From: Pseudomonadota bacterium | Lineage (GTDB): Bacteria; Pseudomonadota; Alphaproteobacteria; GCA-2746255 | Assembly: GCA_040752895.1 (NCBI GenBank) | Contig: JBFMHN010000006.1 | Location: 62,001-126,000 of the forward strand | Length of the DNA: 64,000 bases | Reading direction: 5' to 3' | Translations under genes and position numbers: made by a program | Shown: piece after piece, positions 1 to 64,000 of the stretch | How positions within the stretch are numbered: the first letter of the stretch is position 1 | How the letters are laid out: every line of letters begins with the position of its first letter | Notes under the pieces: generated by a model | The model's database searches: none | What the model saw: only the letters and a program-made list of their open reading frames with translations | Told to the model about the DNA's origin: nothing

Positions 1-1700
1 CCGAAGGGGGCCAGTAATTCCCGATGCCGGCGGGTGCCGCCGGCCTTGAGCAGGTCGAGGTATTTCTCGGCGAAGCCCGCCTCGGCACCCTCATAGACGG
101 CGTAGAGGGAATTCACCAGGCAGTCCCCGAAGGCATAGGCGTAGACGTAGAAGGGGGAATGGAGGAAATGGGGAATGTAGGTCCAGAAGACTTCGTAGCC
201 CTTCTCGAAACGCAGGGCCGGGCCCAAGCTTTCCCTTTGCACGTCGAGCCAGATTTCCGACAGCCGGTCGGCCGCAAGCTCGCCCGCGCGGCGCGCGTCA
301 TGGACGCGTTCCTCGAAGCTGTGGAAGGCGATCTGGCGGACCACCGTGTTCAGCATGTCCTCGATCTTCATGGCCAGCAGATTCCGCCGGCGGACGGCGT
401 TTTTCTCGGCCGCGAGCAGCCGCCGGAAGGTCAGCATCTCGCCGAACACGGAAGCCGTCTCGGCAAGGGTGAGCGGCGTTTCCGAAAGCAGCAAGCCTTG
501 CGGGCCGGCCAGCACCTGATGGACGCCATGACCGAGTTCGTGGGCCAGCGTCATCACGTCTCGCGGCTTGCCCTGGTAGTTCAACAGCAGATAGGGATGC
601 GCCGAAGGCACCGTCGGGTGGGCGAAGGCGCCGGACGCCTTGCCTGGCCGGGGGGCGGCGTCGATCCAGGCCGAGTCGAAGAAAAGCCGGCCCACTTCCG
701 CCAGCTTCGGCGTGAAGGCGGCGTAGGCTTCGAGCACGGTCGTCACCGCTTCCGCCCATGGAATCGGGCGCGTCTCCGCATCCGGCCATGGCGCGTTGCG
801 GTCCCAGGTATCGAGCTTCTCCTGCCCGAAGGCGCGCGCCTTCAGGGCGTAGTAGCGGTGCGAAAGTTTCGGGTAAGCGTCGCGGACGGCGGTGACAAGG
901 GCGTTCACGACCTCGTCCTCGACGTGGTTCTCGAGGTTGCGCGCCGAAACGGGTCTTGGGAAGTGACGCCATTCGTCCTCGATCGCCTTGTCCTTGGCGA
1001 GCGTGTTCGTGATCAGGGCAAAAAGTCGAACGTTCTCGCCGAGGACCTTCCCCAACGCCTGCGCCGCCTTCTTCCGAAGCGCCCCGTCCGGGCTGCTGAG
1101 AAGGTCGAGCGTCTCCGTCTCCGTCAGGAGTTTGCCGTCGACGGAAAAACGAAGGGCCGCCATCGTCTCGTCGAAAAGCCGCACCCAGGCGGCGCGCCCC
1201 GCAAGCTGCTTCTGATAGAGAAGCTTCTCAACCTCGTCGGACAATTGATGCGGACGAAAGACGCGAACATCCCGAAGCCACGGCGCGTAGCGGGCAAGTG
1301 CCGGGGCTTGCAGCTTCTCGGCCAGCGCCGCGTCCGAAAGGCGATTGATCTCAAGCGTGAAGAACAGAAGGTCGGTGCCGATCGCGTTCGTCTGTTCCTG
1401 CATGTTCTGCAGGAACGTGCCGGAGCTTGCGTCCGACACGTCCGCGGCATAGCGAAGGTAGGCGTAGGCCAGGACGCGGCCGATGCTTTCCTGAATTTTT
1501 TCATAGGCCGCGACCGCCTCGCCGAGGGCCTGGCCGGGCATCGCCGCGAGCTTGCCGGCGTGGGCCTCGCGGAAAGCCTTCGCCGCCGCAGCCGCCGAGC
1601 CGAGGTCGGCCGCAAGTTCCGGCGCGTCCGCACCGGCATAGAGACCCGCGAGATCCCATTCCGGAAGCCTGCCCAGTGGCGTGGCGCGGCTTTCCTCCAT
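1..1700 (-). CDS. pepF: Oligoendopeptidase F, M3 family (3' end outside window)
   Basis: Cytosolic zinc metallopeptidase that degrades short oligopeptides. The minus-strand frame is open from the ATG at 1700 to the window edge, about 566 residues, so the C-terminus is missing. The zinc motif HELGHGVHQ lies near 515-545, preceded by a Tyr/Gly-rich segment (YLLLNYQGKPRDVMTLA) typical of M3B enzymes. The usual family length is about 590-610 residues, so only the last few dozen are lost. The start is supported by AGGAGG seven bases upstream. It is transcribed divergently from the acyl-CoA ligase with about 97 bp between them. Family assignment is secure; peptide specificity is not known. Confidence 0.93.
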   Translation of the reverse strand, partial: MEESRATPLGRLPEWDLAGLYAGADAPELAADLGSAAAAAKAFREAHAGKLAAMPGQALGEAVAAYEKIQESIGRVLAYAYLRYAADVSDASSGTFLQNMQEQTNAIGTDLLFFTLEINRLSDAALAEKLQAPALARYAPWLRDVRVFRPHQLSDEVEKLLYQKQLAGRAAWVRLFDETMAALRFSVDGKLLTETETLDLLSSPDGALRKKAAQALGKVLGENVRLFALITNTLAKDKAIEDEWRHFPRPVSARNLENHVEDEVVNALVTAVRDAYPKLSHRYYALKARAFGQEKLDTWDRNAPWPDAETRPIPWAEAVTTVLEAYAAFTPKLAEVGRLFFDSAWIDAAPRPGKASGAFAHPTVPSAHPYLLLNYQGKPRDVMTLAHELGHGVHQVLAGPQGLLLSETPLTLAETASVFGEMLTFRRLLAAEKNAVRRRNLLAMKIEDMLNTVVRQIAFHSFEERVHDARRAGELAADRLSEIWLDVQRESLGPALRFEKGYEVFWTYIPHFLHSPFYVYAYAFGDCLVNSLYAVYEGAEAGFAEKYLDLLKAGGTRRHRELLAPF

Positions 1701-1797
1701 CGTTTTTCCTCCTGCGATTCCGGTTTCTTGAAGGGGCGCGATTGCCCCTCCCCCTGTCTCGCATTAAACCATAAGCAGAAAAGGAGCGGCCGACTAA

Positions 1798-3615
1798 GTG
1801 GGGGGAGAGATGGGATCCGCGTACGAAAGCTGGCGGAGTTTGCCGGCGATGTTTTTCGAGAAGGCGGCGGAGCTTGGCGGGAGACCCTTCCTATGGGCGA
1901 AGCGGGGGCCGAACTATCGGCCCCTGACCTGGCGGGAGACGGCGGAAGCCGTCCGCGCCTTCGCCAACGGCCTTCGCGCCATGGGCATTCACCCCGGCGA
2001 CCGGGTCGTTCTCGTCTCCGAAAGCCGGCCGGAATGGCTGATCGCGGACGTCGCCATCCTGGCGGCCGGGGCGATGACGGTGCCGGCCTATATCACGAAC
2101 ACGGCGGCCGACCACCGGCATATCCTGACGAATTCGGGCGCCAAGGCCATTATCGTGTCTTCCACGAAACTCGCCGACCGCGTGTTCCCGGCCGCAATGG
2201 ACGCCCCCCTCGTCGCGACCGTCGTAACGATGGAGCCTTGGGCGGCGGAAACGCGGACCCCCTTCAAGCACTATCTTTGGGACGAGGCCCTCGACATCGG
2301 CCGCGCGGCGCCGGATACGGTGACCGACACGGTGGCGAGGATCGGCCGCGAGGACCTCGCCTGCCTCATCTACACCTCCGGGACGGGCGGGGCGCCGAAG
2401 GGCGTCATGCAGAGCCATGGCGCGATCCTTCACAATTGCCGCGGCGCCCACGACCGTCTGCAGGAGCTTGGGCTGGACCGCGAACGCTTCCTTTCCTTCC
2501 TGCCGCTCTCCCACGCCTACGAGCACACGGCGGGCCAGTTCTTTCCGATTTCGATCGGCGCCGAAATCTACTACGCCGAATCGCTCGACAAGCTCTCGAC
2601 CAACATGGCCGAGGCGAAGCCGACCCTGATGACGGCGGTGCCCAGGCTTTACGAGATCCTCTATGAACGCATCCGGAAGGGGGTCGCGAAGACGGGCGGC
2701 TTGAAGGCGAAGCTGTTCGCGAAGGCGGTTGAGCTCGGGCAAAAGGACTACGCGAATCCCGGCCTGCTTTCAGGACCCGAGCGGCTGCTCAACCGGCTGC
2801 TCGACCTTCTTGTCCGCCGCAAGGTTGCCAAACGTTTCGGCGGCAAGCTCAAGGCGCTGATCTCCGGCGGCGCCCCCTTGAACGACGAGGTCGGGCTTTT
2901 CTTCACCGCGCTCGGCCTGCGCCTTCTACAAGGTTATGGCCTGACGGAAAGCGCCCCGGTCATTAGCTGCAACCGGCCCCGCCACAACAAGCTCGGCACC
3001 GTCGGCCCGCCGCTCACCGCAACGGAGGTGCGGCTCGCCGAGGACGGCGAGATCCTCGTCCGCGGCGAGCTTGTCATGCAGGGCTATTGGGGGGACAAGG
3101 CGGCGACGGCGGCCGCCATCCGGGACGGCTGGCTTTACACCGGCGACGTCGGCCGGATCGACGAGGAGGGCTACCTCCGCATCACCGACCGCAAGAAAGA
3201 CATCCTCGTGAATTCGGGCGGCGACAACATCTCGCCGCAGCGCGTCGAGGGAATTCTCGAACTCGAGCCGGAGATCGGTCAGGCCATGGTCTATGGCGAC
3301 CGGAAACCGCACCTCGTCGCCCTGATCGTGCCCCATGCGGAATTCGCCCACGAATGGGCCGATGCGCAAAAGAAGTCCGCCGATCTTGCGGCGCTGGTCG
3401 AGGACGCGGCCTTCCGCAAGACGATCGCCGCGGCGGTGGAACGGGCGAACGCCAAGCTTTCCACCACCGAGCGGGTGAAGCGCTTCCTGCTGACCGGTGA
3501 GGCCTTCACGATCGAGAACCAGCTTCTGACCCCCACCCTGAAGGTCCGCCGCCACAAGATCCGCGAACGCTATGGGGAGGCGCTCGAGCAGCTCTACGCC
3601 GCGAAGAAGCCCTAG
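1798..3615 (+). CDS. Long-chain fatty acid-CoA ligase (AMP-forming)
   Basis: ANL-superfamily adenylating enzyme, 605 residues, activating a fatty acid to its acyl-CoA with ATP. The P-loop-like motif YTSGTGGAPKGVM is near residue 190, the A5 motif QGYGLTESAPV near 377, and the hinge region YTGDVGRIDEEGYLRITDRK near 445, followed by KDILVNSGGDNISP. This layout matches FadD15/FAA-type long-chain ligases. The GTG at 1798 has AAGGAG 11 bases upstream; an in-frame ATG at 1810 is an alternative with a poorer site. The gene ends 4 bp inside the convergent epimerase gene. Chain-length preference cannot be read from the sequence. Confidence 0.92.
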   Translation: MGGEMGSAYESWRSLPAMFFEKAAELGGRPFLWAKRGPNYRPLTWRETAEAVRAFANGLRAMGIHPGDRVVLVSESRPEWLIADVAILAAGAMTVPAYITNTAADHRHILTNSGAKAIIVSSTKLADRVFPAAMDAPLVATVVTMEPWAAETRTPFKHYLWDEALDIGRAAPDTVTDTVARIGREDLACLIYTSGTGGAPKGVMQSHGAILHNCRGAHDRLQELGLDRERFLSFLPLSHAYEHTAGQFFPISIGAEIYYAESLDKLSTNMAEAKPTLMTAVPRLYEILYERIRKGVAKTGGLKAKLFAKAVELGQKDYANPGLLSGPERLLNRLLDLLVRRKVAKRFGGKLKALISGGAPLNDEVGLFFTALGLRLLQGYGLTESAPVISCNRPRHNKLGTVGPPLTATEVRLAEDGEILVRGELVMQGYWGDKAATAAAIRDGWLYTGDVGRIDEEGYLRITDRKKDILVNSGGDNISPQRVEGILELEPEIGQAMVYGDRKPHLVALIVPHAEFAHEWADAQKKSADLAALVEDAAFRKTIAAAVERANAKLSTTERVKRFLLTGEAFTIENQLLTPTLKVRRHKIRERYGEALEQLYAAKKP

Positions 3616-4592
3616 GCGCCGCGGTAGCGGCGGTACCAGTCCACGAAACGGGGGATGCCTGCGTCGATCGTGGTGGTCGGGTGAAAGCCGAGGTCGCGCT
3701 CGGAGGCGGCAATGTCGGCGTAGGTTTCCTTAACGTCGCCGGGTTGCATCGGCTGCCAATCTATTTCCGCCTTCTTGCCCAAGGCCTTTTCGATGAGGCC
3801 GATGAAACGCATCAGGGATTCGCATTTGTGATTGCCGAGATTGTATAGGCGATGGGGGGCTTCGCCTTCCACAGCCGGCGGCGGGCGGTCGAGAGTGGCG
3901 AGCACGCCTTTGACGATGTCATCGATATAGGTGAAGTCCCGTTTCATCTCGCCCCGGTTGAAGACCCGGATCGGTTTTCCTTCCAGGATCGCCTGCGTGA
4001 AGAGATAAGCCGACATGTCCGGCCTTCCCCACGGCCCGTAGACCGTGAAGAAGCGAAGGCCGGTCGCCGGCAGGCGGTGAAGGTGGCTGTAGGTATGGGC
4101 CATCAGCTCGCCCGCCCGCTTGGTCGCCGCGTAAAGCGAGATGGGGCGGTCAACCGGGTCTTCGATCGCAAAGGGCAGCTTCGTATTGCCGCCGTAAACG
4201 GAGGACGAGCTTGCGTAAACGAAGTGCCGCAGGCCGGGTAGTTTTTTGGCCAGTTCCAGCATGTGCAATTGGCCGGTGACGTTCGAGTCGATATAGGCGC
4301 GCGGGTTCTCGAAGGAATAGCGCACGCCGGCCTGGGCGGCGAGATGGACCACGCGATCTATACCTGCGAGCCGGCCTTCCAGCGCGGCCATTGCCTTGGC
4401 GTCGGCGATGTCCACCTTGTGGAAGGTGAACCCGGCCCGCGGCTTCAACTCGCCAAGGCGCGCTTCCTTCAACTTCACGTCGTAATAAGCGTTGAGGTCG
4501 TCGATCCCGACGACTCGCTCGCCGCGCGCAAGCAGCGCGGTAGCGACGTGAAAGCCGATGAAGCCGGCGGCGCCGGTCAGAAGAATGGCCAT
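3612..4592 (-). CDS. NAD-dependent epimerase, UDP-glucuronate 4-epimerase-like
   Basis: Extended short-chain dehydrogenase of 326 residues. The NAD-binding motif TGAAGFIGFHVA starts at residue 6, the catalytic YAATK motif lies near residue 153, and FTVYGPWGRPDMSAY is a hallmark of the UDP-glucuronate/UDP-GalNAc epimerase group (WbpP/LspL/CapI relatives). It would supply a nucleotide-sugar acid for capsule, O-antigen or exopolysaccharide. No other sugar genes are adjacent; the glycan cluster at 53-58 kb is the nearest possible customer (inference). The ribosome-binding site before ATG 4592 is weak. Confidence 0.88.
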   Translation of the reverse strand: MAILLTGAAGFIGFHVATALLARGERVVGIDDLNAYYDVKLKEARLGELKPRAGFTFHKVDIADAKAMAALEGRLAGIDRVVHLAAQAGVRYSFENPRAYIDSNVTGQLHMLELAKKLPGLRHFVYASSSSVYGGNTKLPFAIEDPVDRPISLYAATKRAGELMAHTYSHLHRLPATGLRFFTVYGPWGRPDMSAYLFTQAILEGKPIRVFNRGEMKRDFTYIDDIVKGVLATLDRPPPAVEGEAPHRLYNLGNHKCESLMRFIGLIEKALGKKAEIDWQPMQPGDVKETYADIAASERDLGFHPTTTIDAGIPRFVDWYRRYRGA

Positions 4593-4802
4593 GCGACACG
4601 TAATCCCTTGCGTAAAGCAGGGCTTCCTATAGCGCGGCCAGGCTAAGAAATCACCTATTCTGAGGTGCCTGGCCGAAGCCGAGCGCGACTTTCGTTATAA
4701 TACCCGCAAGGTCGAGGATGCCGAGCGCCGTGACGCGGCGGCCCTAAGGGGCATCGAAGGCATGCGCCTTACCAAACCAAGCCCATCGTATCGCCCGCCT
4801 GA

Positions 4803-4976
4803 AAAATTGACTTCCTGCGTGCGCTACTGGAACCGATGTCTGAGAACGAGACGATCAAGAAAGACTTTCACGACATCTTCTCTAAACTCAAATCAGCCCA
4901 AGCGAACAGAGCAAAAATCGTCCACGTAAAACGGGCCGTCAAACATTCCGATCCGTCGATTCGTGCGTTGAGGTAA
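4803..4976 (+). pseudogene. C-terminal remnant of an unidentified protein
   Basis: A short frame opens after a stop at 4800 and ends with TAA at 4976. Its product has a well-behaved, charged, helical composition (KKDFHDIFSKLKSAQANRAK, then IVHVKRAVKHSDPSIRALR) quite unlike random translation. An ATG at 4836 would give a 46-residue peptide, but there is no good ribosome-binding site and the frame continues sensibly upstream of it. It resembles the tail of a larger helical protein of the type with an RxKIVH segment. I read it as a gene remnant; a real small protein is the alternative. Confidence 0.35.
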
Positions 4977-5224
4977 AGCCGGACAAAACCGGGGCGTATA
5001 CATGCCCCCCTCGTTTTGAGGGGCGTCCGTTTCATCAACGGAAGTAGAAGCGCCGCCCTGTCGGGGCATAGAAACCCTTTGTGGCACCAGCTCGATCACG
5101 CGTAGAATTATGAATATTATCCTATAGAGGGCCTGTCGCCTCGCCTTCTCGCCGGCGGCTCGATTGCAAAGGGGGCGTTGCGAACCTACGCTTAAGGCTT
5201 AGGGGATAAGGACGGACGTAACGC
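4977..5224. other. Intergenic region, no gene seen
   Basis: Noncoding DNA between the remnant and the indolepyruvate oxidoreductase gene. An AT-rich patch near 5105-5130 could hold the promoter of the downstream gene, but no clear -35/-10 pair is visible. Short frames on the minus strand here have no protein-like composition. Confidence 0.5.
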
Positions 5225-8200
5225 ATGGCGCTCGCCGCGGTCTCGCTCGACGACAAATACGCGCTGAAGGAAGGCCGGATCTACCTCTCCGGCATCCAGG
5301 CCTTGGTGCGCCTGCCCTTGATGCAGCGGGCGGCCGACGCGGCGTCGGGCCTCAACACGGCGGGCTTTATTTCAGGCTATCGCGGCTCGCCCCTCGGCGG
5401 CTTTGATACGGCCCTTTGGCAGGCGAGCCGCTTCCTGGAGGCGAGCCATATCCACTTCCGCCCCGGCGTCAACGAGGACCTAGCCGCCACCGCCGTCTGG
5501 GGAAGCCAGCAGGTCAACTTGTTCGAAGGGGCGCGCTACGACGGCGTCTTTGCGATCTGGTACGGCAAAGGCCCCGGCGTCGACCGCTCGGGCGATGCCT
5601 TCAAGCACGGCAACGCCGCCGGTTCCTCGAAGCATGGCGGGGTCCTCGTGCTGGCAGGCGACGATCACGCCTGCAAGTCCTCGACCCTTCCCCACCAAAG
5701 CGAATTCGCCCTCATGGATGCGAACATCCCCGTCCTCAACCCGGCCGACGTGCAGGACGTGCTCGATTTCGGGCTGATCGGCTGGGCAATGTCGCGCTAT
5801 GCGGGCTGCTGGGTCGGAATGAAGGCAATCTCGGAGACGATGGATAGCTCCATGGCCTGCCTGGTGGCGCCCGATCGCGTGCGTCCCGTCACCCCGGACA
5901 CTTTCGAAATGCCGGAGGACGGCCTCAACATCCGCTGGCCGGACCGCCCGCTCGACCAGGAATTCCGGCTCCACCGGCACAAGCTTTTCGCGGCGCAGGC
6001 GTTCGCGCGCGCCAATCGGGTGGACCGCCTGTTGATCGATACTCCCACCCCCCGTTTCGGCATCCTGACGACGGGAAAAGCCACCCTCGACGTCCTCCAG
6101 GCGCTCGACGATCTCGGCATCGATCAACGGCACGCCGCCGAGATCGGCCTTCGGGTCTACAAGGTGGGGTTGAGTTGGCCGATGGACCCGGAAGGTGCGC
6201 GCCGCTTTGCCGAAGGCCTCGAGGAGGTTCTCGTCGTCGAAGAAAAACGCGCGGTCCTCGAAAGCCAAATGAAAGAGCATCTCTACACCTGGCGGAAAGA
6301 CGTCCGCCCGCGCGTCATCGGCAAGCAAGACGAGAACGACGCCTGGCTTCTGCCCTCGAACGGGGAACTGACGCCGGCCAGGGTGGCGAGGGCCATCGCA
6401 AGCCGGCTCGATCGTTTTTATACGAGCGAGCGCGTCCGCGAGCGGCTCGCCTTCCTTGAGGCGAAGGAAAAAGCGCTGCGGAACCCGCAGGCCCGGGTCG
6501 AACGCGTTCCCTATTTCTGTTCCGGCTGCCCCCACAACACCTCGACCCGCGTGCCGGAAGGAAGCCGCGCCATGGCGGGCATCGGCTGTCACTACATGGC
6601 GCAGTGGATGGACCGCGCGACGGAAACCTTCACGCACATGGGCGGCGAAGGCGCGAACTGGATCGGCCAGGCCCCCTTCACGGAAACGCCGCATATCTTC
6701 CAGAACTTGGGCGACGGCACCTATTTCCATTCCGGCTCGCTCGCCATCCGCGCCGCCGTCGCCGCCGGCGTCAACGTCACTTACAAAATTCTCTACAACG
6801 ACGCCGTCGCCATGACCGGCGGCCAACCAGTGGACGGCCCCCTTTCCGTCTCCCTGATCACCCATCAGCTCTATGGCGAAGGCATCCGCCGCATCGCCGT
6901 CGTGACGGACGAGCCCGACAAGTACCAGTACCGAAACGAGACCGACTTCGCGGCCGGCGTCACCATCCACCACCGGGACGCCCTCGATCGCCTCCAGCGG
7001 GAATTCCGAAAAGAAAAAGGGGTTTCCGTCATCGTCTACGACCAGACCTGCGCGGCGGAGAAGCGCCGGCGGCGGAAGCGCGGCCTGCTGCCGGACCCGC
7101 CGCTACGCGTCGTCGTCAACGAGGACGTCTGCGAGGGTTGCGGGGATTGCGGCCGGAAATCGAATTGCCTTTCCATCGTGCCGGTCGAGACGCCCTTCGG
7201 GCGCAAGCGGGCGATCGACCAGTCCTCCTGCAACAAGGACTATTCCTGCCTGAAAGGCTTCTGTCCGAGCTTCGTCACGGTCACCGGCGGAAAGTTGCGG
7301 AAACGCGGCCCGCAAAGCCTGGAGGGCCTGCCCACTCCGCCGGAACCGGCGCGGCCGGCGACCGCCGTTCCCTATGGCATCGTCCTGGCCGGCGTCGGCG
7401 GCACCGGTGTCGTCACGGTGAGCAACCTTCTCGGCATGGCGGCACATCTCGAAGGCAAGGGCGTGACCGTGCTGGACCAGGCCGGCCTCGCGCAAAAGGG
7501 CGGCGCGGTGTGGAGCCACGTGCGGATCGCCGACACCCAGGAGGCGTTGTTCGCCGCCCGCATCCCGGCCGGCGAGGCGCGGCTTCTGCTCGGCTGCGAC
7601 CTCATCGTGGCGGCAAGTTTCGAATCCCTCGCCAAAACCTCCGCCGAGACGACAGCGATCGTCAACCGCCATCAAACCATGACCGGCGACTTCACGCGCA
7701 GCCCCGACAGCGCTTTCCCCGAACGCGCCATGGAAGCCGCCATCGGCGAGGCGACGGCGGGCAAGGCGACCTTTCTCGACGCCAGCCGGCTGGCGACGCG
7801 ACTCATGGGCGATGCAATCGCGACGAACCTCTTTCTCCTTGGCTATGCCTTCCAGAAGGGCCTCGTTCCCCTTGCCGCGGAAGCGATCCGGCGCGCGATC
7901 GAACTCAACGGCGTCGCCGTCGCGGAGAATCTCGCCACCTTCGGCTGGGGAAGGCTGGCGGCCCACGACCCCGATCTCGTCCTGCGGACGGCCGGGATCG
8001 CGCCGGAGGAGACGCCGGAACCCGCCTCCCTCGATGCCCTGATCCGCCACCGCCGCGACTTTCTGGAGGCCTATCAGAACCGGCGGCTCGGCCAGCGCTT
8101 CGAGGCCCTCGTCCGTAAGGCCCTCGCGGCGGAGACGGCGATCAACCGCACCGGCCTTTCGGAAGCCCTCGCCCGCAGCTACGCGAAGCTGCTCGCCTAC

Positions 8201-8680
8201 AAGGACGAATACGAAATCGGCCGGCTTTACACCGATGGCGCCTTCGAACGAAGCCTCAAGGACCAGTTCGAAGGCGATGTCCGGCTCAGCTTCCATCTTT
8301 CGCCGCCGCTTTTCGCGGCCAAGGACCCGGAGACGGGCGAGCCCCGGAAATACCGCTTCGGCCCATGGGTGAAGACGGTCTTTCGCGTGCTGGCCGCCTT
8401 GCGCTTCCTGCGCGGTACGCCGTTCGACCCATGCGGCCATGGCGTGGAACGCAAGCGCGAGCGTTGGCTGATTCGGGATTTCGAGGAAACCGTCCGGGAA
8501 TTGCTCGCCGGCCTGAAACCCGAAAACCACGCGCTGGCGTGCGAGATCGCCGCCCAGGCGGAGGGAATTCGCGGCTTCGGCCATGTAAAAGAAGCAAACA
8601 TGCTAAAGGTGAAGCGGCGGGAAGCCGAATTGCTATCGAATTTCCGCGACAGCGGCCGTTACGAAACGGCGGCGGAATAA
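5225..8680 (+). CDS. Indolepyruvate ferredoxin oxidoreductase, fused alpha/beta/gamma form
   Basis: A 1151-residue 2-oxoacid:ferredoxin oxidoreductase that would decarboxylate aryl pyruvates (from Trp, Phe, Tyr) to acyl-CoAs, reducing ferredoxin. In order: pyrimidine-binding thiamine domain from residue 10 (SGYRGSPLGGFD), the second TPP-binding half with CSGCPHNTSTRVPEG near 433, a cysteine-rich ferredoxin-like insert near 635-680 (CEGCGDCGRKSNC, later CNKDYSCLKGFCPS), and the gamma domain from about 717 (VLAGVGGTGVVTVSNLLG). This fusion is the usual form in proteobacteria. AAGGACGGA lies upstream of ATG 5225. The gene stands alone between a gene remnant and a lipoprotein gene. Confidence 0.95.
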   Translation: MALAAVSLDDKYALKEGRIYLSGIQALVRLPLMQRAADAASGLNTAGFISGYRGSPLGGFDTALWQASRFLEASHIHFRPGVNEDLAATAVWGSQQVNLFEGARYDGVFAIWYGKGPGVDRSGDAFKHGNAAGSSKHGGVLVLAGDDHACKSSTLPHQSEFALMDANIPVLNPADVQDVLDFGLIGWAMSRYAGCWVGMKAISETMDSSMACLVAPDRVRPVTPDTFEMPEDGLNIRWPDRPLDQEFRLHRHKLFAAQAFARANRVDRLLIDTPTPRFGILTTGKATLDVLQALDDLGIDQRHAAEIGLRVYKVGLSWPMDPEGARRFAEGLEEVLVVEEKRAVLESQMKEHLYTWRKDVRPRVIGKQDENDAWLLPSNGELTPARVARAIASRLDRFYTSERVRERLAFLEAKEKALRNPQARVERVPYFCSGCPHNTSTRVPEGSRAMAGIGCHYMAQWMDRATETFTHMGGEGANWIGQAPFTETPHIFQNLGDGTYFHSGSLAIRAAVAAGVNVTYKILYNDAVAMTGGQPVDGPLSVSLITHQLYGEGIRRIAVVTDEPDKYQYRNETDFAAGVTIHHRDALDRLQREFRKEKGVSVIVYDQTCAAEKRRRRKRGLLPDPPLRVVVNEDVCEGCGDCGRKSNCLSIVPVETPFGRKRAIDQSSCNKDYSCLKGFCPSFVTVTGGKLRKRGPQSLEGLPTPPEPARPATAVPYGIVLAGVGGTGVVTVSNLLGMAAHLEGKGVTVLDQAGLAQKGGAVWSHVRIADTQEALFAARIPAGEARLLLGCDLIVAASFESLAKTSAETTAIVNRHQTMTGDFTRSPDSAFPERAMEAAIGEATAGKATFLDASRLATRLMGDAIATNLFLLGYAFQKGLVPLAAEAIRRAIELNGVAVAENLATFGWGRLAAHDPDLVLRTAGIAPEETPEPASLDALIRHRRDFLEAYQNRRLGQRFEALVRKALAAETAINRTGLSEALARSYAKLLAYKDEYEIGRLYTDGAFERSLKDQFEGDVRLSFHLSPPLFAAKDPETGEPRKYRFGPWVKTVFRVLAALRFLRGTPFDPCGHGVERKRERWLIRDFEETVRELLAGLKPENHALACEIAAQAEGIRGFGHVKEANMLKVKRREAELLSNFRDSGRYETAAE

Positions 8681-8738
8681 GCCTGGAGACCAATCGAGCC
8701 GATGGGGGCATTCGGATCGCAAATACAAGGAGAAGACG

Positions 8739-9329
8739 ATGCGGTTGATCGGATTCCTTTCCATCCTGCTGCTTGGCGCAAGCCTTGCCGCCTGCGGCGA
8801 GCGGGAAACCTCTTTCGAGGAATTGCTGGCCACGGCCGAAGCGGGTGATGCAAACGCCCAATACGCGGTCGGCATCATTTATCAGGAAGGCCGCGGGGTC
8901 GAAAAGGACTTGGGCAAGACGATTGCCTGGTACGAGAAGGCGGCGGCAAAGGGCGAAGTGAACGCGCTTTATACCCTCGGCTATATGAGCCACCACGGCA
9001 TCGGCATGGCCCAAAACTTCGACAAGGCGGCGCAGTGGTACCGGGCGGCCGGCGACAAGGGCCACCCCAAGGCGATGTTTGAGCTGGCGCGTCTTTACAT
9101 GCGCGGGCTTGGCGTCGAGCGCAGCTTCGCCGAAGCCGTGCGGTGGATCGAGAAAGCCGCCAACCAGGACATGTTCGAGGCCCAGTGGCGCATGGGCGAG
9201 ATCTACACCTCCGGCGGCGTCGGCATTGAAAGCGATATCGAGAAAGCGAAGATGTGGTATGACCGCGCCGAAAAGGGCGGCGATCTCACCTCCGACTACA
9301 ACCCCGACTACCGCTACCCGCCCGACTAA
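8739..9329 (+). CDS. Sel1-repeat (TPR-like) lipoprotein
   Basis: Predicted lipoprotein of 196 residues. The lipobox LAAC places the modified cysteine at residue 19. Behind it are about four Sel1-like repeats (for example NAQYAVGIIYQEGRGVEKDL, then AWYEKAAAKGEVNALYTLGY) with the typical A-x-G-x-G spacing. Such proteins are scaffolds in the periplasm or on the outer membrane; a specific partner cannot be inferred. AAGGAG lies seven bases before ATG 8739. The gene faces the DUF1244 gene, and an imperfect GC-rich hairpin between the two stop codons could end both transcripts. Confidence 0.85.
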   Translation: MRLIGFLSILLLGASLAACGERETSFEELLATAEAGDANAQYAVGIIYQEGRGVEKDLGKTIAWYEKAAAKGEVNALYTLGYMSHHGIGMAQNFDKAAQWYRAAGDKGHPKAMFELARLYMRGLGVERSFAEAVRWIEKAANQDMFEAQWRMGEIYTSGGVGIESDIEKAKMWYDRAEKGGDLTSDYNPDYRYPPD

Positions 9330-9346
9330 GGCGCGAGGCGGAGGGT

Positions 9347-9649
9347 TTACCCTTCCGCCTTCTTCCGGGTCTCGGCGAAGGCGGCAAGCTGCTCGGGCGA
9401 AGCTTCTTTTTGATACTTCGCCTGCCACTCGGCATGTGGCATGCCGTAAACGATCTCGCGGGCCTCGTCGTAAGACAGGGCGAGCCCCCGCTCCTCGGCG
9501 GCGGCGCGATACCACTTCGACAGGCAGTTCCGGCAAAAGCCGGCCAGGTTCATGAGATCGATGTTCTGCACGTCGGTGCGCGCGCGCAAGTGCTGGACGA
9601 GAGTGCGAAAGGCGGCGGCTTCGAGTTCGGTTTGCATTTGCTTGTCCAT
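9347..9649 (-). CDS. DUF1244 family protein
   Basis: A 100-residue all-helical protein of the DUF1244 family, well conserved in Alpha- and Gammaproteobacteria and without an established function. The conserved core LAGFCRNCLSKWYRAAAE and YDEAREIVYGMPHAEWQ is present; the two cysteines might bind a metal or haem (inference). The start at 9649 is chosen because GGAGGAGCC sits immediately upstream; an ATG four codons earlier lies inside that ribosome-binding site. Confidence 0.85.
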   Translation of the reverse strand: MDKQMQTELEAAAFRTLVQHLRARTDVQNIDLMNLAGFCRNCLSKWYRAAAEERGLALSYDEAREIVYGMPHAEWQAKYQKEASPEQLAAFAETRKKAEG

Positions 9650-9729
9650 TGGCTCCTCCAAAGTTTTCCCCTGCTATCCCAGATATAGGGACTTAGGCCC
9701 GCCCGGTTAAGCCTCTTTCCCTGCCGGTC

Positions 9730-10593
9730 TCAGCGGCGTTCGGCGAACCACGCCTGGCGGTAGAGTTCGGGATCGCTCAGAATTTCCTCAAAGGCGGGAC
9801 CCAGGATGCCGAACCACGCCTCGACGCCGTGACGGGTGTCGATGAGGTCCTGGCGAATTTCGACCAGGACCTGGGGAAGGCCCGCCTTCACGACATGGTG
9901 CTCCATCGTGTAGCCATAGTTGTCGCGTCCGGCATAGGGTTGGTTGTCCCCGATGGCGACACCATGGCGGTCCTTGAGAATCGCCATCAACGGCTTGGCG
10001 ATCCGGGGGTCTTCGTCCCACAGAACGCCGATCTGCCACGGGCGCTCGAAGCCGCCGAGCACCGGCGTGAAGCTGTGCACGGAAAGAACGGCGGGTGAAA
10101 CACCGCGCCGATTGAAATCCGCAAGACGATCGGCGATCGCGTTGTGATAGGGCCAGTAGAAGGCCTCCGCCCGCATCCGCCGCTCGTCGGGCGCAAGATT
10201 CGCGTTGCCGGGTATCGGAACGCCGTCCGCCTCCGTCGCGATGGCGGTCGGCGACGCGAGCGATCGGTTGCAGTCGATCAGAAGACGGGAATAGCCGGAA
10301 AGAACGGCCGGCGCATCCAGCCGGCGCGCAAGCGCGCGCGCCATCTCGCCGGCGCCGATGTCCCAGGCGATGTGGCGGGAAAGCACGCTTTCCTCAAGGC
10401 CGAGGCGGCGAAGCGCCCGCGGGATCGCCGCACTGGCGTGATCGCAGGTCAAAAGGACGGGCGCTTTTCCCTCAAGGTTCACGACCTCGAAGGGCGGCGG
10501 ATCATCGGGCCCGATCCAGGGCAGAGCTTGCCGGTTTTCCGATGCGGGCGCCATGGGAGAAGAATAGCCGAAAGACCGGGCCCGTTTCATCAA
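9730..10593 (-). CDS. N-formylglutamate amidohydrolase family protein
   Basis: A 287-residue member of the N-formylglutamate amidohydrolase (HutG-like) family, which hydrolyses N-formylglutamate to glutamate and formate. Recognisable segments are LLTCDHASAAIPRAL near residue 50, the RLLIDCNRS block, VLSVHSFTP near 165-175 and the C-terminal VLVEIRQDLI. No histidine-utilisation genes are adjacent, so the true substrate is uncertain; orphan alphaproteobacterial copies often lack a hut context. The start is either the ATG at 10593 or the methionine 13 codons later at 10554; neither has a strong ribosome-binding site. Confidence 0.85.
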   Translation of the reverse strand: MMKRARSFGYSSPMAPASENRQALPWIGPDDPPPFEVVNLEGKAPVLLTCDHASAAIPRALRRLGLEESVLSRHIAWDIGAGEMARALARRLDAPAVLSGYSRLLIDCNRSLASPTAIATEADGVPIPGNANLAPDERRMRAEAFYWPYHNAIADRLADFNRRGVSPAVLSVHSFTPVLGGFERPWQIGVLWDEDPRIAKPLMAILKDRHGVAIGDNQPYAGRDNYGYTMEHHVVKAGLPQVLVEIRQDLIDTRHGVEAWFGILGPAFEEILSDPELYRQAWFAERR

Positions 10594-10687
10594 TCCGTCA
10601 CATCCCCGTCATCTTGCGGACACGATTTCTCCCTACACCTTTCCGCGTTACCCCACGGACCACGACCAACCAATCGGGAGAAGAAGA

Positions 10688-12049
10688 ATGCACCGCTCGC
10701 GTTTTCTGGCCAAGACGACGGCCCTATCCGTTGCCGGCGTGCTTGTGGCACTGCCAGCCTTTGCCCAGACCGGACAACCGCAGATCGAGCAGCTTATGCA
10801 GCAGCTCGAGACCCAGAAGAAGATGATGGACAACATCAGCCGGGAGCTTGAGAAGGTCCGGACGGAACAAACGAAGCAGGCCGCGACCGGCGGCGGCGAC
10901 GTCGAGGTGACGACCAAGGGCGGCCTCGCCGTAAAGTCGAAAGACGGCAACTTCGAATTCAAGGTCGGCGGACGCCTCCAGGCCGACTACAACAGTTATG
11001 ACCAGGACAAGACCGAACTCGGCGACGGCACGGAATTCCGCCGCGTCCGTATTCACGTCGAAGGCAAGATGTTCAAGGACTGGGCGTTCAAGATCGAACC
11101 CGACTTCGCCAACAACGGCGTCTCCCTCAAAGACGTTTACCTGCAATACAAGGGGTTCTCCGACGTCGGCATAACTGTCGGCCAGTTTAAACAGCCCTTC
11201 AGCCTCGAAGAGCTGACGAGCTCCCGCCATATCACCTTCATGGAGCGCGCCCTGCCGAACGTCTTCTCGCTCGCCCACAGGATCGGCGTCGGCTTCAACA
11301 GCAATGGCGACAACTGGTCGGCCGGCCTCGCCTTCGCGGGCGGCGTTGAAGGAAATGACGTCTCGAACGAGGGCGACGAAAGTTACACCACGACCGCGCG
11401 CCTGACCTTCGCGCCGATTCACGGCAAGACCGAGGCCATCCATCTCGGCGTGGCGGGAAGCTGGATCAACCCGCGAGACGAAGCGATCCGCATCCGTCAG
11501 CGGCCCGAAGCCCACGTTACCAGCGTTCGTTTCGTAGACACCGGCACCATCCCCGGCAAGATCAACAACCAGTTCCTCTATGGTTTCGAAACGGCGGCCG
11601 TCTATGGGCCTTTTTCCGCCCAGGGCGAATACATGACCCTGCGCACGACCCGCGACACCCTGGCCAATCTCAGCTTCGACGGGTGGTACGGCTATTTGAG
11701 CTTCTTCCTAACCGGCGAATCCCGCACCTACGATCCCAAGAAAGGACGGTTCGACCGTCTGAAGCCCACCCGCGCCGTTCCCGACGGCGGCTACGGCGCC
11801 TGGGAGGTCGCGCTACGCTACAGCGGGATCGATCTTACGGACGAGGACATCAACGGCGGTGGCGAGAAGAACGTGACGCTGGCGCTCAACTGGTACCCCA
11901 CGCCCTATGTGCGGCTGATGGCGAACTACATCTGGGTCAACAACGACAACAAGGCGACCGGCAGCTCAGCCCCCTTGTTGCCTGGCGAGACCTTCCGCGG
12001 CGACGACGACCCGCAGATCTTCCTGCTCCGCGCCCAGGTCGACTTCTAG
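10688..12049 (+). CDS. Outer-membrane porin, phosphate-selective OprO/OprP family
   Basis: Outer-membrane porin of 453 residues. The signal peptide runs to about residue 26 (ALPAFA followed by QTG). A short coiled coil follows at about 30-60 (EQLMQQLETQKKMMDNISRE), probably periplasmic and trimerising, then a barrel opening with FEFKVGGRLQADYNSYDQD and RRVRIHVEGKMFKDWAFKIE, hallmarks of OprO/P. The chain ends in phenylalanine, the usual BAM-recognition residue. GGGAGAAGAAGA lies directly before the ATG. A strong hairpin terminator follows at 12155. Phosphate versus polyphosphate or another anion cannot be decided; there are no pho genes nearby. Confidence 0.9.
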   Translation: MHRSRFLAKTTALSVAGVLVALPAFAQTGQPQIEQLMQQLETQKKMMDNISRELEKVRTEQTKQAATGGGDVEVTTKGGLAVKSKDGNFEFKVGGRLQADYNSYDQDKTELGDGTEFRRVRIHVEGKMFKDWAFKIEPDFANNGVSLKDVYLQYKGFSDVGITVGQFKQPFSLEELTSSRHITFMERALPNVFSLAHRIGVGFNSNGDNWSAGLAFAGGVEGNDVSNEGDESYTTTARLTFAPIHGKTEAIHLGVAGSWINPRDEAIRIRQRPEAHVTSVRFVDTGTIPGKINNQFLYGFETAAVYGPFSAQGEYMTLRTTRDTLANLSFDGWYGYLSFFLTGESRTYDPKKGRFDRLKPTRAVPDGGYGAWEVALRYSGIDLTDEDINGGGEKNVTLALNWYPTPYVRLMANYIWVNNDNKATGSSAPLLPGETFRGDDDPQIFLLRAQVDF

Positions 12050-12154
12050 GAACAACGCGATGCTTCGAGGTTTCCTAAACTCTACCGTTCAAACACAAAG
12101 CCCCCCGCGGTGGGGCTGATACACCCCCGCCGCGGACAATTGGTAGAGACAAGC

Positions 12155-12191
12155 TCCCCCTCCGGATATTCCCCCGGAGGGGGATTTTTTT
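12155..12191 (+). terminator. Rho-independent terminator of the porin gene
   Basis: A perfect 11-bp stem (TCCCCCTCCGG with its complement, 12155-12165 and 12174-12184), an 8-base loop, then seven T residues at 12185-12191. It lies about 105 bp after the porin stop. The convergent apt stop is at 12204. Confidence 0.92.
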
Positions 12192-12203
12192 ACCGAGCAC
12201 CGG

Positions 12204-12731
12204 TCATTCCCCTTCGAACTCGACGAGGACGCGCACCTTTTTTCCCATCGCCTCAAGCCGGCGCTGACCGCCGAGGTCCGGAAGACCGATGACGAAACTG
12301 CAACCGACGACCCGGCCGCCGACCCGCTCGATGAGCTGAATGGCCGCCGCCGCCGTGCCGCCGGTCGCGATCAGGTCGTCCACCAGCAGCACGTGATCGC
12401 CCTTGCGGACGGCGTCCTCGTGCATTTCAACGCAATCCGTCCCGTATTCGAGTTCGTATTCCTGGGCGATCGTCTTCCAGGGAAGCTTTCCCTTCTTCCG
12501 TACCGGGACAAAGCCGGTCGAGAGCTGGTGCGCCACGGCGCCGCCCAGGATGAAGCCGCGCGCCTCGATTCCCGCCACCTTGTCGATGCGAACGCCGGCG
12601 TGCGGCTGGACAAGCTCGTCCACCGCCTTGCGGAAACCTCCGGCGTCCTGGAGAAGCGTCGTAATGTCGCGGAAAAGTATCCCGGCCTTCGGATGGTCTG
12701 GAATGGTGCGGATCTTGTTCTTGATGTGCAT
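12204..12731 (-). CDS. apt: Adenine phosphoribosyltransferase
   Basis: Purine salvage enzyme (adenine + PRPP to AMP + PPi), 175 residues, normal for the family. The N-terminus [20 protein letters not shown] and the PRPP-binding loop [18 protein letters not shown] are diagnostic, as is [12 protein letters not shown]. The frame is open upstream, but the start at 12731 is supported by AAGGGG about nine bases before it and by alignment with the family N-terminus. It is transcribed divergently from pyk. Confidence 0.95.
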
Positions 12732-12891
12732 GATGAGGTCGGCCCCTTGTCTTTCCACCGGCGTTTGCCTGCCTCGGCAAACGGACGGGAAAGTGTAAGG
12801 ACTTGAGACCGGATTGCCAACGCCGAGCATGCCCCCAACCGTTTGATTCCGGAGCAGAAAGCGCTTCCCGAACCAAGGCGCAAGGATTAGG

Positions 12892-14322
12892 GTGCCGATC
12901 ATGTACCATAACCGGAAGGCAAAAATCGTCGCCACCCTAGGGCCGGCGTCTTCCGACCGCAAGGCGATCCGGGCGCTGGTGAAAGCCGGCGTCGGCGTTT
13001 TCCGCCTGAACTTCAGCCACGGCACCCACGCCGATCACCAGCGGCGCCACGCCCTTATCCGAGAAGCCGAAAAATCGGCCGGGCGGACGATCGGCACGAT
13101 GGCGGATTTGCAGGGGCCCAAGCTTCGCCTCGGCGAATTCAAGGAAGGCCCCGTCACCCTCGAAGCCGGGAAACCCTTCCGCCTCGACCTTTCCAAGCGG
13201 AAAGGCGATGCGACCCGCGCGCCGCTTCCTCACCGCGAGGTGTTTGCGGTCCTCAAACCAAAGACCGACCTTCTTCTCGACGACGGCTGCGTGCGGCTTC
13301 GCGTGCGCAAGTGTGGAAGCGATTTCGCCGATACCATCGTCATCGCTGGCGGGGAGTTAAGCGACCACAAAGGCGTCAACGTCCCGGGCATCGAGCTTCC
13401 GATCTCGCCCTTGACGGCGAAGGACCGCGACGACCTGCGCGCCGCCCTCGCGATGGGAGTCGACTGGGTGGCACTTTCCTTCGTCCAGCGGCCGAACGAT
13501 ATCCGGCAAGTCCGAAAGCTGGTCGGCAACCAGGCGGCGATTATCACCAAGCTCGAAAAACCGGCCGCCATCGACTATCTGGATGAGATCGTCCAGCTTT
13601 CCGACGCCATCATGGTGGCGCGCGGCGATCTCGGCGTCGAATTGCCGCCGGAAGACGTGCCCAGCCTCCAGCGGCGGATCATTCGCGTCTGCCGACAGGC
13701 GGGCAAACCGGTCATCGTGGCGACCCAGATGCTGCTTTCGATGGTGGACGCCGCGACCCCGACACGGGCCGAGGCGTCCGACGTCGCCACCGCCGTCTAC
13801 GAAGGCGCGGACGCCGTCATGCTGTCAACGGAAACGGCGGCCGGTCACTACCCGATCGAGGCGGTCAGGATGATGGGCCGAATCATCGCAAGCGTCGAAC
13901 AGGATCCCCACTATCAAGCCATTCTCGACGCCGAACGCCCGCCCCCGAAGGCAACGGACGCGGACGCCATCACGACGGCGGCCTGCCACGTCGCCCAGAC
14001 CATCTCGGCCGCCGCCATCGTGACCTATACGACCTCCGGCTCGACGACTCTGCGGGCAGCCCGGGCACGTCCCGACGTCCCGATTCTTTGTCTCACGACC
14101 CGCCGGCAAACGGCCCGGAAAATGGCACTCACCTGGGGGGTGCAGAGCGTCGTCGAACCGGAGGTCGAGGACTTCAACGACATGGTGGACAAGGCCAAAC
14201 GCGTGGCTCTCCAACAAGGGCTCGCGCGTCCCGGCGAACGGATCGTGGTGACCGCCGGCATGCCCTTCGGCACGCCGGGCAGCACGAACATTCTTCGAAT
14301 TGCCACCGTGAAAAGGCGCTAG
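12892..14322 (+). CDS. pyk: Pyruvate kinase
   Basis: Glycolytic enzyme converting phosphoenolpyruvate + ADP to pyruvate + ATP, 476 residues. Visible are the N-terminal [20 protein letters not shown], the substrate-binding segment [17 protein letters not shown], the active-site signature [20 protein letters not shown] and the C-terminal allosteric domain ending [17 protein letters not shown]. The GTG at 12892 has AAGGA five bases before it; the ATG at 12901 is the other possible start and would remove three residues. Confidence 0.95.
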
Positions 14323-14352
14323 CCGCGGCCAGCGGCGGCCCGCCCGGTCGCC

Positions 14353-14904
14353 CTAAACGTCGTCACCTTGCACCCGAAGCTTGATCGCCTCGATCTGCTG
14401 GCGCGCCTGTTCGAGGTGGGGATTGAGGGCGAGCGCCCGTTCGAACGCCTTCAACGCATCCTGATCCCGGTTCATTTCGACGAGCATCATGCCGAGACCG
14501 ACCAGCGCGCCGAAATGCCGCGGCTCAAGCGCCAGCGTCTTCTCCACGTCCTGGATGGACGACTCGTAGTCGCCAAGCACATAAAAAACCGTCGCGCGAA
14601 GGTTCCAACCCTCGGCCTGGGCCGGGTCAATCTCGACGATTCGGGAAGCGATGTGAAGCGCGGTCACGTAGTCCTCGCGCAGCATGACTTCCCGGCCTTG
14701 CTCGAAAAGGCGCGCAACTTTCTGGTTATCGGTTTCGAGCCAGAGCCGCCAGATGATCTCCTGCAGGGTGGCCGCTTCGACCGGGTCTCCCGTCGCCTTC
14801 AACCGGCCGAAAAGTTCATCGAGGCGGGGATCGTCCTGGTTCGCCGAAGCCGGCACGGCGGCGAACAGAAAGAAGGCCAATATCACGATAGGGAAGCGGT
14901 TCAT
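14353..14904 (-). CDS. Periplasmic TPR-repeat protein
   Basis: A 183-residue exported protein: a signal peptide to about residue 22 (AAVPASA), then tetratricopeptide units (VTALHIASRIVEIDPAQAEG, NLRATVFYVLGDYESSIQDV, ALKAFERALALNPHLEQAR). It lies 58 bp downstream of glcF on the same strand, so it may be read with the glycolate oxidase operon, but a functional link is not evident. Similar small TPR proteins are common orphans in alphaproteobacteria. Confidence 0.8.
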   Translation of the reverse strand: MNRFPIVILAFFLFAAVPASANQDDPRLDELFGRLKATGDPVEAATLQEIIWRLWLETDNQKVARLFEQGREVMLREDYVTALHIASRIVEIDPAQAEGWNLRATVFYVLGDYESSIQDVEKTLALEPRHFGALVGLGMMLVEMNRDQDALKAFERALALNPHLEQARQQIEAIKLRVQGDDV

Positions 14905-14962
14905 GAGCAAAGCATACGCTCGGAAACCGGGGGCCGCCAAGCGGGTCCTCATCACGATCCCG

Positions 14963-16258
14963 TTAACCGTCCGAGAGGCTTGCGCGACCGGGTTCCGGCC
15001 CGCCCGTCGCCCAGTCAAGCAGTTCGATCGTGTGCACGACCGTAAGCCCGGTTCCCCTTGACAGCCAATCCAGGCAGCCGATGTTGCCGGTGGCGACGAC
15101 CGCCGGAACCAACCCTTCGATCGCGGCCAATTTGCGGGCGCGAAGCTCGTCCGCGAAGGCCGGCTCCAGCAGGTGATAGGCGCCGGCGCTGCCGCAGCAG
15201 AGATGCGAATCCGGGACCGTCGCGACCTGAAAACCCGCCCGCCCGAGCAGCCGCTGGGGAAGGTCCCCGATGCGCTGGCCGTGATGGAGCCCGCAGGCCG
15301 GATGGTAGGCGACGGCAAGCGAACGCGGCTCCCTCGGCGCAAACCCGAGCCGCTCGACGACCTCGCTCACGTCGCAGGCCAGGGCCGAAACCCGCGCCGC
15401 CTTTTCCGCCAGCGCCGGATCGTCCCGGAAAAGAAAGGCGTAATCCTTTACGAACGTCCCGCAGCCCGAGGCGTTGACGACGATCGCGTCCACCTCTTCT
15501 TCCGCGATCGCTTGCGTCCAGACCTCAAGGTTCTTGCGGGCCAGTCTCCTGGCAAGGGCCCGCTCCCCCAGGTGATGACCAAGCGCGCCACAGCACCCCG
15601 CCCCTTCCGGCACCACGACCTCGGCGCCGAGACGGGTCAAAAGCCGCACGCTTGCCGCATGAATCGCGGGCCTCAAGACAGCTTGAACGCAGCCTTCGAG
15701 AAGGAGGACGCGCGCCCGCCTTTTTCCTTCCGCGGCGTGGACGGCGGGCCCGGCCCCAGGCAAAGGCGACGGCAATTCCGCCGGCGTCATGGCGGCCAGG
15801 CGGCCGAGCCTGCCCGGCAGACGGGCCAGCCCAGCGCGGAAGGGACGCCCCATGCCAAGGGCAAGGCGAAAGGCCCGGGGTTGCGCAAGCAGGCGGGCAA
15901 GCAGGCGACGCAGAAGGCGTTCCGGCAAGGGTCGGCGATGGCCTTCCTCGACGCGCGCGCGGCCGCGATCAATAAGGTGGGCGTAATCCACGCCGGCCGG
16001 GCATACCGTCACGCAGGAAAGGCAGGTGAGACACCGATCGAAATGGGGAACGATGCCGGGCGATGGCGGGCCATCCTGCTCGAGGAGACTCTTGACGAGG
16101 TAGATGCGCCCGCGCGGGCTGTCGCGTTCGTCCCCGTTGATGACGTAAGTCGGACAAGCGGGCAGACACATGCCGCAGTGGATGCAGCTGCGCAAAATCC
16201 GGTTCGCCTCGACGATCTCGGGGTCGGCAAGCTTGGCGATCGAGAAATCCGTCTTCAC
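14963..16258 (-). CDS. glcF: Glycolate oxidase iron-sulfur subunit GlcF
   Basis: Electron-transfer subunit of membrane-associated glycolate oxidase, 431 residues. Two 4Fe-4S motifs are clear: CIHCGMCLPACPTY near residue 25 and CLTCLSCVTVCPAGVDY near 77. Two cysteine-rich CCG modules follow (GAGCCGALGHHLGE and HLCCGSAGAYHLLEP). The start is GTG at 16258, one base after the glcE stop, indicating translational coupling. Together with GlcD and GlcE it oxidises glycolate to glyoxylate, passing electrons to the quinone pool. Confidence 0.94.
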   Translation of the reverse strand: MKTDFSIAKLADPEIVEANRILRSCIHCGMCLPACPTYVINGDERDSPRGRIYLVKSLLEQDGPPSPGIVPHFDRCLTCLSCVTVCPAGVDYAHLIDRGRARVEEGHRRPLPERLLRRLLARLLAQPRAFRLALGMGRPFRAGLARLPGRLGRLAAMTPAELPSPLPGAGPAVHAAEGKRRARVLLLEGCVQAVLRPAIHAASVRLLTRLGAEVVVPEGAGCCGALGHHLGERALARRLARKNLEVWTQAIAEEEVDAIVVNASGCGTFVKDYAFLFRDDPALAEKAARVSALACDVSEVVERLGFAPREPRSLAVAYHPACGLHHGQRIGDLPQRLLGRAGFQVATVPDSHLCCGSAGAYHLLEPAFADELRARKLAAIEGLVPAVVATGNIGCLDWLSRGTGLTVVHTIELLDWATGGPEPGRASLSDG

Positions 16259-16259
16259 G

Positions 16260-17501
16260 TCAAATGCCCATATACATACGGCCGGGGTTGAGAATGCGCA
16301 AAGGGTCGAAAGCCTGCTTCAAACCCTCCGTCAGGCGGAGAACCGCCTCCGGCAGCGGCGAGAAGACGGGAACGCGTTTCCGCGTTTCCTCCGGCGCCCG
16401 AACAAGCAGCGCATGCCCACCGGCATCGATCGCTGTCTTGTGGACGAGGCTTGCGAAAGCGCCCCCCGGACCGGACGCCTTGAGTCGAAGCCAGACGAGC
16501 CCGCCGCCCCAGTCCTGGAAGGCCTCGCCCGCCGCCTGGCTCAAGATCGTCTCGACCGCGCCGGTCGCGGCCGAAGGCGGCAGGGACAATCGCCAGACGA
16601 CGTCTTCCTTTCCTTTTTCTTCCGCTGCTTTCGCGAAGTAATCCACGTCCCGCACCTCCCGCCAGAAAATCGCCGAACGTGCGCCGTGCAACGCCTCCGT
16701 CTTCCCGAAACGCGCCGCAAGCTTGTGCAGGCGTACTGCCCGGTGAAGGACAGAAGGCCCGTGCCCTTCGACGCGAAGTGCCGTGACCGAACGTCCGCCG
16801 CCGGCGACAAAATCCACCGCCGAACGCAAGGCGACGCAGGGCGGAAGGTAGGCTGCCCCGGACACTTCGTTCGACGAGGCAAGGGCTTCGCGCATCGCTT
16901 CCGCGGCGGTCATGGGATCGAGATCGTAGAGGAGGATCGTTCGCGTCTTCTCCGGCATCGGCATAACCTTAAGGGTGACCTCTTCGAACACGGCAAGCGT
17001 GCCGAAGGACCCCGCCATCAGCTTGGAAAGATCGTAGCCGGTGACGTTCTTGACGACGCGGCCGCCGGACTTGAAACGCTCACCCCGGCCGCTCACCGCG
17101 CGAAAGCCGAGGAAATGATCGCGCGCCGCACCCGCCCGCACCCGCCTCGGCCCGGAAAGGTTGCAGGCAAGCACCCCACCCAGGGTCGCCTTGCCGGGCG
17201 CGCCGCCGACCAGCGCGCCGTAATCGGGCGGCTCGAAGGCGAGTTGCTGACCCTGGCCTTGGAGCAGGGCTTCGATCTCCGCGAGCGGCGTCGCCGGAAG
17301 AGCGGTGAAGACGAGTTCCTTCGGCTCATACATTGGCACGCCGGAAAGTAATGAAACATCAAGAATTTCAATGGCTTCAACGGAACGCCCGAGGGCGCGT
17401 TTCGTGCCCGCGCCCCGGACCTCCAGGGTGGTCTGCCCAGCGAGCGCATCGCCAAGCGCCGCCGCGATATCCTTGCCGTCCCGTGGAGAAAGGATTGCCA
17501 T
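16260..17501 (-). CDS. glcE: Glycolate oxidase FAD-binding subunit GlcE
   Basis: Second FAD-domain subunit of glycolate oxidase, 413 residues. The PCMH-type FAD-binding fold shows LEVRGAGTKRALGR near residue 27, YGALVGGAPGKATLGGVLAC near 125 and FKSGGRVVKNVTGYDLSKLM near 155, with GSFGTLAVFEEVTLKV after it. The gene is preceded by glcD with nine bases between and followed by glcF after one base. Confidence 0.93.
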   Translation of the reverse strand: MAILSPRDGKDIAAALGDALAGQTTLEVRGAGTKRALGRSVEAIEILDVSLLSGVPMYEPKELVFTALPATPLAEIEALLQGQGQQLAFEPPDYGALVGGAPGKATLGGVLACNLSGPRRVRAGAARDHFLGFRAVSGRGERFKSGGRVVKNVTGYDLSKLMAGSFGTLAVFEEVTLKVMPMPEKTRTILLYDLDPMTAAEAMREALASSNEVSGAAYLPPCVALRSAVDFVAGGGRSVTALRVEGHGPSVLHRAVRLHKLAARFGKTEALHGARSAIFWREVRDVDYFAKAAEEKGKEDVVWRLSLPPSAATGAVETILSQAAGEAFQDWGGGLVWLRLKASGPGGAFASLVHKTAIDAGGHALLVRAPEETRKRVPVFSPLPEAVLRLTEGLKQAFDPLRILNPGRMYMGI

Positions 17502-17510
17502 CGCCCTGCG

Positions 17511-18998
17511 CTAGAATCTCGGCAGGTCCGGGAACGGCATCTTGCCTTCGCGGACGCGGAGCCGCCCCATCTCGGCGCACCGGTGGAGCGTCGGGAACAC
17601 CTTTCCCGGGTTGAGAAGGGAGTGCGGATCGAAGACGCACTTCACGCGCTGCTGGTGTTCGAGATCCATTTCCGAAAACGCCGTCCGCATCAGATCGCGT
17701 TTCTCGACGCCGATCCCGTGTTCGCCGGAAAGGGCGCCGCCCACCTCGACGGTGAGTTTTAGGATTTCCGCCCCCAGCGCCTCCGCCTTTTCGAGGTCCC
17801 CCGGCACGTTCGCGTCGAAAAGAATGAGGGGGTGATGGTTGCCGTCGCCGGCGTGAAAGACATTCACGATGCGAAGACCGCGGGCTTTCGCAAGCTCGCC
17901 TGTCTTCAGGAAAACCTCGGCCAGTTTCCCGCGCGGAATCGTCCCGTCAAGCGCGTAGCAATCCGGCGCCAGCCTGCCCACCGCACCGAAGGTGGATTTG
18001 CGGCCCGCCCAGACCCGCACGCGTTCTTCCTCGGTTTCAGCCACCCCGGCGACGATGGCCCCAAAATCCTCGGCGATCTTGCGTACGCGCAAGACGAGGT
18101 CGTCCACCTCGACCGTCGTCCCGTCGAGCTCGACGAGGATGACGGCCTCCGCTTCCCGCGGATAACCGGACCGCACGAAGGCCTCGGTCGCCGCAACGGC
18201 GGCCTTGTCCATAAGCTCAAGCGCCGCCGGGATGATGCCGGCGGCGACGATGGCGCCGACGCAATCGCCGGCGGTGGCGTGGCTGGCAAAGCCGAGCAAC
18301 AGCACCTGGGCCGTTTCCGGCCGCGGCAGGATACGGACGGTGACTTCGGTAATGACGCCGAGCAAGCCCTCGGAGCCCGTCAAAAGCCCGAGAAAATCAT
18401 AGCCAGAAGCGTCCATCGCGCGGCCGCCGAGACGCACGACCCGGCCGTCCATCAGCACGACCTCGAGACCGAGCAGGTTGTTCGTCGTGACGCCGTATTT
18501 CAGGCAATGGATGCCGCCGGAATTCTCCGCCACGTTGCCGCCGATGCTGCAGGCGAACTGGCTGGAGGGATCGGGCGCGTAGTAAAAATTTTCCCTCTCG
18601 ACCGCCTGCGTGATGGCCTGGTTCGTAACGCCGGGTTGGGCCACGACGCAGCGGTTCGGAAAATCAACCTCGAGGATGCGGTTCAGTTTGCCAAGCCCCA
18701 GCAGCACGCCGTCGGCAAGCGGCAGCGCGCCTCCCGAAACACCGGTGCCGGCGCCGCGCGGAACGACCTTGATACGCCCGGCGTGGCAATAGGCGAGAAC
18801 GGCGGCGACTTCTTCCGTTGAGCGGGGAAGAACGGCAAGGAGCGGCAATTGCCGATAGCTGCTCAGGCCATCCGTCTCGTAGACGGAAAGACCGTCCGCA
18901 TCCGCGATTACGCCGTCGGCGGCGACGATCGTGGACAAATCCGCCACGATTTTCGCTCGCCTGGAAAGGATGGCCGCGTCCGGCTCCGGCAGGCGCAT
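17511..18998 (-). CDS. glcD: Glycolate oxidase subunit GlcD
   Basis: Catalytic FAD subunit, 495 residues. The FAD-binding region has VVPRGAGTGVSGGALPLADG and CSIGGNVAENSGGIHCLKYG; the C-terminal FAD-oxidase domain has VFHAGDGNHHPLILFD, SGEHGIGVEKRDLM and the typical ending FDPHSLLNPGKVFP. The start at 18998 is chosen because AAGGAG lies five bases upstream; the frame extends 40 codons further without protein-like sequence. It is the first gene of glcDEF. No glcC-type regulator gene is present in the window. Confidence 0.95.
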   Translation of the reverse strand: MRLPEPDAAILSRRAKIVADLSTIVAADGVIADADGLSVYETDGLSSYRQLPLLAVLPRSTEEVAAVLAYCHAGRIKVVPRGAGTGVSGGALPLADGVLLGLGKLNRILEVDFPNRCVVAQPGVTNQAITQAVERENFYYAPDPSSQFACSIGGNVAENSGGIHCLKYGVTTNNLLGLEVVLMDGRVVRLGGRAMDASGYDFLGLLTGSEGLLGVITEVTVRILPRPETAQVLLLGFASHATAGDCVGAIVAAGIIPAALELMDKAAVAATEAFVRSGYPREAEAVILVELDGTTVEVDDLVLRVRKIAEDFGAIVAGVAETEEERVRVWAGRKSTFGAVGRLAPDCYALDGTIPRGKLAEVFLKTGELAKARGLRIVNVFHAGDGNHHPLILFDANVPGDLEKAEALGAEILKLTVEVGGALSGEHGIGVEKRDLMRTAFSEMDLEHQQRVKCVFDPHSLLNPGKVFPTLHRCAEMGRLRVREGKMPFPDLPRF

Positions 18999-19187
18999 GC
19001 GTTCTCCTTGAACCCGAAGGGGGCGTTGTTTGTCCGTGCACGGCCCGCGGCCGGCACGGAGACCGGCGCAAGGATTGCCGCAACGACCCATCCTAGCCCC
19101 GCAGGGAAAAGGCGGCAAACGCCACCCTCCGCACGAAATCTCGGATGTTAGCCGGGCTTTAGGAACTTTAAAGGAGCGGGCGCGGTT

Positions 19188-19313
19188 TCAGCCCTGACGG
19201 GCCTTAAAGCGGGGCCGCTTCGGATTGATGACGTAGACACGGCCACGGCGGCGGACGACCCGGCAGTCCTTGTGCCGCTTCTTCACCGACTTGAGAGAGT
19301 TAACAACCTTCAT
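19188..19313 (-). CDS. rpmJ: 50S ribosomal protein L36 (bL36, cysteine-poor form)
   Basis: A 41-residue very basic protein starting [18 protein letters not shown] and ending RFKARQG. It matches the 41-residue alphaproteobacterial L36, which keeps a single cysteine instead of the four zinc ligands of the 38-residue form, so it should not need zinc. It stands alone, as this paralogue usually does, outside any ribosomal operon. Confidence 0.95.
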
Positions 19314-19410
19314 GGCGCTGCCTTCGACTTCGGAAAGCTTGGGGAAAGTGGCGCCAACATAAGGAGAGCGGGACGCCCTGTCAATTCACGAAGCGGGGTT
19401 CCTAACCCCT

Positions 19411-20370
19411 TTAGAATTTTAAGGATTCCGGCTTGATTGCGTGCACCCGGTAGACCCGCAGCCCGCCGCGGTCGAGCGCCAGCATCCGCCGCACCCAGAT
19501 TTCAAGCTCGCGCAGGACGGCCCGCAGCATGGCCGGCTCGGGTTTTTGCCGCAGCATCCGCGCGACATAGGCCCGCCAGCCTTCCAGCACCATCTGCTGA
19601 TAGCGTTGCGTCATGTCCTCGGTGATGCGGATGTCGAGTTCGAAGCGGTTCAGACATTCGATTACCTGCGCGATGGACCAAAGCGGCGGAACATTGCCTT
19701 CCGCTTCCAGCCACGCCGTCACTTCCGGGGGCGCCACGCCGCTTTCCTGCAGAACGTAATCGGTGAAGATGAGCTGGCCGTTCCCCTTCAGGCCTTCGCA
19801 AATCGCCGCGAACAGCCGGTCCTTGTCCGCGATGCGGTAGAAGCCTTCCTTCGAGAAGATACAATCGTAGAGACGCCGGTCCCGTTTCAGCCGCTCGCCA
19901 AGGGCTTCGTGATCGCACCGCTCGACGGGCGCGCGCTTGGCAAATCCGGCGTCTTCCGACATTTTCATGCCGAGATGGGCAAGCGTTTCGTTCGACTCGA
20001 AGGCGTTCACCCACATCTGGTAGCTGTTCGCGACGGCGCGGGCGACGGCATCGAGATGCGCATCGAGGTTGAGAACGCTCATCGCCGAGTTCAGCGCCAC
20101 CGGCTTCACGAGCTCGATCGCGAACGTCTCGCCGCCGGGGGAAGTGAACCCCTCGCCCCACAACTCGGCCAGCAGGCGCAAGCGCGCCGGCGACCAAGGG
20201 TTCGACAAGTCCACCGGCGCCGACGCCAACGCCGGCGCAAGGAACGAGGCCATGACGGCCGGTGCGGCTTGGCCGCCCTGGTAACTGCGGCCCTCCCACC
20301 AAGCGCGCAAGCGCCGGTACGAGGAACCCTCCCCATGCGTGAGCAGCCGAAGGGCGGTGGAAAGTGACAC
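19411..20370 (-). CDS. Methyltransferase-like protein with degenerate SAM motif I
   Basis: A 319-residue cytoplasmic protein. Its middle third follows the layout of class I SAM-dependent methyltransferases: a strand where motif I belongs near residue 97, a hydrophobic acidic strand end (MWVNAFESNETLA), a DxIFSKEGFYRI segment near 170, and LKGNGQLIFTDYVL as the post-motif strand. The glycine-rich SAM loop is replaced by SVLNLDAHLDAVARA, so catalysis is doubtful. The N-terminal 90 residues and the C-terminal helical part (about 240-319) match nothing I recognise. The GTG start at 20370 has GGGGAGAAAG before it. It could be a scaffold or regulatory pseudo-enzyme. Confidence 0.6.
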   Translation of the reverse strand: MSLSTALRLLTHGEGSSYRRLRAWWEGRSYQGGQAAPAVMASFLAPALASAPVDLSNPWSPARLRLLAELWGEGFTSPGGETFAIELVKPVALNSAMSVLNLDAHLDAVARAVANSYQMWVNAFESNETLAHLGMKMSEDAGFAKRAPVERCDHEALGERLKRDRRLYDCIFSKEGFYRIADKDRLFAAICEGLKGNGQLIFTDYVLQESGVAPPEVTAWLEAEGNVPPLWSIAQVIECLNRFELDIRITEDMTQRYQQMVLEGWRAYVARMLRQKPEPAMLRAVLRELEIWVRRMLALDRGGLRVYRVHAIKPESLKF

Positions 20371-20531
20371 GCTTTCTCCCCTGTTTGATTTGCGTCTTCC
20401 GGAATAGCGGGAGCCGGTGGATCGTCTCGGAAAAGGCTTAAATTCGAATTAAGCGAATTGCATCTTGCGGTATGCGGAAGCCGCGCCGGTGTCCTGCGAT
20501 GGCCAGCAAAGGGGGCGAAGACGGCCGCGGG

Positions 20532-20759
20532 TCAAGCCTGCGGCCACCACTCCCCGTCCCGCTTTTCATATTTGCGCTTTACCGCGGCCCAGGCCACCCG
20601 ATGGGCGGCTTCCTCCCGGCCCGCTTCCCCGCGGCGCTTGGCCGGATCGGCGAAAGCCCGGAAGGCGCTGTTGAAGGCTTGCCGGTAGATCGTCTGGGCA
20701 TGGGCGGGAAGGTGTGCCCGCACGCGAGCCGGCAGCGCCGCGTTGTCCCGATAGGGCAT
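20532..20759 (-). CDS. ChaB family protein
   Basis: A 75-residue protein with the ChaB signature: LPARVRAHLPAHAQTIYRQ followed by FNSAFRAF and a C-terminal AHRVAWAAVKRKYEKR. ChaB was named as a putative regulator of the cation antiporter ChaA in E. coli, but its biochemical role is poorly defined. The start at 20759 has AAGGAG upstream; longer readings add non-conserved sequence. It lies just outside the left boundary of the tRNA-Val scar. Confidence 0.85.
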   Translation of the reverse strand: MPYRDNAALPARVRAHLPAHAQTIYRQAFNSAFRAFADPAKRRGEAGREEAAHRVAWAAVKRKYEKRDGEWWPQA

Positions 20760-20838
20760 GGGTTCTCCTTGCCGTGACACGACGGGGATAAGGATACCCG
20801 CAACGGACACGGCGGAGACGCGGAAAAGACCACGTTAA

Positions 20839-20897
20839 CCGATTGAAAAAATGGTGGGCGCGACTGGGGTTGAACCTGTGACCCCTACGATGTCAAC
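20839..20897 (-). repeat. Left att duplicate: 3' half of tRNA-Val
   Basis: A 59-bp near-perfect copy (two mismatches) of 23051-23109. It includes the encoded CCA, acceptor strand, T arm and the 3' side of the anticodon stem-loop of tRNA-Val, then stops matching after the anticodon. The missing 5' half means it cannot be a tRNA gene. This is the layout left by a tyrosine recombinase inserting at the 3' end of a tRNA gene. It delimits a 2.2-kb element with the intact tRNA. Confidence 0.88.
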
Positions 20898-21071
20898 ACC
20901 GCATCATACATATTTCTACTGCCGACCCACTCTTACAGTCTCCAACCACTCGCTTCTAATGCCGCCGTATTTTCCTTACGTTGCACGTAGGCGGCATAGA
21001 CATTTTGACACTTCATTTCCTCTCATTTGCTGACCCTGTGTTGACCCGGCACAAAAAGTCAGCACGACGCG

Positions 21072-21293
21072 GAGAAAAAAACGCCTCGAATCAACAAGCG
21101 CACGGTGGACACGATCCGCCCCGACCCGGACGGCAAGCGCACCATGCGTTTGGATGACAAGTTGCCTGGTTTTGGCGTTGCCACGCGGCCGCCCGGTATC
21201 GCGTCGTGCATCTTCAATGATAGAGGACCGGTCTTCCCCCTCGATTCTTGCAGTGTGACAATGCCAAAGCCGATCTCTCCCGCGTTATGCTAG
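21072..21293 (+). pseudogene. Phage/island integrase, N-terminal stub
   Basis: In frame with codon 21105, the translation reads INKRTVDTIRPDPDGK, then RTMRLDDKLPGFGVATRPPG, which is the arm-type DNA-binding N-terminus (DUF4102-like) of tRNA-targeting tyrosine recombinases, whose signature is a DDxLPGFGVRV-like motif. No catalytic domain follows; the frame closes at 21293 with unrelated residues and no start codon with a ribosome-binding site is left. The position, next to the att duplicate, is where such an integrase should sit. Confidence 0.7.
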
Positions 21294-21556
21294 GCCCAAT
21301 CAACCGAAGCAATTACAGGTACCAGCCGCTTCCTAAATTGCCGATCCCTCTTGAGATGCCATTCCCGGCTCATCGCCTCGCCACGCGTGTCGTAACGCTC
21401 GGCATATACAAGAACCCACTTGCGCCCGCGGGTCGAACGCGCGCCGGTACCTGAATTATGTTCGCGGAGACGGCGTTCTAAATTGGTGGTCCAGCCCACG
21501 TAGGTGCGGTATCCACCTTTACCTTCGCTTTCCAAAACATACACAAAACATGGCAT
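21290..21556 (-). CDS. GIY-YIG nuclease family protein
   Basis: An 88-residue single-domain protein of the small GIY-YIG (YhbQ/UPF0213-like) group. The motif pair appears as FVYVLES and TYVGWTTNLERRLREHNSG, followed by GARSTRGRKWVLVYAERYDT and the catalytic-type Glu in RGEAMSREWHLKR. The first motif has YVL and the second YVG, as usual for this subgroup. Its length is normal, so it looks intact. It lies inside the tRNA-Val scar and may be cargo of the former element. Confidence 0.85.
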   Translation of the reverse strand: MPCFVYVLESEGKGGYRTYVGWTTNLERRLREHNSGTGARSTRGRKWVLVYAERYDTRGEAMSREWHLKRDRQFRKRLVPVIASVDWA

Positions 21557-21700
21557 TGGTTTAGGTTAGCAGGACAACTGCTCATAAAGGGGAGATCGTC
21601 ACTGCACTAAAACGGATCGGCACCGGCACCGGTATTGCGCGGGCCATCCGGATCGCATTGAATATCGACACTAGCGGACGGGATTTTCAAGAGGCACAGC
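21557..21700 (+). other. Unassigned stretch inside the scar
   Basis: The plus frame from about 21571 translates to a protein-like segment (GEIVTALKRIGTGTGIARAI) before becoming non-descript and running into the phasin terminator. It may be the tail of a recombinase-like gene; I cannot assign it firmly. No start codon or ribosome-binding site is convincing. Confidence 0.2.
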
Positions 21701-21701
21701 C

Positions 21702-21737
21702 CGAAAAGAAGGAGGCCGCCGGTCTCCCGACGGCCTC
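21702..21737 (-). terminator. Terminator of the phasin gene
   Basis: Read on the minus strand, an 11-bp stem (GAGGCCGTCGG, one G-U pair) with a GAGA tetraloop closes at 21737-21712, followed by CTTCTTTTC. It sits 28 bases after the phasin stop codon. Confidence 0.75.
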
Positions 21738-21764
21738 GATCCGGCTAAATCGCATGGAACGCTG

Positions 21765-22265
21765 TTAGGACTTCACAGGGGTCTTCCCGTAAGGGGACTT
21801 GGCGGCAGGCGCTTTGGCGGCCGCCGGCTTCTGCGTCTGGGCCGCCTCACGGAACTCGTCGAGGCCTTCCGAAAAGCGCGTCTGGACGACATGAACAATT
21901 GCATCTGCGGACTTCGTCGTCAGGTCCGTAAGTTCGTTGAGATTGGAGACCATCTCTTTGAAAAGAGACTCGACGAGATTGGCCTGTTCCGACGCCTTTT
22001 CCTCTGGCGTCTCGGCTCCAATGAGCGCGTTTGCCCCTTTCGTGTAGGATTCGAAGCAGTTCTTCGCGAGTTCGGCCTGACGCTTCGCCAGCGACTGGAA
22101 TCCTTCAAAGGCAAGCTGGCCGACGGCTGTCACCGCCTCCATGTTCTTACGCTGACTCGCGGTCAATGCCTCGACTTCCACCCCTGGCAGGCGAAATTTA
22201 TCGACGAACGTCGTGATGTCCGCGTTATAAAATGGATTCTTCAAAAATGGGTTCGTTTTGTCCAT
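21765..22265 (-). CDS. Phasin family protein
   Basis: Polyhydroxyalkanoate granule-associated protein, 166 residues, with the phasin_2 architecture: an N-terminal NPFLKNPFYNADITTFVDKF, a long amphipathic helical middle (AFEGFQSLAKRQAELAKNCF) and an Ala/Pro/Lys-rich low-complexity tail (PAAAKAPAAKSPYGK). It would coat PHA granules at the polymer-cytoplasm interface. GAGGAG lies before ATG 22265. Two PhaR-like sites are upstream and a terminator follows, so the unit looks complete and active although it sits inside a decayed integrated element. No phaC or phaR gene is in the window. Confidence 0.9.
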   Translation of the reverse strand: MDKTNPFLKNPFYNADITTFVDKFRLPGVEVEALTASQRKNMEAVTAVGQLAFEGFQSLAKRQAELAKNCFESYTKGANALIGAETPEEKASEQANLVESLFKEMVSNLNELTDLTTKSADAIVHVVQTRFSEGLDEFREAAQTQKPAAAKAPAAKSPYGKTPVKS

Positions 22266-22316
22266 AACACTCTCCTCATTCTAGACCGACGCACTTGGCG
22301 CGATTCGGCGTCTATG

Positions 22317-22329
22317 TTGCACTGCACAA
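22317..22329 (-). promoter_or_regulatory. PhaR-like operator, proximal site
   Basis: Read on the minus strand this is TTGTGCAGTGCAA, 52 bases before the phasin start, overlapping a TATATT that could be the -10 element. The TGC/GCA-rich core resembles sites described for the PHA repressor PhaR in alphaproteobacteria. The assignment rests on similarity and position only. Confidence 0.5.
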
Positions 22330-22374
22330 TATAGCGAAAATGTGGGCTTTCTGGGGCAATCTGTCAAGAATATA

Positions 22375-22387
22375 TTGCGGTGCACAA
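22375..22387 (-). promoter_or_regulatory. PhaR-like operator, distal site
   Basis: Read on the minus strand this is TTGTGCACCGCAA, matching the proximal site in 11 of 13 positions and lying 58 bp further upstream. A TTGACA sequence just downstream (about 22360-22365) could be the -35 element. Two matching copies upstream of a phasin gene make chance less likely. Confidence 0.45.
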
Positions 22388-22401
22388 AACAACAGAAAGC
22401 C

Positions 22402-22701
22402 GCTTTTTCAAAGCCCGACATCTCGATCCTCTTCGATGACTTTCTTACCGAGGTACGGGGAATGCCCCAGCGCAACCTCGCCGTGGAGCTGTTGCAGAAG
22501 CCGCTGAAGGGCGAGCGGGTTGCGATCATCCGCAACAACGTCACGATCGACTGGACTCTGCGGGATAACGTGCGCGCGCAACTGCGCGTGCTGGTCAAGC
22601 GCACCCTGCGCAAAGATGGCGGTCCGCCGGACAAACGGGAGAAAGCGACGCAGACGGTGCTGAAGCAGGCCGAAGCCCTCTATGCCGGCTGGGCAGTTTG
22701 A
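22402..22701 (+). pseudogene. Type I restriction enzyme HsdR, internally deleted C-terminal remnant
   Basis: The translation starts with FSKPDISILFDDFLTEVRGM then PQRNLAVELLQKPLKGE, a segment of the C-terminal region of HsdR (DUF3387). It jumps directly to IRNNVTIDWTLRDNVRAQL and VLVKRTLRKDGGPPDK, which in complete proteins lies well downstream near the end. The ATPase/helicase and nuclease domains are absent. The junction lies near 22510-22525. There is no start context and no hsdM or hsdS, so it is dead cargo of the former island. Confidence 0.75.
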
Positions 22702-22704
22702 GCC

Positions 22705-22997
22705 ATGTCCGCCCTCGACCGCCATATCGGCATCGACTATTCGGACGGCGGCGCGCCAACTGCGAGCCTCAAGGGCCTGCGCGTCTATATGGCCAAGGGC
22801 GACGCGCCACCGGCGGAAGTGCTGCCGCTGCTGAGCCCTCGTAAATACTGAACGCGGAAGGGCTTGCCCATTGGCTGATAGGGCGGCGGGTGGAAGAGCC
22901 CCAGCGCTGGTCGGCATCGACCACGGCTTCTTGTTCCCGTTATGCTGTTTCGAGGGGCACAGCTTCAAACTCAATCAGACACTCCAGTCCGACTGCT
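22705..22997 (+). pseudogene. DUF429-like hypothetical protein, frameshifted
   Basis: The frame from ATG 22705 reads RHIGIDYSDGGAPTASLKGL, VYMAKGDAPPAEVL, PRKY and then a TGA at 22849 where the family would have Trp. The match continues in another frame as TRKGLAHWL and, after a second shift, as VGIDHGFLFPLCCFEGHSFK. One nonsense change and at least two frameshifts make it a pseudogene. The ancestral family is a short protein of DUF429-like style (IDYSG...VGIDHGFSFP), an assignment from memory of the pattern. It starts 3 bp after the HsdR remnant. Confidence 0.6.
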
Positions 22998-23050
22998 ATG
23001 CTGACCCTGTGCCGACCCAACAGAAACAATAGGTAACCACTTTATGCCAG

Positions 23051-23138
<88 letters not shown>

Positions 23139-23236
23139 TCCTGCCGGCCATCTTCGGGTGCCGGGCTGCGAGGGCGGCGATTATGACCGAAGCCCGTCAC
23201 TTTGCAAGCCTTGGCAGTGGCCCGGGACGATCCCTG

Positions 23237-23599
23237 TCAGGCGACCAGAATATCCTCGATCTGGTGAACGAGGTCGCGCAGGTGAAAAGGTTTTGAAAGC
23301 ACCTTCGTCCGGTCACCGAACGTTTCGCGGGCGCGCACGGCAACGGCGGCGAAGCCGGTGATCAGCATGATTCGGATCTTCGGAAATTCATCGGCCACGC
23401 GCTGGGCCAGTTCGATCCCGTCCATGCCCGGCATGACGATGTCGGCAAGCAGGAGCTCGAAGTCCGGCACCCGCCGGACAAGACTCAAGGCCTCCTCGCC
23501 ATCCCGGACCCCGACGACGATGTGCCCCGCTTTACGCAGCGCCCGGGCAAGAAATTCCCGCATCGAACCGTCGTCTTCCGCGAGGAGAATATGCGCCAT
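23237..23599 (-). CDS. cpdR: CpdR-type single-domain response regulator
   Basis: A 120-residue receiver-only protein. The acidic pocket is AEDD at 7-10, the phosphoacceptor Asp 53 lies in LADIVMPGMDGIELAQR, Thr lies in MLITGFAAVAVRA, and the conserved lysine in VLSKPFHLRDLV. The ITGFAAVA and SKPFHLRDLV blocks are characteristic of CpdR, the ClpXP adaptor controlling cell-cycle proteolysis under the CckA-ChpT phosphorelay in alphaproteobacteria. In its unphosphorylated state CpdR primes ClpXP substrates. Neither cckA nor chpT is in the window. Confidence 0.9.
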   Translation of the reverse strand: MAHILLAEDDGSMREFLARALRKAGHIVVGVRDGEEALSLVRRVPDFELLLADIVMPGMDGIELAQRVADEFPKIRIMLITGFAAVAVRARETFGDRTKVLSKPFHLRDLVHQIEDILVA

Positions 23600-23678
23600 C
23601 TTCCGGATCGGCTCCTTAGGCCTTTTAAGATTTCCGACCCTTTGACAGGGACAGCTTCGGAGGAGAATTTATAGGGCG

Positions 23679-23816
23679 ATGGGAAATATGCAACCGCAGC
23701 AAACAACGCCCGCAAATGTTGCGGAAACGGTAGGTATGCCGGCAGGGCCGGATGCCTTCGAAATCCGCAAGCCCGACCACATGTGGCCCGCCACATTGTC
23801 TAGAAGCGTGATCTAG
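23679..23816 (+). CDS. Possible small protein, 45 residues
   Basis: The frame starts at ATG 23679 and ends with TAG at 23814-23816. AGGAG lies 13 bases upstream of the first ATG, and a second ATG three codons in is another option. The product contains PAGPDAFEIRKPDHMWPATL, which reads like folded-protein sequence, but there are no recognised homologues. It ends just before the hairpin that also terminates the opposing candidate sRNA. It could be spurious. Confidence 0.3.
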   Translation: MGNMQPQQTTPANVAETVGMPAGPDAFEIRKPDHMWPATLSRSVI

Positions 23817-23823
23817 AAGCATG

Positions 23824-23937
23824 AAAAAATGCGGGGCCGCATTGCGCGGCCCCGAAGTCTTTAAGGGAGGATACACTTGAGATGAGCATGCGTTGCCGAA
23901 ATTCTAGGGGGGAAGCCGGCAACACTCATCTTGATGC
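23824..23937 (-). ncRNA. Candidate small RNA with anti-Shine-Dalgarno segments
   Basis: Read on the minus strand from about 23937. First comes a long hairpin pairing GATGAG (23930-23925) with CTCATC (23886-23881) and GTTGCCG with CGGCAAC inside it, enclosing a C-rich loop (CTTCCCCCCT). A single-stranded stretch follows with TCCTCCC at 23871-23865, then a terminator: a perfect 9-bp stem CGGGGCCGC (23854-23846), loop GCAAT, and six T residues at 23829-23824. A promoter-like pair lies upstream. There is no open reading frame. This is the design of a trans-acting riboregulator able to mask ribosome-binding sites; some alphaproteobacterial sRNAs carry CCUCCUCCC loops. Function is inferred, expression unproven. 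Confidence 0.55.
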
Positions 23938-23942
23938 GACGC

Positions 23943-23971
23943 ACAATACTGTCAAATCTTGTGCGAGGCAA
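23943..23971 (-). promoter_or_regulatory. Promoter of the candidate sRNA
   Basis: On the minus strand TTGCCT (23971-23966) is followed by a 17-base spacer and TATTGT (23948-23943), placing the start near 23936. An overlapping TTGACA at 23955-23950 could act as an alternative -35. A 7-bp inverted repeat (CGCACAA/TTGTGCG, 23940-23966) overlaps the promoter and could be an operator. Confidence 0.45.
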
Positions 23972-24252
23972 CACAAAAAATAACATGTAGAAATGCATTT
24001 ATTGAATTTGGCTGATTCCTACACGTATATCGGAAAAATATCGAGGATTACGGTATTATTTGCATACCATCGTAATTACATGTAGAATTTTGCAGCGCAT
24101 GATATGCGTCGAATTTTTGCACCGCAAAGAGAAAAGGCGAAAATCACCACCGCATACCGTATGACGGGTAGCGAAAAATGGGGGTGAACACAAAACTCCG
24201 CTACACTCCGCCTCCAAGCGCAACCTCCCCAACCGCAACGCAAGCCTAGCCC
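23972..24252. other. AT-rich intergenic region
   Basis: About 280 bp clearly richer in A+T than the surroundings, with two copies of ACATGTAGAA (around 23982 and 24079) and no frame with protein-like composition. It probably holds the promoter region for the downstream threonylcarbamoyl-AMP synthase operon. No confident promoter elements are seen for that gene. Confidence 0.4.
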
Positions 24253-25266
24253 ATGGAGCCCGCCCCCCATATCCTGCCGGCCACGCCGGAAAACCTAAAG
24301 CTTGCCGGAGAGAGGCTGCGCGCAGGCGCCCTTGTCGCCTTCCCGACCGAGACCGTCTATGGCCTTGGCGGGGATGCGACGAACGATCAGGCCATTTCAC
24401 GGATCTTCGCGACCAAGTCCCGCCCCTCCTTCAACCCGCTTATCGTCCACCTGCGGGATGTGGCGGCGGGGGAAAAGGTGGCGGTCTTCAACGAGCGGGC
24501 GCATCGCCTCGTCCAGCGCTTCTGGCCGGGGCCGCTCACTCTCGTGTTGAAGCGCCGGGAAGATTCGGGCGTCTCCCTGCTGGCCAGCGCAGGCCTCGAC
24601 ACCATCGCCGTGCGCGTGCCGGCGAACGCAATCGCGAGGGCGCTTCTCGAGGCGGCGGATTGCCCAATTGCCGCCCCCAGCGCCAACCGCTCCGGTAGCA
24701 TCAGCCCAACGACGGCCGATCACGTCATGACCTCCCTCGGCATGGCGGTTGATCTCATCCTGGATGGGGGTGCTTGCGAACTCGGCATCGAATCGACCGT
24801 GTTGGACGTGAGCGAAAACAAAGCCCGCCTTCTCCGTCCGGGCGCCATCACGAAAGAGATGATCGAGGACGTCATCGGGGAAATTCCCGCGGTGACACAA
24901 AGCGACCGGGAAAGACCGCGTTCGCCGGGCATGGGAGATCGCCACTACGCGCCCTCGATCCCGGTTCGGCTGAACGCCACCGCCGTCGAGGCCGGCGAAG
25001 CGCTGCTTGCTTTCGGGCCTCACACCATCACCGGCTTTGCGGCCGAGCGTAATTTGAGCCTCAAGGGCGATCTCGTCGAGGCGGCGGCGAATTTCTATCG
25101 CCTCTTTCGCGAGCTGGATTGGTCGGGCTTCCGGGCGATCGCCGTCATGCCGATCCCGGAGGAAGGGCTTGGCGTGGCCATCAACGACCGCTTGCGGCGG
25201 GCCGCCGCCGGAGCGGTGGCGGACGTCGAGATCAGGCCGCAATGGGAAAAAGCCAAGCCCCGATGA
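24253..25266 (+). CDS. sua5: L-threonylcarbamoyladenylate synthase (Sua5 type)
   Basis: Makes threonylcarbamoyl-AMP from threonine, bicarbonate and ATP for the universal t6A37 tRNA modification. It has 337 residues, so it is the two-domain Sua5 form: a YrdC domain (about 1-200) with LVAFPTETVYGLGGDATND, IFATKSRPSFNPLIVH, and ISPTTADHV near residue 155, followed by a C-terminal Sua5 domain beginning at SPGMGDRHYAPSIPVRL. The stop codon overlaps the next start as ATGA, so it is translationally coupled to the FAD dehydrogenase. Confidence 0.94.
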   Translation: MEPAPHILPATPENLKLAGERLRAGALVAFPTETVYGLGGDATNDQAISRIFATKSRPSFNPLIVHLRDVAAGEKVAVFNERAHRLVQRFWPGPLTLVLKRREDSGVSLLASAGLDTIAVRVPANAIARALLEAADCPIAAPSANRSGSISPTTADHVMTSLGMAVDLILDGGACELGIESTVLDVSENKARLLRPGAITKEMIEDVIGEIPAVTQSDRERPRSPGMGDRHYAPSIPVRLNATAVEAGEALLAFGPHTITGFAAERNLSLKGDLVEAAANFYRLFRELDWSGFRAIAVMPIPEEGLGVAINDRLRRAAAGAVADVEIRPQWEKAKPR

Positions 25267-26684
25267 CCAGCGGCGAACACGACCCGGTAAAGACCGAACT
25301 CGCCGCCGCCTTGGGGCCCAAGGGCTGGACCGAGGACGCCACCCGCCTGGCGCCGCTTCTTACCGACGCCCGCGGCCGCTATCGGGGCAAAGCCTTGGGG
25401 CTTGCCGAGCCCGCCTCGACAGCGGAAGTCGCCGAAACGGTTCGCATCTGCGCGAAGCATCGGATCGGAATCGTGCCGCAGGGCGGAAACACCGGCCTCG
25501 TCGGCGGCGCCACGCCGCACACCGCGGGCGACGAAATCCTCCTGCGCGTGCGGCGCATGAACCGGGTACGCGAGCTGGACACGGCCAACGACACGATCAC
25601 CGTCGAGGCTGGCGCCATCTTGGCCGATGTTCAGGCGGAAGCGGCGCGCGCCGGCCGGCTTTTCCCCTTAAGCCTCGCCTCCGAAGGAAGCGCGGAGATC
25701 GGCGGCGTGCTTTCGACAAACGCCGGCGGCAACGCCGTCCTTCGCTATGGGAACGCCCGCGAACTCACCCTCGGGCTCGAAGTCGTCCTGGGCGACGGCC
25801 GCGTATGGAACGGCTTGCGCGGGCTCCGCAAGGACAACACCGGCTATGACCTGAAACAGCTCTTCCTCGGCGCCGAAGGAACGCTTGGGATCATCACCGC
25901 CGCCGTGCTGAAGCTTTTTGCAGCACCCAGGGAAGTGGCAACCGCCTTCGTCGCCCTTGCCGATCCGAAGGCGGGTCTCGCCCTGCTCGACCTTGCCAGA
26001 AAAAGCGGCGGGGAAAGCGTGACCGCCTTCGAGCTTCTGCCGCGGATCGGGATCGACTTCGTACTCGCGCACACCCCCGGCACGCGCGACCCGTTTCGCG
26101 AACGCTACCCTTGGTACGTCCTGGTGGAGCTTGCCTCGACGAGCGCGGACGGCGGCATGAAACCCTTGCTGCTTGGCCTACTGGAGAAGGCGACGGCGGA
26201 AGGCCTCATCGAGAACGCCGCGGTCGCCGAGACGATCGCGCAGCGCGCAGCCTTCTGGCGGCTTCGCGACTCGCTGCCCGAGGCGCAGAAACAGGAAGGC
26301 GGCAGCATCAAGCACGACGTTTCCGTGCCGGTCTCGAAAATCCCGGAATTCATGGAGCGGGCGACGGCGCTCGTTACGAAGAAACTTCCCGGCGTGCGCA
26401 TCGTCGCCTTCGGCCATGTCGGCGACGGCAACTTGCATTTCAATCTGAGCCAGCCGGAAAAAGCCGACCTGCGCGCGTATCTGGAAAAGTGGGACGAGGT
26501 GAACGGGTGGATCCACGACATTGCCGTTGGGCTTGGCGGCTCGTTCTCCGCCGAACATGGCATCGGACAAGTAAAGCGGGATGCGCTAAGACACTACAAA
26601 TCCAAGGTTGAGATCGATCTCATGCAACGCCTGAAAGACGCCCTCGACCCTTACGGCATCTTGAATCCAGGCAAGGTACTTTAG
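25263..26684 (+). CDS. FAD-binding D-2-hydroxyacid dehydrogenase (D-2-hydroxyglutarate type)
   Basis: A 473-residue FAD-linked oxidase of the GlcD/D2HGDH/Dld2 family that oxidises a D-2-hydroxy acid, probably D-2-hydroxyglutarate or D-lactate, to the 2-oxo acid. The FAD domain shows IVPQGGNTGLVGGATPH near residue 75 and LSTNAGGNAVLRYGNAREL near 150. The C-terminal domain has FGHVGDGNLHFNLSQP, the zinc-ligand type motif, and SAEHGIGQVKRD. The start at 25263 overlaps the sua5 stop. A long antisense-free upstream extension is open but not protein-like. It is distinct from GlcD at 17.5 kb. Confidence 0.9.
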   Translation: MTSGEHDPVKTELAAALGPKGWTEDATRLAPLLTDARGRYRGKALGLAEPASTAEVAETVRICAKHRIGIVPQGGNTGLVGGATPHTAGDEILLRVRRMNRVRELDTANDTITVEAGAILADVQAEAARAGRLFPLSLASEGSAEIGGVLSTNAGGNAVLRYGNARELTLGLEVVLGDGRVWNGLRGLRKDNTGYDLKQLFLGAEGTLGIITAAVLKLFAAPREVATAFVALADPKAGLALLDLARKSGGESVTAFELLPRIGIDFVLAHTPGTRDPFRERYPWYVLVELASTSADGGMKPLLLGLLEKATAEGLIENAAVAETIAQRAAFWRLRDSLPEAQKQEGGSIKHDVSVPVSKIPEFMERATALVTKKLPGVRIVAFGHVGDGNLHFNLSQPEKADLRAYLEKWDEVNGWIHDIAVGLGGSFSAEHGIGQVKRDALRHYKSKVEIDLMQRLKDALDPYGILNPGKVL

Positions 26685-26688
26685 AGCC

Positions 26689-28476
26689 ATGCCCCCCTTT
26701 GAAGCTCCCATCCGCGACATCGGCTTTGCGATCTTCGATGTCATCGGGACGGAACGCCTCGCCGCACTGCCCGCCTTCCAGGAGATGTTGGCGCCGGATC
26801 TCGGCAAGGCGGTGCTCGAGGAAGCCGGCAAGTTCGCCGCCGGCGTGCTGGCGCCGCTCAACCGGACAGGCGACCGGGAAGGTTCCGTCTTCGAGAACGG
26901 CGTCGTGCGGACCCCGAAGGGCTTCAAGAAAGCCTACGCTGCCTTCGTCGCCGGTGGCTGGAACGCGGTTCCCTTCGAGCCGGCCATCGGCGGGCAAGGG
27001 TTTCCCTGGCTGCTCGCGACCCCCATCGCCGAGCTGTGGGCGTCCGCCAATTTGGCCTTCTCTCTTTGTCCGATGCTGACGCAAGGGGCAATCGAAGCAA
27101 TCGGCCGGCACGGCAGCGCGGAGCAAAAACGCGCCTACCTGCCAAAACTCGTCTCCGGCGAATGGACCGGCACGATGAACCTGACGGAACCGCAGGCCGG
27201 GTCGGACCTTGCCCGCACAAAAGCGCGCGCGGTGCGCAAGGGGGCCCATTATCGGCTGACGGGCCAGAAGATCTTCATCACCTACGGCGAGCACGACCTG
27301 GCCGAAAACATCGTCCACATGGTGCTGGCGCGCACCCCCGACGCGCCGGAGGGCACGAAGGGCATTTCGCTCTTCATCGTGCCGAAGTTTCTCCTCAAGG
27401 CGGACGGGTCGCTGGGGGAACGCAACGATCTTCGTTGCGTATCCCTCGAACACAAGCTCGGCATCCACGCGAGTCCGACCGCCGTTTTGTCCTACGGCGA
27501 CGAAGGCGGCGCGGTCGGCTACCTCGTCGGTAAGGAGAACGAAGGTCTCGTCTACATGTTCACGATGATGAATCAGGCTCGCCTCGCCGTCGGCCTCGAA
27601 GGGGTGGCGCTTGCCGAACGTGCGACCCAGCAGGCGATCGCCTACGCCAAGGAAAGGGTCCAGGGCCGCGCGGCCGGTGGCGGCGGGGACGTTCCCATCG
27701 TCCGGCACGCCGACGTGCGACGGATGCTGATGACGATGAAGGCGTATACGGAAGCCACGCGCTACCTTGCCTATCTCGCGGCGGAGGCGCAGGACCTCGC
27801 CCGCCATCACGTGGACGCCGACGTGCGAAAGGCAAGCCAGGCCCGCGTGGATTTGCTGACCCCGGTGGTGAAGGCCTGGTGTTCGGACGTCGGCTTCGAG
27901 GTCGCCTCGCTCGGCGTCCAGGTCCATGGCGGCGTCGGCTATATCGAAGAGACGGGCGCCGCCCAGCACCTGCGGGACGCCCGCATCGCCATGATCTACG
28001 AAGGGACCAACGGCATCCAGGCAATGGACCTCGTCCAGCGGAAACTGCGGCACGACAGGGGCAAGGCGGCACGGGCGTTTCTTGCCGACATGGCAAGCTT
28101 GCTGCCCGCCTTGCGGCGGCCGGACGACGCCTTCGGCCCCCTTCATCGCGGACTCGACGCGGGGTTGAAGGCGCTCGGCGAAGCGACGGACTTCCTGCTC
28201 GAGGCGGGCCGCGACGACCCCCACGCGGCGGACGCCGGGGCGGCCCCCTATCTTCGTCTCTTCGGGACGGTCGCCGGCGGCTACCTGATGGCGCGCGCCG
28301 CCCTGGCCGCCGCAAGGCGACAGGCGGAAGACGGCGCCGACAAAGTCTATTTCGAGACCCACCTTGCCCTTGCCCGCTTCTATGCGGAGCGTATCCTTCC
28401 CGAGGCCTTGGCCCTCGCCGCCGCCGTCCGCAGCGGCGGAGCAAGCGTCATGGCGATCCCGGAAGACCGGCTTTAA
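26689..28476 (+). CDS. Acyl-CoA dehydrogenase with C-terminal extension
   Basis: A 595-residue flavoprotein that introduces the 2,3-double bond into acyl-CoA, passing electrons to ETF. The core contains MNLTEPQAGSDLARTKARAV, the FAD-contact segment KIFITYGEHDLAENIVHMVL and the catalytic region ARIAMIYEGTNGIQAMDLV, with Glu in YEGTNG as the base. The extra C-terminal 130 residues match the acyl-CoA_dh_C type found in FadE-like and aromatic-acid-CoA dehydrogenases. It starts 4 bp after the FAD dehydrogenase gene and is probably in the same operon. Chain length is not predictable. Confidence 0.92.
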   Translation: MPPFEAPIRDIGFAIFDVIGTERLAALPAFQEMLAPDLGKAVLEEAGKFAAGVLAPLNRTGDREGSVFENGVVRTPKGFKKAYAAFVAGGWNAVPFEPAIGGQGFPWLLATPIAELWASANLAFSLCPMLTQGAIEAIGRHGSAEQKRAYLPKLVSGEWTGTMNLTEPQAGSDLARTKARAVRKGAHYRLTGQKIFITYGEHDLAENIVHMVLARTPDAPEGTKGISLFIVPKFLLKADGSLGERNDLRCVSLEHKLGIHASPTAVLSYGDEGGAVGYLVGKENEGLVYMFTMMNQARLAVGLEGVALAERATQQAIAYAKERVQGRAAGGGGDVPIVRHADVRRMLMTMKAYTEATRYLAYLAAEAQDLARHHVDADVRKASQARVDLLTPVVKAWCSDVGFEVASLGVQVHGGVGYIEETGAAQHLRDARIAMIYEGTNGIQAMDLVQRKLRHDRGKAARAFLADMASLLPALRRPDDAFGPLHRGLDAGLKALGEATDFLLEAGRDDPHAADAGAAPYLRLFGTVAGGYLMARAALAAARRQAEDGADKVYFETHLALARFYAERILPEALALAAAVRSGGASVMAIPEDRL

Positions 28477-28482
28477 ACGGCG

Positions 28483-29853
28483 TCAGACGACCAGATCGTC
28501 GGTCGCGAAGAAAAAACCGGCCAGCTCGACGCCGGCAAAGCTTCCCGGGTTACCGGCATAACCGTCAACGCGGAAAAGCGACCGGAAGAGCACGAAGGGT
28601 GCGGCCGTGTCGTGGACAAAAAGCGTGAGATCGCCAGCGCCATCGACGACGCCAAGGGCTTCCGTCGTCGACGTGAAGCCGAGGAGACGGGCAAAATTGA
28701 CGCCGGAGATATCCTGGACAACATCGAAGCCGGTCTCGTCCCCATAGAAAAGATAGATGTCGTCGCCATCGCCGCCCGCCAGAAAGTCGTCGCCATTGCC
28801 ACCGGCAAGCGTATCGTTGCCGCCCATACCGAAAAGGAAGTCGTCGCCGTCGCCGCCCCAAAGCGTATTCGCCCCTTCGTTCCCCGTGATCGTGTTCGGA
28901 TCGGCGTTCCCGATCGCGTTGGCCGCGAGACCTCCCTCCAGACGAAGTGCTTCGATATTGTTGTCAACGAAAAAGAGATGGCCCGCGTCGACCGGGCTCT
29001 TCCCGCCGAGCGCGCCGCCCGCGAAGACGAAGGTCGCCGGCGCCGAACCGGCGCCGATGGCGGCAATCAACGGATCGCCCGCCACGGCGGTGTCAAACCC
29101 GCCGGATAGCCCCGGCAAGGCCTCGAAGGCCGTGTCGCCGGGGTCATCCAGAAAATAGGTGTCATCGCCGAAACCGCCGCTGAGAAAATCGTCGCCCGGC
29201 CCGCCGTCGAGGAAATCGTCGCCCGGCCCGCCGAAGAGTTGATCCGAACCCGCGCCCCCGAACAGCCGGTCGCTGCCGTTGCCGCCCTCAAGCCAGTCGC
29301 TTCCGCCAAGCCCCTCCAGCCGATCGTCCTCTGCTTCGCCGAACAGGAAATCCTGCAAATTCGTGCCAGTGAAAAGATCGTCCCCGTTACCGCCGATCCG
29401 CGTGAGACCGAGCGGCACCGGCGGCGGCACCGGCGGCGGGGTGACGATCGGCGCGGCCGGAAGGAAGTCCCGGCTTGGTGTCGCGATCAGAAAGGAGCCC
29501 GGCCCTTCCACGGCCCCGATTTCGGCAAGAAATTCGGCCTCGGGCGGAATGGCGAAGGTCGAGCCGAAGGCGAAATCGGCAGCAGACGGCGGAATTGGAC
29601 CGGCGGAGGCGACCGTTTCGGCCGACCGGTGCGTGGCGTCGGAAAGGCCAGAGGCACGGCCATCCTCTTCGTCGTCTTCGCCGGCCGCCGGTTGCCCGAT
29701 CGGTGGCGTATCGAGCGGCCCGATGGCAAGAAAAAGTGCCGCGAAATCCGGCAGGGCGACGGACGGTTCGTTGGGCAAGGCGGCAGCCGACCCCTCGACG
29801 GCCACCCCGGACACCGGTTGGGGATTCGGCGGAGGCGGATTAGGCTCGGCCAT
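28483..29853 (-). CDS. RTX (hemolysin-type calcium-binding repeat) protein
   Basis: A 456-residue protein without an N-terminal signal peptide. The first 150 residues are Pro/Ala-rich and low complexity. RTX nonapeptides then occur in two blocks, about 150-240 (GGNGDDLFTGTN, GGSDWLEGGNGSDRLFGG, GGPGDDFLDGGPGDDFLSGG) and about 320-372 (GGDGDDFLFGMGGNDTLAGG, GNGDDFLAGGDGDDIYLF). These bind calcium and fold in the extracellular medium after type I secretion. No enzymatic domain is seen. The adjacent genes are not type I secretion components, so export must rely on a transporter elsewhere. It converges on the acyl-CoA dehydrogenase with six bases between. Confidence 0.88.
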   Translation of the reverse strand: MAEPNPPPPNPQPVSGVAVEGSAAALPNEPSVALPDFAALFLAIGPLDTPPIGQPAAGEDDEEDGRASGLSDATHRSAETVASAGPIPPSAADFAFGSTFAIPPEAEFLAEIGAVEGPGSFLIATPSRDFLPAAPIVTPPPVPPPVPLGLTRIGGNGDDLFTGTNLQDFLFGEAEDDRLEGLGGSDWLEGGNGSDRLFGGAGSDQLFGGPGDDFLDGGPGDDFLSGGFGDDTYFLDDPGDTAFEALPGLSGGFDTAVAGDPLIAAIGAGSAPATFVFAGGALGGKSPVDAGHLFFVDNNIEALRLEGGLAANAIGNADPNTITGNEGANTLWGGDGDDFLFGMGGNDTLAGGNGDDFLAGGDGDDIYLFYGDETGFDVVQDISGVNFARLLGFTSTTEALGVVDGAGDLTLFVHDTAAPFVLFRSLFRVDGYAGNPGSFAGVELAGFFFATDDLVV

Positions 29854-30265
29854 TTACCACCATAAGAATACTAAGTTAAAATCATCTCTACCTTAAATAG
29901 AAATACAAATACGTAGATTAACTATTGGTAGAAATAGTTTATTTATTATCTATTTATAAATTTATTCTTTCCTGATACTTTGGCTAATTCTCCAATTAAT
30001 TAACTATTAACTAAAATCTTCTTCTGTCAATCGCGACCTGCCCTTCTCTCGCCTTCCCGATGCCGTTCGCAAAAGGGCGCGGCGTTCGGGCCGCGGCGTT
30101 CGGGCGAAGGCGGCCAAACGAATTCCCCGTCCCGCTCAAAAGGGCGGCCATGTGGTTTCGCTTGCCACGCATCGGGGAAGTAGGCAGATTTTTGGCTTGC
30201 ATTCTGCTCGGCAATAAGCGAAACAACGCCGCCGATCCCGGGTTCGAATTAGAGGAGTGCTTGCA
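29854..30265. other. Intergenic region with an AT-rich block
   Basis: No gene seen. 29860-30020 is strikingly AT-rich (runs such as TTATTTATTATCTATTTATA) in an otherwise GC-rich window and lies upstream of the divergently read RTX gene. 30020-30265 returns to normal composition and should carry the speD promoter, but no consensus pair is convincing. Short frames here are not protein-like. Confidence 0.5.
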
Positions 30266-30730
30266 ATGGCACGAAGGATCACCGTTGCAAACACGGCGGT
30301 TCCGCCCGAGCAGGACATTCCTGACTCCACGCCAACTTTGCACACCGCCACGCCAGTGGTGGATTACTTCATCCAGCGAAATGGCATGGCTTACGCCGGC
30401 ACGCACCTATTGCTCGACTTTTGGGGGTGCGAAAATCTCGATCGACTCGATATCATCGAGACCGCCTTGCGCGAAGGCGCGCGAACGGCGGGGGCGACGC
30501 TTCTCGACGTTCGGCTACATCACTTCACGTCGAGCGGCGGCATTTCCGGCGTTGCCGTTCTCGCCGAATCCCATATCAGCATCCACACCTGGCCGGAGCG
30601 TGGATACGCCGCCCTCGATATTTTCATGTGCGGGGCCTGCGACCCCTATAAGGCCATTCCCGTTCTCCGCAGGGCCATGAACCCGCGGACGGTCCAGCTT
30701 CACGAGCAGCGTCGAGGACTCACGATTTGA
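30266..30730 (+). CDS. speD: S-adenosylmethionine decarboxylase proenzyme
   Basis: Polyamine biosynthesis: makes decarboxylated SAM, the aminopropyl donor. It is the short bacterial (SpeH-like) class, 154 residues. The self-processing site is the Glu-Ser of AESHISIHTWPERGYAALD, where Ser becomes the pyruvoyl group; FMCGACDPYKAI carries the conserved cysteine. The N-terminal 35 residues are longer than in typical 120-130-residue homologues. AGGAG lies eight bases before ATG 30266, preferred over the GTG at 30257. The stop overlaps the speE start. Confidence 0.92.
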   Translation: MARRITVANTAVPPEQDIPDSTPTLHTATPVVDYFIQRNGMAYAGTHLLLDFWGCENLDRLDIIETALREGARTAGATLLDVRLHHFTSSGGISGVAVLAESHISIHTWPERGYAALDIFMCGACDPYKAIPVLRRAMNPRTVQLHEQRRGLTI

Positions 30731-31575
30731 CGGATCGGTGGTTCGAGGAAACGCTGTACCCACATCACGGGCAGCGGCTGAAGGTTGCTGAAATCCTTCA
30801 TCGTGAAAAGACCGATTACCAGGATCTCGTCATCTTCGAGAATCCCCAGTTCGGCCGCGTCCTGGCGCTGGACGGCAACGTTCAGACGACGGAGGCCGAT
30901 GAATTCTTCTACCACGAGATGCTCGTGCATCCCGCCATCTTCGCCCATGGCGAGGTCAAGAAGGCTCTCATCATCGGCGGCGGTGACGGCGGCGCCTTGC
31001 GGGAGGCTCTCAAGCACCCGATCGAGAAGGCAACGCTTATCGAGATCGATTCAAGCGTGGTCGAGCTATCCAAAAAATACCTGCCGGCCATCTCTGGCCA
31101 TGCCTTCAAGGACCCGCGTACCGAGCTCATCATCCAGGACGGGACCAAGTTCGTCGCCGAGACGGATGAGCGTTTCGATGTCATCCTCGTCGACTCGACG
31201 GATCCGATCGGCCCGGCCACCGTCCTCTTCCAGAAAGAGTTCTATACGAACTGCAAGCGATGCCTGACCGAAAGGGGCATTCTCATCGCCCAGAATGGCG
31301 TGCCTTTCCTGCAACCGGAGGAAGCCCGCGGCGCCCATCGGCTGTTCCGCGGACTCTTTCCCGATTCCAGCTTTCTCGTCGTGCCGGTGCCAACCTATGT
31401 CGGAGGGTTCATGACGCTTGGCTGGGCGTCGCTCTCCGAGAAAAACCGGGCCGTTTCACGGGATACGATCGAACGCCGTTTCGCGGGCTCCGGCGTTTCC
31501 ACCCGTTACTACAACCCAGATATCCACCTTGCCGCCTTCGCCCTTCCCACCTATATCCGTGAGCTGATGGGCTGA
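30727..31575 (+). CDS. speE: Spermidine synthase (polyamine aminopropyltransferase)
   Basis: Transfers the aminopropyl group of decarboxylated SAM to putrescine. It has 282 residues and starts with TTG at 30727, overlapping the speD stop by four bases, so the two enzymes are made from one message. Key segments are the N-terminal WFEETLYPHHGQRLKV, the nucleotide-binding LIIGGGDGGALREALKHP, the acidic VTLIEIDSSVV-like strand (read here as TLIEIDSSVVELSKKY) and the catalytic VILVDSTDPIGPATVLF. Confidence 0.95.
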   Translation: MTDRWFEETLYPHHGQRLKVAEILHREKTDYQDLVIFENPQFGRVLALDGNVQTTEADEFFYHEMLVHPAIFAHGEVKKALIIGGGDGGALREALKHPIEKATLIEIDSSVVELSKKYLPAISGHAFKDPRTELIIQDGTKFVAETDERFDVILVDSTDPIGPATVLFQKEFYTNCKRCLTERGILIAQNGVPFLQPEEARGAHRLFRGLFPDSSFLVVPVPTYVGGFMTLGWASLSEKNRAVSRDTIERRFAGSGVSTRYYNPDIHLAAFALPTYIRELMG

Positions 31576-31641
31576 GCCGTTTCAGGCGGCGCAGGCAACG
31601 CGGCGGCCTCAACCTCGGGGTCACAAACGGGGTTCACGAAA

Positions 31642-32472
31642 ATGGCAGACAGCACACAGCCGACAACCCCGCTTCCCGGCATTCGCGCCGTTATCGCCGT
31701 TTCCTCGGCAAAGGGCGGCGTCGGCAAATCAACAACGGCCGTCAACCTGGCGGTCGGCATGGCACGGCGCGGGCGACGCGTGGCGATGCTCGATGCGGAC
31801 ATTTACGGGCCGTCCCTGCCGCGGCTGCTCGGGATTCGGGGAAAACCCGGCTCCACCGACGGCAAGCACCTCGACCCGATGCAAAGCCACGGCATTGGCT
31901 GCATGTCGATCGGCTTCTTCGTCGCCGAGGACACGCCCATGATCTGGCGCGGCGCCATGGTGATGGGGGCGATCGAGAACCTGATCCGGGATGTCGCATG
32001 GGGAGAGCTGGACGTGCTGGTCCTCGACATGCCGCCCGGCACCGGCGACGCCCAGCTCAGTATCACGCAGCGCATTCCCCTGACGGGTGCCGTTGCCGTC
32101 TCGACGCCCCAGGACATCGCCCTTCTCGATACGCGGAAAGGGATCGCCATGTTCCGGAAGGTGAACGTGCCGATCTTCGGCCTGGTGGAGAATATGAGCT
32201 ACTTCCTATGCCCAAGCTGCGACGGCCGGTCGGACATTTTCGGCCATGGCGGGGCGGCAACGGCAGCGCGGGAGCTTGGCATCGATTTCCTGGGCGAAAT
32301 ACCGCTTGAGATTGCGATCCGGGAGACGTCGGACGCCGGCACGCCCATCGTCGCCAAAACCCCGGACAGCCCCGAGGCCCGCGCCTACATGGCAATCGCC
32401 GACCGCCTGCTCGAAAAGATCGCCGCGGCGGAGGGCACGGGGCGGAAGGCGCCGCGAATCGTCGTCCAGTAG
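31642..32472 (+). CDS. Mrp/ApbC-type iron-sulfur carrier ATPase
   Basis: P-loop ATPase of the Mrp/NBP35 family that assembles and transfers Fe-S clusters, 276 residues. It has the deviant Walker A SSAKGGVGKSTTAVNLAVG near residue 21, the Mrp signature VLDMPPGTGDAQLSITQ near 130, and the cluster-binding CPSC near 190 (YFLCPSCDGRSDIFG). It lacks the N-terminal MIP18-like domain of longer Mrp proteins, so it is the short form. It follows speE by 66 bp on the same strand and converges on DUF971. Confidence 0.9.
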   Translation: MADSTQPTTPLPGIRAVIAVSSAKGGVGKSTTAVNLAVGMARRGRRVAMLDADIYGPSLPRLLGIRGKPGSTDGKHLDPMQSHGIGCMSIGFFVAEDTPMIWRGAMVMGAIENLIRDVAWGELDVLVLDMPPGTGDAQLSITQRIPLTGAVAVSTPQDIALLDTRKGIAMFRKVNVPIFGLVENMSYFLCPSCDGRSDIFGHGGAATAARELGIDFLGEIPLEIAIRETSDAGTPIVAKTPDSPEARAYMAIADRLLEKIAAAEGTGRKAPRIVVQ

Positions 32473-32486
32473 CACGCCGCACCCGC

Positions 32487-32846
32487 TCAAGGGTCGCGGC
32501 TTAGGCCTTCCTTCTCCAGCCGGTCAAGGTAACGCTGCCAGATTTCCCGGTGGCGGTTTCCAAGCTCGTACAGGTAATCCCACGAATAGATGCCGGTATC
32601 GTGCAGGTCGTCGAAAGCAATCTGGATCGCGTAGTTGCCAACCGGCGTCACGTTCAGGATGCCGACATGCCGGCGCCCGCCGATCAATTTTTCCTCGCCC
32701 GCCCCGTGCCCGCGCATCTCAGCGGAAGGGCTATTGATGCGCAGGAATTCCGCCGGGAAGACAAAGGTCTTCCCGTCATCGAAATCGATTTCGAGGGCTT
32801 TTTCTTGCGTTTTGTGCCGGATTTCGGCTGGCCAGGCGCGCGCCAT
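32487..32846 (-). CDS. DUF971 family protein
   Basis: A 119-residue protein of the DUF971 family (related to the N-terminal domain of gamma-butyrobetaine hydroxylase). Typical features are FPAEFLRINSPSAEMRGHG and, later, VGNYAIQIAFDDLHDTGIYS followed by WDYLYELG. DUF971 proteins are often found near Mrp-type ATPases, as here, hinting at an Fe-S link, though the function is not established. It follows the halohydrin dehalogenase-like gene by nine bases and is probably in the same transcript. Confidence 0.88.
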   Translation of the reverse strand: MARAWPAEIRHKTQEKALEIDFDDGKTFVFPAEFLRINSPSAEMRGHGAGEEKLIGGRRHVGILNVTPVGNYAIQIAFDDLHDTGIYSWDYLYELGNRHREIWQRYLDRLEKEGLSRDP

Positions 32847-32855
32847 CTTTACCTC

Positions 32856-33587
32856 TTAGACCCAGCCGCCGCAGAAATGGATGAGTTGGCCGGTGAAGAA
32901 GTTCGAACGCTCCGAGGCAAGATAGCCGACCAGCTCCTCCAGCTCCTCCGGCCTCGCGTACCGCTTGATCGGGCAGCTCTCCCGAACCAGTTTCCGCATG
33001 AAATCCGTGCCCAGAATTTCCTTCGGGAAATAGGTTGGGTTTTCGGCATAGTTCGGCCCGATCGCGTTCACCTGGATGTTGGCGTCCGCCACCTCCATGG
33101 CCAACGCCCGCATCATCGCGCTCGCCCCGCCGCGCGCCGCGCAATAGGTCGCCAGATTCGGCAGGCCCTTGACCGGCCCGGCCGACGTCATGAAGACGAT
33201 CTTGCCGGATTTTTGCTTCTTCATGTGGGGGATGGCGGCGCGGGCGACGCGGAAAGGCTCGATCGTGAGGCCGTCCAGATAATCCTGGAAAACCTCGAGG
33301 CTCGCCGTCTCGATCGCCGAAGGAAAGAGCGGCACGAAATTGTTGCTGAAAAGAAGGTCGATCCGGCCGTGCCGTTTGACGACTTCCGCGACCTGTTTTT
33401 CCGGCGCGAGCCCGGTGACGATTTCGACCCTCGGGTTCGCCGCGGCGAAGGCCTGGCGATCCTTCGCGTTTGCGAAGCTGCGGTCGCTGCCCAGCACGGT
33501 CGCGCCGCCCGCCAGAAGCGCCTTGGTGGCGGCCGGGCCGCCATAGCCGGTGATATGGGTGAGCAGGCAGACTTTGCTATTCGCCAC
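32856..33587 (-). CDS. Halohydrin dehalogenase family protein with intact catalytic motifs
   Basis: A 243-residue SDR-fold protein. Two signatures that separate halohydrin dehalogenases from ordinary SDRs are present: T-X4-[FY]-X-G as THITGYGG at residues 10-17 in place of the NAD glycine motif, and S-X12-Y-X3-R as Ser135, Tyr148 and Arg152 (MTSAGPVKGLPNLATYCAAR). The spacing equals that of HheC (S132/Y145/R149). GPNYAENPTYFPKE and the ending LASERSNFFTGQLIHFCGG also follow HheC. Such enzymes turn vicinal halohydrins into epoxides reversibly and open epoxides with nucleophiles. The GTG start at 33587 is chosen because GGGAGG lies just upstream; no aligned sequence precedes it. It is co-oriented with a degenerate paralogue 20 bp upstream. 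The natural substrate is unknown. Confidence 0.85.
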   Translation of the reverse strand: MANSKVCLLTHITGYGGPAATKALLAGGATVLGSDRSFANAKDRQAFAAANPRVEIVTGLAPEKQVAEVVKRHGRIDLLFSNNFVPLFPSAIETASLEVFQDYLDGLTIEPFRVARAAIPHMKKQKSGKIVFMTSAGPVKGLPNLATYCAARGGASAMMRALAMEVADANIQVNAIGPNYAENPTYFPKEILGTDFMRKLVRESCPIKRYARPEELEELVGYLASERSNFFTGQLIHFCGGWV

Positions 33588-33607
33588 CGTTTCCTCCCGT
33601 TTTTTCC

Positions 33608-34336
33608 TCAGGCCCACCCGCCGGTGAACGGAATGACCTGCCCGGTCACGAAATCCGAGCCTTCGGAAGCAAGAAAGGCGACGAGCCCGCCGGCCTCCTG
33701 CGGTTTTGCCTTCCGCATGGGCTTGTTCTTGAGGTAGATCGTCGTCTCGGCCGTCGTTTCTCCCATCATCTCCTTCGGAAAATAGGTCGGTCGGATCGAT
33801 TCGTCCAACCCGATGGCGTTCACTTGAACGTTGGCGTCGGCAAGTTCCTCGGCCATCGAGATCATCAGCGCGTTTGCCGTGCCTTGCGCCGCGCAATAGG
33901 CGGTGTGCTTGGCAAGCCCGCGCCGGGGGCCATTCGAGGTCACGAAGATGATCTTGCCCGACTTCCGCTTCCGCATGTGAAAGACCGCCGCCTTCGCCAG
34001 CCGGAACGGCTCGATGGCCAGCCTATCCAGATAGGCCTGCAATGCCGCCGGTTTCGTCTTCTCGATGATGGCGGGCTCGTGGGCGCTCAAGGCGTTCGAA
34101 ACCACGACGTCCACCCGACCGTGTTTCTTCACGACCTCGGCGACCAACGTCTCCGGATCGAGAGTCTTCGTCACGTGGAGCTTGGGATGCTTTTTCGCAT
34201 AGGCCTTGTGGTCGGCCGCCTTCTGGAAGCGGCGATCGTTGACGACGACGGTCGCACCCGTCTTTGCCAACGCGTCCGCGCTGCCCTGGCCGACGCCGCT
34301 CGTGACATGGGTGACGATGCAAATTTTCTTTTTCAT
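33608..34336 (-). CDS. Halohydrin dehalogenase-like paralogue, catalytic Arg replaced
   Basis: A 242-residue protein clearly homologous to its downstream neighbour along its whole length (shared MRKRKSGKIIFVTSNGP, AYCAAQGTANAL and GSDFVTGQVIPFTGGWA). The catalytic set is changed: Ser134 and Tyr147 remain, but Gln151 stands where Arg is expected, and the aromatic residue of the N-terminal motif is Gly (THVTSGVG at 9-16). It also has neither a normal YxxxK nor the usual SDR NAD motif. It may therefore be a non-catalytic partner, a different activity, or a decaying copy; the conserved hydrophobic core argues against decay. First gene of a probable operon with the catalytic paralogue and DUF971. 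Confidence 0.8.
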   Translation of the reverse strand: MKKKICIVTHVTSGVGQGSADALAKTGATVVVNDRRFQKAADHKAYAKKHPKLHVTKTLDPETLVAEVVKKHGRVDVVVSNALSAHEPAIIEKTKPAALQAYLDRLAIEPFRLAKAAVFHMRKRKSGKIIFVTSNGPRRGLAKHTAYCAAQGTANALMISMAEELADANVQVNAIGLDESIRPTYFPKEMMGETTAETTIYLKNKPMRKAKPQEAGGLVAFLASEGSDFVTGQVIPFTGGWA

Positions 34337-34471
34337 GACCCCTCCCCCGCATGCTTTGCGGGCCTTGCATTAAGTATTCACAAAATGGTTCGGAGGGAAA
34401 GTCGGGATGGCAAAAGGGTATCGGGACCGCCGCCCCAAGGCCCCCTTCAAGAAGCCAGACCGGATGCCGTT

Positions 34472-37400
34472 TCAGGCACTTCCGGTCTTGCGCGCCGCCA
34501 GGGCATCCCCCGATTTTTTGCCGGGGGCACCGCTCCAGCGCGCCAGGGCGCCGTGCAGTTTTGCCTCGTCGATCGGCTTCGAAATGTAATCGTTCATGCC
34601 GGCCGCCAGGTACTTCTCGCGGTCGCCCTTCATTGCGTTCGCCGTCAGGGCGATGATGGGGATGCGGGCGAGATCGCCGGGCAAGGACCGGATCTTCGCC
34701 GTTGCCTCCAGGCCATCCATTTCCGGCATCTGCACATCCATGAGGACGAGATCGTAAGGAATCGACTGGACGGCCTTGACCGCCTCGATGCCGTTGCCGA
34801 CCGCGTCCACGCGATGGCCTTTCCTTTGCAGCATCACGGAAGCCAAGAGCTGGTTTACCTGATTGTCCTCGGCCAGAAGGATGCGCAGAGAACGCGAAGG
34901 CGACGGCGCTTTGGCCTGGGCGCGCTCTTTATCGCTCACATCGGCCGCGGCGCAGCCTTCCGATATCGCCCGGCCGCACAGATGGGCGATGGTGTCGAAC
35001 AAAAGGGACTGAAAGACCGGCTTCGTGAGGCAAACGTCGAACCCGATCGAGCGGAAATGGGCGGTTTCCTTGCGAAGGCCGGCCGACGTGGCAAGGGCGA
35101 GCTTCATCCCGGCGAGTTCCCCGCACTTGCGAATGCGCCTGCCGAGTTCCTCGCCGTCCATCCCCGGCATCATGTGGTCGAGGATGGCGATGTCGAAGGC
35201 CGGCTTGCGTTGCTCCGCATCGGCCAGGATATTCAGCGCCGCCTTGCCGCTTTCGACGCAGACCACCTGCATCCCCCAGGATTCAAACTGCTTTTGTAAG
35301 ATACGCCGGTTCAATTTCGAATCGTCCACAACCAGCACCCGCAAATTCGAAAGGCTTTCGAGCGGCAGGACCAGCGACCGCCTTCTTTTTTTCGGGTGCC
35401 CGACCTGAATTTCGAACCAGAAGGTGCTGCCATCGCCGGGCGCGCTGTCCACGCCGATCCGACCATTCATGAGCGTGACAAGCTGCTTGCAGATCGCCAG
35501 ACCCAGGCCGGTGCCGCCATAGCGGCGCGTCGTCGAGGAATCGGCCTGGGTGAATCTCTGGAACAATTGATCCTGCGCCTTCCGTTGGATTCCGATCCCG
35601 GTGTCCGTCACTTCGAATCGCAGGCAGAATTTCTTCTTTGTGTCGCTCAACAGGCTGATACTGACCGCGACCGATCCTCCTGCCGTGAATTTGATCGCGT
35701 TGCCGACCAGATTCATCAGCACCTGCCGCAGCCGGGCTTGATCGCCGCGGACATGGGAGGGCACGTCCGGCGCGAAGAACGTCAGGAAATCGATCCCTTT
35801 CCCCGTGGCTTGGAGACCCAGCAATTCGCCAACGTCTTCAACGAGTTCAACAAGGTCAAAATCTATCACTTCGAGGGCGAGCTTGCCCGCCTCCAGTTTC
35901 GAGAAGTCGAGGATGTCGTTGATAATCGTCAGCAGGCTGTCGGCGGATTGGCGGATCGTTTCCGCGTATTGACGCTGTTCGTCGTCGAGTTTCGTCTCCA
36001 GCAACAGACCGGACATGCCGATCACGCCGTTCATCGGGGTGCGGATTTCGTGACTCATAACGGCAAGGAATTCGGACTTCGTGCGGGTAGCGATCTCGGC
36101 CGTCTCTTTCGCGGCCCTCAACGCCTGCTCGGCGCGCTGCCGTTTCGTGATATCGGTGACGATGGCCGTGAAAATGGCCTTCCCGTCGGTTTCCAGTACG
36201 GCCAGGCTAAGGGCGAGATGCATGGGAAATTCGGTGTCGTCCTGGCGCCGCCCCCGGGCCTCCCAGCCCCGGCTGAGAACTCGGTTTTCCTTTGCCCCAC
36301 GGTGCCGATCCAAATAGCCGATATATTCTTCGCAATCGGCCAACGGCATTAAGACAAGAAAGTTCTGGCCGATGATTTTCTCCGCCGCGTAACCAAAAAT
36401 CTGTTCGGCTGCCGGGTTGAAACTTTCGATCACGCCGTCCCCGTCGAAGGTGATGATACCGGTGGCGGCGGTGTCCAGAACCACCTGCAACCGCTTTTCG
36501 CTTTCCACAAGTTGCCGGGTTATGCGCTGGGTCTCGCCCGCGTGCAAGGCAAGCACACGTTCCATCTGCTTGCGCTCCGTAATATCGGAGGCGATGCTGC
36601 AAATCTCGGCGGGCCAGCCGCCCACGTCCTTCAGGACGAAACTCGTCTGCAAGAAGGTTCGCGAAACGCCTTTTACCTTGATGACGACTTCGTTCCCCTC
36701 GGGAACGTCGAGGGTGGCCAGCGCGATCCGCTCGCTTTGCTCCGCCCAGTCGCCAAGTTCCGGGTACACCTCGCGAATCGTCTTTCCCCGCCACGCCTTG
36801 GCATTGATGCCGAAAATCTCCTGCTGGCGCCGGTTGACCCATTTGTAGCGGCCGCCAATGTCCTTCAGGGATATGCAAAGGGGGGCCGAATCCAGGATGC
36901 CCTGAAGCTGGCGGTCGCCTTCGCGCAGCTTCGTTTCCATGCGCTTGCGTTCGGTGATGTCACGGGCAACCCCGACGAACAGAACCCTTCCCTTGATCCA
37001 CATCTCGTTGATGGTGAGCCCGACCGGAAAGGTCGTACCGTCCCGCCGCTTGCCCTTCGCCTCGTGGCTGGCCTCGACCGCCCCCGTTTTCGCCAGATCG
37101 CCGAGAAAGCCGCTGACGCCGGCCTCGGCGTGGAGGTTGTCCTCGGAAGGAAAGGAAGGCATGAGAAGCCGGATATTCTCGCCGATGACCTCTTCGGCGA
37201 CACGGCCAAACATCTTTTCTCCTCCCTGGTTGAAGGAAAGAAGGGTGCCGCTTTCATCGAGACTGAAGATGGCGTCCGGCGCGTTGGAAACGATGGCGTC
37301 CAGATAGGCCCGATTTTTTATCTCGTCCCTGAAGACCGCGTTCAAACTCAAGGTCAGGCCGACAAGCACGAAGCTATAGCTTGCCGCCCCAAGCACATGA

Positions 37401-38137
37401 GCGGCGGCAAATGCCGTTGCGGGCGACTGGTCCGAAAACGGCGTCAGCGCGAGTTGCCCAGCGAGGCCGACAAGGAGGGAAAGCACGAGCCAGTGTTCGA
37501 AAACGTCCTCCCGCCAGCCGCCTTTCCGAAGGTAACCCACCAAGGCGAGCAGAAAAAAACCGGCGGCGGTGAACGCTTCAAGCCCTAGCCGGGAGGCCTC
37601 TTCCGGGCGAAGGGGGGTTAGGGGAAGGAAAGAGAAAAAATAGATGCACGCCAGGGCTATCCCGCCTGCGACAAGGTAAAGGGTACCCTTTGGAACCAAC
37701 GCGATTTTTTTTCGCAGGCCAGGGTGCCACGCCAGCCAACTGAACCACAACGCGCCCCCCAACAGAACGCCCGAGGCCGTCCGGTCCCAAGCCCCGCCTA
37801 CGGAATGCCCCGATGAAGGGAAGTCTGCGAGGGGGCCATGAAGGCTGAGGATATAGTAGCTGTCCAGCAGACCGGCGCCAAAGAAGCCGGCGCCGATGAA
37901 AAGAAAGGGGCTGCTTCTCTCGCCTTGAAACCGAATCAGCATCAATGCGCTGATGAAGAACGCCAGCAGCGCCGCAACCCCTTCCCCCGCGCTGAGCACT
38001 TCATGCAAAAGCGTCCACGCGCCGCCGGGCAGCAAAAAGACGCCCGCGGCAAGACTGCCTCCAAAAATCCCGTAGAAAAGAACCCTCCGACGGGCCTGCT
38101 TGGCACGTTCCGCTTTAAATGCGACCGATTGGAACAT
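34472..38137 (-). CDS. Membrane hybrid sensor histidine kinase (MASE3-like, PAS x3, HisKA, HATPase, REC x2)
   Basis: A 1221-residue sensor kinase. An N-terminal block of about eight hydrophobic segments to residue 270 resembles MASE3 ([20 protein letters not shown]). Three PAS domains follow (about 280-400, 410-535, 550-680), then HisKA with [14 protein letters not shown], an HATPase domain with [14 protein letters not shown] and [11 protein letters not shown], and two receiver domains with [13 protein letters not shown] and [13 protein letters not shown]. No Hpt domain is present, so output goes to a separate Hpt protein or is internal. The start at 38137 is preferred because a TATAGA that could be a -10 lies in the longer reading from 38188. 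The ligand is unknown. Confidence 0.88.
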
Positions 38138-38294
38138 TTCGCCACCGAAAGAATTACACGAATTACGCGTGTCGTTTCTATATGACACACGTAAAAGATG
38201 TATTAAGCGGTGGCGGTGGCGATGGCGGCTGGACCTTTACCCGCCGCCGTTCCGCCCGCAAACCGGAGAAAGTTCGTCTCGTCCGGCGCCGTGT

Positions 38295-38801
38295 TTAGGT
38301 TTGCCGAATCTTGATCGTCTTCGCCGTCGCCTCGGCGCCGGGCCGTTTCGCGAGGACGATCTTGAGGACGCCCTTCTCGAAGGTCGCCTCGATCTTGTTC
38401 GCGTCCACCGTCTCGGGCAAACGGAACGACCGGCGGAAGCTGCCATAACTCCGTTCGGACAGGTAGCGGTTCTTCTTCTTCTCCTCCCTCTCGATCTTCT
38501 TCTCGCCCGCGATGTTGAGATAACCGTCCGACAAGGTCGCGGAAACGTCTTTTTCATCCAGGCCGGGCAGCTCAGCCGTGATTTCAACCTGCTTGTCCGT
38601 CTCGCTCATGTCGATTCGCGGGAAGACGTCGCCAAAGACCGGGCCAAGACGTCCGCCAAGATTAGCCCCGAAGAAACTGGGCGCGGAAAAGCCGTGAAGA
38701 AACTCATCGAACATGCGGTCAATCCCCTCGCGCAAGGAAAGCAAGGGGTGGATATCGCCCGCCCTGGCCGGCGCCGTTTTAGGTGCGGATTTTTTCGCCA
38801 T
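38295..38801 (-). CDS. Hsp20/alpha-crystallin small heat-shock protein
   Basis: ATP-independent holdase chaperone, 168 residues. The N-terminal arm contains HPLLSLREGIDRMFDEFLHG; the alpha-crystallin domain has RIDMSETDKQVEITAELPGL, DVSATLSDGYLNIAGEKK and SFRRSFRLPETVDANKIEAT, and the C-terminus has GVLKIVLAKRPG. It belongs to the Hsp20 class with a long N-terminal arm. No sigma-32 promoter or ROSE-type element could be read confidently upstream. It stands alone between a sensor kinase and glnK. Confidence 0.92.
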   Translation of the reverse strand: MAKKSAPKTAPARAGDIHPLLSLREGIDRMFDEFLHGFSAPSFFGANLGGRLGPVFGDVFPRIDMSETDKQVEITAELPGLDEKDVSATLSDGYLNIAGEKKIEREEKKKNRYLSERSYGSFRRSFRLPETVDANKIEATFEKGVLKIVLAKRPGAEATAKTIKIRQT

Positions 38802-38993
38802 GTCTGCCTCCTCCTATGGATTCCTATGGATGCGTTTCCCGCTTTGGTCGGCGGGGAATACCCATACATAAGTTAGGAGTTTTCCAAAAAATCCGGAGGC
38901 GGCAAATGTCTTTTCGCAAGTTCCCGCATGGAAATTTTTCCATGCGCGCCCCGCGCCAACCAGGCACGGAAGGCTTGCCGGATCGGCAACGGC

Positions 38994-40686
<1,693 letters not shown>

Positions 40687-40938
40687 GTGTCCCCCCTGAC
40701 AGCGCAGGCCTAGCGGCCGTTTCCCGCTGCATGCGGCGGCGCGCATTTACCAAATACCCTACATCTGGATGGGAACACAAGGAAGGCCCCGGTCCGTTCG
40801 CCAGCCGTCGGCGGCAACCGCCATTGAGCGCGCTTACACCGTACCGGTTGAAACCGTTAACCGGAAATTAGCCTATTTTCCTTAAGGCTTGACGCCCTTG
40901 AACCGCGCGAACTATCCGCCTCCCGAAAGAGCCGGTCG

Positions 40939-43900
40939 GTGAAAATCAGCCCCCACGACCCCGCCATCCGTCCCGACCCAAAAAAACGCCGCCGCCGGGA
41001 CGAAAGCGAACGCCGGCTTCGCGCCGTCGTCAAGGCGGCACCCGTGCCGCTTTTCATTACCCGTGCCGACGACGGCGAGATTCTCTATGCCAACTCGGAA
41101 GCCGGGTCGCTCCTCGGCCTTCCGCCGGAGACGTTGACCGGCCGTAAGATCACGGAATTCTATGTCGCCCCGAAAAAGCGGAAGACCGTGCTCGCCACTC
41201 TCGAGAAGAAAGGCTTCATTCGTGATTATGAAATCGAGCTAAAGAAAGCCACGGGCGAGGTGATCCTTGCCCTCATCTCGTCCAACCCCATCGTCTACGA
41301 GGAAGACCTCGCCCTTCTCACGGTCGTCAGCGACACGACGGAACGCCAGCACACGCAAGAAGCCCTTCTGGAAAGCGAAAAACGCTTCCGCGGCGCCTTC
41401 GAGGCCGCTCCGCACGGCATGGCCATTGTCGGCATCAACGGCGCGTGGCTAAAGGTAAACCAGGCGCTTTGCACGATCGTCGGCTACGACGAAGAGGAAT
41501 TGCTTGCGACCAACTTCCAGGCGGTTACCCACCAAGATGATTTGCAGAAAGACCTTGCCTTGGCGAGGCAGATGCTGGATGGGGAAATTTCCAGTTGCCA
41601 GATGGAGAAGCGTTATATCCACAAGGCGGGGCACGCCGTTTGGGTCTTGCTGGCCGCATCCCTGGTGCGGGATTCCCGCGATCAACCGAGCCACTTCGTT
41701 GTCCAGTGCTATGACCTGACCGAACGCAAGCGGATCGAGGAAGCCCTTCTGGAAAGCAATCGGCGGTTTCAGGGAATTATCGACTTCAGCCCCTTGTTGA
41801 TTTCCATCAAGGGGGTCGATAGCCGTTACAAGCTCATCAACAAAAATTATGCGGCCTATTTGGGCATACAGAGTGAAGACATCTCCGGCAAGACGATCGC
41901 CGAACGCTACCCTGGAAATCCTGCGGTCGTTCGACAGACCGAAGAAGAAGACCGGGAACTGATCAAGACCGGCGAACCGCAACAGGACCGCATAACGACG
42001 CGCAGCAAGGGCGGCGAAGAACATCATTTTCTGGTGACGAAATTCCTGCTTCGCGATGCCGCCGGGCAACCCAATGAGATCTGCGGAATCGCGATGGACA
42101 TCACGGCACGCAAGCAGGCCGAACAGGCGCTCGAGGAAAGCCAGCGCCGGCTCCAGGGCATCCTCGATTACAGCCCGATCTACATCACGATCAAAGGGGC
42201 CGATGGGCGCTACAAGATCTTCAATAGGCATTACGAAGTTAGCTCGGGCATCAAAAGCGAAGACGTCGTCGGCAAGACGAACTTTGAGCGTCCCCGCGCC
42301 GATCCGGAGCGGCCCGCAGAAATCGAACGGGAAGACAAGGAACTGCTCCGAACCGGAAAACCGAAGCAGAATTTCGAAGTTATCCGCGTTTTCAAGGGCG
42401 AGGCACGGCAATTCCTGACGACGAAGTCGCCGCTGATGGGTCCGGATGGAAAACCCAACGAGATCGTCTCCATCGGGATCGATATCACGGAACGCAAGCG
42501 GGCCGAGGAGGCCCTTCGCGAACGCGAAGAGCAGATCCGCCTTCTCCTGGAAACGGTGGGCGAAGGAATCTACGGCCTGGACACCAACGGGAACGCCACC
42601 TTCGTGAACCCGGCCGCCGCCCGCATGGTCGGCTATTCGGTCGAGGAATTGATCGGCCGGCCGATGCACGCGCGCATCCATCACAGCCATCCCGACAGCA
42701 CCCCTTACCCGGCCGAACGGTGTCCGATCCACCTGACGTTGCGGGATGGCATCAGCCATACCGTGAAAGACGATGTCCTGTGGCGGAAGGACGGCACAAG
42801 CTTCCCGGTCGAATACACGAGCACCCCCATACACAAGGAGGGCAAGCTGGTGGGCACCGTCGTGACCTTCCGCGACATCACGCAACGGAAGGAGATCGAG
42901 GCGAAGCTTCGGGAAAGCGAGGCGCGGTTCCGGATGATCGCCGAGCAGGCGCCGATCCCGATCGCGATCAACCGCCTCTCGGACAGTCGAATTCTTTACG
43001 CCAACCCCCGGATGAATGCCTATTTCGGCCTGCCCCCCGGTCGGATGACCGGGATGGTCGGGGCGGATTGCTACCAGAACCCTAAAGAGCGAAAAGGCAC
43101 CGTCACCCGCATCCTGGAAAAAGGTTATCTACACGACACCGAGATCAAGCTGAAAAGGCCGGACGGCACGCCGATGACGGCGATCGCTTCCTATAGCCGC
43201 ATTGACTTCGACGGCAACGATGCGGTGATCGCTGTCCTTCAGGACGTGACGGAACTCAAGGAAGCCGAGGCCGCGCTGCGGGAAAGCGAGCGGCGCTTCC
43301 GCGCCGTCGTCGAAGGGGCGCCCATGCCCTTGGTCATCGCGCACGTTTCCGACGGCAAGGTGATTTTCGCCAACGCGCACGCGGCGGGGACGTTCGGTTT
43401 TGACTCCGCGTCGGAAATTACCGGCAAGCACATACACGCCTTCTACCAGAATCCCGAGGAACGGCATAAAATCATGCGGCTTGTCCATGAACAAGGCAAA
43501 GTCCAGGGATTGGAACTCCAGCTGAAGCGGAAGGACGGCACGCCGATGACCGTTCTTCTCGCCAGCCACCTTCTCACCCTTGAGGGTGAAAAAGTCGTGC
43601 TCTCTGGCTTCCAGGACATCACCGCCCTGGAAGAAGCGGAGGAAAAATTCCGGCGCGCCCAAAAGATGGAGGCCATCGGACAGCTGACCGGCGGCATCGC
43701 CCATGATTTCAACAACCTTCTCGGAGTCGTTATCGGCAATCTGGAATTGCTGGAGGAACGCGTCAAGGACGAAGCCGTACAAAAGCTGGCGAACCGCGCG
43801 CTGGGCGCCGCGGACCGGGGGGCCATGCTTATCCGGCGACTGCTGATCTTCTCCCGCAAGCAGAACCTGGCGCCGCAGCCGACCAACCTCAACCGGCTGG

Positions 43901-44811
43901 TCGTCGGCATGACCGAGCTGTTCGAGCACAGCCTGGCCAAGACCGTTGAAGTCCGGATCGAACTCGCCGACGAGCTTTGGCCCGTCATGGTGGACCCCAG
44001 CCAACTGGAAACCGCCATCCTGAACCTCGCCTTAAACGCCCAGGACGCGATGCCGAACGGCGGCCGGCTGACGATCGCGACCAGGAACGTCACGGCCGCC
44101 GAGACCGGACTGACGGAAGGCGAGCTTGCTGCCGGCCGTTACGTCGCACTTGTCGTGAGCGACAACGGCATCGGCATCCCGAAGGAGAATCTGGCGCGTG
44201 TGTTCGAGCCCTTCTTCACGACGAAGGGGATCGGCAAGGGCAGCGGGCTTGGGCTCAGCGTGGCCTACGGCTTCATTCGGCAATCCAACGGCCACATTCG
44301 AATCGAAAGCGCGCCCGGCGCCGGCACCCGCGTACGCGTCTACCTGCCGGCTACCGAAAAAAGCCCGAGCCTGCCAGCTACACCTTCCCTGCCGAAGGAC
44401 CGCTTCCAAGGCGAAGGCGAAACCATTCTTCTCGTCGAGGACGACATCGAAATGCGGCGTCTCGCGAAACGCCTGCTGACCGACTTGAATTACCGGGTCA
44501 TCGAGGCGGAGGACGCCCTTTCCGCCCAGAAGATTCTGGCCACCGACTCGGGAAGAATTGACCTGCTCTTCACGGACGTCGTGCTGCCGCGTGGCCTGAG
44601 CGGCATCGACCTCATGCGGCAGGTCAAGGAACGCTATCCGAAACTCAAAGTCCTTCTAACCTCCGGCTATATGGCCGAATTTCCCGGCCGCGACGGCATC
44701 GCCAATTTGAAGGCCGACCTCGTCGAGAAGCCCTATCGGAGGCACGTTCTCGCCCAGAAAATCCGCGCCGTGCTAGCCGACAACCGCCCGCGCACCGCGC
44801 CATCCTCCTAA
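40939..44811 (+). CDS. Cytoplasmic hybrid histidine kinase with seven PAS domains
   Basis: A 1290-residue soluble kinase; no membrane segment is visible. Seven PAS units follow each other from about residue 25 to 900; units 1, 6 and 7 open with similar F-RAVV-AP-PL(V/F)I sequences and units 3 and 4 are near copies (FQGIIDFSPLLISIKG versus LQGILDYSPIYITIKG). Then come HisKA (EAIGQLTGGIAHDFNNLLGV), HATPase (VVSDNGIGIPKENLARVFEP, GKGSGLGLSVAYG) and a single receiver (LFTDVVLPRGLSGIDLM). The H-box variant GIAHDFNNLLG belongs to the HPK4-like group. It starts with GTG at 40939. It is followed on the same strand by the PilZ-methyltransferase. Confidence 0.88.
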   Translation: MKISPHDPAIRPDPKKRRRRDESERRLRAVVKAAPVPLFITRADDGEILYANSEAGSLLGLPPETLTGRKITEFYVAPKKRKTVLATLEKKGFIRDYEIELKKATGEVILALISSNPIVYEEDLALLTVVSDTTERQHTQEALLESEKRFRGAFEAAPHGMAIVGINGAWLKVNQALCTIVGYDEEELLATNFQAVTHQDDLQKDLALARQMLDGEISSCQMEKRYIHKAGHAVWVLLAASLVRDSRDQPSHFVVQCYDLTERKRIEEALLESNRRFQGIIDFSPLLISIKGVDSRYKLINKNYAAYLGIQSEDISGKTIAERYPGNPAVVRQTEEEDRELIKTGEPQQDRITTRSKGGEEHHFLVTKFLLRDAAGQPNEICGIAMDITARKQAEQALEESQRRLQGILDYSPIYITIKGADGRYKIFNRHYEVSSGIKSEDVVGKTNFERPRADPERPAEIEREDKELLRTGKPKQNFEVIRVFKGEARQFLTTKSPLMGPDGKPNEIVSIGIDITERKRAEEALREREEQIRLLLETVGEGIYGLDTNGNATFVNPAAARMVGYSVEELIGRPMHARIHHSHPDSTPYPAERCPIHLTLRDGISHTVKDDVLWRKDGTSFPVEYTSTPIHKEGKLVGTVVTFRDITQRKEIEAKLRESEARFRMIAEQAPIPIAINRLSDSRILYANPRMNAYFGLPPGRMTGMVGADCYQNPKERKGTVTRILEKGYLHDTEIKLKRPDGTPMTAIASYSRIDFDGNDAVIAVLQDVTELKEAEAALRESERRFRAVVEGAPMPLVIAHVSDGKVIFANAHAAGTFGFDSASEITGKHIHAFYQNPEERHKIMRLVHEQGKVQGLELQLKRKDGTPMTVLLASHLLTLEGEKVVLSGFQDITALEEAEEKFRRAQKMEAIGQLTGGIAHDFNNLLGVVIGNLELLEERVKDEAVQKLANRALGAADRGAMLIRRLLIFSRKQNLAPQPTNLNRLVVGMTELFEHSLAKTVEVRIELADELWPVMVDPSQLETAILNLALNAQDAMPNGGRLTIATRNVTAAETGLTEGELAAGRYVALVVSDNGIGIPKENLARVFEPFFTTKGIGKGSGLGLSVAYGFIRQSNGHIRIESAPGAGTRVRVYLPATEKSPSLPATPSLPKDRFQGEGETILLVEDDIEMRRLAKRLLTDLNYRVIEAEDALSAQKILATDSGRIDLLFTDVVLPRGLSGIDLMRQVKERYPKLKVLLTSGYMAEFPGRDGIANLKADLVEKPYRRHVLAQKIRAVLADNRPRTAPSS

Positions 44812-44918
44812 CCCTATGAAAGAAGCCCTCTTTCGCCTGGAAAGCGAATTGCTTTCCGGGCCGCAAATGGTTAACGTTTCCTTAACAAAAGGAGCATCCT
44901 CAACGGCAAGGGGGAAGG

Positions 44919-46367
44919 ATGAAGGCCTATGGGGAGCTCGTCGGTGAGGTCGGCCGACGGATTCATTATCGCGCGGATCGCTACAAGGTCCGGGATTTGT
45001 TTCGACGGGTGCTGCCCGACGTTACGGTTGACCATTCTTCTTTTACCCTCCATGACCTGAGCATGAGCGGGTTTGCCGTCTTCGCCGGTCGGCAGGACGA
45101 CTGGCATGGCGAGATCGACGCCGAACTGCCCATTCGCCTTCGTCTCGGCAATGCGGTCCTGCACGAAGGCCTGGGCCGCGTCCGGCGCGTCGAGCCGACG
45201 CCGTTCGGCACCAAGGTCGCGCTCCAGATCATCAACGGCTACCTGGATATCCCCGCGCTCGTCTCGGTGCACGACGAGGCGTGCCTGCGGCAGGAACTCG
45301 CGGGCGGCCTGGAGGCGGCAAACGACCGCATTGCCCCGGCGTACCGGCAACTCGTCGCTGACGTCCTGCACCTTTTGCGCCGCTACCGCCTGGCGCTTGA
45401 TAAATTCGACCGCCCAACCAACCCGCACACGCCAGCGGACGATGTTCGCATGGCCGAAGCCCTCTCGATCTGCGAGGAGCGGATTCTCCCTGAATGCCGG
45501 GCTCTCTGGTACCAGGCGAACGCCCTCGTAGAGCCCGCCCTCGAAGACCCGGAAACGCTCCGGCAAACGAAACGCTTCACGGAACTGGTTCTGACCCCGG
45601 AATTTCTCGAAGGGCCGATCTGGAAGCGAAGCTACGAGAAGCCCTTAGGCTATCCCGGCGACTACGAGGTCATGAACTACGTCTATGCCTGGCGACGGCA
45701 GGGCGCCACCGCCTTCGGCAAGTTGCTGCACCGCGTCGGTCTCGACGGAATGGAATGCATCGCCAACCGCATGGTGATGATGCAGCAAACGATCGCCGAG
45801 GTCGTCGCCAGAAAGACGGGTCCCGTCCACATCACGAATCTGGCCTGCGGCCCGGCCCAGGAAGTCGTGAACTACCTGAAGCTTGCCCATCTTCCCAATC
45901 CCGTTCACCTGACGCTGATCGATCAGGATCAGCGGGCCCTAGCCCAAGCGTACGAACGGACCTACCCGGAAACGCTGCGCCTGGCCGGGCAAGCCAGCGT
46001 CAATTGCCTGCACGTCGCCTTCGTACAGTTGATGAAGGGCGAAAAAATTCTCGAAAAAATCCCCCCCCAGGACCTCATCTACGCGATCGGGCTTGTCGAC
46101 TACCTGAGCGCGCGGCAGGCCAGCACCTTGCTAAAGAGCCTCTACCAGCAACTGGCGCCGGGCGGTTGCCTCGTGATCGGCAACGTCAAGAAGGGCCGAC
46201 ACGGGCTTTTATGGCCGGCCGAGTTCTTGTGCGACTGGTCTCTCGTATACCGGACCGAAGCCGATCTCGCGGACCTGGCAAGGGACCTGCCGACCGCGAC
46301 GCGGACGATCAAGTCGGACGCCACCGACCGCATCCAGCTTCTTTATCTGCAAAGGCCGAAGCCGTAA
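44919..46367 (+). CDS. PilZ-methyltransferase fusion, fatty-acid methyl ester signal synthase-like
   Basis: A 482-residue protein. Residues 1-110 look like a PilZ-type domain (a DxSxxG-like LHDLSMSGFAVFAG near 43-56, preceded by Arg-rich sequence). The C-terminal 280 residues are a SAM methyltransferase with SYEKPLGYPGDYEVMNYVYA, VHITNLACGPAQEVVNYLKL as the SAM loop and IYAIGLVDYLSARQASTLLK. The C-terminal part resembles proteins annotated as 3-hydroxypalmitic acid methyl ester (extracellular factor) biosynthesis, the PhcB type. Two histidine kinases flank it. If correct, it makes a diffusible signal under c-di-GMP input; this is inference from similarity. KAYGEL begins after AAGGATG. Confidence 0.7.
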   Translation: MKAYGELVGEVGRRIHYRADRYKVRDLFRRVLPDVTVDHSSFTLHDLSMSGFAVFAGRQDDWHGEIDAELPIRLRLGNAVLHEGLGRVRRVEPTPFGTKVALQIINGYLDIPALVSVHDEACLRQELAGGLEAANDRIAPAYRQLVADVLHLLRRYRLALDKFDRPTNPHTPADDVRMAEALSICEERILPECRALWYQANALVEPALEDPETLRQTKRFTELVLTPEFLEGPIWKRSYEKPLGYPGDYEVMNYVYAWRRQGATAFGKLLHRVGLDGMECIANRMVMMQQTIAEVVARKTGPVHITNLACGPAQEVVNYLKLAHLPNPVHLTLIDQDQRALAQAYERTYPETLRLAGQASVNCLHVAFVQLMKGEKILEKIPPQDLIYAIGLVDYLSARQASTLLKSLYQQLAPGGCLVIGNVKKGRHGLLWPAEFLCDWSLVYRTEADLADLARDLPTATRTIKSDATDRIQLLYLQRPKP

Positions 46368-46370
46368 GCC

Positions 46371-47804
46371 TCAAGCGGCATCGCCCGCCCGCTGCGGCAT
46401 ATCCTTCGACCCGGCCACCCGCTTGGCCGGAAAGCGCAGGGTCACCGTCGTGCCGATCCCAAGTTCGCTTTCGATCTCGACCGCACCGTCGTGCAGTTCC
46501 ATGATTTTCTTCGCCAGCGGCAGGCCAAGGCCTGTCCCTTCATGGCCGCGGGAATAAGCACTTTCCACCTGGACAAAAGGCTCGAAGATCTTCGGGATAT
46601 CTTCCTTGGCGATTCCGATGCCGGTATCTTCGATCCGAACCAGCACGCCGCCGTCCTTGGTCTCCCCGACAGAAACGGCGACGGCCCCTCCGCGCTGCGT
46701 GAACTTCACGGCGTTCGACACCAGGTTAATGAGACTTTGCCGCAAGAGCCGTGGGTCCGCCAGCAACCGGGTCACCGCCTGCGGTACGTCGAAGTGAAGT
46801 CGGACCCCGCCTTCCGCCGCCCGCTCGCGGAACATGCGCAAGCACCGGTCGATGACTTCCGTCAGGTTCACGACCTCCTCGCGCAGGGTCAGCTTGCCGG
46901 CTTCCGCCTTCGAAAGATCCAGGATATCCGTGATCAGGCTAAGGAGATGGCTTCCGCTGCTGTGGATGTCCTCGATATAGGCCCGGTATTTTTCCGAGCC
47001 AAGCGGGCCGAACATCTGCTGCTTGATGATGTCGGAAAAGCCGAGGATGGCGTTCAGCGGCGTGCGCAGTTCGTGGCTCATGACGGCAAGGAATTCCGTT
47101 TTTGCCTGGCTGCTGGCGCGGGCTTCCTCCAAAAGCTGATCGGAGCGCCATTTTTCTTTGAGAAGAAGCTGCATGTTGACGAAGTTCTGGCGAATATAGA
47201 GTTCCTGCGTGTAGCTCGTGAACACGCCAACCAGCAACGCAACACCAAGAAAGAAATTGTTGTTGATAAGGGTTTCAAGCGGGATCGGGTTGGCGACCAG
47301 CGCCACGTACTGGTAAAGCCCGATCAGCGCGACGGAAACGGCGGCGGCGTATAGGTACCGAAGCACGCTCAGGCTGGAGCAGTAGATGATGACGAGGATA
47401 AGCCCGGCGTAATAAAAATGATTGCCCGGCGCGTCCGCGATGGCCACCATGCCGAGAACGCCAAGGCCGGGAACGAGCATGCCGAGCGCGAGAATGGGCT
47501 GCGAGAATTTCCAAAAGGTTTTTGTGAGCGTAACCAGGAACATTCCGAACAGGATCGGGCAGACCAGCCCGAAACGGATAGCCCAGATTGCCATCAGTTG
47601 TTCGGGAACGATGTAAAGGTCAAGAATCGCGAACAGGGCATAGAGAAACATCCCGGAAAAGATCGATACCCAGACGATGGGAAGCGACTGCCGGATGTGC
47701 ATGTTCTGGTAGCGCCGCTCCGTCTCCCCGTCGTTGAAACGAAGGCGGAGCTTTCCGAGACGGAGCTGCGGCACATTCCACGTCTCGATCGGGTTTTCTT
47801 TCAT
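46371..47804 (-). CDS. Sensor histidine kinase with six-TM N-terminus
   Basis: A 477-residue membrane kinase. About six hydrophobic segments span residues 40-205 (for example LPIVWVSIFSGMFLYALFAI and NFFLGVALLVGVFTSY), with almost no periplasmic domain, suggesting a lipophilic or membrane-borne ligand. HisKA has MSHELRTPLNAILGFSDIIK and the HATPase has IEDTGIGIAKEDIPKIFEPF, GHEGTGLGLPLAKK. There is no receiver domain, so a separate response regulator is needed; none is adjacent. It is convergent with the methyltransferase, three bases apart. The six-TM layout is shared with PhcS- and LqsS-type autoinducer sensors. Confidence 0.85.
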   Translation of the reverse strand: MKENPIETWNVPQLRLGKLRLRFNDGETERRYQNMHIRQSLPIVWVSIFSGMFLYALFAILDLYIVPEQLMAIWAIRFGLVCPILFGMFLVTLTKTFWKFSQPILALGMLVPGLGVLGMVAIADAPGNHFYYAGLILVIIYCSSLSVLRYLYAAAVSVALIGLYQYVALVANPIPLETLINNNFFLGVALLVGVFTSYTQELYIRQNFVNMQLLLKEKWRSDQLLEEARASSQAKTEFLAVMSHELRTPLNAILGFSDIIKQQMFGPLGSEKYRAYIEDIHSSGSHLLSLITDILDLSKAEAGKLTLREEVVNLTEVIDRCLRMFRERAAEGGVRLHFDVPQAVTRLLADPRLLRQSLINLVSNAVKFTQRGGAVAVSVGETKDGGVLVRIEDTGIGIAKEDIPKIFEPFVQVESAYSRGHEGTGLGLPLAKKIMELHDGAVEIESELGIGTTVTLRFPAKRVAGSKDMPQRAGDAA

Positions 47805-47971
47805 CCTTCTCCCTCAAAAGGTTAGTGCCGAACCAGGCGCGCTCCTTCGAGCGCACTGCCCGCCCCGTCGGTTAACGGTTCGTTACCAACCTATGGGAAA
47901 AGTTTAAAAAATCCTTTAAACCGCCAGGCGCTGGGTGGCCGGTTCGGAATAACCTTGCGATTCATGGGGTT

Positions 47972-49183
47972 CTAGAAAAAGCGGCTGAGGCGAAGTGTCA
48001 CGAAATCGTCCTGGGCGATCCCGGCGAGCAGGCGCTCCCCCTTCGAATCGAAGGAGAGGCGCGCCTCCATCTCGACCTTCCAGCGGTCGCCGACCCGGCG
48101 CTCCGCCTCGACGAAGAGAAACGTCGCCTGGGAAGTCCGGTCAACGATCGCGCCGACCAGCGCCCCCGTACTCTGGGCATCGTTCAAGGCCAGCCGCGAG
48201 CCGAAAAAAACGTCCCCCTCGTTCGCCGTAAGCGGCGCGCGCGCCGGGTCGCGGCCGTCGTACTGGTGTTCGGCCAGAAGCCCAAGGTCGTAATCGGTTT
48301 CGAAGATCTGGTAGAGCGTGTATTCGAAACCGGCTACGGTCGCGAAGAACCGCCGGCCATGGCCGCTCCGCGTCATCGCCTCCAATTTCCAGAGCCACGC
48401 CCCCGTCGTCAGTTGGGCATCCAGCGAGGTTTGGTCGATCTGGTCGTAGTGCGGAACGAGAACGAGTCGGCCGCTGGTTCGAGGCGTGACGATCAGCCGA
48501 GGTTCGCGGCTTGTCCCGTGAAAATGCGCAACCCCGATGTCCCACTTACTCACCGTATGCGACCAACGCAGGGCATAATCCACATGGGCTTCTTTGGCCG
48601 CCGAGTCGTAGGTGGGATCGTCGGCGTCGATGGCAAGCGGCCCGCGCAGCCTGGCGTCGTCATCCGCGAACGTACGCTCCCGGAACCCAGGCAAGACGAA
48701 AAAACTCAGCGTTCCCCACTCCTGCCGCAGCCGGAAATTCACCATCGGCTGGCCCAACTTGTCCTCGTTATCAATGTCTTCGACGCCATCGAACTGGTTG
48801 ATGATATCGACCAGATGGCGGGATTCCGTGACCCCCCAGAAAACGCGGTCGAAACCGACGACAAGATCCCAGCCGTCCCCAATATGGAGCCAGTTTGCCT
48901 CGCGGATATCGGCGTGGGTGCGGCGGTCGTCGTCGGCGTCCCAGCGCGCAAAAGGAAGAAAGGTCAGGCGGTTTTGCCGCCCGTCCCATTCGTAGACGAT
49001 TTCCGGCGCGGCCTCGAAGGAGGGGGAAACCCGCGTGTCGTCCTGTTCGGAAAAGAGCGGCGGGTTTGGGAAAAACCGCGCCTCGATGGCGAGGGACCCG
49101 GCAAGGTCCCACTCCCCGGCGAAAGCGTTTCCCGCCGGTAAAAGCGCCGCGGCGACAAGAAAGAAAGTACGCGTCTTTGTCAC
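47972..49183 (-). CDS. Outer-membrane beta-barrel protein of unknown family
   Basis: A 403-residue exported protein. The signal peptide ends near residue 22 (LPAGNAFA before GEW). The rest is alternating beta sequence with many aromatic strand ends (NRLTFLPFARWDADDDRRTH, WDLVVGFDRVFWGVTESRHL) and a final Phe-Phe, as in outer-membrane barrels. It is not a clear match to a named porin. The GTG start at 49183 overlaps the stop of the LolA-like gene by four bases, and the RND gene precedes that, so the three form a transport operon and this is likely its outer-membrane component. Confidence 0.75.
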   Translation of the reverse strand: MTKTRTFFLVAAALLPAGNAFAGEWDLAGSLAIEARFFPNPPLFSEQDDTRVSPSFEAAPEIVYEWDGRQNRLTFLPFARWDADDDRRTHADIREANWLHIGDGWDLVVGFDRVFWGVTESRHLVDIINQFDGVEDIDNEDKLGQPMVNFRLRQEWGTLSFFVLPGFRERTFADDDARLRGPLAIDADDPTYDSAAKEAHVDYALRWSHTVSKWDIGVAHFHGTSREPRLIVTPRTSGRLVLVPHYDQIDQTSLDAQLTTGAWLWKLEAMTRSGHGRRFFATVAGFEYTLYQIFETDYDLGLLAEHQYDGRDPARAPLTANEGDVFFGSRLALNDAQSTGALVGAIVDRTSQATFLFVEAERRVGDRWKVEMEARLSFDSKGERLLAGIAQDDFVTLRLSRFF

Positions 49184-50004
49184 CGGACTCGCGACAGTTG
49201 GCTTGACGTAAAGTTATCCTCGCTCAAGCCGATCCGGAAACGGTAGTCGCTAAAAAGCAGGGTCGTCGATTTTCCGGTTTGCACGTTATCCACTTCCATC
49301 CGCTGCGGTCGCCAGTAGCGATCCAGGTAACGCCGGTATTCCGACTGGACGAGAATCTTCAACAGCTCTTCCTTGCGGTCGTAGTATTCCACTTTCACGG
49401 CACGGTATTCGCTCTGGTCAATCCAGACGACCTGTTTCGTATAGCCCGAATGCTCATAGAGCGGGACGCGCGCGACGACGAAGCACATGAGCTCACCGCA
49501 CGGTTCGTCCCGAAGCCATGCGTAGCTGTATTTGGCGACCTCCTGACTGGCAAGGTCTTCGTAGGCAAATTCACTGCCCATGAAGGGACCGGATTTGTTG
49601 ATCGAGGAGATACGCTTCACGCGCTGGACGGCCGGCAGGTAAAGCCACTGGTCGTCGGGTTCAAGGGTCTTAGTGTGCGAAAGAAACGCCGCACCCTGCA
49701 CATCGCGAGGCTCGTCAAAAATGGTCAGGCCCTTGTCGCCAAGCCCCGGCTCCGTCACTTCGAGCGCCTGGGAGCGAAGGACACGGGTGCTGGTCTCGCC
49801 GCTCCGGTTTTTCAGCACCATCTCCAACTTAACCTCGCTGTCGCCCCAGCCGAGATCGCGACGGTCCGCTTCCACGGCGATAGCAAGCCCCTTCTCTTCC
49901 GGCGTTTGCGCAAAAGCGCCGGCCGACAGGGCGAGGCCGGCGACGACGGCCAGGTGCAGAAGTGCCTTTTTACGCCACCGGATCGGCGGCGGCTTTCTTT
50001 CCAT
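49180..50004 (-). CDS. LolA-like periplasmic outer-membrane lipoprotein-sorting protein
   Basis: A 274-residue periplasmic protein with a long N-region and a signal peptide ending near residue 32 (GAFA). The core has LRSQALEVTEPGLGDKGLTI, FDEPRDVQGAAFLSHTKTL, DDQWLYLPAVQRVKRISS and YEDLASQEVAKYSYAW, the layout of the LolA-like family that accompanies RND/MMPL exporters. It presumably carries a lipid or lipid-anchored cargo across the periplasm. The start at 50004 has AAGGAG seven bases upstream and overlaps the end of the RND gene by 35 bp. Confidence 0.82.
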   Translation of the reverse strand: MERKPPPIRWRKKALLHLAVVAGLALSAGAFAQTPEEKGLAIAVEADRRDLGWGDSEVKLEMVLKNRSGETSTRVLRSQALEVTEPGLGDKGLTIFDEPRDVQGAAFLSHTKTLEPDDQWLYLPAVQRVKRISSINKSGPFMGSEFAYEDLASQEVAKYSYAWLRDEPCGELMCFVVARVPLYEHSGYTKQVVWIDQSEYRAVKVEYYDRKEELLKILVQSEYRRYLDRYWRPQRMEVDNVQTGKSTTLLFSDYRFRIGLSEDNFTSSQLSRVR

Positions 50005-52327
50005 CTTTTTTCTCCTTCCAATATATCTGGCCGCGCGAAAGCGCCATGAGCAGCGGCGGCAACAATAGAAAATCCGCAAACAACGCGGCGGAAATCGCCG
50101 TGGCCGTCAACAGGCCAAGGCTCTTGTTGAGTTCGAAGGCCGAGAACGCCAGCACGCCAAATCCCGCGACCAGAACCGCCGTCATCACGAAAAGCGCCGC
50201 CCCCACCGTCGCGAAGGCGTAGCGGACGGCGGCGGGAGAATCGTAACCCCGTTCGCGGCGCGCCCGCAGGTATTTCGAAAGGAAATGGATGGTCGAGTCA
50301 ACGATGATGCCGAGGCTGGTCGCCGTCACGATCGAGGCGGCCAGGCCAAGCTCGCCGACGAAGACCCCCCAAATCCCGAAGGTGATAATGGCCGGAACGA
50401 TGTTTGGAATCAGGCTCAAGAGCCCGAGATGCAGGTCCCGGAAGGCGAGGATCAGCGACAGCGAGATCAGCACGAAGGCCACCCCCGTCCCCATCAGCAT
50501 GCTTTTGATGTTGCGTTCGGAGATGTAGGCAAACATGACGAACGGGCCGCTGGCCTCCACCCCGGACGCGGTCGGCATGTTCTCCGCTAACCACGCTTCC
50601 GAACTCGCTTTCAGCGCACGGGCCTTCCGCGTCGAGATATTTTCCAGCGTCGCGATGAGACGGACAGAGGATTTGTCAACGTTGATCTGGTTGTTGAGGT
50701 CAAGCCCATAGGGCAGCGACATCTCGAACAACAGAAGGTATTGGGCCGCCAAATCGCGGGTTTCGGGCAGCCGGTACCAGGTCGGATCGTCTCCATGCAT
50801 GTTTTTGTTCAGACGCCGCAGGATATCCGTCAACGTCTGAACGTGCACGACCCCGGGCTGCGCCTGAAGCCACTTCGCAAAAGCGTCAAGGTGCCGAAGG
50901 TATTCCGGTTCGTTGATGCCGCCGCTTTCGCCGGCCGGCAGCGAGTACTGGATCTGATAGATCCCGGAGAGATTCTGCATCGCGAAATCCGTATCGGCGC
51001 GAAACGGAATGGTGGGGCTGAAATAGTTCACGAACTGGTCGTTCAATTCGATGCGCGGAATGAAGGCGCCGAGTGCCACGACAAGTCCGCCTACCCCCCA
51101 CAACAATCGCCAACGGTTGCGAACGACGAAATTCGCGAGGCGCTCCATGTGCCAGGCCGAGATTTGCCGACGCCTTGCGGGACGGACCGGCAGCACCGCC
51201 ATCAAGGCGGGCAGGAACAGCATGGTATAGACCCACGCCGCGGCCACCCCGATGGCCGTGATGTTACCGAGGTCGCGGAAAGGTGGCGCATCGCTGAAGT
51301 TGAGGCTTAAGAAGCCGATCACCGTCGTAAGGCTGGTCAGGAAAACCGGGTGGAAATTTATCCGCATGCTTTCGACGATCGCTTCCCGCTTGGTGGCGCC
51401 TTGCGCCATCAACTGGCCCATCGTGACGAGGATGTGCACGCTATCGGCGATCGCCATGGTGAGGATGATTGTCGGCGCCGAAACGGAGGGCGGGGTAAGC
51501 TGGATTCCCACCCAGCCGGCAATTCCCATCGCCGTTGACGCGGAAAGACCAATCACGATCATCGTTGCGAAAGTGCCGGTCATGGAACGCAAAAGTGCGA
51601 CCATGACGAGCAACAGAACGCCGTACATCAACGGCACCAGCGTCTTGAGGTCGCCCTGGCTTGCCTCGGTGAAGGCGTTGTTCAACGCCGCAAGGCCGGT
51701 GATCGCGATTTTGATGTCCGGGTGCTCTTTCCGCACCCGCTCGGCCAGCGCCCGGGCGGCGGCCAGCGCCTTCGGCACTTCCTCGGCGTTTCGCTGCGGA
51801 AGGGTGAGATTCACGTTCACGGCTGTCGTCCGGGCGTCCGGCGACACCAGTCGGTGGATGAGCAGCGGTTCGGCCAGCGCGATCGCACGAATATCCTGCA
51901 AGTCCGCCGCGTCAAGCACCGCGGGGTCCGCCACGAGATCGGCGACCGTAAGGTTGTCACCGACGGCGCTGCTGTGCTGGAAATTGGTAAGCGAATCGAC
52001 GCGGGTTGCGTAAGGAACCTTCCACCCTTCTTCGGTCAAGGTCTTGACGGCGGATAGCACCTGCCGCGTGAAGACTTCGCCCTTTCCCGGCTGCAACACG
52101 AAAAGGATGTTGTCGTCTTTCGTATAGACGTTCTGGAGAGCCTCGAAGGCCGAGAGCTGGGGATTCTCCTGGCTGAAGAAGACGCGGTAATCGGTGGAGA
52201 ATCCAAGATGGCGCGCCCCGCTCGTCATGGCGACGGCGGCGAGGAGGGTCAGCGCCAGAATAGCCCAGCGCCAGCGCAAGACCCATTGCATATAGCCCGT
52301 AACCGTGATCCCAAGCTTTTCGAACAT
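49970..52327 (-). CDS. RND superfamily exporter (MMPL type)
   Basis: A 785-residue inner-membrane transporter of the COG1033 predicted-exporter group, driven by the proton gradient. Its duplicated layout is one TM helix (about 15-38), a large periplasmic domain to about 215, five TM helices, then the same again in the second half. The first TM-4-like region has FATMIVIGLSASTAMGIAGW and ILTMAIADSVHILVTMGQLM, with the Asp in MAIADSVH proton-relay-like; the second has ATSLGIIVDSTIHFLSKYL. It resembles lipid-exporting MMPL/HpnN-like proteins more than multidrug pumps. It is divergent from the TetR gene and followed by LolA-like and barrel genes. Confidence 0.88.
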   Translation of the reverse strand: MFEKLGITVTGYMQWVLRWRWAILALTLLAAVAMTSGARHLGFSTDYRVFFSQENPQLSAFEALQNVYTKDDNILFVLQPGKGEVFTRQVLSAVKTLTEEGWKVPYATRVDSLTNFQHSSAVGDNLTVADLVADPAVLDAADLQDIRAIALAEPLLIHRLVSPDARTTAVNVNLTLPQRNAEEVPKALAAARALAERVRKEHPDIKIAITGLAALNNAFTEASQGDLKTLVPLMYGVLLLVMVALLRSMTGTFATMIVIGLSASTAMGIAGWVGIQLTPPSVSAPTIILTMAIADSVHILVTMGQLMAQGATKREAIVESMRINFHPVFLTSLTTVIGFLSLNFSDAPPFRDLGNITAIGVAAAWVYTMLFLPALMAVLPVRPARRRQISAWHMERLANFVVRNRWRLLWGVGGLVVALGAFIPRIELNDQFVNYFSPTIPFRADTDFAMQNLSGIYQIQYSLPAGESGGINEPEYLRHLDAFAKWLQAQPGVVHVQTLTDILRRLNKNMHGDDPTWYRLPETRDLAAQYLLLFEMSLPYGLDLNNQINVDKSSVRLIATLENISTRKARALKASSEAWLAENMPTASGVEASGPFVMFAYISERNIKSMLMGTGVAFVLISLSLILAFRDLHLGLLSLIPNIVPAIITFGIWGVFVGELGLAASIVTATSLGIIVDSTIHFLSKYLRARRERGYDSPAAVRYAFATVGAALFVMTAVLVAGFGVLAFSAFELNKSLGLLTATAISAALFADFLLLPPLLMALSRGQIYWKEKKDGKKAAADPVA

Positions 52328-52365
52328 GCCGCTTTCAGTCTTTCCTTCTGGGCGCTTCCTTGTAT

Positions 52366-52389
52366 AAACTACACGGTGTAGTGTAGTTT
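52366..52389. promoter_or_regulatory. Palindromic TetR operator between exporter and regulator
   Basis: AAACTACAC and its complement GTGTAGTTT flank six bases (52366-52389). Inside lies a second, shifted palindrome, ACTACAC-G-GTGTAGT (52368-52382). It is 38 bp before the RND start and 86 bp before the TetR start. Overlapping palindromes of this kind between divergent genes are typical TetR-family operators, so the regulator probably represses both promoters. Confidence 0.7.
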
Positions 52390-52475
52390 TACGAACTCGC
52401 CAGTCAAGGTTAAACTAGCGGGCGCCCGACCGATCAGCCTATCCATAGGAAAAGGAACGAAAGAAGGTAAAGAAG

Positions 52476-53156
52476 ATGGAATCCGCCCAGCGCCCCGACC
52501 AAGGCCAAACGCCGAACCCGAAGCGCGACGCCATTCTCGCCGCCGGGCGCCAGCTTTTCCTCGAACACGGCTACGGGGCCGTGACGATGGATCGCATCGC
52601 CAAGAAGGCGAACGTCTCGAAACGCACCGTTTACAGCCACTTCGCCAACAAAGAATCCCTTTTCGCCGGCGTCATGACCGCGATCTGCGACCTTCTGGGC
52701 GGCCGGGCGCTACCGACCGAAATTCCCACCGGCCCACCGGCGGAGGTGCTGACCGAGATCGGCCGCACGTTCGTGAACCTGGTCACCGCGCCGGACGGCA
52801 TCGCCCTTTTTCGGATTGTCGTTGGGGAAAGCGCGCGTTTCCCAAAACTTGGCGCGGTTTTCTACGAGACGGGACCGGCACGGTTGGTGGACTGCATCGC
52901 AAGCTATCTCCGCGAGCAGAATCGAAAAGGCACACTGGCCGTGGCCGAGCCGGAGATCGCGGCCATGCAATTCCTCGATCTTGCGAAGTCGCGTTTTCAT
53001 CTCCGTCTTGTCTTGGGAATCGGCGAGGCACCGACGGATGGGGAAAAGGCGCGCGCGGTCGGCTGCGCCGTCGAGCTTTTTCTCTGTCTCTATGCGAAGA
53101 AAAGCGGACGGACCGAAAAAACTTCGTTTGCATCGTCCCGCGATCGAACACCATAA
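52476..53156 (+). CDS. TetR/AcrR family transcriptional regulator
   Basis: A 226-residue regulator. The helix-turn-helix occupies about 20-65 (KRDAILAAGRQLFLEHGYGA, VTMDRIAKKANVSKRTVYSH, FANKESLFAGVM). The remainder is the all-helical ligand-binding domain with FVNLVTAPDGIALFRIVVGE, and the C-terminus is rich in Arg and Lys. The pattern matches the AcrR-like C-terminal type that binds hydrophobic ligands such as fatty-acyl compounds. It is divergent from the exporter operon. The glycosyltransferase gene begins ten bases after its stop, so read-through into the glycan cluster is possible. Confidence 0.9.
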   Translation: MESAQRPDQGQTPNPKRDAILAAGRQLFLEHGYGAVTMDRIAKKANVSKRTVYSHFANKESLFAGVMTAICDLLGGRALPTEIPTGPPAEVLTEIGRTFVNLVTAPDGIALFRIVVGESARFPKLGAVFYETGPARLVDCIASYLREQNRKGTLAVAEPEIAAMQFLDLAKSRFHLRLVLGIGEAPTDGEKARAVGCAVELFLCLYAKKSGRTEKTSFASSRDRTP

Positions 53157-53166
53157 TCCCACCGAG

Positions 53167-54189
53167 ATGAGCCTTGATCCGTCTCCCCCCCATTCGCTTG
53201 CCGTCGTCATCCCCTGCTACCGGGAACGGGCGCACATCGACCGCCTCCTGGGCGCCATCCCGCCCGAGGTTTCCTTCGTCTATTGCGTGGACGACGCCTG
53301 TCCTGAAGGAACCGGCGACCATGTCCTGAAGACCTGCCGGGACCCGCGCGTGAAGGTGATCCGCCACGCGAAGAACTTGGGGGTTGGCGGGGCGACGGTG
53401 ACCGGCTACCGGGCGGCCCTTGCCGACAAGGCCGATATCGTCGTGAAGCTCGACGGGGATGGGCAAATGGACCCCGCCCTCATCCCGAAGTTCGTCGAGC
53501 CGATCCTTGAGGGAAAGGCCGACTATACGAAAGGCAACCGCTTCTACAGCTTGGCCTTCGCCAAACAGATGCCGACCGTCCGGAAGATCGGAAACGCCGC
53601 GCTCTCCTTCCTAAGCAAATTCTCCACCGGCTATTGGCGGCTTTTCGATCCCAACAACGGCTACACGGCCATCCACGCGAAGGTCCTGCGGCTGATTCCC
53701 CTGGAAAAGCTCGACCGCGGCTTCTTCTTCGAGCCCGACCTGCTCTTTCGCCTGAACACGCTGCGCGCCGCCGTCCTGGATATTCCCCTCGTGGCAAGCT
53801 ATGGGAACGAGCAAAGTTTCTTGAGCGTACCGAAGATCATTCCGCATTTCCTGGTCCGGCATTCCGTCAACTTTTTCAAACGAATCTTTTACAACTACTT
53901 TCTCCGCGATTTCAGCATCGCCTCCATCGAGTGGGTGCTGGGACCTGTCGCGTTGATCTTCGGTTTCCTGTTCGGTCTTTCGAAGTGGGTCGAAAGCATC
54001 GAACGCGGCATTTCGGCAACCTCCGGCACCGTCATGGTGGCCGCTCTTTCGGTCATCGTGGGATTGCAACTGACGCTTGCCGCCTTGAGCTTCGATATCG
54101 AGCGGCAGCCCACAAGCCCCATTCATCCGCTGCTCCGCGGCGATGAGGCGACAAGCGGCGCGGGTGGCCAAATCGCGAATGTTTCCTAG
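53167..54189 (+). CDS. Family 2 glycosyltransferase, polyprenyl-phosphate sugar synthase-like
   Basis: A 340-residue GT2 enzyme with two C-terminal membrane helices (about 255-275 and 292-315). The nucleotide-sugar site is seen in AVVIPCYRERAHIDRLLG, VVKLDGDGQMDPALIPKFVE (the DGDG metal motif) and YTKGNRFY. The layout is that of DPM1/GtrB-type enzymes that load a sugar onto polyprenyl phosphate for later transfer outside the membrane. ATG 53167 is the first codon consistent with the family N-terminus; the frame is open much further upstream inside the TetR gene. It overlaps the next gene. Confidence 0.88.
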   Translation: MSLDPSPPHSLAVVIPCYRERAHIDRLLGAIPPEVSFVYCVDDACPEGTGDHVLKTCRDPRVKVIRHAKNLGVGGATVTGYRAALADKADIVVKLDGDGQMDPALIPKFVEPILEGKADYTKGNRFYSLAFAKQMPTVRKIGNAALSFLSKFSTGYWRLFDPNNGYTAIHAKVLRLIPLEKLDRGFFFEPDLLFRLNTLRAAVLDIPLVASYGNEQSFLSVPKIIPHFLVRHSVNFFKRIFYNYFLRDFSIASIEWVLGPVALIFGFLFGLSKWVESIERGISATSGTVMVAALSVIVGLQLTLAALSFDIERQPTSPIHPLLRGDEATSGAGGQIANVS

Positions 54190-55585
54190 GCTGGCGGGCA
54201 CCCATGCGGGAACGGGTTTGAGAGAAGAACGCCGACTGCGATTCCGGGAGGCGCTTGCTTTTCTGCTTGCCGCCGGTGCCCTTGTCGCGGCCGGCCAGTT
54301 GCTTTTCCTTTCGGAGCCCAGGCGGCCGGTGGCGGACGAGCTTCGCTACATCGACTACGCGCTTAACCTTCTCCACCACCAGCGCTTCGGGCTTTCCGGC
54401 GGCGCGCTTGCGGAACCGGCCGCGCCGGGGAACGCAAACATGCCGCTCTATCCGGCATGGGTCGCCGCTCTCGCCGCCTTCGACCCCGATTTGCGCGAAA
54501 GCCTGCGCTGCGTTCTTACGCAACCGGAAGGCGGTCCTTGCCCGCTCGATCTCGGCTTGCTCACCGCCGCCCAAGGCGTCCTCGTCTTGGCGAGCCTCCT
54601 TTTTCTCTGGCTCACCGCGCGCAGGCTTTGCCGAAGCCCCGTCGTTGCCTGGCTTGCCGCCGCGCTGGGCGGCTGGATCCCGCTCGCTTACGCGAACATG
54701 GCCCTGACGGAAAATCTGATTTTTCCTTTCTTCTTCGCCTTCAGCTTCTTCCTTGTTCTGGCCTGGCAGACCGGAAGGGCGCGCTGGTGGTTCGCGGCGG
54801 GCCTGGCCATCGGCCTCGCCACCCTCACCCGGCCGGAATACGCCTACGCGTTTTACGCGCTCGCCGTAACGGCTTTTGCACTCGCGATCGGAAAATGGCG
54901 CAAGGCGTTCGTTCTCAACGCCGGCGTCGCGGTTCTCGGCTACGCCCTTGTCGTTGCGCCGTGGACGGCCCGCAACGCCCACCACTTCGATTCGCCCGCC
55001 CTGACGCAAGGCTATGACGGCCATATCCTGGCCCAGCGCGTCGCCTACAACCGCATGTCCTGGGAGGAACTGGGCGTCGCTTTCGTCTATTGGCTCCCCG
55101 ATTTCGGGGACACGCTTGCCCGCCACCTTTTCCCCGAAGCGCTTTACGCAAAACTCGGCTGGGAAGCGGGTTCCTACTACCGGACCGTCTCCACCGAGGT
55201 GTACCGCGAAAGCCTCGCCCGCGCAGGGACCACCACAAAGGTCGTGCCCGACCTAATCCGGGTCGAGATTCTCGGAAACCCGGTGAAACACTTCTTCGTG
55301 ACGCTGCCCCTTCTCCTGCGCGGCATCTTCGTCTCCACCTATTGGGGGCTGCTTGGATTTCTTTGCTTCCTCGTTCTGCTGGGCAGCGCCCTGCGAAGAC
55401 ACGCGAGCAGCGTTGCCGTCGCCGCCCTGCCCGCCTGGTTTATGGCTTTCTTCTACGCCGCGGTCTCCGTCAGCATCCCGCGTTACAACCTGAATCTCGT
55501 TCCGATGTACGCGATCGGCATGGCCTGGGTTTTTCACGAAGCGGGCGCGCAGGTCTGGCGGCGGTTCCTCCCGAGGGCGGCATGA
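54179..55585 (+). CDS. ArnT/GT39-like integral membrane glycosyltransferase
   Basis: A 468-residue protein with about ten TM helices. The first extracytoplasmic loop carries the acidic motif (PVADELRYIDYALNLLHHQR), which in GT39/GT83 enzymes holds the catalytic Asp/Glu. GLAIGLATLTRPEYAYAFYA is typical of the DUF2142/ArnT-like group. It would transfer a polyprenyl-phosphate sugar made by the preceding GT2 onto a glycan or lipid. It starts at ATG 54179, 11 bp before the GT2 stop, and ends in an ATGA overlap with the flippase-like gene. Confidence 0.78.
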   Translation: MFPRLAGTHAGTGLREERRLRFREALAFLLAAGALVAAGQLLFLSEPRRPVADELRYIDYALNLLHHQRFGLSGGALAEPAAPGNANMPLYPAWVAALAAFDPDLRESLRCVLTQPEGGPCPLDLGLLTAAQGVLVLASLLFLWLTARRLCRSPVVAWLAAALGGWIPLAYANMALTENLIFPFFFAFSFFLVLAWQTGRARWWFAAGLAIGLATLTRPEYAYAFYALAVTAFALAIGKWRKAFVLNAGVAVLGYALVVAPWTARNAHHFDSPALTQGYDGHILAQRVAYNRMSWEELGVAFVYWLPDFGDTLARHLFPEALYAKLGWEAGSYYRTVSTEVYRESLARAGTTTKVVPDLIRVEILGNPVKHFFVTLPLLLRGIFVSTYWGLLGFLCFLVLLGSALRRHASSVAVAALPAWFMAFFYAAVSVSIPRYNLNLVPMYAIGMAWVFHEAGAQVWRRFLPRAA

Positions 55586-56571
55586 ACTATCTCGTCGAGA
55601 TCGGCCGCCGTGGCAGCCTTGCGCTCTGGCTTTTGGCGGCGGCGGTAAGCCTTGCCCTTCTCTTCGCCGTCTTGTGGCAGGTGGACTGGGCGGCGGTAAG
55701 CGAGATGACCCGCACCGCGAGCCTGCCCGCCGTCGGCGTTGCCTTCCTGTGCATGACCGTAGCCGGGCTGCTCACGGCAAGCCGTATCCAGCTGTTCACG
55801 CCGAACCGGCCCGACTTCGCGACCTGTCTCAAGGTCACCGCCCATTACTCGGTGCTTCTGGTCCTGCTGCCGGCGCGGCTCGGCGAGGTGGGAGCGGTGC
55901 TTCTTTTCCGCCGTTACTTCCGGCAGCGCGCCGGTGCGGCGATCTTGAGCGTAATCACCCAGCGCCTTTTCGACCTTGCCGTCGTCGGCGCCATTTTTCT
56001 TCTTTCCGGCGTCATGGTCCTGCGGCTCTCGACCGCGATCGAGGCTTATGCGCTGGCCGCGCTTCTCGTCACGCTCCTGCCGCTTGGGCTTTTCTACCTT
56101 GACCGGCCGCTGGGTGGGCTGGCGCGCTTCCTGCTTCGCGAGACCCGGCCGAAGACGCGCCTGCGCACCCGCTTCGTCCGGCTGCTTCTACAGGCGCGGA
56201 TCTGGCACCGCCATGGGCTGAGCCGGCGGACGCTGGTTTACGGCATCGGCCTGACAGCGGCACGGTGGGCCTTCAACCTGGCCGGGATGGCGCTGCTTTT
56301 CCACGCCCTGCATCTGGGACTTGCGCCGGAGGCCAGCCTTTGGGCGGCCACCGCCTATAACCTGCTCGCCGTCATTCCGGTGCAAACGATCGGCGGCATC
56401 GGGGTCAGCGAAGCCGGTCTGGCGGGACTCCTGGTCCTGCTCGGCAAGCCGCTGGCGCTGGCGGCGGGGGCGAGTATCCTGATCCGGGTGGCGCTTGTCC
56501 TCATCCCTTTTCTCTTTTGGCTTCTTGTCCTGGCGGCGCTGCAGATCGGCAACCGTGCGTCCATGCGATGA
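55582..56571 (+). CDS. Flippase-like membrane protein (LPG synthase TM domain)
   Basis: A 329-residue protein with about eight TM helices matching the lysylphosphatidylglycerol-synthase transmembrane (UPF0104) family. Recognisable parts are LTASRIQLFTPNRPDFATCL, HYSVLLVLLPARLGEVGAVL and, near the end, IPVQTIGGIGVSEAGLAGLL, with the conserved GGIGxxE motif. In glycan clusters such proteins are thought to move or expose lipid-linked intermediates; no aminoacyl-transfer domain is present. It starts in an ATGA overlap with the GT39-like gene and ends in another with the methyltransferase. Confidence 0.82.
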   Translation: MNYLVEIGRRGSLALWLLAAAVSLALLFAVLWQVDWAAVSEMTRTASLPAVGVAFLCMTVAGLLTASRIQLFTPNRPDFATCLKVTAHYSVLLVLLPARLGEVGAVLLFRRYFRQRAGAAILSVITQRLFDLAVVGAIFLLSGVMVLRLSTAIEAYALAALLVTLLPLGLFYLDRPLGGLARFLLRETRPKTRLRTRFVRLLLQARIWHRHGLSRRTLVYGIGLTAARWAFNLAGMALLFHALHLGLAPEASLWAATAYNLLAVIPVQTIGGIGVSEAGLAGLLVLLGKPLALAAGASILIRVALVLIPFLFWLLVLAALQIGNRASMR

Positions 56572-57293
56572 CTCCGACACGCATCTCGGCCGACAAGGAA
56601 ACGGACGTTCTCTACCGTTCGCTGCGCACCCGCCACGGCGGCGGCACCTGGGCAAACGGTTACCGCTTCGCTCCTCACTTCCGATGGGAGCAGCGCCTGC
56701 TGCTCGACGCCCTTCGGCAAGAGACGGCGCTTGGCACTCTGCTCGACATCGGCTGCGGCACCGGCCTTCTGGTGCGCCCGCTGATCGAACGGGGAGAGAG
56801 CGTCATCGGACTCGATTACAATTTCGAGGCTTGCCGCCTGGCCGCCGGAAACGGGCTTGCGATCGTACGCGGCGATGTCTACGACCTGCCCTTCCGCCCG
56901 GCGGCCGCCGATCATATCGTCTGCTGCCAGTTCCTGAACCAGCAGCCGCACGCAAAGATCGAGCGGCTGATGACGGAGGCAAGCCGCGTGCTTCGCCCGA
57001 ATGGGCGCTTCCTTCTTGTCTGGCGGAACGGAAGGTCGCTTCTTCACCGCCTCGCCCACTTTACTTTCCGCCTGCTCGACCGGGTGCGCGGCGAGCCAGA
57101 TTTCCCGCAGGTTTTCCACGACCCGATGGAAGTGGCGCAGAAGGCGCGCGCGGCGGGATTCGCGATAGACTTCGCGGGCGTCACCTGCCCGCTGCTGCCT
57201 GGCGCCCCGCTTGCCGGGCAAGGCTTTCTCGGCCGGCTGGCCGGGGCCTCCTTCTTCCTCGTCCTGCGGAAGCCCAAGCACGGGGAAGGCTGA
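56568..57293 (+). CDS. SAM-dependent methyltransferase in glycan cluster
   Basis: Class I methyltransferase of 241 residues with a complete motif I (LLDIGCGTGLLVRPLIERGE near residue 58), a motif II-like VIGLDYNFEACRLA, and the post-motif segment LRPNGRFLLVWRNGRSLL. The C-terminus shows FDFAGVTCPLLPGA-like sequence and is not membrane-bound. It would methylate a sugar or lipid intermediate of the cluster; the acceptor is unknown. It overlaps the preceding stop as ATGA and is followed after three bases by the FemAB gene. Confidence 0.85.
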   Translation: MTPTRISADKETDVLYRSLRTRHGGGTWANGYRFAPHFRWEQRLLLDALRQETALGTLLDIGCGTGLLVRPLIERGESVIGLDYNFEACRLAAGNGLAIVRGDVYDLPFRPAAADHIVCCQFLNQQPHAKIERLMTEASRVLRPNGRFLLVWRNGRSLLHRLAHFTFRLLDRVRGEPDFPQVFHDPMEVAQKARAAGFAIDFAGVTCPLLPGAPLAGQGFLGRLAGASFFLVLRKPKHGEG

Positions 57294-57296
57294 CCG

Positions 57297-58328
57297 ATGG
57301 CCGCGCTCACCGTCCGCCCGCTCGAGGAAAAGGACTTTCGCGCCTGGAACGCCTTCGTCGAACAAGCAAAAGACGGCACCTTTTTCCACCTGGCCGAATG
57401 GCAGAGGGTGCTTAAGCGCGCCTTCCGCCTGGACACCCACTACCTCTACGCGGCGTCGGGAAACGAAATCCGGGGCTTGCTTCCGCTCGCCCGGGTACGA
57501 CGGCCGAATTTGCGTTTCGCCCTGGTCTCGACTCCCTGCTGCGTCTATGGCGGCGCCTTGGCGACCGACGCGGCAACGGCGACCGCCCTCGAAACCGCCG
57601 CCTGCGAACTTGCGGCCAAGCTCGGTGCCGACTACCTGGAGCTTCGCAATCTCACGCGCCGGCGAGCGGACTGGCCGACGAGCGGCCTTTACGCCACCTT
57701 CCGGCGCACCCTCGACGCCGAGCCCGAAAAAAACCTGCTTACCATCCCCCGCAAGGAACGGGCGGACATACGAAAAAGCCTGGAGGCCGGCCTGCGGAGC
57801 AAGGTTACCGAAGATGCGGGCCGTTTCTTCCCGCTCTATGCCCGGAGCACCCGCAACCTTGGCGCGCCGGCCTACCCGAAGCGCTACTTCGAGATCCTGC
57901 TTGAAACGTTCGGCGAGAAGGCCGAGATCCGGCTGGCTGTAAAGGGGGGGGACATTCTTTGCGGCGTGTTCAGTTTTTACTTCCGCGACCAGGTGCTCCC
58001 CTACTACGCCGGAAGCGTGCCGGCCGCCCGCGACATGAAAGCCTACCCCTTCCTGTACTGGGAGCTGATGCGCGCCGCCTGCGAGAAAGGCGTCCGTCTT
58101 TTTGATTTCGGCCGCAGCCTCCAAGGCAGCGGCGCCTTCGCCTTCAAGAAGAACTGGGGATTCGAGGCGGTTTCGCTTCCCTACCAATATCACCTGCTGC
58201 GGGCGCAGCGGATGCCCGAGATGAACCCGGCAGGCCCAGGCTACCGCACGCTTGCCGGACTATGGCGGCACCTGCCCTTGGCGGTCGCGAACCGCTTGGG
58301 TCCTTGCTTCGCGCCCTGGGTCAGCTAG
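57297..58328 (+). CDS. FemAB family protein, XrtA/PEP-CTERM-associated type
   Basis: A 343-residue double-GNAT fold protein. Typical segments are GTFFHLAEWQRVLKRAFRLD near residue 27, YGGALATDAATATALE, RKERADIRKSLEAGL and, near the end, FDFGRSLQGSGAFAFKKNWG, the FemAB signature for aminoacyl- or acyl-transfer. It resembles the FemAB-like proteins of exosortase-linked exopolysaccharide loci. No exosortase gene or PEP-CTERM protein is in the window. It ends overlapping the convergent polysaccharide deacetylase gene by eight bases. Confidence 0.82.
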   Translation: MAALTVRPLEEKDFRAWNAFVEQAKDGTFFHLAEWQRVLKRAFRLDTHYLYAASGNEIRGLLPLARVRRPNLRFALVSTPCCVYGGALATDAATATALETAACELAAKLGADYLELRNLTRRRADWPTSGLYATFRRTLDAEPEKNLLTIPRKERADIRKSLEAGLRSKVTEDAGRFFPLYARSTRNLGAPAYPKRYFEILLETFGEKAEIRLAVKGGDILCGVFSFYFRDQVLPYYAGSVPAARDMKAYPFLYWELMRAACEKGVRLFDFGRSLQGSGAFAFKKNWGFEAVSLPYQYHLLRAQRMPEMNPAGPGYRTLAGLWRHLPLAVANRLGPCFAPWVS

Positions 58329-59169
58329 GCCGAAAGAACGGCGCAGCGGCAAAGACCCCTTGCCGGATCTGTTCGGCGAAGGGGGGCGCGATTTCCCACT
58401 GCCGCGCCGGCCCGAACAGGGCCTCGAGCTTTTTCCAGGTGCGGGCGCGGTTGCACCAAAGGATCGCGCTGGCGAGAAAGCCCGCCCCCTTGATCCGGCA
58501 GAAGGGCTCCCCGACGTCGAAGTCGTAAGGGTGAAAGTAGGTCCATAGCGGTGTCCGCGAAGAAGCGCGCGCCACCGCCCGCTTCACCAGACCGAACGGC
58601 AAGTAACGCAAGTAGACGCCGCCAAGATAGGGAAAGACGAGGGGACCGAAGCGGGCGACCGGTGCTGGCAGTTCGAGGAGCCCGTTCGGCCAGCGGAAGG
58701 CCTCTTTGGGCGCCGCCGGAAAGCCGAAAAGCGGGCTTTTCGCCGGCAGCACGCTGGACGAATAGTCGAAGCCAAGCTCGCGCAAGCTGTCGAGCGCCCA
58801 AAGCGAACCTGGCGTCAGCGAAAAGACCGGCGCGCGGAAACCGATGACCGCCTTCCCGGTCAGGTCTTCGAGCAGCTTTTTGCCGGTTTCGGTTTCCTTG
58901 TGGAACTTCCCATGCGTTTGCTTCTCCAGCGGCACGTGATCGAAGGAATGGAAGGCGATCTCGTGGCCGAGGCTTGCGATGTCGCGAACAAGATCGGGGC
59001 TTTTCTCCGCCACCTCGCCTACGACGAAGACGGTGCCGGTGACCCCAAGGCGCGCGGTGGATTCGAAGACGCGGCGCGTGATATCCGGGTAGCGCATCGG
59101 AAGCCCCGCATCCGGCCGGTGATCCTCAAGATCGAAGGTGAAGGTCAGGCGGGACACGCCATCCGGCAT
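58321..59169 (-). CDS. Polysaccharide deacetylase family protein, XrtA-associated type
   Basis: A 282-residue NodB-fold deacetylase. The Asp of TFDLEDHRPDAG near residue 13 is the usual base position; HEIAFHSFDHVPLEK holds the two metal-binding histidines, and GFRAPVFSLTP is the substrate-groove motif. Deacetylates N-acetyl groups of a surface polysaccharide. The type (with the HPYDFD segment near 218) accompanies exosortase loci. It starts three bases after the FAD monooxygenase stop, so the two form an operon facing the glycan cluster. Confidence 0.86.
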   Translation of the reverse strand: MPDGVSRLTFTFDLEDHRPDAGLPMRYPDITRRVFESTARLGVTGTVFVVGEVAEKSPDLVRDIASLGHEIAFHSFDHVPLEKQTHGKFHKETETGKKLLEDLTGKAVIGFRAPVFSLTPGSLWALDSLRELGFDYSSSVLPAKSPLFGFPAAPKEAFRWPNGLLELPAPVARFGPLVFPYLGGVYLRYLPFGLVKRAVARASSRTPLWTYFHPYDFDVGEPFCRIKGAGFLASAILWCNRARTWKKLEALFGPARQWEIAPPFAEQIRQGVFAAAPFFRPS

Positions 59170-59172
59170 CGG

Positions 59173-60318
59173 TCAGCCTCTCGAATATTTGCCCCGGAAA
59201 TAGGCTTGAAAAACAACGTTTGGAAGCAAGCGCATGGCGTTGTTCCGCAGGGTCTCGCGCAGGCGGCTTCTTGGCACGTACCATTGCGCGGCGTGGCGCG
59301 TCGCGGTCTGTATAGCGGAGAGGACGGGCCGCGTCTCGGCCTCGTAACGCCGGAAGGCCTCTTCCGCCGGCAGCTCGACCAGCGCCTCGGCAAGCCGCGT
59401 GGCGCCCGTAAAGGCGGCAGAAGCGCCCCGCCCGGAAAAAAGCGTGAGACAGTGCGCAGCGTCACCGACGATGGCAAGGCGGCCGGCGCGCCAGCGGTCC
59501 ATCTCGATCTGGCAAAGGGAGTCCATATAGATCGGGCGCCCCTCGGGGGCCAGGCGGAGGACTTCCCCCGCCAGCTCCGAACTTCCGGCGTAGGCTTTCC
59601 TCAGCCAGGCAAGCCGATCCTCGGGTCCGGGGGCCGCCTCGACGTCGGACGCCCAGACGAAGACGGCGCCAAGGCCGCGGGTTCGCGTGGTGAAAAGAAC
59701 GAGGTAGCGATCCCGCTCCATGTGGGTCTCGAATTTCCGCTCCATCCCCAAAAAATTCGGCAACGGAAAGGCGGCCGCCATAAGCCCCAGGCGATGCCGG
59801 CGAATGGTTGCGGGCGGAAAGCCAAGCTCGCGAACGGCGGAATGGAGGCCGTCCGCCCCGATAACGGCGTCGAATTCTTCCGCCCGGCCGTCGCTGAACG
59901 CAACCTGGACGCGGCTTTCTTTCTGAGCGATCCGGGTCGCGCTGACGCCGCAGCGGATCTCAACGAGATCCTTGGCGGCCTCGTAAAGAACGGCCTCGAG
60001 ATCGTCCCGCGAGATCTGAACGATGCGCAGACCCCGAAAAAGCCTTTCATAATCGAGGGCAAGCAAGGTGCGGCCGGTGCGATCATGGTAGCTCGACGCG
60101 GTGATGCCGATCCGCCTGGCCTCAAGCGCCGGCAGAAGGCCGAGCGTCTCGGCCGCCTGGTGGGCACGATGGGAAAGCGAGATGAGGTAGCCTTCCGCCC
60201 GCACCTCGGGGGACCGTTCGACGACGACTGGGCGAAAGCCTTTCCGGCCGAGCAAGATCGCGGCGGCAAGCCCGGCAACACCGGCGCCCGAGATCAAGAT
60301 GCGGCTTTCCTTCTCCAT
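59173..60318 (-). CDS. FAD-dependent monooxygenase
   Basis: A 381-residue class A flavoprotein monooxygenase. The dinucleotide motif ILISGAGVAGLAAAILLGRK is at the N-terminus, followed by a PHBH-like fold; VIGADGLHSAVREL near 150 is the DG motif; RLAIVGDAAHCLTLFSGRGA near 280 is the GD motif. It oxygenates an unknown aromatic or polyene substrate using NAD(P)H. The start at 60318 is chosen because GGGAGG precedes it; an ATG five codons earlier would contain that ribosome-binding site. It is co-transcribed with the polysaccharide deacetylase. Confidence 0.85.
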   Translation of the reverse strand: MEKESRILISGAGVAGLAAAILLGRKGFRPVVVERSPEVRAEGYLISLSHRAHQAAETLGLLPALEARRIGITASSYHDRTGRTLLALDYERLFRGLRIVQISRDDLEAVLYEAAKDLVEIRCGVSATRIAQKESRVQVAFSDGRAEEFDAVIGADGLHSAVRELGFPPATIRRHRLGLMAAAFPLPNFLGMERKFETHMERDRYLVLFTTRTRGLGAVFVWASDVEAAPGPEDRLAWLRKAYAGSSELAGEVLRLAPEGRPIYMDSLCQIEMDRWRAGRLAIVGDAAHCLTLFSGRGASAAFTGATRLAEALVELPAEEAFRRYEAETRPVLSAIQTATRHAAQWYVPRSRLRETLRNNAMRLLPNVVFQAYFRGKYSRG

Positions 60319-60466
60319 GTCGTTCCCTCCCATTCGGAGCCAGCGATTTCAGCCACAGTTCGGCAGGGAAGTCGAGCCTTGAGGCGGCGGCCGCGTTTTT
60401 CGAGTGGCCCGCGCGGTGCCAAAGGCTATCTTGGGAATCTGGATTTAACCTTTTGGGGGAAAGGTC

Positions 60467-61201
60467 ATGTTCCGTTTGTTTTACATCGCCTATGGGTTCG
60501 CCGCGTATCTCGCCTTCTTCGTCGTCATCCTCTATGCCATCGGTTTCGTTGGCAATTTCGCAGTTCCGAAGGGAATCGACGGCGGCGCGGGCGCTCCGCT
60601 TGCCGAGGCCATCCTCGTCAACCTGCTGCTGATGGGTCTTTTCGCTGTCCAGCACAGCGTCATGGCAAGACCCGGTTTCAAGCGGGCGTGGACGCGAATC
60701 GTCCCGGAACCGATCGAGCGCAGCACTTACGTCCTGCTTTCAAGCGCGGTGCTCGCCCTCCTCTTCTGGCAGTGGCGGCCGATGCCGGGCATCGTGTGGA
60801 GCGTCGAGGGGGGATGGGGCGAAACCCTTCTCTGGGTGTTCTACGCGGCAGGCTGGGGAATTGTCTTTCTTTCCTCTTTCATGATCGGTCATTTCGAGTT
60901 GTTCGGCCTCAAACAGGTTTACGCGCATGTGAAGAACCTCGCGCCGAAGAAGGCGGGTTTCATGACGCCGGGCTTCTATAGGCTCGTCCGCCACCCGCTG
61001 ATGACGGGCTTCCTGGTCGCCTTCTGGGCGACGCCCGAGATGACCTGGGGGCATCTTCTCTTCGCCCTCGGCACGACCGGCTACATCCTGATCGCCCTGC
61101 AACTGGAAGAGCGCGATCTCACCGCCCATTTCGGCGACGAGTACCGCGGCTATAAAAAGCGCGTGCCGATGTTGATTCCCGGCCTCAAAGGCCGGCGGTA
61201 G
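60467..61201 (+). CDS. mddA: Methanethiol S-methyltransferase (MddA)
   Basis: Membrane methyltransferase of 244 residues with about six TM helices. The MddA group methylates methanethiol to dimethyl sulfide using SAM. Characteristic segments are LLMGLFAVQHSVMARPGFKR, RSTYVLLSSAVLALLFWQW and the isoprenylcysteine-methyltransferase-like C-terminus with FYRLVRHPLMTGFLVAFWAT followed by ALQLEERDLTAHFGDEYRGY. GGGGAAAGG lies before ATG 60467. No methanethiol-producing gene is adjacent. A hairpin separates it from the convergent gene. Confidence 0.85.
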   Translation: MFRLFYIAYGFAAYLAFFVVILYAIGFVGNFAVPKGIDGGAGAPLAEAILVNLLLMGLFAVQHSVMARPGFKRAWTRIVPEPIERSTYVLLSSAVLALLFWQWRPMPGIVWSVEGGWGETLLWVFYAAGWGIVFLSSFMIGHFELFGLKQVYAHVKNLAPKKAGFMTPGFYRLVRHPLMTGFLVAFWATPEMTWGHLLFALGTTGYILIALQLEERDLTAHFGDEYRGYKKRVPMLIPGLKGRR

Positions 61202-61228
61202 CGAAAAAATTCAGGGGGAGGGACGGCC

Positions 61229-61252
61229 GCCCGGCGCGAGCGCGCGCCGGGC
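61229..61252. terminator. GC-rich hairpin between convergent genes
   Basis: A perfect 10-bp stem, GCCCGGCGCG with its complement, around an AGCG loop, 27 bp after the mddA stop and 22 bp before the end of the facing gene. No U tract follows directly on either strand, so it is a plausible but not classical terminator. Confidence 0.45.
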
Positions 61253-61274
61253 AAGCCCGAAAGTTCAAGAAAAG

Positions 61275-61931
61275 CTAGTTGTGCCTGGTCGCCGGCTTGT
61301 TGCCTTCAGCCGCCGTCTGCATGGGAACAATCTTGTCCGAATTCGTCACGCCCGAATTCGTCACGCCCGAATTCGTCACAAGAAGCGGGTACTCGAAGGT
61401 CGGGTTCTGCCGGCCCGTGTAAACGTACTGGCCTTCCTCGAGCACAATCTCATAAACCTCGTGATAGCCGGTCAGAAGTTCGCCCTGGGAGAAAAGCGGT
61501 TTCTTCGCCTTCTTGCCTTTATCGTTCAGCGCGTAAATTTCGAGACCGAGGGCGAAGGGAACGTTCGCGTTTTCGACTCGGAATTTATAAGTCCCGGGCT
61601 TTAGGACGAGGGTCTTGATGTTCGGAAGACGCACGTTCTCGGTCTTGCGGTTTTCCCGCGGGCAATCGCGCGGAAAGGTCACGGCGATGTCTTGGGCCTT
61701 GCCTTCCGGCTCAACGAACTGGCACCCGCTCCCGGTAAGGTTGATCGTTCCGTCTTCGGAAACGCCAAGCGGTTTTACCATCACGATCCGAACGTCCGCC
61801 GGGCGGTAATTGTCCTTGGACAAGTCCTTGGCCGACGCAGGGTTGGCCGTCAATGCCAAGCCGATCCCAACCGCGCCGGCGGCAAGAAAAGCAAGAAAAC
61901 GTGACGGTGTATTGCGCATTGTTTGCTCCAT
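61275..61931 (-). CDS. Exported protein of unknown function with VTNSG repeats
   Basis: A 218-residue protein with a signal peptide ending near residue 34 (ALTANPASA). The body is beta-rich and reads like a cupredoxin-type or Ig-like fold (VLKPGTYKFRVENANVPFAL, GYHEVYEIVLEEGQYVYTGR). A metal-binding set is not complete, so no function is claimed. Near the C-terminus three tandem VTNSG/VTNSD units precede a charged tail. The start at 61931 has GGGGAGGGGG about eight bases upstream. Confidence 0.75.
   Translation of the reverse strand: MEQTMRNTPSRFLAFLAAGAVGIGLALTANPASAKDLSKDNYRPADVRIVMVKPLGVSEDGTINLTGSGCQFVEPEGKAQDIAVTFPRDCPRENRKTENVRLPNIKTLVLKPGTYKFRVENANVPFALGLEIYALNDKGKKAKKPLFSQGELLTGYHEVYEIVLEEGQYVYTGRQNPTFEYPLLVTNSGVTNSGVTNSDKIVPMQTAAEGNKPATRHN
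61337..61380 (-). repeat. 15-bp tandem repeat in coding sequence
   Basis: Three copies of a 15-bp unit (61337-61351, 61352-61366, 61367-61380, the last differing at the end) encode VTNSG-VTNSG-VTNSD. The unit is a multiple of three, so copy-number changes would keep the frame and alter only a linker length. Confidence 0.85.
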
Positions 61932-62008
61932 CGCAGACCCCCTCCCCTTACTCTGCCACATTGTATGATTTATATGGCGAGAAGCGGGAGATCAGCTAGT
62001 AACAGAAT

Positions 62009-62026
62009 TTCACAAGATTGTGTGAA
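62009..62026. repeat. 18-bp palindrome
   Basis: TTCACA-AGATTG-TGTGAA, an inverted repeat with 6-bp arms, 78 bp upstream of the exported-protein start. It might be an operator, but no family is obvious. Confidence 0.3.
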
Positions 62027-62117
62027 GGCCCCAAAACGTTCCGCCATAGATAGGGGCACCCGTGAGCCAAAACAAGGGGGAAGCAAAAAAGCCAGGCTGG
62101 CGATGGGGATGCCGACC

Positions 62118-62149
62118 GGCGGATTTGAACCACCGGCACGCGGATTTTC
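62118..62149 (-). repeat. Partial tRNA-Phe copy (att duplicate)
   Basis: A 32-bp segment matching the T arm, variable loop and 3' anticodon stem of tRNA-Phe at 63785-63816 with one mismatch. The acceptor portion next to it is degenerate, so it is not a tRNA gene. With the intact tRNA it bounds 1.7 kb, the same arrangement as at tRNA-Val. Confidence 0.75.
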
Positions 62150-62404
62150 CATTCTGAGAATCCGGGTCTCCGAACGCCCACGCCCTTCACCTGCCTGCCC
62201 TTCTGCTATCCCAAAGACGCCGCATGCCCTGACTTCAATAGGATTTTTGTGTTAACCAATGATGCGGGATATGATTTTCCAGTGGAAGTTCGGCGAGAAT
62301 CCCCAAGCTAGAACGTGAAGGTTTCTTCGACGGACAGAGTTTTGGGAGGAACAGGCCCCGCCGCGGTCAGGATGTTTATAGGACAGGACCGGCGCATGCC
62401 TTGG
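62150..62404. other. Noncoding region inside the tRNA-Phe scar
   Basis: About 250 bp between the partial tRNA copy and the cytochrome-protease gene end. No convincing gene, terminator or repeat is seen; short frames are not protein-like. Confidence 0.4.
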
Positions 62405-63416
62405 TCAGCGCCAGCAGGCCACCCGCACGGTGAAATCCCGCGCGGCAGCCCCAATCTGGCTTGGCGAGAGCTCTTTGTCCTTCCGCCGAAACTCTGGCAA
62501 GATTCCGTTTTCTGCGAAGAATAACCGTATGGCGGTTATTTTAGTTGCAAAATTTGCACCTTGGGGAACGCTGCTGCCTGCGATCCTCGCAACAAGCCTC
62601 GAGATGGCGACCCCAGCGACGCGGCCCCAAGCGTCGAGAACGGGACTACCGCTCGAGCCAAAGTCCACCCCCGCGCTCATCTGGAACTGATCGGTGTTGT
62701 CACCAATCCCTGAAAGCGCGGCCACATAGCCGACGCTTAGATTGCCTTCGCTTGACAACGTACCCGCAAGCGGAAACCCGTAGGTCACCACACGTTCGCC
62801 TATGTCAAGGCTGGCATCATCCGCGAACGGCGCGATGGTTCCTGGAACGAAATCCGTCTTCAAAAGGGCTAGATCGGCTGACGGATCTGACCGAAGCCGC
62901 TCCGCCAGACGTCCCCCCCCCCCCCCGACCGGGGATCGCAACTGTGACATGGTCACAGTTCTCGAGAAGATGTGCCGCAGTTAGAATATGCCCCTTGCGA
63001 GTCACAAAGAAGCCTGATCCCGATGCGAACTGCACACTTTCCATGTTAAGCGACGCGCCGAAACGGCCCGCCACCGGATCTTCCTGGAAGGAGAGAATGT
63101 AGCTAACAAGATTTTCCAGAACTTCCGGCGAGAACTGGAAGTTGGGCATTTCAGAATGTGGGTAAGTGATCCAGTCGCTTAAATACTGACGCGAGTATTT
63201 AAGGTTACGTCCGATCTCCATGAATGGTGGGGCAGGCGACTTGGGCGGAAATTCCGGGGCGATCTGGTGACAGGCAGCGCACCACAGCGCCGCCGTCTTC
63301 TCACCGAGTGCGGGATCACCTCCCGCCAGCACTGCCGGGGCACTTACAAACGATAAGAAGCAAAATATCACCACCAGTTTCAGAGAGCGGCACCAATAGG
63401 TTGAGCCAACATCCAT
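62405..63416 (-). pseudogene. Cytochrome c-trypsin-like protease fusion, frame broken at a G14 tract
   Basis: The frame from ATG 63416 encodes a signal peptide (to about residue 31, APAVLAG), then a class I cytochrome c domain with haem motif CAACH (WCAACHQIAPEFPP), an axial Met in SEMPNF and LVSYILSFQ, and the start of a trypsin-like domain with the His in ILTAAHLLENC. At 62926-62913 a run of 14 G residues shifts it out of frame. The downstream frame continues with the Asp (SADLALLKTDF) and the Ser (GVDFGSSGSPVLD) of the catalytic triad and ends at 62405. Thirteen or sixteen G residues would restore one ORF of about 337 residues. It is either phase-off, a pseudogene, or a sequencing error. 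An exported redox-linked protease is unusual. Confidence 0.75.
62913..62926 (-). repeat. 14-G homopolymer in coding sequence
   Basis: An uninterrupted G14 on the minus (coding) strand within the protease domain. Such tracts are hot spots for slipped-strand mispairing. The current length puts the two halves of the gene out of frame; losing one G or gaining two restores it. Confidence 0.9.
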
Positions 63417-63773
63417 GGTGAATATGCTCCATTGTCTTTGTTACCTACGTTACTCTCTGTAATCTGTTCTGGCTTTTTTTTATTAACGAAAATACTTAGT
63501 TCGGCCCCTGCCCGGTGGCTTGTCTGCACATGCCGTAGGAGAGGCTAGGCGTCGGGGTCCCCAAAAGCCACCCCCGCCTGCCGCTTGATACCCCCTTGCT
63601 CTTTTGGCCAGGATTTTTGTCCTAGTCTATCTGGCCTTGGCTTAAGTCAAATGGTGGGTATTTCCGCAGCAGGCCGTGTCACGCTTTTAGCCTAGAAAAT
63701 CAGAAAAACGTAACCCCGGCGTAACCCCGATTCAGAAGTCAGCAAGAAACTATTATCTAGCTAATTGAAAAAG
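63417..63773. other. Noncoding region beside tRNA-Phe
   Basis: No gene seen. It contains an AT-rich patch near 63470-63500 that could be the promoter for the cytochrome-protease gene and two short direct repeats of GTAACCCCG (near 63710 and 63721), possibly remains of the element end. Confidence 0.4.
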
Positions 63774-63849
<76 letters not shown>

Positions 63850-63909
63850 GAATCTCAAGCTTTCCTGCGGGCTTATAGGGAAAAAGGCGGAACCTGTCCA
63901 GCCGCCCTC

Positions 63910-64000
63910 TTAGCCGTCTTCCCCCACCCCTTCCTCCGGCTCGGCCAGCGCCGGCCTTTCCTCCGTCGGGATGCGATAGTCCCCCTTAAGCCAACGGCCG
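63910..64000 (-). CDS. yacG: DNA gyrase inhibitor YacG, C-terminal part
   Basis: The last 29 residues of a gene running off the window: a GRWLKGDYRIPTEE segment followed by an acidic tail ending in a stop at 63912-63910. LxRWxxGxYRIP is the conserved sequence after the zinc site of YacG, a small zinc protein that inhibits DNA gyrase. A location next to tRNA-Phe is common in alphaproteobacteria. The zinc cysteines are outside the window, so the call rests on the C-terminal pattern. Confidence 0.6.
   Translation of the reverse strand, partial: GRWLKGDYRIPTEERPALAEPEEGVGEDG

Follow-up and report, generated by a model that had tools for sequence, protein, structure and literature searches.

The question raised by this locus is why a bacterium should keep, directly in front of a gene of the halohydrin dehalogenase (HHDH) type, a full-length second copy with an altered active site. 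The window, a stretch of 64,000 bases, comes from an alphaproteobacterial genome (G000) of 2.29 Mb in 28 contigs, estimated to be 99.9% complete. The altered copy, here named hheQ (33608 to 34336, minus strand), is an intact open reading frame with an ATG start, read from 34336 to 33608. It was identified as an HHDH-family paralogue of 242 amino acids from its reading frame, translation and motif comparison, and from orthologues in two further genomes, G001 and G003. The second gene, hheR (32856 to 33587, minus strand), starts with GTG at 33587 and encodes an HHDH-type protein of 243 amino acids with Ser-Tyr-Arg and T-x4-Y-x-G. A sequence-only reading of this DNA had described a full-length homologue 20 bases upstream of the dehalogenase, and this was borne out: the gap occupies exactly 33588 to 33607 on the minus strand and holds the GGAGG ribosome site of hheR (33597 to 33593). 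The corresponding gap is 12 bases in G001 and 36 in G003. In a search of their own genome HheQ and HheR matched at E = 7.7e-68, with 47% identity over their full length. NCBIfam and Pfam returned generic SDR matches only, and the nearest solved structures by sequence, for both proteins, are HHDHs (HheC 1PWX; PDB 6A41).

The pair is bounded upstream by a large hybrid sensor histidine kinase gene (34472 to 38188, minus strand), which ends 135 bases before hheQ. Nine bases behind hheR lies a PF06155 (GBBH-like_N) gene (32487 to 32846, minus strand) that is found with or without the pair, and beyond it a Mrp-type ATPase gene on the opposite strand. A scan of the stretch for sigma-70-like promoters gave none, which makes it likely that hheQ, hheR and the PF06155 gene are transcribed together; for hheQ and hheR, spacing and strand also point to a single transcript. 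Several other features of the neighbourhood were recorded. The region from 30257 to 32472 encodes AdoMet decarboxylase, spermidine synthase and the Mrp-type ATPase, toward which the PF06155 gene is convergent, and this order is shared by the four genomes of the genus. The ATPase gene (31642 to 32472) has a second copy elsewhere in the genome (contig C3, 59% identical), and both copies also occur in G002 and G003. An RTX-type calcium-binding repeat protein (PF00353) is encoded at 28483 to 29853, and G003 encodes a similar protein at the equivalent position (L066:13140-14528). An HSP20 gene (38295 to 38801) sits between the sensor kinase and GlnK genes, and is missing from that place in G002.

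The motifs of HHDHs are T-X4-F/Y-X-G and S-X12-Y-X3-R, and in their established mechanism the Arg lowers the pKa of the Tyr (PMC4989007). HheQ was compared with 30 single-copy relatives from other Alphaproteobacteria, all of which carry S-x12-Y-x3-R. Ser134, Tyr147, Thr9 and Gly16 are retained in HheQ and both of its orthologues. The two substitutions reported from sequence inspection, Gln151 for Arg and Gly for the pocket aromatic, were both confirmed. Codon 151 (CAA; 33884 to 33886, minus strand) stands at the Arg of S-x12-Y-x3-R and encodes Gln in all three HheQ proteins, at a place that is Arg in all three HheR proteins and 30/30 relatives. Codon 14 (GGC; 34295 to 34297, minus strand) stands at the aromatic of T-x4-F/Y-x-G, the place of HheC F12, which is Gly, Ser or Pro in HheQ, Tyr in HheR, and Phe, Trp or Tyr in every relative. 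Two losses go beyond those reported earlier, and affect all three HheQ proteins: the halide-loop Asn (HheC N176; codon 178, 33803 to 33805, minus strand), which is Asn in HheR and all 30 relatives, is Asp in this HheQ and Ala or Gly in its orthologues, and the aromatic that follows it at position 179 in all 30 relatives is Glu, Ala or Asp.

Neither HHDH motif is therefore present in HheQ, the first being interrupted by Gly, Ser or Pro at the aromatic and the second by Gln in all three proteins. The classical NAD(P)-dependent SDR motifs TGxxxGxG and YxxxK are likewise absent; HheQ has THVTSGVG, where the second Gly of the motif is Ser or Pro in the two orthologues, and YCAAQ. Because it lacks both defining HHDH motifs, annotation of HheQ as a halohydrin dehalogenase is unwarranted despite the homology, and the protein has presumably lost dehalogenase activity. 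As HheC F12G is active (PMC11976700), and so is an HheC variant containing N176A (PMC4989007), the Arg-to-Gln replacement is the strongest individual indication that dehalogenase chemistry has been lost, and on the same grounds HheQ could keep some chemistry. The earlier suggestion of a silent subunit accordingly stands on the Arg-to-Gln change, which carries most of the weight, and not on loss of the aromatic, which alone need not silence the protein.

In all three species HheR has the Ser, Tyr and Arg, the aromatics at 14 and 179, and Asn178. S-x12-Y-x3-R is intact in each of the three orthologues, and T-x4-F/Y-x-G in G000 and G001, with Ile in place of Thr in G003. These motifs suggest that HheR is the catalytic copy. 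Position 82 is Asn, Asn and Ser in HheR (Ser in G003) versus Asp in 29 of the 30 relatives, and several family-conserved positions are altered in both HheQ and HheR. Since Asp82 is absent and the motif-1 Thr is Ile in G003, it is doubtful that HheR is itself an active HHDH.

The tandem pair was found in three of the four genomes of this uncharacterised genus (G000, the window's own, G001 and G003), with identical gene order and downstream neighbours; the G001 contig stops short of the upstream kinase. In the fourth genome, G002, the kinase, PF06155, Mrp ATPase and spermidine genes follow in order, but the kinase and PF06155 genes adjoin each other, 105 bases apart, and the pair is absent. No relative of hheQ or hheR was detected in G002 at E 1e-25, in a genome 88% complete and with this locus intact. 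A tree of the neighbouring genes groups G002 with G003 (93/94; 83/75 for Mrp alone), so joint loss of the pair in G002 is the simpler history. HHDH-like matches were present in 47 of 385 sampled Alphaproteobacteria, none of which had tandem HHDH-like genes outside the genus, and a phylum-level sample of 398 Pseudomonadota genomes yielded no further pair. Pattern scans for HheQ, which reach close relatives only, gave no match in plasmids, the G001 contig alone among genome contigs, and only a 23-residue match among viral contigs; with these scans and the two genome samples, a wider distribution of the pair was rejected. The expectation that the pairing would be conserved thus held within the genus, including the joint absence, and not elsewhere. 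In one other family (G288, G196; L033, L037) a single HHDH-like gene lies near a same-strand gene for an ordinary SDR with YxxxK.

Phylogenetic analysis placed the three HheQ and three HheR proteins in sister clades (99/99), both nested in an HHDH clade from which ordinary SDRs are excluded (100/100), so that HheQ descends from within the HHDH clade. The sister clades therefore indicate one duplication before the sampled species split, which is a tandem and lineage-specific one. Gene conversion between the copies was considered and rejected, as Q-R identities within and across genomes are alike along the genes. The sequence-only reading had raised relaxed selection on the paralogue as a concern; codon models instead gave purifying selection in both clades (omega 0.10 for Q, 0.11 for R), and forcing the Q clade to neutrality lowered lnL from -3813.5 to -3920.9. 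Purifying selection on HheQ is as strong as that on HheR, and HheQ is therefore not decaying. On the stem between Q and R omega was 1.28 (lnL gain of 5.4 for two more parameters), a soft number because synonymous sites are saturated, which would fit a burst of change after the duplication.

The explanation that we favour, and rate about evenly for and against, is that HheQ assembles with HheR as a pseudo-catalytic subunit. HheR would be the catalytic HHDH-type subunit, its presumed reaction using Ser-Tyr-Arg and no nucleotide cofactor. After the duplication HheQ would have given up the activating Arg together with the halide pocket and been retained as a partner of HheR, most likely in a mixed tetramer joined at the helix-bundle interface of SDRs, where it could shape the stability, pocket or regulation of HheR. 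Helix E belongs to the SDR tetramer interface. Similarity between Q and R above the family background is highest at residues 105-134, which cover the latter half of helix E and the strand that follows, and it is this peak, together with the fixed adjacency, joint loss and equal selection of the two genes, that favours a mixed assembly. Conservation in the first half of helix E is lower in the HheQ proteins than in the HheR proteins, which speaks against an interface kept in full, and two separate homotetramers would be served just as well by a retained interface. The Q-R pairs number three, too few for covariation. An AlphaFold model of HheQ built from four sequences had HHDHs as its top matches in a fold search; its pLDDT of 66.9 is middling, and too weak to judge the pocket. 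A more specific proposal, which we put forward tentatively, is that the two proteins form an obligate hetero-oligomer of catalytic and pseudo-catalytic subunits, the first of the HHDH type, with a natural substrate unlike those of known HHDHs.

Other explanations of the pair differ considerably in how well they fit. That HheQ is a decaying duplicate heading for loss might be suggested by its missing catalytic residues and by the absence of the pair from G002, but the frame is open in all three genomes, the Q and R branch lengths are similar, and neutrality in the Q clade, where omega is 0.10, costs about 107 lnL units; decay to a pseudogene was rejected by the codon models and is very improbable. 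The main rival, a possible though not a probable one, is that HheQ has become an enzyme with a new function, acting as its own homotetramer in the pathway of HheR, with a reshaped pocket that relies on Ser134, Tyr147 and perhaps His144. Retention of Ser134 and Tyr147 in all three proteins agrees with this, and residues specific to and invariant in HheQ (Gln151, His144, Thr153, Arg138 and an MRKAK stretch) suggest a conserved pocket, His144 probably aligning two positions ahead of the residue that adjoins the Tyr and lines the pocket in HheC. The raised omega on the stem, saturated as it is, fits as well. Such an enzyme would, however, have no cation at the usual place near the Tyr to lower its pKa, and the SDR cofactor motif TGxxxGxG has not been restored.

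It is also conceivable, and in our judgement unlikely, that neither copy is an HHDH in nature, the ancestor having already shifted in substrate or reaction and HheQ and HheR dividing that role between them. Positions 82, 83, 86, 88, 199, 204, 206, 207 and 209, which are 70-100% conserved in the relatives, are lost in both proteins; these include the family Asp82, for which HheR has Asn, Asn and Ser, and the HheR of G003 departs from motif 1. An epoxide hydrolase is neither nearby nor correlated with the pair, and was rejected as a partner. Against this explanation, none of the three species has lost Ser-Tyr-Arg, the aromatic or the halide-loop Asn from its HheR. A shifted ancestral role would be compatible with a hetero-oligomer too.

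In industrial use HHDHs are homotetramers encoded by a single gene. If true, a conserved pseudo-subunit would mean that, as in BbsCD, mixed assembly is a natural way of tuning HHDHs, and it would open a genetic route to a natural substrate. HheQ is also a clean example of a protein that has lost a catalytic Arg while staying under strong selection.

HheQ and HheR share a fold and a clade with known HHDHs (HheA to HheG; HheC 1PWX; PDB 6A41, a 'dehalogenase'). Those enzymes are described as single-gene homotetramers, each a pair of dimers (PMC4989007), whereas HheQ lacks both motifs and HheR is without the family Asp82. No description of an HHDH pseudoenzyme or of a tandem active/degenerate HHDH pair was found in the literature examined, so the earlier claim that such an arrangement is undescribed holds for HHDHs there, and not for the SDR superfamily, in which BbsCD is a precedent. 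According to the title of a reference cited in PMC10818641, BbsCD is an SDR heterotetramer whose subunits include inactive pseudoenzymes. As in BbsCD, hheQ and hheR lie side by side, encode one SDR paralogue that is intact and one with an altered catalytic site, and are maintained by selection, and by analogy HheQ may serve HheR as BbsC serves BbsD. BbsCD differs in being an NAD-dependent alcohol dehydrogenase of another SDR branch, and in that its subunits are reported to interact, an interaction that we infer for HheQ and HheR. In trypanosomatid deoxyhypusine synthase a paralogue that is catalytically dead joins an impaired partner in a heterotetramer and activates that partner (PMC3663545); the fold is unrelated and the organism a eukaryote, and the activation in that system was measured. 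Within the literature examined, the arrangement is new for HHDHs, and its principle is known both in SDRs (BbsCD) and elsewhere (deoxyhypusine synthase).
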